Shown: one piece after another, positions 1-64,000 of the stretch
Numbering within the stretch: the stretch's first letter is position 1
Layout of the letters: each line of letters starts with the position of its first letter
From: Paramacrobiotus metropolitanus
Taxonomy: Eukaryota; Tardigrada; Eutardigrada; Parachela; Macrobiotidae
Direction: 5' to 3'
NCBI RefSeq assembly: GCF_019649055.1
Contig: NW_026570265.1
Location: 124,001 to 188,000, forward strand
Length of the DNA stretch: 64,000 nucleotides
Translations under genes and position numbers: made by a program
Notes under the pieces: model-generated
The model's input: the letters and a program-made list of their open reading frames with translations, nothing else
The model's database searches: none
What the model was told of the DNA's origin: nothing

Positions 1-942
1 GATCACAAAAATATCGATTAGCTTTGAAGCTTACAAACAAGTGCTTTGGCTCCTACTCGTACATACCCAAAACTGTGGCAAGTCTTATTGGTCCAGTTTT
101 CCCCTTTATTCACAATCGATTGGCAGCAGGCGTGATAAAAGAGATTATAAACATCCAGGCACTCTGCCGCTCCGGTATTCGAGATTCTGCAGACTGCTCG
201 GTGAACATAGATTCTGGACTGTGGTCCACGAGGAAATCGTGTTTATTGGCTGTTTATTATTGCTTTCTCCTTCCACTTCACATTTTGCCACTGTTCATCT
301 CCTTTCTCTACATTTGTGGTTAAATATGTCTACCGTATACGCAGCTTTCCGGTTCTATTAGCTATGATTTCATACAGCTTCGGCACTAAAAGCTGGAAAT
401 AGTTTCAACGTTGTATTTCTCTTTTCACATCAGGGCCACTCGTTGCATTTGAGATGAAGTGGACACTCCTCTCCGTTCTACTCTACTCTAGACTTTTTGA
501 CTTGTACTGTATGTGCGTACTGTGTACAGGTTTAACTACTACTAACTAGTAAGTACTATGTGACCGTGCATGCGAATGCGATAGACCGACTGCGGCGATA
601 TCGAATGACCACACCACCGTGCTTTCGAATCGCCTAAAATATGCGATAGAGCAAGCAATACGATGAAACCCATTCTGAATTTCTTCAGTTTTTAAATTTC
701 AATTTTCATTCCTGCATAGTGCCTAGTACAGAGTCAGACTACAGAGTACAGATACAACAACTGCGGCAAAATGAACCAGCTCAAATCTGACGGTCGACTA
801 AATATAAAAATGTAATGAAAAGGATTTATTCGTGAAGTAACACTACTTAAAAACCGAGAAGAAATTCTTTTGAATTAGTTTATTAATTTTAAATACTAAG
901 CCTGAACTTCGTCCGACTTATTTAAACAAATGGCCAAGATGC
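1..942. other. No gene seen
   Basis: Both strands carry only short open frames with no family resemblance and no convincing splice-linked exons. It may include flanking or untranslated sequence of a gene outside the window. Confidence 0.4.
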
Positions 943-1112
943 TAAGGGTGGGTCTCACATTCAAAGCGAATCTAGTTGCGATACAGCAACTCCACCTCGC
1001 GAGGTGGCTTCGCGTACCGTATCTGTAGGCGTGGCCACTGCAAACAACCACCTCGTGCGGTTGAGCAACCGTACCATAACGAGATTCGCTTTGAATGTGA
1101 GACCCACCCTAA
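943..1112. mobile_element. Harbinger-like MITE with 28-bp terminal inverted repeats
   Basis: A 164-bp non-coding element has perfect 28-bp inverted ends: 946-973 starts GGGTGGGTCTCACATTC, and its exact reverse complement is 1082-1109. It is flanked by TAA on both sides (943-945 and 1110-1112). A 3-bp TWA target duplication with G-rich termini is typical of the PIF/Harbinger superfamily. The inner halves also pair imperfectly, and a 16-bp perfect palindrome lies at 992-1007, so the whole element could fold into one hairpin. There is no transposase frame, so it would depend on an autonomous element elsewhere. The superfamily assignment rests on ends and duplication only. Confidence 0.8.
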
Positions 1113-2839
1113 GAGTGCCGCTAAGACATCTAAATAAAAAATCCCCTTCAATTCGAGGACAGGAGAAGGACCGTTCCCCAATCGAAACACGTTCTGATGG
1201 TGAACATTTTCACAACAAATTAATCAAAAAACACGGGCCCGGCACCGCGGCGTTTTACCTCACCGCGATAGTTATCGTTGATAATTTTTGTGACCAAAAA
1301 GTTTAGTCCTTATTTTTTACGATAATGTTGATTGTTCGTGGTTCTGAGTTTTTCGACCAGACTCAAATCAAATTAAGTTCCTAGTGCGATGTATGGAGAC
1401 TATCTGTAGTGACCTTTTAGGCTGTTCTTTTGTCGTAATCGTAATGATAGTAACAATAAAAGCATTTCCTGGGTTGCATTACGTGCCAATTGCCATACTG
1501 CTACACTGATGAGGCAAGCAATATCCACACCGATTGTGAGACGACTCAGACGAGTCACCAGCGTGAACAGTAGCGCCGGAACGGCCCGGAAGCCAAGCAG
1601 AATCATGGACTAGCGAAACGTTATCAGAGCTTATCGACGTGTTTTGTCCCATTCCCTTCGAATCTCAAAACCCTCATGCAGAATCTTCGGACCGGAACTT
1701 CGCCCGATTACAGAGCCGAGACTTCAGAAGTAGTCTTTAAGTTCAAGTCATCATGACACCCTAACCTTTTCTCTGATCAGGCCGCTTGAGCTGCTCAAAA
1801 ATAATGATATTGCTCCTTTTTATGCATATTTGTATTATACATGAAAACTGATAGGTGCTTGATTTTGAATAAAATAATGCTTTTTCAACTTTCAGGAATT
1901 TAAGCGCGAGTCCAGCACCAGTAGAGATGATTATCGTACCGTATCTGCACAAACAGCACTATGCAGACTTCTGTCCATGCTTCTTTATTGAAAGTTTGAA
2001 ACGTACACTGGCTGCTGGCCACGCAACAGTTCAAATTGAAGACAGAACCGTGGGCGGCTGCCACAATCTTACCTTGAATAAGCTCTTATGTAAGTAAGTG
2101 CGGATGGGGTAAATAAACTTTCCAAACGTTGATCGTCGTGGTCATCAGACGATCTCATTGTGACAGTTTCTTGCGAAATTGGACACTTTCGTTCCTCGAC
2201 AGAACGGAACGGCTGTTTAGGATTGCTTTTAAATTTACATCTGTAAAAACTAGCCAAACCTGCTCTTAACGAGGACCAAAATTTGTGTGCAGCTGTAATG
2301 GAATTAACGTCCCTCAGGCTGCACCGAAGATCCATTTTTGGAGATTTGCATTTCTGTTGCCATTATTGTGCTGATTTGGAGCTGTTTTCGTTATGATAAC
2401 TGAAACGTTGAGGGGAGAGTTCTGCACGAACTTTTTATGGTTACTGTGGGGATTCTCTTGCATTGCCGTTGCATGTAGCAAATGGAAACATGAGTTCCCA
2501 AAAGAGAAACCATTCAGAGAACGTACGTTTTTTGCTTTTTCGGTTCTCATTTGTTGTCGCTGCGTTTTTCATTGTTCGCGCATGAAATTTGCAACAACGT
2601 TAGACCCATGATTAGAGATCTATATAGAAATTACTTGTAAAAATCTTTTTCTGCATGCTTAGTATCGCTTTTCACATATTATGGTGGTGGCGCTTTGCCA
2701 CTGATAGCATAATAATAATGTGGTATTTCCTTATTAATTTAAAGGGAATATCAGCATTCCGTTGACCGTTGGTAATGTTTACGATTTTTAGCCCAGATTT
2801 AGACCAGTAAGGATATTACTGATTCGTTATGTTTTGCAG
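1113..2839. other. Intergenic or 5' region of the KDM7 gene
   Basis: No coding exon is supported. A good acceptor (TTTTGCAG, ending 2839) directly abuts the first ATG of the KDM7-like gene, which suggests an untranslated 5' exon somewhere in this stretch; I could not place its donor. Confidence 0.4.
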
Positions 2840-5772
2840 ATGGGATCAACCCCCACTCCGGATTATATAATGTCTCTTGAAAACAGTTTCTCACCAAAAC
2901 CAGCTGACTTCCAGAAATCCAAAAAGCGGAAATCATCAAGTTTACCGTTAAACCGAGATTCGAAGGCCGTTGCGTGTCATGCAACTGAGTCGCCTGCGCC
3001 CGCAGTTGCAGCTCAGCCTCTTGCCGCGCCGTCCCTGGTAATTCCACAGACCGTTGGGCAGTTTGCCGAAAAGTCCGGGAAGGAGCCGTGCGCGGAACCC
3101 ACCAGTTCGCCCATTGATCATTTTCTCCTGGAGAAGAAATTTTTATCGCCTACTGAAATCGAGACGCAGCCACTGGATTTATCTGCAAAGAAAAAAAGAC
3201 ATAAACCCAGAGCGTCAGGGGATTATTCGTGCATTTGCAAAGATGAGGAGAAAAACAAGGACAGATTTATGATTGAATGCAGCGGTTGCGAAAAGTGGTT
3301 TCATGGAGAGTGAGTAACAGTTCTCTCTAGCGTTGTTGTCATCCTTGAGCGTTTTTTTAGCGTAAGGACTGTTTGGTTTTTGTAGATGTGTAAATGTTTC
3401 AGCAATGCAAGCGGATTCCTTCCTGAATTACTATTGTCGCGAATGCGCTAAACAGCATGGAGAGCCAACGAGTAAGGTTTATTTACAGGCGAATTGCTTT
3501 TACACACTAATCCAAAACTGAAGTTTTTTTTCATGCATTTAGAGTTTTGATGCATAAAAATTGGTTTTAGACATCTTTCTAGAATTCAGGAAGCAGAGTA
3601 TTATTGAAATTTTGTTGGTGGAGGCATTGAATTCGTGTTGAGCCTTTAAGCTTCACTTATAGTTGGGTGTTTTACAGAGAAGCCAAGGACAAACATGCAC
3701 CGCCATAATGCATACGAAAAAAGTGCTACCGGTAAACCTACACAGTCTGGGACACCTAGGTTTATGGAGGAGTTACAAAAAAGGCAGTTTTCACCGTAAG
3801 TTGAAGATTTGTAATTTTCTTAGCGTCTTGCAAAACGTGCATTTAAATTTGCGTTAAATGCCGCTGACAAACATGGTGAATAAGTAATTTTAATATGTTT
3901 GTGTTTAGTATTGAAACTGTTTTGGATGTAAAAAGAGGATTTGAAATTGATGTGCAGTATCTGGAAGAAAATGGTTTTGAACGACCGATTTTGATTCGCG
4001 AGAAAGGCGGATTGGAGATTGTGATCCCCGGTTCTGAGTTTTATTATAAAGATGTTGTTCAAATCCTAGGTACTGTAGCTTTTTTTATTTTTTTTATAGA
4101 GTAAATTTCAAGTACATTTATCTGTAGGTGGATCCCGAGAAGTTATAGCCATCGATGTCCGTAAGTGAAAATTGAACATTACAAAATAAGTTTCTGAATT
4201 TAGTGTTGGTTATTCATTTGGGTTCGTAGAAACGCAAGAGGATGGAATCAAACTAACGTTAGATGAATTTCTCAAGTATATGCAAACTCCGCCGCCTAGG
4301 AATCCTGTCCTTAATATCATTAGCCTGGAGTTTAGTAATACTGAGTAAGTTACTCGTGCGTCGTTTCAAGATTGCTGGCTTTAAAACAGCTTGGCGTTTG
4401 TATTAATACTTTTCATTTAAAACACCAGACATGTGTTCTTTGTTGTTGTTCATGTAGCGCAGAAAGTCGGTTCCCGCGGTGCTGTCCAGAGTGGTCACGG
4501 CGGCCGATAATATGTTTATATGCTTATTTGTAGACTTGCCGCAAAGGTGATACCACCTCTGGTGGTGCGTGAGCTGAGCTGGGCGGATCAACATTTTCCA
4601 GAATTAAATGATGTGCCACCGGAAAGTCCGTATGCCAAGCCCGAAGTGCAGAAATACTGTCTGATGTCCGCTCAAGACAGCTATACGGATTTTCATATTG
4701 ACTTTGGTGGAACGTCCGTGTGGTATCACATTTTTAAAGTAAGCAGGAGGATTGGTAATACCTACTCTGGTTAAATGTGTGTTTATTTTTCGGAAGTTGT
4801 AATGTCAGGCGACGTGATGTTTTTCTGTAATAGGGGAAAAAGATATTTTATTTAATTGCGCCGACGGATTCCAACTTGGAAAAATATGAAGAGTGGATGA
4901 AATCCGATAAGCAGTCAGAAAGGTTTTTGGGCGCCGAATGCCACTGCTATAAATTGGAGTTAAATCAAGGCGAAACCATCCTCATGCCTAGTGGCTGGTG
5001 AGCTCATCTGCCGCATAATGACAGTGCTTTACAATTTGTAATGTCACAGTGTGGTAACGGCATTTTCGTTGATGCATGTGTTGGTGCTTCCATAATTCTG
5101 GTTTTTGCTGGAAGTCATCTCTTTTCGACTAAAAATGCCCCTCTATGCAGGATCCATGCTGTTTATACTCCGGAAGATAGCCTTGTTTTTGGAGGAAATT
5201 TTCTCCACCATCTTGGCGTTGAAATGCAGCTAAAGTATGTTGGATAGTGGATAACTTTAGCTGGTGTATTTCGATGGCTTGTAAATTTGTTTGTTTTAGG
5301 ATTAACAAAATGGAAGATCGCCTTAAAACTCCGTTACGTTATCGATTTCCGCATTTCTATACAGCGTGCTGGTACGCGCTGAATGACATGACCGATCGTT
5401 TAGCGGATTTCGTCGAAGAGCATAAAAAGCCTCGCAAGATTCCAAAATTCTTGACTGCGGGATGTAAATGTTTATATACGGAGTTTTTGGATTGGATGGG
5501 AGATGACGAGGTGCGATGTTGGTGTTAGTTGTGGTTGTGTTTGTTACAAAGGGTGTTGCTTTTAACAGGGAGCAAAAACTAAACGGCACGAGGTACCAGA
5601 GACCATTGATCCTTTTGAGACCATGAAACGGCTGAAGCGATTTTTGAAGAAACTCGCTGTAAGTAGTCACTTGTTCCAGCATTTACTTTATACCAAGCAG
5701 AAGAAATACAAAGAATTATTAGATAATAACTGGCAAAGTTATCGGAAGAGAATTACTAGTAGCCTTACGTAA
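2840..5772 (+). CDS. KDM7: KDM7-family PHD-JmjC histone lysine demethylase
   Basis: Eleven exons: 2840-3309, 3386-3471, 3678-3795, 3909-4069, 4128-4160, 4230-4344, 4534-4738, 4834-4997, 5151-5234, 5300-5510, 5569-5772. They sum to 616 residues with every phase matching. A PHD finger lies at about 131-180 ([18 protein letters not shown]) and should read methylated H3K4. The linker and JmjC domain follow the PHF8/KDM7A pattern. Fe(II) ligands are all present: His382, Asp384 (FHIDFGG) and His453 ([10 protein letters not shown]). PHF2 has Tyr at the last position, so this looks catalytically competent, presumably on H3K9me or H3K27me. The long vertebrate C-terminal tail is missing. Residues 111-115 read PLDLS, a CtBP-binding consensus. 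The start is the first ATG; earlier in-frame codons are non-ATG and sit in the apparent intron. A perfect GTAAGT at 5659 lies in frame without a usable acceptor, so a longer isoform is possible. Confidence 0.92.
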
Positions 5773-5781
5773 CACCCTTAA

Positions 5782-5787
5782 AATAAA
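5782..5787 (+). terminator. Polyadenylation signal of the KDM7 gene
   Basis: AATAAA lies 10 bases after the stop codon, which supports the end of the gene. Confidence 0.7.
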
Positions 5788-7168
5788 TGGCTAAAATTTA
5801 ATGTTCGTTGGTTGCAGTTTAATTTTCCCTGTTTTTATTATAGATGTTGTAGATAGCCTTTTGATTAAGCGTGGACCAGTTGGATGCATTTATCTACCTG
5901 TGCAGCGCAGCATATGTTGTATAGATACGTAGCGCGGAGCTCATTCTGATCTGCCTCTTTAGAATTCGTTGTTCGTCTGTCCGTGAAGATGTTGTTGTCG
6001 TGTAATTATTTTGTTTTGTATGGGTTTTACTTGTAATTAATTATTTAGGTTTTGTTGAATCTAACAGTATTGCACTTGATTTCGGACAAATTTGATGGGA
6101 ACACTGCCGGTATCGTGGGTGTCTTTGTTGATTATGATTTTAATTTAATGAATATTTGCGAATGGGCCAATTTTCTTTTAACTTTTTGTTATCGTCTTTT
6201 TAGTTTTCTTTGTGTGGTGTTAGTATTTTGTAGTTTTACCCGGGTGGTATGAAGTGTGTATGACATTGTCGCCGTTTCGGCACATTTGGAAAGGTGGACT
6301 GGTGTCTTGTGTTGTTGTTGACGTTGGTGAGAATAAACATTCCCTGGTGCGATTAATTTGGTGCATCGCTTTTTTTGCTGATTACATACAGGAATTCTCG
6401 TGAAGGGAACGTTGAAGACTAGATTTTTGGGAGCCGATTGCCTGATTTCCGCGTTTTTTGCATTAACCGGCATTCGGAAATTCGATATGTTAACAGAAGG
6501 TGAAAGTCGCTTGCATATAAAGGAAGAAATTGGTCTAGATGTATGAAGTTGAAATATGAGCTGTACACCATGCTTTCAAATTCTGATCATGAACTTCCGT
6601 CTTCCGTGTGTACTTCAAAATCTCGTGGCTGGTTTCGCGTGGTCGACCACACGACCAGTTAGTACTTTTTTTCAGCTCTAACGCACGTAAACCGGCCCGA
6701 TGCATCTCTCAGCTGTAGCTCGATTAATCATAAATCATTAAAATAGTATTGTTACACTATAAAATTAATTTACACCTACTGTACGTAACATTCCATGTAT
6801 AATGTAATATACTATATGTTTCCATAGTTTACACTTTGCAGCACACAGATAGCAGTAGTTTTACAGCATCTGTCCAACTTGTCTTTGCAGACCACACCAT
6901 TAAGTCGTCATAGAAGTCGAATTCATTCACCGGGATTACCGAAATCACATACGAGACCAGTAAATTTGGAGCTATGCCTAATATAAAATTAACAGGACTA
7001 TAAAAGCCTAATAAGACGTAAAAATTAATATAAGCAATTCATTGTACAAACTGTTCGAGTAATGAAGATGTGCGTATCACATAACGGAATTTTGCCCAGA
7101 TCGGTTCACCCTTCTTCGGCGAACTAATTTGCAAATGCGCAAGTGTTAAGAGATTGGAACGGCATCCA
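5788..7168. other. Intergenic, AT-rich
   Basis: This holds only short unrecognised frames. One open stretch at about 6400-6540 on the plus strand follows an acceptor-like CAG but matches nothing I know. The region lies between the convergent KDM7 and GPCR 3' ends. Confidence 0.45.
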
Positions 7169-8737
7169 TTAATCACGAGCCGCCGCGGCGACACGGCCAA
7201 CAAACGGGTTATCCTCCTCCATAAATGACACACTTTTCCGACTAAGACTGCGGCTGGAAGATGATTTGCCCATTAGACTATTAGCGGAGTGATTAGGCAT
7301 TAATAATCGGGTATCCTCGTTTTCATTAGGCAGGAGATTTATGGATAATTGCTTACCGGCCGGCGCCGGATGATGGTTGCATGCGGATGCGGCCAGCGAC
7401 GCGGCGGCGGCGGACGTGGGTGTACCACTGGCAATCTCCATGCAGAGAGAGGGTCGTGTGGAGATACACCTGGAGTCAGACCGCTGCTGCTGTAGCGCAT
7501 GCGACGGCTGCACCTGCAACAACGTCTGCGACCGGAAGCTGCCGTTGTTAATCTGCAGACTGCACTGCCGTCGGATCTCGGCCTTGCCCATGAATAATCT
7601 CCTGACATCCCGCCGCAGACTGGAATTACTGAAAATGTACAGGAACGGATTGCAGATCGTGGAGGCGACAAAGAAGAGAAAGAAGACTAAACGTTGATAT
7701 TTGTCGTTATGATCGAAGCGTGCTAGCGAGAAGGCCCGACTAACCATCAGCAGATAGACCGGGAATGCGCAGATTAATATGGACAGCAGGATCCATATGA
7801 CAATCTGTACCGTTTTCCGGTTGTCATGACCGGTTAAGAAGGCTTGCAGTGATGAGTAGGAACTGTGCCGTTCGGCCGTCGCGCCCGATGAGAGCCGGGT
7901 GTCGCCGCCGCTGCGACTCTTGGCCAATTCCACCGTAATGCTCCGCCGGATGCCCAGATGATTCTGAAATTCGTAAACAAAATTCTTCCGGGTTGTCGAG
8001 GCGGCATTCTTGGCGGAAATGAACACCTTGATGTAGATGGCGGCCAGGGCAATAAACGGCAGGACAAACGTCAGCGCGGCGTAGACACAGGCCACTAACT
8101 GCGCTGTGCCGGTCCCGGACCAATTAATGTCACAGTAGCCATTGTGCAGGAAAAATATATGCGTATCCTGCCAGGCCAGCGGCATGAGAACGGCCACCGG
8201 CAGACACCATGATGCCGATATTAAGCATAATGATCGCGTGTAGCTCATCCGGCGACTATGGTGTAATGGATTACCAACACATGCTAAAAATCTATCCAGA
8301 CCGATCAAGAGCACGGTGAGCATAATTATGCCGACAGCTGCATGAAATCCCAGCGCCACGAGCTGGCAAAATAAGCCGGTGAAATGGATACGCGTTAGAT
8401 TAGCCGGGGCGGCGAACTTTACATACACACTGATGGGAATCACGCCGATCATCAGGAGTAAATTGCAAAAGGTCATGCTCATTAGAAAACGATGCCCGCT
8501 GGTGCGGCGTGAGCCCTTGCGGTAGAAAATAACGCCGGAAATAATGTTCAACACCATTCCGCTCAGCCAGATGCCGCACAATGCCGTTGTTTCCACAATA
8601 CACTCCGCATCGCAGCCGGGAGTGCCGGTATACGATGTGTTGAACATGTTGCAGCTGTCACAATAAATGAAAGAAATTGTACGGTTCAATACAGAACGAT
8701 AGACCTGAAATTCCCAGGGTAGTATTTTCGCTGTCAT
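7169..8737 (-). CDS. Orphan class A (rhodopsin-like) G-protein-coupled receptor, intronless
   Basis: One uninterrupted 522-residue frame. Seven hydrophobic segments follow the class A layout. N-glycosylation sites are at Asn18 (NRT) and Asn33 (NTS). The conserved TM3 cysteine is in GLFCQL (Cys124). The DRY motif is DRF (148-150). TM7 carries NPFLY. Two core residues are unusual: the TM2 sodium-site aspartate is Asn92 (FCNLLL), and the TM6 CWxP motif is CAFP. The third loop is long and Ser-rich; the tail is about 140 residues with His/Gln and Ser runs and a late RSLSRKS cluster. I chose the ATG at 8735-8737; the frame extends a few codons upstream only through a TTG. Nearly all other genes here have many introns, so this may be a retrocopy or an old intronless receptor. 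The ligand cannot be inferred. Confidence 0.88.
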   Translation of the reverse strand: MTAKILPWEFQVYRSVLNRTISFIYCDSCNMFNTSYTGTPGCDAECIVETTALCGIWLSGMVLNIISGVIFYRKGSRRTSGHRFLMSMTFCNLLLMIGVIPISVYVKFAAPANLTRIHFTGLFCQLVALGFHAAVGIIMLTVLLIGLDRFLACVGNPLHHSRRMSYTRSLCLISASWCLPVAVLMPLAWQDTHIFFLHNGYCDINWSGTGTAQLVACVYAALTFVLPFIALAAIYIKVFISAKNAASTTRKNFVYEFQNHLGIRRSITVELAKSRSGGDTRLSSGATAERHSSYSSLQAFLTGHDNRKTVQIVIWILLSILICAFPVYLLMVSRAFSLARFDHNDKYQRLVFFLFFVASTICNPFLYIFSNSSLRRDVRRLFMGKAEIRRQCSLQINNGSFRSQTLLQVQPSHALQQQRSDSRCISTRPSLCMEIASGTPTSAAAASLAASACNHHPAPAGKQLSINLLPNENEDTRLLMPNHSANSLMGKSSSSRSLSRKSVSFMEEDNPFVGRVAAAARD

Positions 8738-9924
8738 GCGTACATAACACAATTGCGACGCAGTGTGTCACATATTTCCGCACTGGTCTGGAATGATTAA
8801 TAAAATAACTCAAAGCGGGGCAACGTCAGTTTGCCTATGCATCTCAAAAAAACAGCACGGCAAATTGCAGCAAAGAGCCCAGTGTTTGGCAACAGAGAAC
8901 GGGCGCGCGCCAAATATGCAAAACCATCAACGCCGTTCAGTTCAATTGCATGCTAATTCTTTCGACGGCCAAACATACAACTGCATCAGATAGCCGTTCG
9001 GCGGTTTGTGGACACGAACTCGATCCCCGTCAAACCATTAAGTTATGGGTTTGATCAAAGTCAAAGATAAAAATACTTTATTTCCTCAGCTAATATAAGA
9101 GGCCAATCAATGGCAGTATGGATGCCATCTTAAACAAACACATAAATATGGAACGGATATGGAGAAATCATCGCAATGTATCGCTCGCTATCGCTGCGGT
9201 ACAGCGCTGGCGTCTGGCACAAGGCCGGCCGTGTATGAATAGCAGTTAGCAATAGCGTTTCCGGAAGTCAAGGAATACACGACTGGAGTGAAATCAGCGT
9301 TACACACTACTGTGAATCAAGTCAAACTTGACATTTGCTGCCAGCTGTGCCCATAGCACGCAGTATCGTGTACTTGTACGTGTTCCATGACTCCTGCCGG
9401 TCGGCCGGGAATACCGTCGTCCGTGTATGTACAGATGCAGATATAATTATGAACATACAGGCACCACGCGTAACAATTTCCTGTTGCGGGTGCGATGCGT
9501 TGTCCTTGTTGGACAACCTACAACGCAACCTACGATATTTTCCCATTCGACCATGAATTTATTAATGGCTGTTTACTCAGAAGCGATATTCCGTAATTAA
9601 ATGTCGACAAAAGGTTGTGGTGGTTTCGGATAGAGCGGTGTGTAAGTGCTGTCCGACAGGAAATGAGTTTTCCCTTTTTTATGCAACTGAGCGTGAGTAC
9701 GACGTTAAAATGTTTACAACTCCAAAGGATTTCATTTTTTAAAACTCGCGACATTCGAGATTATAGAAACCGAAATAAAATGTGAAACTGAAGACTGCAA
9801 AACATTCAAACAGCAGATTCCGTAACACAGAAAAAAGTGCAGTATGCAAAGGTCAGCAAAAGCTTCGTTCTCAGCCACACTTAAATTGTGGAAATAATGC
9901 AAACATTGCGCCTATACAGAATCA
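8738..9924. other. Intergenic; upstream of the GPCR and downstream of POLD2
   Basis: No coding exon is supported. It must hold the GPCR promoter (minus strand) and the POLD2 3' UTR; a minus-strand AATAAA is present near 9550. Confidence 0.4.
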
Positions 9925-12900
9925 CTATCTGACTAACATACCGTCCAGGATAATGAATTCTGCTCGCAAAGTTCTGAAATTCAACAAGACCATGGAAGGA
10001 AGCATGGAAAAATTAGCGACGGAGAGTAAGGTCACTCGCTGTCCGTTCGGTCCTGTAACAAAGTCATTTAAGAATTTTTACTGTGCTAATATAATAGCCA
10101 ACCTCTCAAAATTTACTTACGATCCATAAATAAAAATTATGTATTATGTGTGAGAACTAGTTTTTGGATATATCACTCAGCGTAATCTCACACTACGAGG
10201 CAATACGTAATAGAGTAAACACAACAACACACCATAAGCAACCCCTACTTCCATCAAAGAATTGTTCTGAGTTTGACTAACAAAATATTGGCAATGTTAT
10301 AACTGTTCCACGTAATCAGCAATGAACGAATTCGTGCGGCAGCGGTGACCACTGACCAGCAACACTACAACTAACAGTGGCCGATACAGCGGAAAAACAA
10401 CAAACGTCTTTTCTTATCATTCAAATGATGCAAAAGGCTTGTTGTCATTTTTGACGCCCCAATAACCGTGACAGTAATAGCGCTTACGCACGAATGACTT
10501 TACTCACATGGCCACAGCTAATAATTATACTCTACAGTCACAGCATAGTATACGAGCGATGCGTACAAAGAGAATAAACCTCACCAGTAATTTGTCGGCA
10601 TCCGTTGACCGACTGGTTGCCCGAAAAATATACACAAGGTGCTTCGTCAAGTATAAATGGATCAACATCCACAAAAGGATAACATCCTAGACCGAAGGAA
10701 AATACTTCGTAGTCAACGAACAGAAATAAGTGGAAAAATAATTTTTACCTAAAGTGTCTGGTGCCGTGGGCGCCATGTGGCCCCAATGTAAGGTCTGCTC
10801 CAGAATGTCCAGTGGATCATTTATACGGCAATTCTTGTAAATGTCGCTAACATTTTGACCAGAAGTTCCGAGTACTCTATTAGAAAAATATCTCATATTT
10901 TAGCAGTGTGCAAAATCCTGGCGCATAAAACGGGAATAATAAAGGATAATTCCTGTACCGTACGCCGTTCAGATCAAACTGGAAGGGATTGGTAGCGAGA
11001 TGAAGACCCGAAGATTTATAACACAACGGAAACATGCTGGGATGCAGTGGCTGTTGCGGCAGCATGAAGTTGGCTGGGTCTTTACTTCCGGGCATAATAT
11101 ACACGTCTACATTGCGCTGCCAAAATTGAAAAAACAGTTTTATCTTCACCGCTACTGTATGGAATAATTATGGTGAGAACAATACACGAAACTTCGCCAT
11201 CGAAAGTCTGCTGCCAAAATAGCACCACTTAAACTTACAACCAGTTGTTCAAGAGTTTCATCCACATTCTTCATTTTCTCCACACTCCCAAGAGAAGTAT
11301 GACGGGTCAGATATCGCGCCTACAGATTTGAAAAAATTCTTTAGAAACCGTCTTAAAATTATGCTAGCAAAAAACCATTGAACGACCTGAAAAAAATAAA
11401 GCGAAAATTTGAAAACAACTGCCAGTCTCAAGCTACTCATACTTTTAGAGCGAGTTCCTTCCGTTCTTCTAAATCCGCTTCTATGAGATCACCAGCGATA
11501 ATCACAGCTGCAACACAGGCCATTTTCTTCTTTGTTGTTCATCCCCAGCTTGACCAGTGAGCAGATCTATACATAAATCCACAGGGAACGAGTTTTTATT
11601 GTTGGGACCAAGACCCAATCCAGAAAGGAACGCAACGTAACTGCAAAACGCATTGCAATTTTCAGACATACAGAATAGTCAAAATTCGTTACTCCTTAAC
11701 GCGTAGCCGCTGAAATAATTTCCAAGCTCGAATTCAAACAACTATAAAAATATAATAAAAAAGCAACAACTATAAAAATATAACTATAAAAAACTAAAGC
11801 AAACAAAACAAAGCAACAACAAAAGTAAGAAAAGAAAAACTAAAGCAAAAAAAGTAAAATAGTTCTACATATTAATGTTAATGCAAGTATAGAAACTATA
11901 AACTGTAATACCGCAAGTTTTTGAAAGTACTCTGAAAACTACACCGTAAATGCACACCTCACACGTCAATAAAGAAATCGAAGAGATATTTTGCGATTAA
12001 TTTTTATTTTACAAATAGTACTTCTATACTTACCATTAGATCTTGTAAGAGCCAAAAACGCCAGAAATAAAAAATTAAATGGAATTAATTCATTCAGAAA
12101 TATTTTCTCAAAATAGACGATAGGCATCAAAACAACTTCAGTATCAGAGATATCGTATAGTCATAAATTACATGTTTGTTAACTTGCTACGGCTGTATGC
12201 GACCCCAATTCCTCAAAGAATAAAATTAATGCCGTCAAACACGCACCAGTCAACCTCGGGAAGATCAAAATGCGGCTGCGGTGGCATCCCCAGAAAACAA
12301 TAGTCCTCCACCACGAACACTCCCGCATCGTTCTCCCGCCCGGCCAACGCCACGATCATTCCCGTCACCACCTGTTGCAAATCCATCTTTCCTCCCACGA
12401 CGATTCTCTGCGATTCATCCTCCAGCACCAGGGTGTCGGTGTCACTAGTATAGCGCGGCAGAATAGGCTGTGCAGGCACTTCGGTGTCTTCGCACATTTC
12501 CCGCAAAATATTGGGCTTTAGTTCCATCTCCTTGTACAATGTTCCAATCAGGCATACTGTCTCGTTCTCCACGATGTCGCTCAGAGTGCAGAATCGGTAT
12601 TTGGAGCCTGCAGCAGATAGCCATCATCATAAATGATAAATCCGCTGCTTGAGAGTGCCTTATTGAATCAAATGCATTAAGGACGCTTCGTCAACGCTTT
12701 AAAAGAACAGTCGACTTACCCCATTTTGCCTCAGCTGCTTTGGTCATGCGAGGCTGCAGCGCCGTCAAACGTTCGTGATAAAGCTGAGCGTACTGAGGCC
12801 TGAAAGCTCTTGCATTTCGCATTCGGAACGCTCCGCTTTTGTCTGTTATATCGCACGTGGTCCGACAAATGGGTTTCTGCGTTTTTGCGAGGCTCATGTT

Positions 12901-12957
12901 TGGAACGCAAGCAGATTTTTCGAGGCAAGCGAACTCAGTGCGAACGCTGTTACGCAT
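9925..12957 (-). CDS. POLD2: DNA polymerase delta small subunit (B subunit), with an apparent one-base deletion
   Basis: Eight minus-strand exons: 12720-12957, 12247-12607, 11443-11640, 11239-11319, 10959-11116, 10749-10876, 10585-10686, 9925-10052; about 464 residues against 469 in human. The OB fold is in exon 2 ([20 protein letters not shown]). The inactive calcineurin-like phosphoesterase domain includes [42 protein letters not shown] and YFSGNQ. It tethers the catalytic subunit in the replicative polymerase holoenzyme. Seven exons join in phase, but exon 3 is 198 bases and needs 199. TGQAGDE is read in one frame and VIIAGD in another, with the switch at an A run on the coding strand (plus 11523-11526). 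Removing a 47-base internal GT-AG segment would also restore frame, but would delete conserved TGQAGDE. The start could instead be the ATG at 12897. Confidence 0.9.
11741..11860. repeat. A-rich low-complexity tract in POLD2 intron 2
   Basis: Irregular repeats of ACTATAAAAATATAA and GCAACAA-type words on the plus strand, so T-rich in the transcript. It lies upstream of the exon 3 acceptor and may simply be an extended pyrimidine-rich intron segment. Confidence 0.6.
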
Positions 12958-13158
12958 ATGAATTTCCCAACTCCCAAGTCACGCCATGGAATGCCTAATA
13001 TTTTGCGGATTGATCGGAAAAGCAGCCACGAAAATTTCTAGCTACAGTATTCGTATTTGTTGAAGCGGAAATGGGAGGGCGGAGCAACACCCAAGTCATT
13101 TGATTTGAAAGTTTCCCTTTACTGTACTCGGTTTAGTGACTGAGCCGGCTTTGCCGTC

Positions 13159-13542
13159 ATGGCGGGAGTTTACAAAGAACTACAGCAACCTCGAACACGC
13201 GCATATTTTGATATTATTCTTTCATTCATACTTGCAGTCCACCAGATTTTTAAATGCCAGTGGACTTCTGTATTTTATGTAACGCAAGTTTTATGGCTAT
13301 TTAATATAGGCAGATATGTACAACAAATGTACGAGTATGTATATGTACAAATCGCCATTGGTATAATTATTATCTTCTTGTGCCGTGGTATGAGCTCTGG
13401 TACGATGCACAATACAATACTTTGTAAGTTTGTAGTATCAAATAAAATAGGTACAATATCAAATTATTAATTCCTTATCTATTAATTCCTTAACTCTCCA
13501 GATACGGTGACATGTCATCCAGTTCGCACAACAGACAGTTAA
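13159..13542 (+). CDS. Candidate small membrane protein, head to head with POLD2
   Basis: Two candidate exons, 13159-13423 and 13502-13542, join in phase at a good donor (GTAAGTTT) and an acceptor (CTCTCCAG), giving 101 residues. It begins MAGVYKELQQPRTRAYF and has hydrophobic stretches at about 18-36 and 64-80, so it could span a membrane twice. AATAAA follows the stop by 18 bases, which fits a real 3' end. The ATG lies only about 200 bases from the divergent POLD2 start, so a shared promoter is likely. I do not recognise the family and the exon model is tentative; a chance frame cannot be excluded. Confidence 0.35.
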
Positions 13543-13559
13543 ATAATATGAAAGAAAGC

Positions 13560-13565
13560 AATAAA
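13560..13565 (+). terminator. Polyadenylation signal for the small membrane protein candidate
   Basis: AATAAA, 18 bases after the proposed TAA stop. Confidence 0.4.
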
Positions 13566-14573
13566 AGTCACTGAAGCTTTGAAAAAAACGAAACAGGCTC
13601 TAACAGCGCATTAAATGCGAAAACAGAATTGGAACTAGCTCAAGAATCCCACGATGTTTCTGATCCGTTAGACTTGGAATAACCAACCGTTTTCAGGTAA
13701 ACATCAGCTTAACACCCAGAATCTGGTTTGCTTGCTGGAGTCGAAGTTAGCTAACAGTACTTGCAGCATTCGATCAAAACCTTGGCTCACGACGATCTCT
13801 CATTTCCGACTATGATCAGAAAACGGCACTTCCGGATCTATTCCGTAATAGACACACTGGACATCTTCGCTATCCACTGCGTATTCGAGTATAAACATCG
13901 GGTCATTCTGTTATAACAAAAAATACTGATGTCAGTAGCTCGAGAAAGCAAAGCCCGAAAATCAAAAACAGCAGCCATTCGATATCGACAAACAATCAGC
14001 CGTGACAGCGTAAGTGGTCGCGGAACATATCCATCGTGAGACATTTCGTCAAACTTACTTATATTTCGACAATTCGTTTTGGGATAATTTGAAGCGCACA
14101 CCTTTTCGTTACGTGACAATCTTTTGGGAGATGGGAAATTATGGGCAGAACAGTCATATGACCATTCGCCACAAAAGCAAATTGTACTTACTTATGGTTA
14201 AACGAAATGTCCGTAAATACTCACTAAAACAAATGTCCTGCCACTAACTGTGTCACGACGAATTGCCTCACGCGGCCCACGGCCAACTGTCTATGGCAAA
14301 ATGCATGCCTCACCCCCAAATGTCTCCTAACTACCTGTCGCTCAGCCACATTAGGCTACTTATATTGTTACAAAAATGCAAAATCTCTAATAAAGCGTCG
14401 AAGTTTCAGCACAGTATTGGCCATATAACTATCCCAAAATCGTAAACTGACCTATTATGACACGATAATTACGTCGAGTATCAACCTACTAGTGCAGTTA
14501 CACTAACACTATACATACGCCGCTTCGAGGGATGAATGTGAACCTTCCGTTTAGTTCGTTACGGTTGCCGAAA
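13566..14573. other. Intergenic between convergent 3' ends
   Basis: Only short unrecognised frames on both strands; no exon is supported. Confidence 0.45.
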
Positions 14574-17015
14574 TCAGGAGGGTTGGCCAAACACAATATG
14601 CAGTGACCATAACGAGAACGAGTTTCGGATGGTTCTGCGAAAAAAGAATTGTTTTTGTACAAGCCACAAGTTCCACAACCAAACACGATTCCAAAGAAAC
14701 CTATAAACATAGATTAATTCCAACATAATACTTACTAAGAAAACCCACCTGTCGACAGGATCACAGTTTTGCCGAAATCGGACAAAATCTCGAAATGGAC
14801 GACAAAAGCAGTGACAGGTACTGACAATCCCTGTGGAATTTGTTGTGGACGAAGTGAAAATTCCGAAGTAAAACCCCAATCTCGAACCGGCTGCGACACC
14901 AGTCCATGTAGATCGTACGTCTATCGCAACAATTTTCTACTGTTACTAAAATTACGAAAATAAGAAATTTTATGATCAGACTGCTTGACCGGACGAGTTC
15001 ATTCAATGCTTCGTACGTTAACATTATATGAACAGGGAGCATCATAAAGCCAGACTCTATAGTTAAAAATACAATATAAACCCTACTTACATATAGTTCA
15101 TCGCTTGTGCTGCATATGGCTTGTGCCTCGACCCATCCGCCGTATATCGGAGTGGACAAATCGTTCTCCTGGAGCCCCGAGAAGTCGATATTGTAGGCGT
15201 TGTTCCATCCTAGCAAATTTTCGTGTAATACCACATAATTGTCAATAATAAACTAAATAACCAGTCAACCGCAAACGTTTACGGCTTACGCTTTGTCTCG
15301 CGATGATACTCATCACTGCTAGAAGCACAAATGGAAAGGCGAATCACTGACGGTAGAATCAAAGGTGTCCTCTGTACAAATAAACCCCGATGTATGATAT
15401 TCACCGGTCAGTATGACATTTTGAGAAGAAACAGCGTACACTACAAAACGAGCTTGCAGAGATTATTTGATCCACCAGATTCCCTCTGAAAAAGCCGTGA
15501 CCGCACCAGTCACAAACAATAACATCCACGGATGATAACAGCTGTTTCAGGGGGGAAGCCGTTCCCGCATTCAACAAAGAGCCGGTATTATATGCAATCA
15601 CTCCTGCAAAATGAAAGCACAACAATGGAACAGCTCAAATTAAAACGCATCTTTTGCGTTAATGTTAATACTGAATAAGATCTGGAATGTTACAGTAATA
15701 ATGATGAGCATTTCATTGGTGCTAGTTGATGCGGAAACATCTGAATTTGTACTTGTACGAATCTTCAAGCTGAATAACATTGGAGAAGGGCAAGGGCAAG
15801 GGCAAGAGCAAGAATGATTTTAGATCAGTTAGACATTTCCCAAACCAGTCTAGAAATCCACGATAAAAGTGAAGATTCGTACAAGTACAAATTCAGATGT
15901 TTCCGCATCAAACTAGCACCAATGAAATGCTCATCATTATTACTGTAACATTCCAGATCTTATTTGTACGGCTACAATATGCTATTACGAGTACTTACGA
16001 TCTGCCAACTTGTTGTCCACTGCTAACTGCGATACCAGTCCTACAAACGGTGACGAGTCTGCCTGTAAAATTCCAAAACCTGTACGCATACAGACAAGAG
16101 GAAAACTGGGACATTTGGCGCATGCCGGCATACCGCAATAACCATTTTCGCGCCAAGAGCGGCACACCAAACGCTGCGAATACCGGTGCCGCAACCGAGA
16201 TCCAGAACGACGTTGCCCACAATGCTGCTTTGATGGTCACGGATAAGCGTGAGCAGAGCAGATACAGATTTGAAATCATTCAGCCTTATCTGGATTTAAA
16301 GAAGGAGTACCATGTAAACCAGTTAACTACTTAATGCACAGCATAAACACTTATTAAACAGTGATTCCGAATAAACGTTACCAAGTGTCCTTTTATTGTC
16401 GTAAACATCTTATTCATACAGTAAGGAAACTGGGCATTCTCTGATTCCATCTTCCGGAATACTGCCTTGATGATAGGTCCTGTTTCTCGAAACTTTACCG
16501 GCTGTTTAAACGGATTCTCCACTGTAAGTGCACACTTCTGGTAAATAATTATGGGGGTTCTCATTCTGTTGTGATCAACATCGGAAATCTCAATTACAAA
16601 ACCTTTTAAAAATCTGGTGGCACAGTAATCGTACGTTTTCTATTCTAGTTTTCAACTGTTCACATAATTGACTTCCAGAAGTTGTGAGCACGTGAATATT
16701 ACGAGTAATATCCACCAATAACGACGACACTTGTTCGTCGTCTGAGTCTTCTCTTAATAGTTTCATGGAAAGTTTCTTACCTTCTTTATCTTTGTCAGTT
16801 TCCGAGCTTCGCGCGTCGTACGAGCTACTCGTGCCCGCAAGGCAGGCATTTATCTCTGGTACGGATTCCCGTACATTCGGATAGTTTGCTCTCATCGGGA
16901 CATCTTTAACAAGCGCAAGGTTTCTCGGTTGACCACGTCCAACTCCTCTGCGCCCAACAGCTTCCGGAGGTCTGATTGTCCGTTCACCGTTGTCTGCCTG
17001 TCCAGGATGTTCCAT
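14574..17015 (-). CDS. Divergent protein arginine methyltransferase-like protein, probably catalytically impaired
   Basis: Nine exons on the minus strand: 16635-17015, 16512-16565, 16134-16289, 15999-16062, 15440-15603, 15290-15371, 15091-15209, 14749-14936, 14574-14700; 444 residues, all phases matching. Residues 1-127 are a charged, disordered-looking extension. The Rossmann fold has an intact SAM motif (VVLDLGCGTG, 172-181) and an acidic post-motif (ADSS). The double-E loop, SEWMGY..YESML in active PRMTs, reads CDWCGHGFFRGNL (249-261): the first Glu is Asp and the second is lost. The beta-barrel shows LILPSVIRLSI and WNNAYNIDFSG in the right order, and the THW loop is degenerate. The fold looks kept while methyl transfer looks doubtful. 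The first two exons and the last are the least certain. It is not one of the standard PRMT1-9 by eye. Confidence 0.72.
15674..15964. repeat. Near-perfect 94-bp inverted repeat (hairpin) inside a PRMT-like intron
   Basis: Left arm 15674-15767 and right arm 15870-15964 are reverse complements apart from one single-base indel. The 105-base-scale spacer (15768-15869) holds GGGCAA repeats. The hairpin fills most of the 395-base intron 15604-15998. No clear target duplication was found, so origin as a MITE is unproven; a recent inverted duplication or assembly fold-back is possible. Transcribed, it would give a duplex of about 94 bp. Confidence 0.85.
15788..15812. repeat. (GGGCAA)n microsatellite in the hairpin loop
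   Basis: Three GGGCAA units followed by a GAGCAAG variant, lying between the two arms of the inverted repeat. Confidence 0.8.
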
Positions 17016-17856
17016 TGCGTATATGGAACCAGATCTTCTGTGACAGTAGATTTATCGTTCCTTTACTCCGTGACACAAGGACATCTATTCCATTTTTTCT
17101 CAACAATGGGAAGCCGTCACAAAGTTTTACGGTCGCTATATATCAGACGATCGCAATACCCGGGGCCGCGATGGCCCAAAGCCAAGAGAATTTGAAGCAA
17201 AAAATGGAAAGATCTTGAAACTGTGAAGACGTTCACAGCAGCTACAGATTATCAGGAATCTAAACAGTTAGTACCATGGAGAAACAAATCTTCGCTTGAT
17301 GTGCCCGACGCTTCTTTTGCACAGACAAATACAGTGCAGTACATGATGGTGAGTACACTGACCGTCCAAAAAAATGGGAGAGGCCCAAGACTCCAAGAGT
17401 GATAGAATAACAGAAATTGCTATTAGAACCATGGGCGAGCCGCCCGGCCGGTCGGTTTACGCCGAAAACATATATAAAGTAAGCACTTACTGTACTTGCG
17501 CTCGTACCTAGACTATAGCGGCTGCACTCGTACGTACGTCATGAGCATTCGTGACTTCCGTAGGAAGTTGCGATCAATCCGCGCGTGGTTTGGTTGATCC
17601 ATCATATCCACATTACAGTTTGTAATTTTCCCACAGAAAGTTTCAGGTGTGAAAGGCTGAGTAATTTCATATGTACTGCAATATTTTTCAATGTTTGTAT
17701 TATCGAGTTAAACTTTTAGTTGGCTGTCGAGTGTCGACGTACAAAGATTTAGCGATTTGTTTTTAAATCTTTTTAAGCTTTATAGCGTCTTTACATTCTA
17801 GTTTTCCCTGGACTGTTTGCTGAATTGTCTGGGTCAGGATCGAGAGATTGATTGCG
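17016..17856. promoter_or_regulatory. Divergent upstream region of the PRMT-like gene and PPP1R2
   Basis: Start codons point away from each other across about 840 bases. No coding exon is supported between them. It should hold both promoters; I see no core motif I would defend. Confidence 0.4.
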
Positions 17857-19188
17857 ATGGCTGATCATATGCATCACAAACCCGTGAAAGGTATACTGAA
17901 GAAAACAGACAGCATCGATCCGGGTGAGCAGCCGAGGAGGAATTCTGCTTCACAAGAGCACAAAGAGATGAAGTGGGACGAAATGAATATTCTGGCTACG
18001 CATCATCCTCCTGGCAAAGACTACGGGCATATGAAGGTTCGTTATTGCTAATTACCGACTTCGTATTTCCTTTTGGCTTCACCCTGCCTCCAGGGGGAAG
18101 AAAGATTCGGGTTCTTGTAGCTTCCGTATTCTGCTCATTATCTTCTTACAAGCGTTGACTAATGAATGGTTAAGACGATTAATTGTTGGTCTAGAACGTG
18201 ACACATTTAAATGTTTACGCAGCTGAAATCCAAAAATAATTCATAGCAAAAAGAACTTCATAGCAGGTTGTAAACTGGAATGGTATCAATAATACATCCG
18301 ATTTTGCTGGCTGCGACATGCATGCTTCTTTGCTCGTATCATTTTTACTGCTTTGATATCCAGTATCCATCACGTATTAAAGATTAGGTTATAGAGCACT
18401 CATGAGATTCATCATTGAAAGGTGAATTGTTGAACGTAAATGCGGCAGTTTCAGGCATCATTAATTTTGCTAATCTATTCAGTTGTACTCAGACCACAAA
18501 AGGGTAGATTTTAACAAGCGCCAGGAACGGCGCCAAATGACTGTGACAGCAGGTTGTCTGGAAAATTTGTGATATATTTCGCTCTCGTAATCAGTTAATG
18601 GGCTGTATTCTTGCTGTATAGATGATGCGGTAAAATTTAAGGTTTTAGTCGGATCATCAGAAGTTTCTGTGATGTACCAATGCTCAAGACGTCAATAGGT
18701 TTCTTTGAATTGGGCTGTATTGTTTTATGCTTCGAATCCTTTTACCAGTGCGCAATCTAATTGAGTATTTTGTGCAGATTGAAGAACCTAAAACACCTTT
18801 TTCACATTCGCCACTGCCGCCTGATCATGACGTGGACGATGATGGCGATACGGAAATGCATGAACCACGTTCCGAGTCGGAGCCCGATCTTGCTGGACCT
18901 TGCGGAATCAATGCGGCTTCCCTGACGGAACGTCTAAATGCTGAACAGATGGGCCACCAATGCGCTAAAATGATTCGTGTACCGTCTCATAATGATGAAG
19001 ATGAGGAGATTCCGGATTCGGAGTTAACACCCGAAGAAAGGGAGAAGCGCCGGCAGTTTAAGGAGCATCGTAAGGAGCACTACAATGAATTCCAGATGAT
19101 GAAGAAGGCGAAGGAACTGTTGCATGATGAAGGAATAGAAACCATGGAGGATAATCCGCCGCCGAATGCTAAAACCTCATCCACGTAA
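17857..19188 (+). CDS. PPP1R2: Protein phosphatase 1 inhibitor 2
   Basis: Two exons, 17857-18036 and 18778-19188, with a 741-base intron; 196 residues. All three PP1-contacting parts of inhibitor-2 are present: KGILK (11-15), WDEMNILATHHP (40-51) and the HYNE helix (161-164), which in the known complex lies over the PP1 active site. The GSK3 target site PSTP of vertebrates appears as PKTP (Thr66). The acidic stretch (HNDEDEEIPDSELTPEER) matches the CK2-site region. It should inhibit PP1 in nucleus and cytosol and release it after phosphorylation. The start is the first ATG; in-frame codons before it are TTG, ATT and GCG. Confidence 0.93.
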
Positions 19189-20594
19189 ACATGTCGTCCA
19201 AGCCAGTTTGTGACTTCGCTACATGAATTTCGTTATGGCGGGTTTTATTACTTATTCCACTAATGTTACGAAGATTGTATTCTGATTGTGGACTGCAGCT
19301 GTTACACCAGATATTCTTGTTGTATCTGACTTTTAACATCACGCTTCTCATGCTTTCATTTATATTATTTGAATTTTGCCAGGAAAATGTCTGCTTTCTG
19401 TAAACTTAATGCTATACAAACGTTTTGTGTGAATGTAAATGTTGCTGTTGGTCTACTTACAAGTGTTAACGAAGACATTCTGCATTATGAATTAACCGCT
19501 TTTAGGAAAGGAAACTTGCATTTACGTCTCCGTAGTTTGTCCTATGGTACCGTGTGCATTTTCTTCAAATTTTTCTCCAAATAACTATTTCACAATTAGA
19601 ATAGATTTCTCCATTTTATTTTATTAATCGTAGCATAAATGGGATCTGGTGCTGTTACTGAGTGTGGAAGTTTTTGTTTATGTCGTGTACAAAGTATTTT
19701 GCATTTGTCATAACCCTGTCTAGTATCACCGAACATTCGCGAGCGTCCAAAGTGAGTTTGTGCGCAATTTCGCAGAGCCTGCTGTTTTTTTATTTAATTA
19801 ATTCGTACCAAATGTTGGTTATTAGTTTTCAACTTCGGATAATCGCTGCTGGTTTCGTTACTACATTAGATACATCTGCAGTACGTGGTGCCTGGTGTGG
19901 GCATGATCCTAAATCCGCACACAGTGTACTTACATCATCCTGTAAGTAATCCGACTGTAACTCATATTCATCCATATTAACGCAATAATAAATATTGGTC
20001 GTCAGTTTAAATTAATGGTGTAATTAACTTTAAAGTATACGGTACATATACAGTAATACACACTGTTTGCCGCGAATGCCGTGGGCTGATAATTGTGTCC
20101 TGTGGGAAGATGTCAGATCACGCAATCAGCGCACCGGCGAGGTTTTACTTCGTAATAATTGTTCTCAGTTCTTAAGCAGCTCCGCAGCTGGAACTTTCCC
20201 ATACCACGGTTTTTATTGTGGTGGTAGTATTTACTGGCCATCTCTGGTCGAGCGTGCACAGCGAATAAAGCTTATTTGCAAAAAAGCAGAATCTTACTGG
20301 AAAGATGTGTTTCCCAAATTGCATTCCTCTACAATTACTACTAAAACGTTAAACGGATATCGGTCATTTCGCGTTTTGATGAGCTCCACTATGGAACACC
20401 GGCTATCATTTGCATCATAAATCTTTTAAAGGCGTTACAAATATCTTACAACATTTACTATTAAACGCTAAAAACAAAAATCACAAATTCCGACATCAGA
20501 AATGCGGATGCACGTAACCCGACTGCGGACAGATGCTTCCCGTTCACACGAAACCTTGCCTGACAATTAAATTAAGTATTCCCCAGCTTCGATA
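19189..20594. other. Non-coding between convergent PPP1R2 and ABCB7
   Basis: Short frames only, none recognised. It probably holds the PPP1R2 3' UTR; an AATAAA occurs near 19987. Confidence 0.4.
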
Positions 20595-23500
20595 TCAGGA
20601 CGACGGTGCATCCCTGCTACCTGATTGCTCTTCATGCAATTTCACTAATTCTTCAGCTGGAGCATGCTGCTCATGCCAGAGTTGGGTGTAAAGGCTGCTG
20701 GGACGGCGCAATAGCGAGTAATGCGTTCCACGCTCAATTACTTTCCCGTTCTCCAGCACGAGAATTTCGTCGGCGTCCACCACCGTCGAGAGTCGATGGG
20801 CTATGCAGATGGAAGTGCGGTTTTCCGTTGCTCTTGCCAGCGCTTTCATGATTTTCTGTAAATATCGCAAAATTTTGCGTCTACCCGTTAGGCGAGTGTC
20901 CATTAACCTTTACGTCTACAGAATCATTAATGTGGTAAAAAAAACTGAGCGAAACTAACATGTTCAATTCAGCGTCGTTAATAAAAGCACCAACTGGCCT
21001 CATAATCACTTACCTGTTCCGTAATAGAATCTAGTGACGATGTGGCTTCATCAAACACCAGAATCAAAGGGTTTTTCATGATGGCTCGGGCAATGGCTAC
21101 GCGTTGCTTCTCGCCGCCGGATAACTTCATGCCTCGTTCTCCGACTTCCGTATCGTACTTATGGGCCCACTTCTCAATCGAACTGTGTATTTCTGCCATT
21201 TTTGCAGCATCGTAGACTTCTTCTGGAGATGCCGATAGGCGACCATACTGAATATTATAGAAGATTGAACTGTGGAACAGGACCGCATCCTGCGGTACGA
21301 CTCCTGAAAAGAACGGCGCCACGTTTTCACTGCATTACGATTCGAACGAAACGAATCTTAATATGTTGTACAATTATTTAACAAGATTGTGTATACGCTT
21401 CAAACTTTACCACGCAGAGCTCTTTGCATGTATTCTGTATATCCATTCGCATGATTTATTTCGCAAATTAGTGTTTTAGTTTCGCTTGTTGAATTCAATA
21501 TTCGTACAACGTCAAGAAAAACTACACTCACCTATAGCTTCCCTAAGGCTGTACAATGTCACATCTTTGACATCCTGGCCGCCAACAAGAATGCTCCCTT
21601 CCATCGGGTCAAAGAATCGGTAGAGTAGACGTACTATAGTCGATTTTCCGGAGCCGCTGCCCCCGACTATCGCAATCTTTTTCCCAGCGGGAACATGGAA
21701 TGATAAGCCGTTGAGGATCGGATAACCATTGATGTATGAAAATTTTACATCCTCGAATGTAACAGTTGACGTAGATGGTGTGAGCATCAACTGCACCGAA
21801 TCAGGTTTGTCCTAAAGCACGAAGGAAGAGACTTTAAATGAGAGCGCAGATGCTCAAGAAGACTAAAAACCAGATCCGCCGAAGAAGGCAAATCCAGTAC
21901 CACTTACCACTATGTTAGTACCAACGTTCATAAGGTTAAACATGGTCTGCATATCTATCAGCGACTGTCGGATTTCACGATAAACAGTTCCCAGGAAATT
22001 CAGAGGCAGTGAAAGCTGCATTAGTAATCCGTTTACCATAACTAAATCTCCAACCGTCAGCTGGCCTATAAAACAAAATATTAGCAGCGAAACAAAGACA
22101 TTAAAATCTTAAAAATTTGTTCACCTTTTAAAATTCCTTGGCTGGCCATAATCATCACGGCGGCAAGAGCTGTACTGAAAATCAGATTCTGCCCGAAGTT
22201 CAAGGAAGCTAGGCTTGTGTTGGTCTGCAGCGACGCTTTCTCGAATTTCATCAACACTTCATTATATTTATTCGCTTCGTGCTGCTCATTGTTGAAATAT
22301 TTCACTGTTTCATAATTGATCAGACTGTCGATGGCTCGCGATCCTGCTTCATTGTCCGCTTTATTCATTTCCACTCGAAATTTAGTTCTCCACTGAGTTA
22401 CCAGTAGAGTATATGTGGTGTAGGTTCCAATACATCCCAACGTGACAAGTGCATACGGTAATCCGAACTGGTGGTACTACAAAACACCAAAAATCTTGTA
22501 TCTATAAAAACATAATATCTGGTATGAAACGGACTAAATCACTAAGAGTACAGCGAAGCTCCTGATAAGTTCACAACAACACATGGAATAGGGGTACGGA
22601 ACCTCATTCTTACCATAACACCGGACACTAGCCCCACTTCAAGGATGGTAGGAAAGACATTAAAAACTAAAGCGCTGAGCACAAAATTGATGCCCCTAGT
22701 GCCACGGTCAATGGCTTTGGACAATCCTCCCGTCTGTCTGCCGAGATGGAAACGCATGTCTAATGAGTGCAGATGCTCGAACGTGGACACGGCGATCTTC
22801 CGGATAGAATGCTGAGCAACTTTGGCGAATACTGCATTTCTCATTTCGCTAAAAAGAGCCGCTGACGCCCGAGCAGCTCCATAACCAAGAAAAATCACAG
22901 CGGCGTAGGTGGCTGCGTTTGTAGCGGGATTCGTAGATGTTACGGTCAAAAGCTCGCCTGAATGCTCGTTGAGATAGTCCACGCCGTGTTTGAATATAAA
23001 CGGGACATAAATGTTTACCACCTACAAAAGGAAGCGAGCAAATCAAAACTAAAACGAAGTTTAGGGCAAGAAATATGTGCAATTATTTAACAACAAAGAA
23101 TAACCAATTTCTACATTCAAATGATGCCAAAATAAACAACCATTGGACAGGTACTTTCTAGGAATCGCATACACAGAACAAACCTTGGATCCAAGCAGGA
23201 GGGCCATCGCAACCGCTACCCTGACTTTCATTCCCACACTGTCTTTCGGCCACACATAAGACAGCATTTTCTTGACAATTTCCCATCCTGTCGTTCGCTT
23301 TTTAACGCTGAAATCCATGTCACTGTCATCGCTGCCGCCAGGATGGCCATGCACAAACCGTTTAACCACTTGTTTATCCTTCTGATCGGGATTGGGCACA
23401 AATGCGCCAGATATTTCCCGACCTAAAATCTCACCACCAGGAATTTTCGGGGAGAGAAACTGCAATTTGTCCGCTTGAACCTGGGAAGTATTAAAGATTC

Positions 23501-23717
23501 AAAAGCTTAGCCTAAACAGACAATAACATTAAGTATTGTATATGACTGAAGGATAGGATTCGTCCAGTCAAAAGCTTACATTTTTGAAAGATGGCGACCA
23601 AGAACTCGTTCTCCTAACGCCGCCGCATATTCGCAAGCTCCCATATTTTCCAATGTATCCCAGCTGACGATACGGCGCAACAAGCGTCCGCGCAGAGGCA
23701 ATCAACTGAAGGCTCAT
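20595..23717 (-). CDS. ABCB7: Mitochondrial ABC half-transporter of the ABCB7/Atm1 type
   Basis: Eight exons: 23580-23717, 23184-23480, 22614-23021, 22125-22476, 21908-22065, 21532-21811, 21014-21303, 20595-20855; 727 residues (human 752), all phases matching. Exon 1 is Arg/Ser-rich and lacks acidic residues, as a mitochondrial targeting sequence should. The six-helix membrane domain carries family signatures ([49 protein letters not shown]). The nucleotide-binding domain is complete: Walker [10 protein letters not shown] (501-509), signature LSGGE (605-609), Walker B LILVFDE, D-loop SSLD and H-loop His661. The dimer in the inner membrane exports a glutathione-linked sulfur or Fe-S precursor needed for cytosolic Fe-S proteins. 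No damage seen. Confidence 0.95.
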
Positions 23718-24823
23718 GGTGCGCTGTTACCTCGACCATGGGCCACTTGAAACAGATTCAAACAATTTCCTGCGTATATCACCATGCATGACAAAATCTC
23801 CGGAACTTATATCATCACTGGCAATCGGGTATGATATAGTTAACTAAACAGCAAGCTGCAAAAATGCACAAAACCAAAACATTTAAAGCCACAAACGTCA
23901 GGCAGGATGAGGCAGTGCAGGCAAACACTGCAGGATGAAGACTTCCACGAGTTTTCAAAATGAAACATTACAAGTGCCGCAGTCCAGAAACACACTTGCA
24001 ACAAACTTAATCTAATGATTAATATACAGTTTAAATATCCCAAAACCAATCTGTAAAAAGTTTCGTAAACCAGTGTTAGCAACTGCTTCGAACAATACCA
24101 ACAGCAGGAGCACAATAATTTACTTACGACTTCCAGACTTCAGCGAGTGAAAGATATCACAAAAACATCGGAATTTTCTTGGGCGTAGTAAGCGAGATGA
24201 TCTACCCTGCAGGCTCCCTATTTCCCACATTTTATTGGGTGGTTTAAGTTTGCACATGCAGCCTTCGCTACTTACGCTATTGTTGTCGAAAAGACTTCAA
24301 ATTAAAATTTAATGTGAATTCTGAAGTTTGAACCCATGAATGATGAATCACGAGACGCTTCAGATTTTTGCAGCATATGATTTTTTGATTCCCGTTCATT
24401 AATAACCGTTATCATTCCCGTTCATTAATACCCGTGTTAGATAAGTTTTTGACCTAAAGCAGTATGTGAAGTTATTGTGAACCAGTAAAACTTGAAGATT
24501 GAAGAGTTGATTCGACGTGCTATCTATGAAATTTTGCCCTTTTTGGGCTCTTGTAAAGTCTTGTTAATCGTATTCTAACGAATGGGAACAATAGGAATTG
24601 GGTCAGTTTGAGTGATCGCCTGGGCGCCTGTCGCAGACAAGGATTTTCATTTGACAGGTGAATCACGTATCGTACAGAAGAAGCAGGACAGAAAGTTGTT
24701 TTTTTCGTTTCCGATCACCTTCGTCCGAAGATGGAAAACTAGCGCATTATAACGAGCGATCTGCAAACCTTGAGCAGCTCAATTTTTTAAGCAGGATAAA
24801 CCGTAAATGTATGGTGAGAAGAC
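23718..24823. promoter_or_regulatory. Divergent upstream region of ABCB7 and the 24.8 kb gene
   Basis: About 1.1 kb between outward-pointing starts. No coding exon is supported. It includes a short tandem repeat (24388-24430). Confidence 0.4.
24388..24430. repeat. Two 17-bp tandem copies, 26-base period
   Basis: ATTCCCGTTCATTAATA occurs perfectly at 24388-24404 and 24414-24430. Confidence 0.85.
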
Positions 24824-27164
24824 ATGGACCGCAGCAGCACGCCTATTCGACACCTGATGGACAGCATGTTGGACAGTGTTGTTGAAACAACGTCGCAGTT
24901 GAACAAATTGCAATACGCTACGATTATCTCTGATGATAATGAAAACGCAGCCCTTACGAGAGCGACCAATGTTTTCACCGGAAACTCGGATAACACCGCC
25001 ATTAATTCCGCAACGCCTGATTTGGACTATGGATTCCACAACCAGTCTAGCGAGCGACAGTCCAGCTTGCATGATTTAGGTACTAGTACTTTGTGGCTTT
25101 TACCGCATACTTAGCATTGCTGGCCCGAATTGTGCAGAAAGCATTTGCACTTGCAGTTTCTGTAGTTTCAGGCTTTCAGCAATCTCGCTCGCATTTACTT
25201 ATTCTATGGTATGAACTGTTATTTACGAGTGCAGTATAGTTTTGAGTTTGGCATTTAGGAACAAGAAAGGAAAGGACGCCATCACCGGAAATCGGAGAGG
25301 CTGTGCCGACGAGGAGGGCACGCTCCAGTTCACCGGAAATTGCAGAATGTTACCGCTGCTCTGCAGGCGGGTCTGGCGGTAACAACGGTGTTTATCGAGA
25401 GGGTGATTCCGGTTTGGGCTTGCCTGACGAAGAAATGGAATGCGATAGTGAGAAATTCCCGTATCTTGACCGTCTGGAAAAGGAATACTTGGTATGTGTG
25501 CAGTGTTATTTGTAAACACATTTCATACACGTGCTATTTAAACGTGGGTTTGTTTGTTGTGCTTACTGTTTAATAATAAAAAGCGTAAATTTTTATTGAA
25601 CTTTATCGTTTGTCTGTCCGCGTTTCTGGCGGCTTAAGTAGGATATCCGATATAATGCATCATTTTGAGTATCTTGATTAAAGTATATATGGAGAAAAAT
25701 AAAAATGCCGATATCCGTGCAGATGTTCAAAACTTGATATGTGTTGTTGTCCTTATTACAAACCCGATTTGCGATACGTCTGTTGGGTAGAAATGCACCG
25801 AAGAATACGAAAAATTTTCATCTGTATACGAGGATGGCCAGGACGAAGATTCAGACGATGAAGAACGAGCTTGTGACAGAATTGAAGTGCTTAAAATGCC
25901 AAAGAATTCGCCCGAGAAAGACTGATTTCTTATTGTCAAAGAAAACGCGTCACATCGAGGGTGTTGGATCCAGAAATCACAGCATTTCGTCCATGGAAGG
26001 GTCAGTTTCCGTATCACTTTTATTTTTATTGTGACGGCTGTATGTTGGGCAAAAAAGGAAGGGAACTTCGGTTTTAAAAATTGCAGGATCTGATTCGACG
26101 ATTGTGAATGCCTTCATGACAAGCAGTATTAATTCCCGATTGAAACCCTCATTTGACGAGTGTCACAATATGGTCCGGAAAGCTTGCAAGAGCGAACGAT
26201 GGGGACAAAATAATGCTGAAAACGAAGAACTGGGTAAGTTTTGTTCTGAAGTTATCTCCATAGCGAAAAATTCTAGCCCTACTCAGAAAATAGCGGCGCA
26301 AGCCATATGCAGCTTTAATGTGCTTAAACTCGCAACATGTTTTGTTTATCCCCGCTTTTCTGTTCCAGCTCGAAAACTAATTCACGAAATTCATGTTTGC
26401 GTGGATAATATCAGGAATATTCATAGCTCGCATTCCTTTGCGAAATTGCTAACGGAACTTGATGGTCAAGACGTACAAGTTGACCCAGAAGTAGAATGCC
26501 GATATGAATCCACTTTAGAACAAGCGCGCACTCGATGGGATGATGCTAAATTCGATGTGGACGGTGGCGAAAATTCCGAAGAAAACGATTGGTCAGGACT
26601 AGCTTCAGGTGCTTGAAGTTTTTGTTGACAGTTTACATGTTTTTCGCAGTTACGCATCCTGCACATTCACTGGAGCTGCAGTATTTAATGTCATGGTATC
26701 TGTTGGCTGCAGATCATTCTCCTACGCCATCTGCATCTGGCTTTTCCAGAAAGCCTAAGTTTTCTTTCTCAAACACTCGGTCAGCGGTTACTGCCCAATC
26801 GCTCCTCATGGCAGCTGTTCAACGGTATAATGATCTCTTTACTCCGCGGCGTGTGGCGCTGCATCCAGTCCCATCAGAATCGGTACCGCGGTCATTTCTC
26901 CAGGCTTCTGATTGCCGGACAAGGAAGTTCCACATCAGACGTCGGCCGGAGAATCAGAACGATACTGACCAGGGTGAGAACAGGCAACCACCTCCTAAAA
27001 AGCGAAAATCTTCCATTTCAGACACAACGTTCGAAAATGCCTCAACTCTTTCGCTTATTACTCGCACCGCCACCCCTTTCGTTCAAGTTCAGATACCCGT
27101 GACGGTTATTCCAATGGAATATGCTAGATTTACGGTGCGTATCAAGAAAAAACTTGGCGGATGA
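24824..27164 (+). CDS. Unrecognised acidic/Ser-rich protein with a nuclear signal; model contains an apparent one-base deletion
   Basis: Exons: 24824-25079, 25259-25491, a third from 25792, then one starting near 26088, and a last ending at 27164. Splice phases agree at most joins. Residues near the middle read YLDRLEKEYL, then a strongly acidic run (GQDEDSDDEE). SSPE/TPSPE motifs look like proline-directed phosphosites. PPPKKRKSS near the C-terminus is a good nuclear localisation signal. The third exon reads RIEVLKMPK in one frame, but the frame that joins the next exon in phase continues FARERLISYCQRKRV; the switch is at an AAA run (25902-25904), as if one base were missing. A 49-base GT-AG segment at about 26316 looks intron-like but its removal breaks frame, so I read through it. 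I recognise no domain and give no function. Confidence 0.5.
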
Positions 27165-27739
27165 ATATTGATTTTCTTGTTAGTTTGATTTCGGGATTTA
27201 CGTACATCATTATTTTGGGAAATGGAGAGTGTAACCGAATTACGTTAAGACTACTCGTACAGAACATCAGTGTTATTTTGTCTGTATTTCAACTTTTAAA
27301 CCATAAATCATTTCATGTGTCATAAATCATTACTTGTATCATTTCACAGTCAGTTCAGCTGTAATGCACATGCAAAATGCTCCAGCAAATAATAATAATA
27401 GTAATATAATACTCGTACTCTTTGACATCAGATCCATTCATCGTAATACTGCAAGCACAGCACTGCCGAGACAGGCATGCCATTTTCAAGATTTCGCAAT
27501 CAGTGCGCAACTGGAAGTACCCAATTTACAACTGCTTTAACACATTCCGTCTTCCGAATGGCTGTAATATTTTCACCGGCAACCGTTTCAAAACCACCAT
27601 ACACCGTATCACAAATTGCATTAGTAAGGGCCTAAACGAACAAAACAGACATATACAGTACAAAAACGCCAAATAATATTTATCCTATATGACTGAAAAC
27701 ATCACAGATGTCATGGGAGGAAGATCAGTAAAACAAAAT
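27165..27739. other. Short intergenic region between convergent genes
   Basis: No supported coding exon; it holds the 3' UTRs of the 24.8 kb gene and the first SLC22 gene. Confidence 0.45.
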
Positions 27740-30381
27740 CTACACTGACTTGGACAGATCTTGTGTAGCGGGGACATTTGGGCTCCTACGCCCAATACGA
27801 AAAACATCTCGAACGTTAGTAAGCTTTCCAAAATTTTCGGCTTCCGGGATGGTCTCCGGCAGTGGACAATTCAGTGTCTCCGGCAAAATCATAGTTGCAA
27901 AAATTCCGATAGCCGACAAACATCCAAACACTATCATCGGAAATGCTGCGCCATTGAAACGGAGATACACAATAACGGGTCCGAAATTGCCTGGAAAGTA
28001 AATGATATGCAAATAGAAGAAAAACGATGCTGACTGCTAGCTTTCGCAATATTTCAGATCTGCCACGGGTAAACAATATTCACTTGTCAGCAACGTTCAA
28101 GTGCCGATCAAACTTAAAAGCAAGCTCGAACTTATAAGCATACTACAATTAAATAATTACCAATCTTCAACACGGTACATGTAAAATTAGGCAACCTGAT
28201 GCAAAGTTTATCAATTAATATCAAAAGAAAATTTACTAAGATGCCATTCAATATGTTGCTGTACAGTTTTGCAGCTTTTGTCATGTACTTACTGACGAAG
28301 TAACCCACGATATTTGTCAGTGCCACACCTTCACCGCGCAGTACTGTTGGAAAAAGTTCTGAAACCATAAAAAAGCAAAAAGTCTTGTATAATATACAAT
28401 TATTCACACTTCATAATACAAGCAAATGCTATCTTACCATAAACCATAAGTTCTTGTACGGTGTACGCAGAAGTGACAAATAATTTGGCGACTAAAAACA
28501 AGGTGAGCAGTATCGGCCACGTCGAACTGCCCTGGGACGGTATCGCAACAGTTGCGATACAAGAAGCAGTTCCGGCCACAAAACACACAATCATGGTCAA
28601 GCGTCGTCCGAGACGGTCGGCAATTAACTGAGTGAACAATGATCCCGGCAGCTCCACTAATCCAACCAACAAAAAACTGAGGTATGGATTTTCACCAAGC
28701 GCAGGAGCATAATAATTCAGCCCTGTATATATTACGTTGACGGCGCAGCTGAGATAGGTCAAAACCAAAGTCTTTTTCCGCAAATTAGGATATTTCAGAA
28801 GATCAAGCCAGGAAGTCTTCTTGGGATTCATTCCAGAGGATAATCGCTTCTTTTCTGCGTACAGCTCTTGGAGTTCGCTGTATTTCGCTTCACATTCTTC
28901 GTCATAGATTTTGCCATTGGCTTTCGCCACTTTGCGGAGGAACTTTTCCGTTTCAGAAAACTGTCCAATCGATAACAACCACCGAGGGGATTCCGGCATG
29001 ACAAACCAGTAACCGAGGAACAAAAAGAATGGCGCCGTGGAAGCGAATATCAAATACCGCCAGTGCCGGATAAAATAGGCTACCGCGGTAAAAGCCACAC
29101 CTCCCAACGTAAATGCAACAGTCAGAAGGACGGAAAACGTCGAACGGATTCCGGGCGTGAGAATTTCAATGCCCACCATATAAGGCAGGATATAACAGGG
29201 GTTAGTAAATATATTCTGTACACACGCTATCACGACGAAGGCGATGAAATTCGGTGCAAAACAAGAGCCCACACCCAGCAACACGTATAACAGTAAAAAC
29301 ACAAAAAATGATCGTTTTCGTCCATAGTGATCACTGAAATAACCGCCCAAAGGAATGCCCAGTACCCCGCCCGTAGAAGTCAAAATATAGGCCAGGGTGG
29401 GCAGAAATGCTGCGCCGCATACCAGTAAAAATTCCGTGATCAGGCTGGTGTCACTATTGTGACGGTCAAAAGTCCAGCCGTGTCGGCAGTGAGTTGTGTT
29501 TAGATGGGTGTGGGATGTGTTGATGTATCGTATCACTCCTTCTATGCTGCCCTCTTTCTCCAGAATGTCCGTGTAATTCAGATCATACATTTTACAGGTG
29601 GAATGCTTGACGGTGTCGTCGTCATTTTTTTCCAAGGGAAGAAGCTGTCGTTCCTCCGCAAACGTTAAGTTGTGCAGCGGAATATGACACCTAAAACATC
29701 GACAATTTAAAACTGCATATTAGAGCACAAGATCCGAGAAATTTCGAAATGCCTTTACCTTCCCATTAGTGCCGGTAACTTTTCTACCAGTAACATGATT
29801 CAAACAAACATTACATAACACTCCAAAATACTCTTTTACACTCACTTTAAATTCGTGTAACAGAATTCTGTAATTTAACCTGTTTCTGTTGCAATAACAA
29901 CTATTATCTACAGATTCTACTTACCAGTGATCCGTTGGCATAGCGGAAACAAACAGCTAAAAAAACACAATACGTAAGTTGATGTATCATGCATGCCAGT
30001 CACAGATATTTACCAAAAACTCTTAAATTACGGTTCCACTCCATCAGGGCCAACGATACTGTTTTCGAGTTTTTTTAGAGTTTTTCGTATTCTGGGTTTT
30101 TGCTTATATTTTATCGAACTGCAAAAATCCAAATGCCCCCGACTTACCCATGAAGACTGCATAAACGCTGATGCGAAAAACATGGGAAGTACCACAAGAA
30201 ATATTATGCATTTCTGATAGCGACCAAATCCGCCGAGTCTTTCCAATATGTCCTCAAATAATCTGCCGAGATCCGCTTCGAGAAAAACAGGTGTCTCTGT
30301 CAAAGGATTTTCTTCAGCATGGCTGCACAAATTCTGTTCCGCATCGTCCAACAACGGCTCATCATCTCGAACATCCTCCAT
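27740..30381 (-). CDS. SLC22-type organic ion transporter, paralogue 1
   Basis: Five exons: 30148-30381, 29925-29956, 28438-29690, 28293-28358, 27740-27990; 611 residues, all phases matching. The second exon is only 32 bases and encodes LFVSAMPTDHW, the start of the large extracellular loop that continues CHIPLHNLT. Family marks: GGFGRYQK before TM1, the MFS loop GGYFSDHYGRKRS between TM2 and TM3, MPESPRWLLS after TM6, ADRLGRR in the second half, and ELFPTVLRGEG. The loop has several NxT/S glycosylation sites (NYT, NTS, NTT). It should be a twelve-helix plasma-membrane uniporter or exchanger; the substrate cannot be told by sequence. It is closely related to the gene at 36928-39870. Intron positions partly differ: this gene has one inside YFVS/NFGP that the paralogue lacks. 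Confidence 0.93.
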
Positions 30382-32201
30382 GCTGTCTGCTCAGTTCGAC
30401 ACCAAAGTTAAAAAAAGGAATATTAAACCGAGAGCTGCAAACTGCACAAGCAACTCGAACGGAGCAGGAACGAGGAATCGTTGGTTTCCGAGCCTTGAGC
30501 AATGGAGAAAACAAAACAAAACGGTGTCGCACAGTTCGTTGCTCGATCGGAGACCCGAATACTACAGAGTTCAAACTAATCATGCCAGTATACAGTACCG
30601 AGAAATCCACAAAATTTTTGGAAGAAAGATCTGTCATAGCAACTTTGATGAATATTATCTAATCGCACGCTTCGTCGGGAATAATATGGACGTAAGCGAA
30701 GAAAACGCTGAAAACCAAAACAAATGAACACAAACCAAACTTTATCAGTATCAGCTGACTCCTTCCAACTCCACTCGCGTGCAGTCGGATGCGAAATTGT
30801 GCTGTAGAACAGTAGAAGTACGTACTGTAATAGACAATTTTGTGAAATGATAAGACGGTAAGTAAGGGAATAATTCTAATGATACTTCGTATTTTTAATT
30901 TTTTGATAACAAAAACTTACTTAAGAGCTGCAGAGAAGTAATTAAACATGAAGATCTTTTCGACTAGAAAACATTAGTAAAGCTTTTATAAAAAAACCGC
31001 AAAACGGTAGGAACCATTTCCATAGTAATTTTATGTACGTATTACACCGTGTATTGTTATTTTGTACAGCATTAAAATTAGTAGAGGTGACTATTAACGA
31101 ACGTAAGTAAGTTTCTTCTGTTTTCGGGAACGTCATTTCGGTTAGTAACTGCTGCTTGCGCTACTCCGCTTTCGTATCACGGAACAAAACAAATAAAACA
31201 AAACAACGGCATGCTGATTCAAATTTGTAGCAACCATTGAAAACTGATATCCCATCTTCTACGTATTTTATATGTACGATTATATCCATATCTATATATA
31301 TACTAAGCACAAAATTATAAAATTTAGTTTGCATATTTCTAAACATGGTGCAATGTCGCACTTTTCGTCTTGGATTTTTTCTATTAGTTCTCGTAATTTC
31401 CGAGGTCAAACTTTTCGTTCAGTAATTTCTGTAATGGCTTCCGCTTTTAATCAACAATCTTTGAGAATTAATGCTGTTTGTATCCTTCGAGTACACTGTA
31501 TGTACGCCTTGCAAAGTTGTAAATTAATAGTGTCGTACCAATTCTGCTGATGGCGATTTCATTGCCGCTGTACAATAAGTACAGCAGTATTCCGTACTAT
31601 TATAGGGCGTGTACTATTGTTAGAGTGGCAATGGCAGTGTAAAGGGTTTTCGTTACTTATTATTACAAGAACCGTTTTTGGTTTTGTGTAAAACATGCTG
31701 TTATAAAATTTTGTAAAATATTCTACGAATAAGTTAAATGCATAATGCGTTAAAGTAATGTACGGATGCCTTTGATAGGCCCTTTACCGGCTTTACGCTT
31801 TTGTGGACAGGGAAGGTTAACTTGTTTGTAAACTGTAAGAATGACTCGTACTACGAACATTTCGAATTAAGCATCAAACTTTTAAAGTATTACACATATT
31901 GTGTCATTCCGTAAAGGCTTCACTAACAAAACATGGCAGGCGAACACAATTCATTTCAATTTTGCTTCATCTAAAAATTACAGAAAACTATGCTGGTGTA
32001 ACATGCAACACCAAAACCTACGCGGAGATTGCAATTCACCGACCCCAACTTAAAAGGATTCAAAATAAACATCTCATTATATGGCACAAGACAATGAATG
32101 TACTTATACTGTAGTTGCGTCTCACTGCTTTGCAAAAACATTCAGACCAAGGCTGTGCATCCTTTGAGCTAAGAAATCAACAGTAGTATCAAACAGCACT
32201 T
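30382..32201. other. No gene seen between SLC22 paralogue 1 and the WH1-CRIB gene
   Basis: AT-rich; only short frames. I looked on the minus strand for WASP-type WH2/VCA exons that might extend the neighbouring gene and saw none. Confidence 0.4.
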
Positions 32202-33038
32202 TCATGAACGCTTCGCTGCACTTCCATTTAAAACTTTAGAAGGAAACATAACACTAGCACGGGGATTGGCAAGGTGAGTTTGTACTGGTCCATTGTTGTT
32301 GACCAGCGGCGTAACGAACTGACTCAGACTGGTCAGATCATCGTCTTTCGCCACATGAACCAAATGAGCAAAGCAGCAGGGAGGCGAAATACTGGACTTT
32401 TTCGGTGGGGGATTTTTCTTCTTAGGTGTTCGCTTCATCTTCATCTCCTGAAAATTTGCCGGATTGGAAATCAGCGTGATAACATTCTGGAGAAATTTAC
32501 TGGCCGCGGAGGTGCTAGCAATACGCAATCCCACTCGGGTTTTTTGGTTTGAGGCCTTGAAATCATGGTAATCCGCATCCACACTGCGATAGTCCGATGT
32601 CTTTGTGATCACATCCCGCCACAAGGGGAAGCCGGTACCACGCTCGGCAAAGATAAAATGAACGGATTTTCGGTCTGGCCGTGTTACCTGCACCACAACC
32701 GGAACGCCCTCGGCATATTGCAGAATCCAAGATGCCGGCGTCTGGCGAGTGGTCATTTCCGGTTCACATAAATACAGCGCAGCACCCGCTGGACAAACAT
32801 ACACTTGGCTGAACAGTCCTCGATAAAATGTTTCAATTTGTGTGACTTCTTCGGCCGAAAGCGTTTCGGCTAGTGATTCCAGTGTCAGCGGTGAATTCCC
32901 AGTATTTGACCTTTCCCACTGAGCATGGGAATAGTTCAGGGAGGAGGCATGGGAATCCCGATCGGGGGAAGTCGTACCACTGCAGCTGGACGATTGCACC
33001 GATGAGAAGGAATCTGACGCCACACTACTACCGGACAT
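32202..33038 (-). CDS. WH1 plus CRIB protein, WASP-like but without proline-rich and VCA parts; intronless
   Basis: One 278-residue frame with an ATG start. Residues 1-40 are Ser-rich. Residues about 55-191 follow the WASP-type WH1/EVH1 order: VYVCPAGAALYL, then PVVVQVTR, SVHFIFAERG, LWRDVI, DADYHDFKASN and VGLRIASTSAASKFLQNVI. A basic stretch (KRTPKKKNPPPKK, 203-215) comes next. Residues 217-229 (ISPPCCFAHLVHV) fit the CRIB consensus ISxPxxFxHxxHV for Rac/Cdc42-GTP binding. After it come only about 48 residues, with no polyproline, WH2 or acidic tail, so it cannot activate Arp2/3 as WASP does. It may buffer Cdc42 or WIP-type partners, which is inference. Lack of introns suggests a retrocopy or truncated duplicate. 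The family call is by eye. Confidence 0.75.
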   Translation of the reverse strand: MSGSSVASDSFSSVQSSSCSGTTSPDRDSHASSLNYSHAQWERSNTGNSPLTLESLAETLSAEEVTQIETFYRGLFSQVYVCPAGAALYLCEPEMTTRQTPASWILQYAEGVPVVVQVTRPDRKSVHFIFAERGTGFPLWRDVITKTSDYRSVDADYHDFKASNQKTRVGLRIASTSAASKFLQNVITLISNPANFQEMKMKRTPKKKNPPPKKSSISPPCCFAHLVHVAKDDDLTSLSQFVTPLVNNNGPVQTHLANPRASVMFPSKVLNGSAAKRS

Positions 33039-36000
33039 TATGAAGATTATTATGAGAACAAATGGGAGTGTTCAAATAATAATAAATGAAAACATGGCAC
33101 AGAGCACATGCGCATGCAGCTGCGGCGATGTTAGGCGCGGATATAATTGATGGGTTGCTGAGTTTAAATTTGCTCGGCCCTCGCGCGCTTCAGATGGACA
33201 ATGATGGATTGCGGCCGGGAACACTAGAGAGAGGGAGAATTAATCGCTTGATCAGATTGAGGATATGAAGAGGATTATTCCGGTCCCGGAGATTCCAATT
33301 TCACATCCACAACTACAAACAGACAATTTTCAGTCTTTACTGCCGACGAGAATTAGCAAAATTCCTGTACAATATTTTCAGAGGCGCGCATAACGTAAAG
33401 CCTTGTTCGTCGGACAAAGAATACGAAATGAAACATCAACAGGAATTTCGTGCAAACAGTCTCGTGTTTAATCAAGTCCACTATCTTTTTGAAGTTATTG
33501 TTTAGCCAACATAAATATCCGCATGACTTTTGCGCGCATGCAAGCCATATAGCATACGGACTACATACTGCCTCATGGGCATTTTAGACACAGTGCTAAC
33601 ACAAGATGCCGTAAGTCAGATGGCATAACTGATCATTGCCACAAAACCTGTTAGCCATAAAAGCATAAATCAACGCTTTCACACGATTTAAACTATTACC
33701 TTTAGCATGGCTGCATTTAAAGTTAGCGTGCTCGAATTCGAATTCCCACTGAACCGTATCTCAGCTAGATCAGCATCGTAAAATTGTGTACTCTCAGAAT
33801 TCCTGTGATAAGGACACGCGACGATGTTTGGAGCTTTGCTGCACGTCCTCGTGTTTTTAGGGATTTCCCGCATACCAAGTTTTAGCCATTGATATTTGAT
33901 ATAATATTATACCACAAGCTGATAGTTACAGATAAAAAGTTCTTGACTAATGCATGCTAAAAACATCGATTACTCAGGAAAGCAAAGCAACGGCAATTAT
34001 TATTACGTTGCTGCCGGCATGAACGCTCATAAGAGTCATAACCACTTACAGATTAAAAGTTTAAAACGTAGCGGCTGCTAAACGGTTCGGTGTGTCGTGT
34101 ACACTATACAGTGACGCACCAAGACTGTTTTAGACCGCCAATGCAAAAAAACAAGTAATCGGTCAGTTTGCTTCAAGTTCACCATTTATTGCTTTAATTT
34201 ACTGTAATTTCTTTATGAACTGTACTAATTTTACTTACATACATCAGTTGCATAAACCATAGTGCACCGCAGCCACATTCAAACTCGGTACAGTATTTGA
34301 GTATCAGGATCAATCTGTCTACCATTCGTCACTAACACTGCCGATCATTAACCCGTACACCACATGTCAAACAAACAAAATCTAATTCAATTCGGGATCT
34401 GTTCCAAAACCACAAAGGGCGAGTTGCCCGGAAAGATTAAAACAACTGATACTGGAAAAAGGGCGATCGCATAAATACACGTACAAACTATTTCCTGGCT
34501 TTCCCTCATAGTAATATGATCACTTGCTTATTACACTATAACCACCCACAGTGGCCGCACTGCTTTTCATAATTATTAATTATCTGCATAGATAAGTTAC
34601 TTAATTATTACCACGACAAAGCCATAATTCCAGTAACAGAAGTCGTAAATCATGCATAATCAATCTTAGGTAACATTCACCGGCAGAAAAATAGATCGTT
34701 TTTGTAACCTCCTACGTCAACGTTGCGAAAGATCGCGATATACAGGGTTACAAGGAATATCGATTAAAAACAGGAAAATTATTCATGCTTTCGTAATAAC
34801 TGGACAACACAGACTTTCTGCTTAAACTTCACGCGCCACCACACCACATCATTATTGTATGCTGTTAATTATTGCCTCTCTGTTGTATCAGTTATCATAC
34901 CAATTGCCGCATACCTTATCGCAAAGTATGAATTACGAAACCTCATTTCCCTTCAATGGGCGTAAATTCATCAGTTCCATATCCATTTACAAACAAACAC
35001 CAGATAACTTATCACAGCAAAATTTGCCAAACAGAAATAAACCAATACAAAGTATGCACACCTGTTTCTAAATTCAACATTTTAAGACACAAGTGAGTGA
35101 ATATCAGAGTGTCACTAACCTGTATGATTTATCGGCAATGGTCAGTTAACTAAACCAGGAAACGAGGTCAGAGCAGTTCCCCAGCGGCAAAACAGAAGCG
35201 TATTAGTGCTGATTAGCCAGTGACTACAGTCCAGTTGGTGTAAGTTGTGGCAGCGCTATCGTCTCTCTTGTGCAACTGGCATCTAGATCTCTCACTCTCA
35301 AAAACGACCGCTATTCAGCAGAAAAGCGGCACAACGTTTTCGCTTTTCTTCCAAATGCTTGGAGAGTTTAAAATCGGCGATGATAACGGTAAACTATGAA
35401 GGACACTTGAGTCTTATCGATTTCGCTAAATCACCATGTCGACTTGACGCGCAATGATTATTAGACCACTTGCAATTCAGACCGGATTTAAGTGTCGCCA
35501 CTGCCAGCTCTTCACCGCAAGCTCAACTGAAAAGCCGGCTATCACAATAGAAATCTTCACAAACGTCCACGGCGAAAATTTACCATTCACAAAGCAGAGA
35601 ATCAATAAGAAGCTACTACAAGAGTAGATTCCTGACGACAGCTCGATGTTCGTTAGATTAAAGAATCCGTTCAAGGAATTGCTCGTAACGGTAATACACA
35701 ATACGGCAATAGGCACTGATTCCACTCTGCATTACAGCACTGATTGTGAGCTTAACGATCGCCGCCGATCGCGATCATCGCACGGATTTGTCCAATAGTT
35801 GTTCGCTGACCACAGAAAACGAGCCCAACTACAAGCGAAGATCGCTGCATCCCGTAAAGAATCGGTAGGACAAGCTAACAGAAATTCTGGGACTATCAAT
35901 AACAGTCGATCGAAGATGGATTCATACAAAACACATCATACGAAACAGCAGGTTCAAATGATCCTGCAGAAGGTTAAAAGAGTTTATCTTTATACGTTAG

Positions 36001-36927
36001 TTTATAGTTTCAGCTCAAGCTGCAAGCAACTTGCATCCAGCTGCAGCCGGATCAAATTTTCTTTTCAACTTGTCGGCGTTTCTATTCAGGAAATTCAGAT
36101 TTAACTGCCAGCAGATGGCCTGTTGCATCTAGTAAAAGCTTCATGAATGACGGATCACAGCCAAAAGAGAAAGCAGACTGTAGTAGCGAATGGATCGACA
36201 TAGCTACGGATAAGGGGTGGATACCCCTTTAATATCTATCTTGCTTGTACGATACTAGTAACTGCATATTTTGCAGTGCTGAAAGCAATTAATTTCGCGC
36301 TCTAGGTACGGTTTAACCGTAAATAAAACATTCCAATGTAAATCACATGAAAATCAACAGAAAAGGAAATTATAAAAACCGACAATTGTTATAATGATCC
36401 ACGCACACCTAATTGTAAAACCGGCACGAGTGTCCAGTACTCTTAGAGACCGCAAAACGTGACCGGCCATAAATGATGAGCGTGATTACTGAGGCGGTGT
36501 CTCTGAACAGTGCACACCTATATGCACATTATGAGCAACCAACCTCGGACGCAAACAGTAAGAGCATTAATTATGCGCTAGCAGTCTAGCACTATGGAAT
36601 TAATTTTTGTATTTTATTTATCTATCATTGGCTCATTAAGTCTAACAGTAAGACTGGATGAGTAAGGGCAACACGACAATTATTACGATTACGGATATGC
36701 CGAGTGTAGAGTACAGTTTCAATATCAGCTCTGTCAATTTTGGTGCCGCTCCAGACGAAGGAAGAGATTGCAACAGATGGCTAATAAAACTCATATTCTT
36801 GACAACTCAAAATTTGTTCACAGGAACATAATGCAAAAACAAAATAACCGGGTAATTTCCAGAACACATTAACACAAAAACATAAACTCGAATAACTGCG
36901 CCACAAAATCGCAAAACGAGACAAATT
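33039..36927. other. Long gene-poor stretch
   Basis: No confident gene in about 3.9 kb. The best candidate is a minus-strand frame at 35477-35725 (about 82 residues, two hydrophobic stretches, preceded by an acceptor-like TAATGCAG); it has no ATG of its own and no partner exon I can defend. Otherwise AT-rich with short frames. Confidence 0.4.
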
Positions 36928-39870
36928 TCACGATTCAACCGGGAATATCTTTCCCGGCAACGGTTTATCCCCATTAAGCGGAAGAAAAACACAAATACTA
37001 CGCCAAGAGGTTTTATCAGACGCAGTGTCCAGAGATTCCTTGAGAGGTCCAGAAGTTTCGGGTAACAGAAGCACACAGCCCAAAGCTACAATCGTCATAC
37101 CCCCAAACACCATGAAAGGCAATGAGAAGTCTCCGTACCGGAAATGCACGATCAACGGCCCAAAACTCGAAACCACATACGAAAAGAGGGTGATAAACGA
37201 TACGGCTTCTCCCCGAAGAGATGTAGGATAGCTTTCGTACATCTAAATATTAAACGAACAACATTACAGATACTACATAAACGTATGAAAATTCATTTTA
37301 ATTCTTAGTGCAAAAGTGCCTGTTATACGGCCGTTTCACGCTGGTTTAATGAATATACAGTCAGTTGCATTTTACTATCCAGCAAGGTATTACATGACCG
37401 ATAAAAGGTAAACGACAAACATCATTACATAAGAAAACTCACCATCAATTCCTGCACTGTATATGCACTGGTCATGAACAGACGAGCCAAGCAAAATAAA
37501 ATCAACAGGCTAACATAATGGGTTTCCGCACTCGGGATTCCAGCTGTGCCTAACATGGATGCCACTCCAAACAGTAAGCATAGTAGTAAAGTGATCTTTC
37601 TCCCCAATCGATTAGCTATGGTTTCCGTTAGCAGCGAACTTGGTAGCTCGATTAAACTGGACAACAGCAAATTCAAAAATGGATTGCTTCCAAGGCCTGG
37701 CGCATAGTAGTAGAGTCCAACGTACACTGTGCTGACACAAAAACTCAGATACGACAACAATACTGTCTTTAAAAACACGCTTCGGGTCCTAAATAAATCC
37801 AAAAAGGACGTCTTCGAAAGGTTAGATTCATCTGTGCGTAACCGTAAGGCTTGTAGCTGTGCAACTTTGTCTCCAATCTCCACTGAGTATCTTCGCCGGT
37901 TAAATTTACCGATAACTCGCAAGTATTTTTGCAATTCTTTAAAACGTCCCTCGGATAGCAACCAGCGCGGCGATTCCGGCATTATGGTCCATAAGCCCAG
38001 AAAAAATACTGACGGAAGTACGGAAGCCAGCATAATGATTTTCCAGTAGCGAAAAAAGTATGCAAACCCCACTAGAGCAATACCTCCCATGGTAAAGGCC
38101 ACAGTTATCAAAACGGAATAAGTGATGCGCATACTGGGTGTAATGACTTCCAGACCCAGAGAATACGGAATGGTGTACAACGGATTCGATGGGATCGACG
38201 CCAACGTTGCCAGTGCCACGTACATCGGAAAACTAGACGAGAGAGATACAGCAGGGCCAAATGTCAGCAATAAAACCAGAAACAGGAAGAAGGATTTCTT
38301 TCGGCCGAATTTGTCCGAAATGTATCCTCCAGCAACAATTCCCACGATACCTCCAATGGATGGAACTATGTATCTGGAATAATAAAATAAAATCTGTAAT
38401 TGTTAGTCAACTAACAGCTACCAAAGTTGCAAAAAATTGTAACCAATGGGAAGCAGCAAAACTAGTAAAGACACGATACATTTAAACACACTGAAAAATA
38501 ACTACTGTAATCCGCAACGGGAATACTTTGCATTAGTGTGACAATCTGATAAATTTTCAGACTTTGAAACACAAATTCGCCAGATTCTTACCCTAAAGTC
38601 GGCAAATAGTCATGCTCGCATACGAGATCGAAATCGGTGACTATGCTGGAGTGGAGGAATGACTTATCGTATGTCCATCCCTCAGAACACTTCTTTAATC
38701 TGGTGTTTTTCATCACAGTCCCGTTCAAGAATGGAACAACTGACTTTTCCCAGTATATCCAGATGTCCACACTTCCGCGTAGTCCACATCATACATGCAG
38801 CATTTACTGACGCGTGACTCCTCGGTGGATCCACAGGAATCCGATTGCGACGGAACATAAGAGGAATTTCCTTTTACCAACGAATTATTTTTCGGAATCG
38901 TACACCAGTACTCGGCCGAAGACGCAACCAAAAAGATCTACAAATAAACCCAACCTTCGGTAATCAAATGATCACCAATTTCCGATTAAACATAACAAAC
39001 TCACCCAGCTGCTCCCCAGCACACCATTAGCGAAGATTGCCGGTAGCACAACCAAGAAAACAACCAGCTTCTGGTATTTGCCAAAACCACCAAGGTCATC
39101 TAGAATCTCTTCAAATTTCGTTCCAATGTCCACATCCACGTCCGCGCTATCACTGCCAGGCTGCACGATGGTGGAATTCGAATCGCTTGATGAGATTAAG
39201 CTGGCGTTACTTTTTTCTTCCCTGAAAAAGGATGAACTGCTGTGCTGCTTTCAGACATAAATAAAAACAGTGTACAGTTGGTCGGGTTAGCAAACTACTG
39301 TGCGAACTTAAATTATGAAATAATTCAATTAACGATGACTGTGTGAAAAACAGAAAACAAGCGCAAGATAATTGAATGCCAAAAGACACAGACAAAAGCA
39401 GAACACCGTAGGTAATCTTTACTTGGACAAGAAAAAGAAACGTCTATTCAAGTGCCTGGAAGAAATTGCCTATGGCAAAAATTACTGAACACCGAAACGC
39501 ATCATAACTTTTACACTAAGTTTATAAATCGGCGACTGGCTGCACCGTTAAGCTCCGTCTAAAAAATATAGGAATTAATTATTAATGTAATTTTTTTTCT
39601 TGCGAAAATATGAAGACTAAAACTAAATCGTCAGAAAACTGCTGACGCTCAAAAAGACAATGATCGACATCTATTACTGCACAGACAGCACAGTCACCCA
39701 TCAGAATGTTTTCAACTTTTCCTGCTCCAGTTTAGAACCTGTCAACTGTCAAATGACCCAAATCCGATCTTGACTTACGGGTTTGCATCGGATGTCGCTG
39801 ACTCTTCCGTCGACCCTATAGGTGGTGGGTCGTCGTCTCCGGCTTCGATTCCCTGAGAACTTTCGGCCAT
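36928..39870 (-). CDS. SLC22-type organic ion transporter, paralogue 2, with an apparent one-base deletion
   Basis: Five exons: 39779-39870, 39005-39221, 38592-38937, 37443-38373, 36928-37242; about 633 residues. Marks match paralogue 1: GGFGKYQK, GGYISDKFGRKKS, MPESPRWLLS, ANRLGRK, ESYPTSLRGE. Exon 3 reads EYWCTIP and CCMYDVDYAEV in one frame but EKSVVPFLNG and CSEGWTYD in another; its 346 bases are one short of what flanking phases need. The switch lies about 38741-38785 in the extracellular loop. A 29-base GT-AG segment there would fix the frame but is too short for an intron. The first exon follows an acceptor, implying a 5' UTR intron. A second possible start exon (ATG at 39256-39258) also joins in phase through a 50-base intron, so alternative N-termini are possible. 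Confidence 0.88.
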
Positions 39871-40847
39871 CTAATCAAACAAACATAACAAAATAATGGA
39901 AAGCGAAGTCGTGCATCTGTGTCATTTCCAATCAGGAATTAACATGAGCTGAACTGATCGGCATAGAACAATGGCAATGCTGTCACATTCAAGTTCAACC
40001 GTAGACACAACGGCTCCAGTGTCGCACGATTCCGAAAACCTCGCATTCAGTAACCACCAAATTGTAATAGATTCAGCATGTCAAAAAACCAATAATTAAT
40101 GATAGATCAGCAATTACTTAAATAACGTTCTGATGATTCTGTTATCTTTAACAATGAGCGCCAACGGTAAAACTACGCTCGGGACACTCACTCACCATCC
40201 AGAACTTGGCTGTAAATTAACGTGGCAATCATTAAGGCATCAAATTGCTGCTGAACAAGAGATGGTCAAAGAAACGTGAAGTAAGTCTTTCAGCGCTTTT
40301 AAACTATTTTAATTTCAGTATTATCTAAAACTAAAATTGCCAGTTAAAAAACACCCGAAGTCCAATGATAAACCAGGGAGTACTAATACTTCAAGATCAC
40401 AAGGTTCAGAATGCTGTGCAAAATAACTGACTCATATTTTTGCAGCGATGTTTTGGTTCGCTTTTTCGTCTACGCCTTTACGGCATGTTGAAAGAGGCGG
40501 GCGAGATACCCATTGGTTGGTGTGCCTGATGTTTGAACTGATGACGTGAGCATTTTTACGCCTACTTCCGCTATGCCTTTTAAAAGTAAAACAGCGGTAT
40601 CATTTCATCTCTTTTGTTAAAAAAATGGAACAGTTCCCAAGTTTCAAAGCCTACCAACACCGAATACATTCAATGGAAGTCAATTTGCACATTAACCAAA
40701 AAGGCGCAGACAGCGCCGTTACACAGAGCTTAACTGTAACAACCCACCTGACAAATGGTGTGTAGAAATACGGAAGAAAACATGTTTCAAAGACAAAAAT
40801 TTACTTCTAATGTATTTTGAAAAATACCAGAAAAAGCAGTTATGTTT
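39871..40847. other. Intergenic; upstream of SLC22 paralogue 2 and downstream of MCM2
   Basis: No coding exon is supported. It should contain the SLC22 5' UTR exon and promoter and the MCM2 3' UTR. Confidence 0.4.
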
Positions 40848-44576
<3,729 letters not shown>

Positions 44577-45478
44577 GTCTGATACTGACAGCGACTGTTA
44601 AGTAGTCTGCGAACCGTAGTCGGATTAGAACAGATATGCCATTACTCCTCAGGAGCTTTCAATTCATAGCACATCTGACATAGGACACTCCAATTTAAAG
44701 CGTCACCCAGTCAGGCTAAAAGTTTACTGCAACATTACCTGCGTTTTGCAAACAGAAAACCTTTCGGAACCGAATTCACTTGTGACTTCTCACTTCTGGC
44801 TTCGGAGTCAGATGGCGCTGACACAACCAGTTCACTATTAACCAACTCATAAAAGAATGAGCAAAGACCCGCAAAGTTCTAAAGTTTAAATTGTAATTTG
44901 TAAAACTTCTGTAAAACATTAAAATCAAAATTTTAGAAGCAGTTTTGCTTCGAGTTCTATAAAAGTATAAAACTTCGTAAGTCAAAAGAGAAAGCAAGCA
45001 TTTACGGCGTTCTCGCTTTGTTTGTCTTCTGCTGACTGACTGCAGCCCGCCGATATTATAACTGTGCCAAACAGTTCATCATCACATCCAAATTCCGTGG
45101 GAAGCCGATCGTCACAACGCAGAGCAGGTGCCATTCCTTGTTCAGAGCACGTATTTCTTGCACATTCTTTTTGAATAAGCAATTCTTAAATTTTAACAGC
45201 CCTCGCGCAGTCGTCCCTGATTCGATCCGTGATCCGTTCAAACCCGAACACTATCCTCGTTGGTCAAACTGAGGGATTGATGTCAAAGTTCTAAGTCGGA
45301 ATAAATTGAAGAAGTTTCCCAAATTTCTCCTCAGTGTCGGACTTCGACTTTTCACTCCGCCTGCGTTTGTGGCTGACGCGAACGTCCTTGCAATTGTTTT
45401 ACCAGGGAGACCTGTTCTCGCCTTATTGGCGCCCATCTATATTTTCGATCCTATCGGCTGTCCTGAGGGATCTGTAAA
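44577..45478. promoter_or_regulatory. Divergent promoter region of MCM2 and DLD
   Basis: About 0.9 kb between outward-pointing start codons, with no supported exon beyond a possible MCM2 5' extension. I see no core element I would defend. Confidence 0.45.
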
Positions 45479-48324
<2,846 letters not shown>

Positions 48325-49046
48325 GATTTTATGTTTTATTAATTTTTGTGCTAGTGGCTTCAAGTTAAGGGTAGCTGTGGTGGCTGTGCTGTACTTTTAA
48401 AGCGGTTTCCGGTCTAGAGTTGGAATTTAGTGCAACAAGGGAAGTTTAGTTTTGCGGTGTTAAAATGTTAAAATTTATGGTTAGAGAAAATTTGGCCACT
48501 GTGATGGGTATTCTTTACTTGCATTTGAAATAAATCGCAAAGTATTTTAACCCGGTTAAGTAAAATAAATATTTAAACCCAGCCAAATCAGGGAAAAATT
48601 CTGATTGTAGTGTAATTTCCACTTTTAAAAATGATCAAGGTATTTTGTGCTCCTTATCGCTGTGTGTAAGTAGTCGTTTCAATACTGTCCTAGCTGTTGA
48701 TAACTACTGAAAGGTAATCGATGTGCGAGTACTGTAGATTGTGTAATACCATCGAGACGTATAAACGCTTACATACTGGTACTGGAAAAACCTGCAAGAG
48801 TCGTAGCACGAAGAACATTACAAAAACTATAACTTTATTTTATTCGAACAATAGAAACCAACAGGGTGACAAAAACTGCGTATTGCGCGACGTATTTGGC
48901 ATGTAAATAAATTACGATTCCCGTAAATTTCTGTCATAAATTTTATGTGCAGAAGAGTTGTCTAAATCCAAAAAGTAAAATAAATTATTAACTGTGCAGG
49001 GCACATACATGACAACGGCTGCAGTCTGTATAGTGTTAACCATTTC
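48325..49046. other. Convergent 3' regions of DLD and the ROCO gene
   Basis: No coding exon. It contains AATAAA for DLD on the plus strand and a minus-strand AATAAA near 48836 that could serve the ROCO gene, so the two transcripts may overlap. Confidence 0.55.
48529..48534 (+). terminator. Polyadenylation signal of DLD
   Basis: AATAAA about 205 bases after the stop codon. Confidence 0.6.
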
Positions 49047-52000
49047 CTACAATATGGCACAAGCACGGCTGCGTGCTTTCGCAGACGTCCCATTGGACCG
49101 GCTTTCTGTATTTCTCCGGGAACGCGGTTCTTCCACCGTCTGATTAACATGAGCAATAGGCGGTGGAGATGGCGATTTCGTGGGCTGAGGCGGAGATTGC
49201 GATGGCGGTGCGGCAGTGGCTGGTGCAGTTGTTTTAATGTCCATCCGTGGACTTTCCACCGGCTGAATGGAAATAACTTCCAAAGAGTTCTTCGCTGAAT
49301 TGACCTTCTGTTCTGAACTCTCCCTAACCATCGTGGTGGTAGCCGGCAATTCTTCAGGTGTTCTTATTAACGTTTCCGGTGGTGGCTTGGACATTTCGGG
49401 CGAAGATGGCCGAAGCGGTCCCGGTGGGCGGGGCGGATACGAGAAGTCCGGACCGGCGTGATTGATCACATCGCCGTTCTTGCCGTCTTCCGGAACGGAC
49501 CAGTTAATACTAATCTTCTTCTTTTTTGTACGCGACTGAGACGGGCTACTTTCTTTACTGCTGATCCCATTCTGTTCAGTCGGCGGGGACAAGCGTAAAT
49601 TTTCCGCGGCTAGCTTTTCTCGTCGCATTAATATCTGCTGGATCCAGTGGGAATAGTCCTGATTGGGTGCAGCTAAAATGCCATACCCATATGTTAGAAG
49701 TATTGAATTCACTATGTACTACGTCCAAAATAACAATTTGGCTTTTACGGCATTTGCGTACGTGAACATGCGCTTTTATGCATTTAATTTAATGGTATCA
49801 ATTTGTGATTCCATTCAGGTACAGTCCTTTGATCTATAATACACTTGCCGCAATAATGGTGACACGGCTGCTTTGCGTTATTAGCAAGTGTATGCCTGTG
49901 CCGTATGGCCCATGCGGGGACTTACGTAAAATACTGGATGGAACTAATTTAGCAATTTCCAGATATTTGTCATCGCCAGCGTCTTTGAATGGAATGTCGT
50001 CCTTTACTTTCGCAGCATGATACACCTTGGCAAGCGTCAACTCCGGTTCGGTATCGATTTTTTCGTCAATATAAAAGATATCACCGTGGGCGACCAGCGA
50101 AGCCTATTAAAAAGCGACAATACAGATTTACAGGATAGGTTCCGGAGGGGAGCATAGCTGACCAGATGGATACTCATGACCCATTGAAAACTCCACATAG
50201 GCCTTGCATTCAAATTGTGTATATTTACCTGCGAGTCAAAATATATTTCCGCTGGAATGGAAACTCATGACTTGACTGTGCGGTACGCACTATATTATCG
50301 ATTTTTTTATGTACAGAGTTATTATATCTATAGTTTTCATCAGCACGGCAGATAGAAAAATTTGGTTGATTTTTTCGTGAGGCACCAGGCTGTAGTATTT
50401 GTGTAAGAACTTATTCAAACTTCACGCCGGTAAAAGTGCAGAAGCCTTAATTACACGCCAGGGCGCGCACTAGTAATCTGAAGCGTCGTACGTACTGTAT
50501 ACTTTTATTGATGGTACGTTCTTTCGAGCACGCGCAAAACGTCCATCTGTTGTTGCCAATCAAAGATTCAAAGAAATGGAATAGAAATATATATGCCGTG
50601 TCGGTTCGGAATTTCTACTTTAAGTTTTATAAACATTGGGTTGATTACTGCAGTTTACAGCCGCGAGTAAGGAAATTTACCGGCAAACCTTCACTCCACC
50701 GGTTGTACAGTACGCAACACCTACTGACCACTTCCTTTGACTTACAGTGGTGCGGATGCCCTGCCAGCTGACAGCCATGAATTCGTTGACGAGATCCATT
50801 ATATAAAACACTTCCAACCACAGCGATTCCAGGAATGACGTGTCATCCTCCTCTTCGGCCGTTACTCTGGCGGATATCTCCAGAAAATCATCATGCTCAC
50901 AAGAGATGAAGAGCAGCATGTCGGATGATTTGGTTAGTACGCCTCGTTTCCAGTAATAGTGATATGAGCATTTTTCAATGAGCATGTTGTTAATCAAGGC
51001 AATCAACCGGGAGGCATTCCCCGGGGGCATCACGGGCAGGAAATACATGTACAGGGACAGCTGGACGTCCCCGCGGAAGGGCCGGCTTGTCCAATTCAAT
51101 TGCTAGACAAAATCAAATCTAATAAACCGCCCTTTCACTGATCATTTCGCCGTAAATAATTGCGAAAAATCTCTGTAAATCTGCCGGATGGAAACATGTG
51201 GCAGAAATGCGCGGCATAGGTTTCGTGATGACGGCAAAAAGGGTTTTTACACCGGCCACTTACTGGTTTCGCATCCGGAAGTAATCCGAGAAGGGGGATC
51301 GCGTATTGCTGTTGGGGCGAGAGGCTGGGAAATGCTGGCAGCGCCAGTGTTTCCGATGCGGTACGCACGGGCCGGCTTGTTGACAACAAGCAAAGATGGA
51401 ACAGAAGACTGCGTATCTGTACAACTTGATCCTCCTCCAACGCATAATCCTGAAAAGTGAACGCCACTGCACTTCAAATCAAGAAATACGTTTGCCACAC
51501 GGCTGCTACATTTCGCTAATTAAAAACGGGATGTGTTTACGTGCAGCATTGTGCGCGTGCGAACTGAAAACTGGCTGAATATTTATGTGTGCCTATTGTA
51601 TTACCATTTAGCACTGTTGACATTGTAATTAATTATGGGATGTTGTAATACAAACCTGCCAAATTAGCGGGAACAGCGATTCCTTGATCAGTCCTTTATT
51701 CGGGATATCTTCCAGTGCCGAGGCTAAAATCTGCGCTTCCGGCGGATGTGCGTTGAGACTCCGGGGCCAAAAGCGTTTCCCTTCGAAGCGGAAGGATTTC
51801 TTCTGATCATCAATATGCAGCGCACATGCGCAGCGCGCTAATACTGACGGATTAATACAGATGAGATCCACAGACTGAATGGTTTGCAGTGCCCGGGCAT
51901 CCAGTATCACTCCCTAGTCATGACATAAAGTCATCAGAGGTTTAACCTAACGTAAACCTATTTGTCCAGACCAATTTCTCTGCAACTATGCAGAGTGCGC

Positions 52001-55000
52001 TTATACTGTGACAAGTTCTTCAAGTTGGAGAGGCGATCAGTTAGGCGGCTGATGGTGATAAATGGTTCCCATAATTCATGAATATACACTTCCTGCGAGC
52101 GCTGAATAGTAGTAACGTATAAAGTGGCTGGTGGTCAACGAAGAAAAGTGATTCCATAATAAGTTTCTACATGGTTTTTTCAACAGTTTCGTTTATGAAA
52201 AATCAAGAGCGCCATTTCGAGTTAACATTCTTACAGTTGTGCTTACAATTTGCTGTAAGAATCCAATGCACTCAGTGAACCGAGATTTGCTGACACGCTC
52301 ATCTTTCGACGCCATTGCTTCGAAGTTCCTCCAGGACACACACACCACGTTCTTATCGCGCAGTGTCGATACTTCATCATACAATTCCACCCAGCCAAGA
52401 GGGATTGGGCGTGATAAATGTGGGAAAGTATTTGCGTCCAAACAAGCATTGAGCAAATGTTTACGAAGGGGATCGATCCCTTGTCCTGACTGGCAACTTG
52501 CCGTAACGAACATTTTTATCGTGTATTTTTCATCCACCTGGCGCTGTAATTCGTGGATTTTCCCTTCAAACATAGCACCATCTGGAAGGTCTCTGAAATT
52601 ACACAGACGTCTCTACATAGCGTCGTTAAAGGCTGCACTTGTTTGGGAATGGAAATTAACTTAAACCGGAAATGTGCAGATCTAAAGTTTTAAACAACTA
52701 AATAAAGTGATGTGAGTTTAGATCGTCGTTTTAAAAGCATCATAAATCTAGTCCCCTTTTAACAAAACATCATGCTAGCACCAAAAACAATTGCATAAAC
52801 AGCTACGTACGCCATACATAAATACAAAAAAAAACAAAAAGAAAGTTTGTTCACAAAAAGAAAGAATTGCATATAATTATATGGCATTCATGACCTTTAG
52901 GTTTTTGTAGCACAATGCAACAGGACTTACTGCAATAAAGCGAGTTCGACATTGATGCTGTTTTTGCGAACAAGGTCGGCACTGTCAATTGACCTTTTGA
53001 TTATGTCCATTCGCGATAAGCACTCTTCATGAGCATATTTATCCGCACGGGTGGCCACCACATAAATGTGTGGCCGCCGTGCTTTGCCATATATGGTGTG
53101 TATTAATAAAGGTATTTTTTCCACACTGCTCGAATCCTCGAAGTTACACACACAAATATACACAGACGCATCGCTGAAGAACACCGGGTGCACACCACGC
53201 AGCACATCCCGGCCATCACAATCCCACACTTCTACGGTGAGGTCCTTCTCGTCCTCGCTGATGTCTTTTGTTACAGCACTATCTGCAATGGATGAAAGGT
53301 TGCCAACACGCACAGAAAATACACACGATGCTGGAATGTGTATTGATTATTTAAACGAACGTACCCCATGCATTCTCTTTGAAAGGCTGCCAAACGTGAA
53401 TATTTACACCTGTAACAAACATACAACATAAGGTCTGCTGCCTGCATATTGTACATCGCACTGCATATCGTAAATAAGTGATATGTGTGCAAAACATAAC
53501 TTTCAGGAGATTGAAGAAGGGCTTTGAAGCAAGTCAACAAAGTCTACAGTTCGATAAAATATATATAAGAAATACGGCATCCTGCAACGCGGTATCCCTG
53601 TAGAAGATGTTTGCGTGCCGGAGAAGTTATAATATAGGCTCAAACAGTATGCGATACTATTACCAGTAATAAGACAACAGAATGCCTTTTACGTAACTTT
53701 ATACTAACCAACTAATTAGAAGTTACTATCCAACTAATTATTCAAACACAAAGTATTGTAATTGGCTTCTGTATCGGTTATTTTCAAAAGTTACGACTAT
53801 TTTGATTTGCTCTTTGCAGCGGTTAACACGTGCTAATGTACTCTAATTTTGCAATCGACGAAAAACGTTAAGGTCAGTGTGGCGAAAATTGGAAAACAAG
53901 AGATTTATAGTCGTGATGCTAAGGCCAAACTAGTTAAAATAAAATGGAATAATAAATATGACTCTTGATAAAATGCTAATTAACGACTTCTTTTATTTCT
54001 TACAGTGCACAAACACTATGTACCCACGCTTATTTACTTAACTATGAAGTCCTGCGATTGCAGATTATTTCTTTCTTTTACGTACAGTAATACCGCTTGT
54101 ACATTCAGCCGGATAGTTCTTTCGTGCTTCTTTAACCTCAAGCCATCAACTTTAAACGCATATATATATACCAAAAAAATTACTTATAAGGCAAATAATT
54201 TTTTTCAATACAGTCGTAATAATAACGCATTATTATATTAAGCATAAGCGAATCATCACGACATTTCGGTAATATAAGCGGACAACAACTACCTTCTGAA
54301 ATGAATGTCGGAGCGTGATGTGCTTGTTTGCCCATCAAGGCAGTTAGCACGGCAGTTTTTCCGCTTCCCGTCGTTCCCAGAATGAAAGCTTTTAGCCGAT
54401 AATTAAGATTTCTGGATTCAAAGTGATTGAGAATAGCTACAACTGATGAGGATGTAGCCGATACTCCAGCACTGATTTCGTCCGGAATCCCCATTGCGTT
54501 TAATTCCCGGCACATAGTCAGGGAGATCTCTTTTAGCGTTGATCTACGCTTAATAATTGAGGCCGGTATGCGCGTAATTGACGTCCCATCCAGCTTTATC
54601 CTAACAATGGTTGTACAGTAGCGAATAATTGCCTGCAGGGCGAGATCTTTGATTTTGGGATTCCAGCTAAGATTGACATAGCGTAGATGGATGGCATGAG
54701 TGGCCAGCTCCTTCACACCATAATCCGTAATCTTGGCACAGTGCGACAAATCAACATAGTGCAAATTACTACAGTACTTGGCCAGTATCCACAGTGTGGA
54801 GTCGGTAATGTTGGTTTTAAACAGTTCAATGTGGCGTAATAGTTTACAATTGGTAGCAATATACTCCACACAGCGATCGGTGATCTGTGGACAGTCGCCC
54901 AAGGAAATGGCATTTAACGAGCCGAAATAGCAGTCAACAGCGTAGTTGACATGGAAGTCAAAAATGTCATCAAATCCGATAAATTTCACGCTGTGCAACT

Positions 55001-58000
55001 CCAAAGGAATATGAGTAACCCTGAAAACAATGTTGCCTCGTTAAGCTGTACTGACAAAACGGAGTGCTATAAACCTTTATGATTTAATGCAGTGAATATG
55101 GGAAGTGTAATACTGCAATAAAGTTTGGAGTCTGCTTGCAAACACTTGCGATTAGGGCGTGAGCGGTGTATAAGCAACCACTATTGATCGCTCCTGATTA
55201 AAAGAGCCGACTGGCTACCGTCTGTCGTATGAAAGGATCAATCTTTGTTTCCGAACTTACACACTCCAGGTTGTAAAGTTCCATTGCAAAACTCTAATGT
55301 TAATCGTTGATTTATCGATCTGATTAAATTATGGTAGGTGACTAGGGGTGGTTAGGCACAGGATGCATTCAATGGCATTTCGACTTTAGTGATTCATAAT
55401 TTTAATTATGTTATGCAGCTTATCACTTGTTGCAGCAAGCGAAATCCGCTGGCTGCTTACTAAATTTAAATGGATCCTTCAAATTTAACCAGGTCACTGT
55501 CAAACGTATGGAATTTGCTGCTTATAACGTTTCTGTAATATTATTACTTAGGATAAACATAAACATCGTAAACATAAACATCGTAATTTCGTAAACGTAT
55601 ATAGCGAATACGGGGTTTCGGCAGGCAGTAAGTAAGCCTTCGTAATCAGCAATTAATGGACTAACTATTATATTTCACATAATTATGCAATACTCAACAG
55701 TTCATGGATGGGATTGTCGGGCCATGGCTTCCTTTTCGTATGCACAAATGCAATGTTCTGCAGCTCTTGAAGGTTGGTACCGATGTGCTTGAGGCATCTG
55801 TGGTCAATACCAAAGCAATCCTCGAATTGCAGAGCTCGAAGGTGTTTACACCGCGTTACTAAATGCTCTAAATGGTTCAAATCAAACTGGTTGTGACCTT
55901 CCACTTCCTGCAAACAACAGCAAAAAGCAACAAACCATTATAATTACCCTTACATATACTTGCGTATTTCAGACGCATAGAGGCAATATTTACTATTTGC
56001 TAGCAAAAACTCGATGATAGTATAAACAAGTTGATGCGTTGCTGCAGAAAAATAACGTTCACACCATTCCGAAATGAATAGGCCATCTTACCAGAGATCT
56101 CTGATGCCGCAAACTGCTGCTCATATTTATCGCGAATATCACGGGCTCCGTAAATGCTCATTTTCTTGCTTATGATTATAATTATTACTCACAAAATGGG
56201 GCGCAACGGTAGCACGTTATGGTAGAAAGGATGTATTTACCTTAATTTCAAAAGACAGCAATTTAGGCGTAACGCATCCAACAATATCATGGAGCTGCGA
56301 TCCGGAAAGCTGAGTGCACGCTCGTAATCTTAGCACCTTCAGATGATCCGAAAGGTGGATAATCAGGGTCTGTACACAAAAGCCGGGAAACCTCAGGCAG
56401 TATTCTCATAATTAAGAAACACCTAATACAGCCTATGTCGAGCCTTAGAAGTACTGGAGCAGTAAGTTACTAACTTAAAATGATTATATGGACGGTGGTA
56501 GTTTAAATTCAGCGAATCGAACCTATCACTAATCAAGCATTTAGTATAAATGCATGGGCAGAAATTAGGAAAGAAAGATAATTAAATATAAGTAACATAA
56601 TTATTATAGTTAAATAGATGCTGGGTTAAATCTGCCGCGCTCAAAATCATAAATTGGCAACTCATACACATTAAATAGAGCGCTGAGATGGGTTAACGTG
56701 GTGAAAGAAGATTAATGTAACGATTGTTAAGTCACGCTTCTGGAAATACAACTTTCAAGTTCGACAACTCTAAAAAATAGTAAACCGTAATGCTGTTTTT
56801 TGGGCAAGCTCAGAGCGAAGCAATACAGTAGCCATTTTGCAAAATGCAACAGAATGATTTGCATAAAAAATGCTAAAATTAATTTTTCATGGTAATGTAC
56901 GAGCTAACGATTAGAGAATTGTGGAATTGTTCGTGTTTAGCTCACGACTGTTAAAAGGGCAAGATCTGGCTCCCACTGTTCCACATTACGGTAATACAAT
57001 CACGTAGAATATCAAAAAACGCATATAATTACATGTTACCAAAAATTAACAAAATCAGAACTGGATTTTTTGTCGGCATCACGCTTGATCGAGTGTTAAT
57101 CGTCATCAAGATGTAATAACCATTTATGACATTTCATGCATAACTGGTTACGATTGGCTGTTCTTTCGCTATGAACTATAAAGATGCTAATTATCTGTAC
57201 TGAGGTTTTGTAAGATCATAGTAAAAATCTCATTAAGGTCACATTGTAAGTTTTCTTTTTTCTGTTATTTGGTTGGTCCCGAGAAAGATAAATAACGTCA
57301 AAACTCATAAATGTCCACTATTTTTAACCTACATTTTTGAAATTTATTATACAATGAAAATGGCACAAACGGTTTGCAGAATCGTAGATGTCTACGAGTA
57401 GCTGTTTACTTCTAACGCCAGACCAGTGTAGTTTGGGAATCGGAAAACACGTCATGCATTGTGTATACTCCCAGTGTGATTAAAAAGTAAGTATTGTTAC
57501 GATTATCCACTACCTGACAGCACCTGTGCATTATGATGTGTGGAATTAATCGAAGTTTATACTATGGAATCGAGTATCGACAGACACGACAGCTGTTTTG
57601 GGATAGTGCTGCATATGCATCATGCCTACTTACATAATATTGTAATCGATTATTTAATATCATTATGTCTGGGAAAGCCTATCCCAGACTTCTGAGCACT
57701 GTTTAACTGCACGTACACATATCCCATCCTTACTTGGATATCATCTAGGCTTTCCGCAGCAGTAATTGTAATGTCAGTCGTGATGGTTTCCGCACCAGCC
57801 TCATGATCGGAGCGCGATGCCGGGCCAGGTGAAGACGTGCCTGTAACCGCTTCCGCTGGTGTAGTGAAGCGGCGTTTTAAGCTGCGCGCACGACCCGCTG
57901 ACAAAGGCCGAGATATGGTGCTGTTGGGCAGGGAGGTTTTACTGGAGCTAATACTACCGCTACGGGCCACAGCGGTTGCCAACGCTGGTGTTTCGTCGCC

Positions 58001-58045
58001 AGTTTGATTAACTGTCAAGGAGGCTTTTCTGGCCTGACCATCCAT
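49047..58045 (-). CDS. ROCO-family protein: LRR-CC-type repeats, Roc GTPase, COR, C-terminal CaaX box
   Basis: Thirteen exons: 57734-58045, 56241-56369, 55694-55907, 55263-55293, 54293-55020, 52931-53282, 52247-52592, 51958-52092, 51652-51913, 51264-51466, 50746-51102, 49926-50103, 49047-49672; about 1290 codons. Residues 1-104 are Ser/Thr-rich. Leucine-rich repeats of the FBXL/AMN1 (LRR-CC) type follow to about 400 (CPQITDRCVEYIATNC, LSHCAKITDYGVKELA). Roc: P-loop GTTGSGKT (444-451), G3-like DCDG (493-496), G4-like TRAD (550-553). COR: GVILDARAL, ILASALEDIPNKGLI, then the C-terminal half with YYWKRGVL. There is no kinase domain. The Pro-rich tail ends KARSRACAIL, a CaaX box predicted for geranylgeranylation. 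Exon 8 ends in frame with TAG (51958-51960) directly before its donor; see findings. Exons 2-4 and the 31-base exon are the weakest. Confidence 0.82.
55555..55584. repeat. Two 15-bp tandem copies in a ROCO intron
   Basis: AAACATAAACATCGT is repeated twice, perfectly and head to tail. Confidence 0.85.
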
Positions 58046-60451
58046 ACTATCCGTACAGCATTAACATAATCCATCAATTGGCCGCATCAGGAATCGGTCG
58101 ACGCGGGCACAACGGAAACGATATTGACGAAAAGTCTTGACGTTCAATAGCGCATTATTCATGAAGAATTACCGGCGTTTTCACAGTAACGGATAAAGCA
58201 CTTGTTGGGATAACTTCCCATTAAGTAAACAAGAACCTGCCAGATATGTATTTCTATTTCTGCCCGATTGTCAATGATCGATAAAAAGCGCAATATTTGT
58301 TAGCAAAATATATGGATTACGGATGCCTATATGCTCGCGCAGACACGTCGGGGAACGTTATTAAGCACCTCCAGTACTGGCGAAGGAAAGATTCTGGTCT
58401 GTCCTTATTGATTAATAGAAATTTCAAATAATTCATTGATCGAAGAATATAACATGAATGGTCCAGCCGAAGCAGTCATGATCCATATACATCAACGCCT
58501 CAATGCTTTAGAGTGACAACACACAGACGCTCAAAAACGTACAATTTGCACAAACGAAATGCTGGATCTGCATTGGTGTTGTGGGATGTAATAAGTACAT
58601 GTAATGGGAATCATCTGGATACTCGGTTTGCGTGCGCGGTAACTGCGTTCATTTTAGAACGTTTGCTTACACAGGATGAACGAATGGTGCGCCGGGACGG
58701 TGCAAGATACTCTGTATTGTCATATGCTTGGATGTACACGCCTTTATCAGGGTCTCTGTCTTAACTCGCATTCTGTCAGGGTATTCGTGCTCTATCCACT
58801 GAAGTGAAGGGTTTGTTTGTCTGCTTTTTTAGTCTCATCCATTTTACACTGCACCAACCCAACCAGGAAGTAAAATACCGCAATTAGGACGACGTGAAGT
58901 CAAATCCATTAGTGCATAACATTACGTACCCATAATACAAAGTACGTATCATGATCAGTAAAACACAACAAGCTCACTGCAACCCTTAATTCGGCACCTT
59001 TGTATTTATACATCTGTTTGGATTTATGCATACAGATAGAAACGTATTCTTTATGTGTGTGCTAGACATAACCCTAATGTAAAACAAGAAAACCACTGAC
59101 TTCTGATGTATGTTATCAATACAGGATTTGCGATGAAAAGAACAGCGAAAAGGCGGCCCAGAATAATTTAACCAAAGGCGCGTCCATTTTAAGGCGGCAG
59201 TCCATAAATTAATAACGCAAACCTAGAAAATATTAATGTCAGTCGTACAATATGTATGAATTTTTTCGAAGCGGAAGCGCACGTATAATACGGGGCACAA
59301 TGTCGGGACGGTACGCCGCTAGGTCGGTATTGTGGTCAGTATCTGACGAGGTGGTAAACACATTCTACTCCGTGTTACAAGCTCAAGAAAAAGGAAACTA
59401 CGATCGCGTTCGGGTACTAACTACAGTAATTAATACTGAACAAGATACAGTTGCAGAAGAACACCGTAAAGGTACAGAGCATACAAGAAAATACTGATTT
59501 AATAAATCACTATTTTTTTGTTTGGCTCGGTATCCGTCAACTCTTTTTTGGGTAGGGATTGTCAAAAGCACCACTAGTTACTTCGAGTGTTTTCTGACAG
59601 TGGGAAAAGCACCCATAATATTACAGGCGTCGGCAAACCTAATCAGCACAGTAGCACCCTCGTAACGACGATATTTAGGAAACACCTGAAAATGACAGAC
59701 TGCTTTATTTACGCTGCTAAGAACTTCACCGTATCCTCAAAGTCTGATTAAACAAAAAGGATCAGACTTTTGTTTAAGTCAAAATTTCGGTTTGGCTTTG
59801 CGGTGTAATCCTGTAAGTATGTGTACTATGTATGTAGTCGGCTGTAGCCGTGGATGACGATGTGTAAAACACAAGGTTCATGATAAGTTTTTCTTAAAAA
59901 CAATTTATAAACTAACCAAAAAAATTTCCAATAGCCTGGTAAGATATTTCCATTAAAAAGAGCTAGTGACTGTAGTGCGATAATAATAATAATAATCGTA
60001 CACTTATGTATGTTACTTTTTATAATAATTTTATGGAGATTGAATTGATAGAAATAAGAATAAAAAGTTTAAGTTTGGAGATTATGCGTGGTAATGCTAT
60101 GAGTGTTTTGTGCACAGTCCCTTCCCACGTTAATTGGGACAAATTCTTCATTTGATTATATTTGTTGAGCGAAGCTCGCCTTGTACATATTGAGAAATAA
60201 AAGAATAAAAGTATAGGAGAGGTGGTTGGTTGGAGTACATCCTCCAAAAAATAATCTCTTGTTAGTTCAAGTTAGTCAGATTTTTAAAATTTATGCGCGC
60301 TGTGGCGAAGCATTATCTGTATCTGTATTATTGTACACGGGCTATGTCCAATAATGGATTGTCCAAATGCAAAACTTTTACCATAGTTCTTGTAAAGTTC
60401 CAGAGGTTTTGTGGTCATGGTAAACCGCACACAAACATCTGTATTCGTACT

Positions 60452-60571
60452 ATGTCAAAAAAAGTCTACGCTGACCTTTGCCAGCGCTCTCTACAAGACT
60501 ACAAAGGCGATCCTCGCTTCAGATCTGGTGCCTTCGCCGAAATCCAACATAAGCATTTAGCGGCAACATAG
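60452..60571 (+). pseudogene. Possible histone H3 fragment
   Basis: An open stretch contains QDYKGDPRFRSGAFAEIQ (60494-60547). It matches the start of the H3 alpha-2 region, QDFKTDLRFQSSAVMALQ, at 9 of 18 residues with further similar ones. Resemblance stops after it and a TAG follows at once. No other H3 part is recognisable. It may be a decayed H3 copy or chance. Confidence 0.3.
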
Positions 60572-61068
60572 AAAACATAGCAGAGAAGATTTTGTTAGAG
60601 CTTGTCCTCACTATTGTGTTTTTTGGTTATGCATTCCAATACCCAATTATGAATTTTCTAAACCGTTAGCGTTAAGTTTGCACGATGCTAATGCACTTTT
60701 GTAAGTAACTCGTAACTCGTATTAATTTTACTTTCGCCGCACAACTTGCCGATTTGTCTAACTCTCATATACTGCTACGTCCAAATTCCAATAACGAGTT
60801 AAAGGGATTCGTGTTAGTCCGCAATATTTGTTTTAGGTCAGTATTCCCTTTCTGGTCCTATTACTTCTATTTTTTGGTTATCGGAATCATAATCGGATAC
60901 CCACAGAAAACGGAAGTAAAATAAAAGAAAATCACTACAGCACTGCAATTGCGTTGCAAATATATGGTGGGAAGCACTTCGACTGACGTGTGAACTGCGA
61001 ACCGAACTGGAAACTTGACAAGCGGCCTGCAGCGTCTTGGCGCTACCGAAAAGGCAATCAGTACAGTT

Positions 61069-61108
61069 CACTTTTCGGCGATCGGGTTTCATAGAGTGCC
61101 GAAAAGTG
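61069..61108. repeat. 11-bp perfect inverted repeat upstream of striatin
   Basis: CACTTTTCGGC (61069-61079) and GCCGAAAAGTG (61098-61108) pair perfectly around 18 bases, about 325 bases before the striatin ATG. It could be a paired binding site; the loop does not match the histone 3' stem-loop. Confidence 0.6.
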
Positions 61109-61432
61109 GGCTCATACATGATTGCTCCCTGTCTGGCCTTCCAGTAGCTGCCGCTGCCAACGATTGCAGGGCTGGCATGACTTAAATAATTGATTTGGAA
61201 CAAACGGTCCAATACGACCAAGAGAGTGGGTTTCTTAACTTTTCTTTAAATGTGAATCGAATTTGTAAACTGGATTCTGCCTGATCTGCCGTGCACTTTA
61301 TCGACCGTCTCGTACTCGCCACAACGACAAGGTAATCTGAGACGGTGTTTCTAACGAGATTTCTTCCACGCAGCGCGATCATGCGCTATTGCCGTCAATC
61401 ACGGATCTTGTAGTTGTGTTTTTCTGTGCGCG

Positions 61433-64000
61433 ATGAGTGCCAACATGGATGTGGGTGCTGCTGATGGAAAATCGAGCAGTCGACCCAAGGAAGCTGCTCC
61501 TGACAAGCAGGCACGTTTCAATCCCGCGTACAACAGTGGCGATCCGTCTGGCTCTACTTCCCCGTATCCCAATATCCCTCCAACTCCCCCCGTTGCCTCG
61601 CAGAATGCCAATGCGACATATGGTGGATCGTTTGAGAGTGGCAGTCCGGTTAGCAGTGATCCGTCGGTGCAGAATAATCCCGCTGCCGCGTCTCCTCAAC
61701 CCAACCGCATCAAAACCCCCTCTCCCAATTATCCCGCGGATATGCAGCCAGCCAAGACACCCCTGGAATATCAGCGACCCCAGTACACATTTCCAGGCGT
61801 CCTACACTTCCTGCAGCATGAATGGACGCGTTTTGAGTTGGACCGCGCCCAGTGGGAAGTGGAGCGGGCCGAGCTGCAGGCGCGCGTTGCCTTTCTGCAG
61901 GGTGAGCGCAAATCTCAAGAAAGTCTTAAAGTAGATCTGGTCCGCCGTATCAAAATGCTGGAATTGGCGCTGCGGCAGGAGCGACAGAAGTTTGCTCGTT
62001 ATAAAGTGGAGATGGAGGGCGCACAGCCTGTTAATAATGATGCGGGCAAAGCCAGTGAGGAGTTCAATCATGAGTACGGGATGAGTGATCTGGGATATGG
62101 TGATTATGTGCGCGATACGGCGGAAGACAGTAGTGCTCTAATATCGGGTATTTCCTGGAAGGAAGGTCGTCATCTGCTGCGGCAGTATCTGAAGGAGATC
62201 GGCTATACGGATACGCTCATTCACCTGCGCTCAGCCCGTGTGCGTCAGCTGGTCGGCAATGCTAATCGGCGGGTGGGGAACCCGCGGGGAGCGAACGCCG
62301 CCAACGCCACGGACGAGCAGGAACGCGTGAAGGATGTGCCCAAATCTGTGATGGATAATGCGCTAATGGTAGCGGAGAATGCTATTTGTGCCACATTTAA
62401 CCTGCTTAATCCGCATCCTTTGCAGTCGTCGCGGGAGGCGGAAGACAGTGATGAGGGCGAGGATGACGAGGAAGAGGGGGGTTCGTCGTTTACCAGTGTG
62501 TTTCAGCGGGATAAAAAGTCCAGAAAGACCATCATCCCCATGCGACCGCCCAAAAGTGCCAGCAATGAGGATATGGCGCAGGTGATCGGGGACGCCGATA
62601 CGGAGGCAGCAATAAAGGAGTTCGATTTTTTGGGCGCGGACACTGAGGGCAGTGGGGAGGCGCGCAGTGGGGATGGCGAAGAGTGGCCGTCATCGCCGAA
62701 TTTGGCTCGCATGAAGGAAGAGTTTCGCAATGAGCAGAAGGATCGTCGTGGAATGAGCCGGCCTAAACGTACGCAGCTGCAGGAGATGCTGCAGAATCTG
62801 AAGCAGGAGGAGGATATTACCGATCTCACCGCATCAAACAAGTACAGCCTTTCATTTTCGGCTCTTCCCGAGATATCATTTCCCACCGGTGATGGAGGCC
62901 CGGATGGATCATTTGGTCTGGGTGAATTGGCAGGCTTAACAGTTAACAATGATACTGAAAGTGGAAATTATGACGTAAGTTTACTCTTTCACATATACCA
63001 CAATGTTGCATGGTTTTTCTTTGCTATTTGATCGCCGATCCGTGTATGGGCTATCTGACATGTGAAAATTAAGTGCGGATCACCTGTAAATCGCCTCAGT
63101 TATGGTAGCAATATTGGTGTTATTGAATGTTGCAGTTATCAGCGAATCGCGATGGCAGCACGCGCAAGAGTTGGTCCACCAAGTACAGTCTTCGCAGTCA
63201 TTTTGACGGTGTACGCTCACTGACATTTCACCCGGAAGATTTAATGCTCATGACAGCATCCGATGATGGAACGCTGAAATACTGGAATCTTTTCCGTAAC
63301 TGGAATGGCAACAAAAAAGCCTCGTCCGTGGATTTTGAGCCGGTTTACACATTTCGCGGCCATATGTAGGTTTTTATCGGCAGTCATTCTTTGATTAACG
63401 AGTCCTAATTCTGTATTCTGTGATTGTAGAGGCCCGGTTCTCTCCACAGCCATGTCTAACAGCGGTGAATATTGCATCAGCGGTGGCGCTGATTCCACAA
63501 TACGCTTCTGGAATCTCTCCTGCACAACTGGTGATCCCTATGAGGCCTACGATCCCGCCATCGTCGGACCCATCTTGGAGCAGCATACGGATGCCGTCTG
63601 GCATTTGGCACATCATCCCCTGCAGCCGCTGATGGTGTCCTGTAGTGCGGACGGTCGCATAATCTGGTGGAATACGGAGAATAACAGCATGCTAACGCAG
63701 ATGGCTGTCTCCGATTGGGGCGCTCCCACATGCGCGGACATTTTCCCCAATGAGACGGCCAAGTTCTCGGCGTCGTTTGCTCATGATGCGGCTATGTTCG
63801 ATGTGGAAACGGGCAAAGCAGTGGTCAAACTGAAAATTCCTGATAATCCGGATGATTACATTTACCGTATTGTTAATCATCCCAGTCTTCCCATTGCAAT
63901 AACCGCTCATGAGGACCGGCAGGTGCGCTTTTTTGACACTAATACGGGTGAACTGATCAACTCGATGGTGGCCCATCTGGATGCCGTGTCCTCATTGGCC
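61433..64000 (+). CDS. STRN: Striatin, STRIPAK scaffold (3' end outside the window)
   Basis: Exons 61433-62974, 63136-63365 and 63430 to the window end, giving the first 781 residues in phase. Residues 1-110 are Pro/Ser-rich, an N-terminal extension. Residues 115-190 hold the family core: [19 protein letters not shown] (caveolin-binding type) running into a coiled coil that binds PP2A A/C. The next conserved block ([23 protein letters not shown]) is also striatin-specific. WD40 repeats start near 535 ([28 protein letters not shown]) and continue to the edge. Striatin is the PP2A B''' subunit that carries MST/GCKIII kinases in the STRIPAK complex. The large first exon is GC-richer than the surrounding DNA. 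The remaining WD repeats lie beyond base 64000. Confidence 0.95.

Follow-up and report, generated by a model that had tools for sequence, protein, structure and literature searches.

Gene structure in the window

The window is a stretch of 64,000 nucleotides. On its minus strand, from 58045 to 49047, a single gene model with 11 exons in compatible phases was obtained, and its spliced translation gives a protein of 1226 residues with no internal stop. Exon 1 (57734-58045; all coordinates refer to the minus strand) carries the start codon and encodes a Ser/Thr/Ala-rich N-terminus (residues 1-104). Exons 2 (56241-56369, residues 105-147) and 3 (55699-55907, residues 148-216) encode leucine-rich repeats (LRRs), and exon 4 (54293-55020, residues 217-459) holds six full FBXL-type LRRs together with the Roc P-loop GTTGSGKT. 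The remainder of Roc with the motifs WDCDGRD and ATRAD is found in exon 5 (52931-53282, residues 460-576), and exon 6 (52247-52592, residues 577-692) spans the end of Roc and the start of the probable COR-A. The COR region continues through exon 7 (51656-51913, residues 693-778; COR-A) and exon 8 (51264-51449, residues 779-840), neither of which had a Pfam match alone, to exon 9 with the probable COR-B (50746-51102, residues 841-959). Exon 10 (49926-50103, residues 960-1018) encodes a linker behind COR-B, and exon 11 (49047-49672, up to residue 1226) encodes a Pro/Ser-rich tail ending with KARSRACAIL and the stop codon TAG. The codons of the CaaX box CAIL (49050-49061) stand ahead of TAG, and a candidate poly(A) signal, AATAAA, is located at 48839-48844, 202 bases beyond the stop. 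Beyond exon 11 lies a dihydrolipoyl dehydrogenase gene.

All 10 introns end with AG and six of their donors start with GTAAG; the remaining four are GTAAAT, GTTGAG, GTAGTT and GTTTGT. The weakest donor (ACT followed by GTTGAG) lies 3' of exon 3, and the join of exons 3 and 4 preserves the repeat register. A possible further exon in intron 2 (56.0-56.19 kb) was dismissed by eye, since its phases misfit the neighbouring exons and the repeats stay in register when it is left out. Introns 1 and 4 showed no convincing candidate for a missing exon by eye, with a short exon being possible.

The background table for the codon scores was taken from the introns of the same gene, so that low intron scores are built in and only the comparison between the frames of one exon is informative. 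In this comparison, the model frame was the best in 7 of the 11 exons (1, 5, 6, 7, 8, 10 and 11), and for exons 2, 3, 4 and 9 another frame, interrupted by stops, scored higher. Exon 11 reached 0.17 bits/codon, the top of its six frames. Exon 1 was also the top of its six frames with 0.18 bits/codon, by a narrow margin, and is the least certain exon, being without homology and followed by an intron of 1364 bases.

Domains of the predicted protein

The LRR region consists of about 11 FBXL-type repeats of 24-29 residues. The Pfam model LRR_6 matched the spliced protein with an E value of 7.1e-8 and the exon 4 frame alone with 2.1e-10. When the repeats were compared with the PDB sequences, FBXL2 was the best solved match (E 1.3e-28) and FBXL17 was also matched, which bears out the FBXL/AMN1-type repeats of the initial annotation. 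Since six repeats and the P-loop are encoded within exon 4, the union of the LRRs and Roc is independent of the splice prediction, and this answers the objection that the LRR exons might belong to a separate transcript. An F-box was found neither in the Pfam search of the whole protein nor in residues 1-216 up to an E value of 10; these searches covered the exons of the model, and intron 1 could hide an F-box exon. As no F-box was found, a ubiquitin-ligase role was left out of our proposal.

The Roc P-loop domain claimed earlier was confirmed by the Pfam model, which matched the spliced protein with an E value of 8.1e-11 and 42.6 bits at a cut-off of 27 and the exon 5 frame alone with 1e-7. 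This Roc domain is close to the small GTPases: Ras (33.7 bits) and Arf (27.1 bits) were above their own cut-offs on the same protein and under the score of Roc. The closest solved chains were the Roc domain of LRRK2 (1.1e-8) and then Rab7 (2.2e-6). The chains 4wnr and 3dpu, which we take to be prokaryotic Rocos, ranked after Rab7, and 3dpu also ranked after Ypt7 in the PDB comparison that gave FBXL2. The P-loop is intact and closely resembles that of LRRK2; switch I departs from the TVGID of LRRK2. In pairwise alignments of Roc with LRRK2 and with the LRRK of the same genome, which is a separate gene on contig C146, none of 1000 shuffles reached the score.

The COR domain was analysed with separated domains against the whole library. 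COR-A was matched in exons 6-8 with an E value of 0.0092 (16.3 bits, cut-off 35.3) and COR-B with 9.3e-4 (19.5 bits, cut-off 27); on the exon 9 frame alone, COR-B had an E value of 6.9e-4. Both matches follow Roc in the right order and both stay under the curated Pfam cut-offs. In the Pfam search of the whole protein, COR-B alone of the COR models was listed (E 0.013). The local alignment of COR-A with LRRK2 scored 49, and LRRK2 with the LRRK of this genome scored 199. In a shuffle test that covered COR-A, the score was reached by 13 of 1000 shuffles with LRRK2 and by 9 of 1000 in a further set. The window gene was absent from the matches when the genome was searched with the COR-A and COR-B models, and the COR region found no COR match among the PDB sequences and two weak unrelated ones. 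Of 111 ROCO proteins from brown algae, only 18 had a COR that the model PF16095 detected (PMC11378527), so this COR model misses much. For the COR domain of the initial annotation, matches to both halves appear in the expected order; the match is weaker than implied, being below the Pfam cut-offs and missed by the genome searches. We conclude from the sequence that a COR domain is probable and that it is divergent.

The CaaX end and its predicted processing

The last residues of the Pro/Ser-rich tail are AKARSRACAIL, with a hydrophilic basic linker ahead of CAIL. Positions −1 to −7 of the linker contain one Lys and two Arg; GGTase-I substrates are usually richer in Lys. CAIL is identical to the C-terminus of human G-gamma-2 (GNG2), and the same end is reported for yeast Cdc42 (PMC11304957). 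CaaX proteins are described with a hydrophilic flexible linker before the CaaX (PMC1175975), which is also found in the window protein.

Among the 2152 stop-ended reading frames of at least 20 residues in the window, 8 end with a strict C-aliphatic-aliphatic-X, CAIL included, so that this kind of end is uncommon. The count leaves room for an accidental or unprocessed CAIL, in which case the tail would be a disordered Pro/Ser-rich stretch and the whole a soluble switch of the LRR-Roc-COR type, resembling MFHAS1; the choice of the gene by a reader seeking oddities points the same way. No CaaX-keeping orthologue was found in the prokaryote and viral contigs searched: 9 pattern-matched stretches in the prokaryote contigs gave none confirmed by tblastn (1049 of the 1226 residues searched), and the viral contigs gave no match (742 residues searched); these searches covered prokaryotes and viruses and are uninformative on animals. 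However, when the 11 preceding positions had to contain three or more Lys/Arg and be free of acidic residues, the CAIL frame was the only one left (1 of 2152, and 1 of 345 for frames of at least 60 residues), and a GGTase pattern that was looser but kept this linker retained 2 of 2152; these filters were set after the motif had been noticed. CAIL is also a known substrate motif (PMC11304957, PMC1175975). In addition, an FBXL2-like gene of the same genome (contig C86), whose alignment with human FBXL2 covers 212 residues and runs end to end, terminates with RQRICRCCAIL, and this raised our confidence in the reading as a prenylated ROCO protein. The CaaX-processing enzyme families are present in the genome with three loci for prenyltransferase-beta, two clear loci for the alpha subunit, one Rce1-like locus and one ICMT match. 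A G-gamma frame of the genome ends with CVIF. Taken together, we regard an accidental CAIL as unlikely.

The initial annotation had placed the CAIL exon in the same transcript. Its description of a Pro-rich tail that ends with CAIL after a basic stretch proved correct, with exon 11 joined in phase to exon 10 by a donor of C followed by GTAAGT and an AG acceptor. The splice sites rest on prediction, and translation continued beyond exon 10 would run into a stop at 49834, which could give a shorter isoform without the CaaX. Two transcripts, one for LRR-Roc-COR that ends soon after exon 10, e.g. by retention of intron 10, with exon 11 belonging elsewhere, are nevertheless improbable: the splice signals and phases fit, exon 11 has a coding score and is followed by AATAAA, and no other long minus-strand frame was seen by eye between exon 11 and the dihydrolipoyl dehydrogenase gene. 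A common transcript thus gained in likelihood, but it remains a splice prediction.

A near-identical piece of the gene is present on contig C109, circularly permuted, frame-broken and with many indels. It covers only 49675-53532 of the window and stops a few bases short of exon 11; it was not accepted as further evidence for the CaaX because exon 11 is absent and the piece is riddled with indels. The window locus thus took part in a duplication or an assembly error. It is nevertheless very improbable that it is a pseudogene or that the assembly fused an FBXL gene with a Roc gene, since all 11 exons of the window copy are open and fit each other in phase, and a single exon holds the LRR-Roc junction, which the duplicated piece does not reach.

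The reading that we favour, and consider likely from the sequence, is a single gene, in all likelihood from a eutardigrade, encoding a kinase-less ROCO protein with a predicted prenylated CaaX end that would act as a switch on the membrane. The tail would receive a geranylgeranyl group from GGTase-I or, should the FBXL2-like LRRs dock the alpha subunit of GGTase-III, from the latter enzyme; a farnesyl group is a possible alternative. Rce1 would then trim and ICMT methylate the tail, and the prenyl group and the basic residues would hold the protein on the membrane. There, Roc-COR could function as a nucleotide-dependent dimer/monomer switch with the LRRs and the Pro-rich tail binding partners, and the output would be scaffolding or recruitment, not phosphorylation.

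More tentatively, we propose a tardigrade ROCO subtype with the LRRs and the prenylated CaaX end of FBXL2, Roc-COR between them and neither F-box nor kinase, which may anchor itself without Rab and cluster LRR-bound partners on membranes by GTP-driven dimerisation. In human FBXL2, CVIL is reported to be geranylgeranylated (PMC9141697). The enzyme is GGTase-III, which binds with its PTAR1 subunit to the concave side of the LRRs (PMC9141697, PMC7729025). By analogy, but with less likelihood than the core of the subtype proposal, the FBXL2-like LRRs might dock GGTase-III through a putative PTAR1, and lipidation could then depend on which nucleotide state Roc-COR is in.

Membrane recruitment of ROCO proteins is central to LRRK2 biology. 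If our reading is true, a prenyl-anchored kinase-less ROCO would set apart three functions, namely switching by Roc-COR, residence on the membrane and kinase output. The stated animal ROCO inventory, which is LRRK and DAPK1 in protostomes (PMC4104024), would be extended, and with the shared FBXL2-type LRRs and CAIL end the evolution of LRR-guided prenylation could be tested directly. No dedicated paper on a tardigrade Roco was found in the open-licence literature, and the available portions of the open-licence literature on Roco with prenylation gave no description of a prenylated ROCO.

Comparison with known ROCO and FBXL proteins

The window protein has LRRs before Roc and no kinase among the 13 Pfam families listed in the whole-protein search, as in the group 1 ROCO proteins. 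The same search found no ankyrin and no WD40. The kinase and WD40 after COR of the LRRK proteins, the N-terminal kinase and death domain of DAPK1 and the F-box before the LRRs of the FBXL proteins were all looked for and not found. The architecture first suggested, with FBXL-type LRRs, Roc, COR and CaaX and no kinase, is supported, with COR as a probable part. The accompanying statement that known animal ROCO proteins use other repeats or add kinases was too narrow, since the kinase-less LRR-Roc-COR is described as the simplest ROCO topology and includes MFHAS1 (PMC6337361). Protostomes have LRRK and DAPK1, and MFHAS1 is restricted to deuterostomes (PMC4104024); later work has shown many animal ROCO architectures (PMC11378527, PMC9334734). 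The kinase-less LRR-Roc-COR is known already, and new are the FBXL2-type repeats together with the CaaX.

MFHAS1 (MASL1) and group 1, with Tornado1 and the prokaryotic Rocos, are described as likewise having N-terminal LRRs and Roc and no kinase (PMC6337361, PMC4104024), COR being probable in the window protein, which differs by its FBXL-type repeats and the long CaaX tail. LRRK1 and LRRK2 share a very similar Roc P-loop and a weak COR-A similarity with the window protein, in which none of their kinase, ankyrin and WD40 families was found. LRRK2 is reported to be recruited to membranes by Rab proteins (PMC6337361), whereas the membrane anchor of the window protein would be its own and not Rab-dependent. 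FBXL2 is the best solved match of the LRRs and its chain 6o60_C ends with CCVIL, also a CaaX; in the window protein, however, no F-box was found, Roc-COR and a long tail separate the LRRs from the CaaX, and by eye the tails share little besides the final residues. Cdc42 and GNG2 have the CAIL end in common with the window protein, which is a large multidomain protein and not a small GTPase.

Gene model and domain content

The ROCO gene is located on the minus strand. It is flanked by two plus-strand genes that were identified by eye, one for dihydrolipoyl dehydrogenase (46-48 kb) and a striatin-like one (from 61.4 kb). From 58045 to 49047, eleven exons with compatible phases were spliced into a model of 1226 codons that had no internal stops. 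AG was present at all ten acceptors and GTAAG at the start of 6 of the 10 donors, and an AATAAA follows 202 bases downstream of the stop. The donor of exon 3 (ACT/GTTGAG) is weak. Nonetheless, the repeat continues across the join, reading LQNIAFVHTKRKPWPDNPIHEL/VTHIPLE and then LHSVKF. Codon scores, trained on two neighbouring genes, ranged from -0.09 to 0.20 bits per codon in the exons. The in-frame reading scored best among the six frames in 7 of the 11 exons (1, 5, 6, 7, 8, 10 and 11), and in exons 2, 3, 4 and 9 another, stop-containing frame scored higher. The introns scored below the exons (best sense frame -0.13), which is not an independent test since the background was built from the same introns.

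Eleven leucine-rich repeats were found at residues 114-394, with the boundaries set by hand; the first ten are 24-29 residues long and the eleventh is incomplete. They are of the type of the F-box/LRR proteins (LRR_6, 7.1e-8), with the solved structures of FBXL2 (1.3e-28) and FBXL17 (6.9e-20) as matches. An F-box was not found in Pfam scans of the whole protein and of its separated regions. The initial annotation had considered that the LRR exons or the CAIL exon might belong to a separate transcript. Exon 4, one open exon of 728 bp, codes for the P-loop together with six full repeats, which settles the LRR half of this concern: LRR and Roc belong to one protein.

The Roc domain was recognised by Pfam in the spliced protein at residues 427-540 (8.1e-11). 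The Ras and Arf models also passed their own cut-offs, with scores below Roc. The P-loop LGTTGSGKTAVLTALM parallels VGNTGSGKTTLLQQLM of LRRK2, switch II reads WDCDGRD (WDFAGRE in LRRK2) and the base-binding motif TRAD (THLD in LRRK2), and the switch I sequence of LRRK2 is not kept. GTP binding is likely and GTP hydrolysis doubtful. The probable COR domain is divergent. COR-A (0.0092) and COR-B (9.3e-4, both library-wide E values) appeared in the correct order but under the cut-off; the whole-protein scan gave COR-B at E 0.013 and no COR-A. When the genome itself was searched with both COR models, the ROCO gene was not among the matches. Such a miss is not unusual, since among 111 brown-algal ROCOs PF16095 is reported to have detected the domain in no more than 18 (PMC11378527). 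The protein is read as LRR-Roc with a probable COR.

Related sequences in the genome

The genome searched comprised 169.8 Mb in 533 contigs, and the window corresponds to C45:124001-188000. A tardigrade CAHS protein matched the genome in 20 places (best E 3e-69), the top two at 65 and 71% identity. Since CAHS proteins are known from eutardigrades, the genome most likely belongs to one. All matches listed for the COR-A and COR-B models were on contig C146. By eye, the frames there (182000-201999; L016, L017) contain ankyrin, LRR, Roc, COR and kinase motifs. The nearest solved chains of this Roc-COR are LRRK2 (6e-44) and LRRK1 (1.8e-39). The species therefore has an LRRK that is distinct from the gene in the window.

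When 832 residues of the ROCO were used as the query, the genome returned, among the best candidates scored, the gene itself, a piece on C109 and weaker matches on C86, C23, C33, C4 and C251. The piece at C109:312038-315873 (L014 1039-4874) is a circularly permuted 3.86 kb copy of 49675-53532, in the order 53232-53532, 6 bases, then 49675-53233. Identity is 100% over the initial 301 bp and 97.7% over the remainder, which has 46 deleted bases (30 in homopolymers), 16 inserted bases and 20 mismatches. The reinsertion of a circle, or a chimeric uncorrected long read in the assembly, may account for it. C23 has a pair of GTPase frames of Roc/Ras type, at 306093-306437 and 408967-409311, that score alike (1.4e-32, 330 codons). 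They face opposite ways, some 103 kb from each other, and may be an inverted duplication.

The CAIL end and predicted prenylation

The last 187 residues are 38.5% proline, serine and threonine, and the C-terminus reads SNGTSAKARSRACAIL. Among the 2152 stop-ended ORFs of at least 20 residues in the window, 8 end in a strict CaaX. When the eleven preceding positions had to include three or more Lys/Arg and be free of acidic residues, a filter of our own, only the ROCO was left (1 of 2152). It is also the sole strict CaaX among the 345 window ORFs of at least 60 residues. CaaX substrates have a flexible, hydrophilic linker of 11 residues, with more lysines in those of GGTase-I (PMC1175975). Positions -1 to -7 of the tail have one lysine and two arginines. 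CAIL also ends yeast Cdc42 (PMC11304957) and human G-gamma-2 (with a PDB match over all 70 residues). It is valid for farnesyltransferase as well (PMC1175975), and an Arabidopsis enzyme farnesylates CAIL far above its geranylgeranylation (PMC3017772), so that the type of lipid that the tail would carry is uncertain. Prenylation of the protein is predicted from its sequence.

FBXL2, which ranks first among the solved matches of the window LRRs, has a C-terminal CVIL. It is geranylgeranylated by GGTase-III, and the PTAR1 subunit of this enzyme lies over the concave face of the FBXL2 repeats (PMC9141697, PMC7729025). The weak LRR match on C86 belongs to an FBXL2-like gene (C86:351500-359499, L019, minus strand, last exon in the 354138-353938 frame). 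Its protein aligned to human FBXL2 from residue 214 through the final residue (E 4.4e-95), ending RQRICRCCAIL where human FBXL2 has RLCRCCVIL. One genome thus has an FBXL2-like and a ROCO gene whose products share their type of LRR and their four C-terminal residues. The LRRs of the two proteins are 25-31% identical in the pieces among the matches listed, and by eye the tails have little in common beyond these four residues. Common origin or convergence may account for the shared features. The C86 gene makes a prenylated, kinase-less ROCO switch more likely, and we regard this reading as probable. It makes less likely that the CAIL end is accidental or unprocessed and the ROCO soluble, which we consider improbable.

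The genome has prenyltransferase-beta matches in three places, the alpha subunit in two clear places, one Rce1-like place and one partial ICMT match. For PTAR1 as a third alpha subunit, just three matches at E 0.4 to 0.9 were obtained beyond the two clear places. The ICMT match (C45:371239-371334) and one of the prenyltransferase-beta places (C45:405972-406821) are on the window contig, about 183 kb and 218 kb past the window end. A G-gamma frame (L018 1432-1602, around C61:748418) ends NPWAEKTKCVIF; its CVIF is another CaaX end in this genome.

Comparison with known ROCO proteins

Roc-COR is described as a nucleotide-dependent dimer/monomer switch (PMC6337361). As no kinase was found in the window protein, its output would have to be binding, and it would switch the availability or clustering of partners bound to its LRRs. 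LRR-Roc-COR without a kinase is the simplest ROCO topology, with MFHAS1 as an animal example (PMC6337361, PMC4104024). Protostomes are reported to have LRRK and DAPK1, and MFHAS1 to occur in deuterostomes only (PMC4104024). Among the open-licence papers listed, none was seen to describe a ROCO that carries FBXL-type repeats or ends in a CaaX. The kinase-less architecture is already known, and the new part would be the FBXL-type repeats with the CaaX. LRRK2 is brought to membranes by Rab proteins (PMC6337361), whereas the window protein would be held there by its own prenyl group and basic residues.
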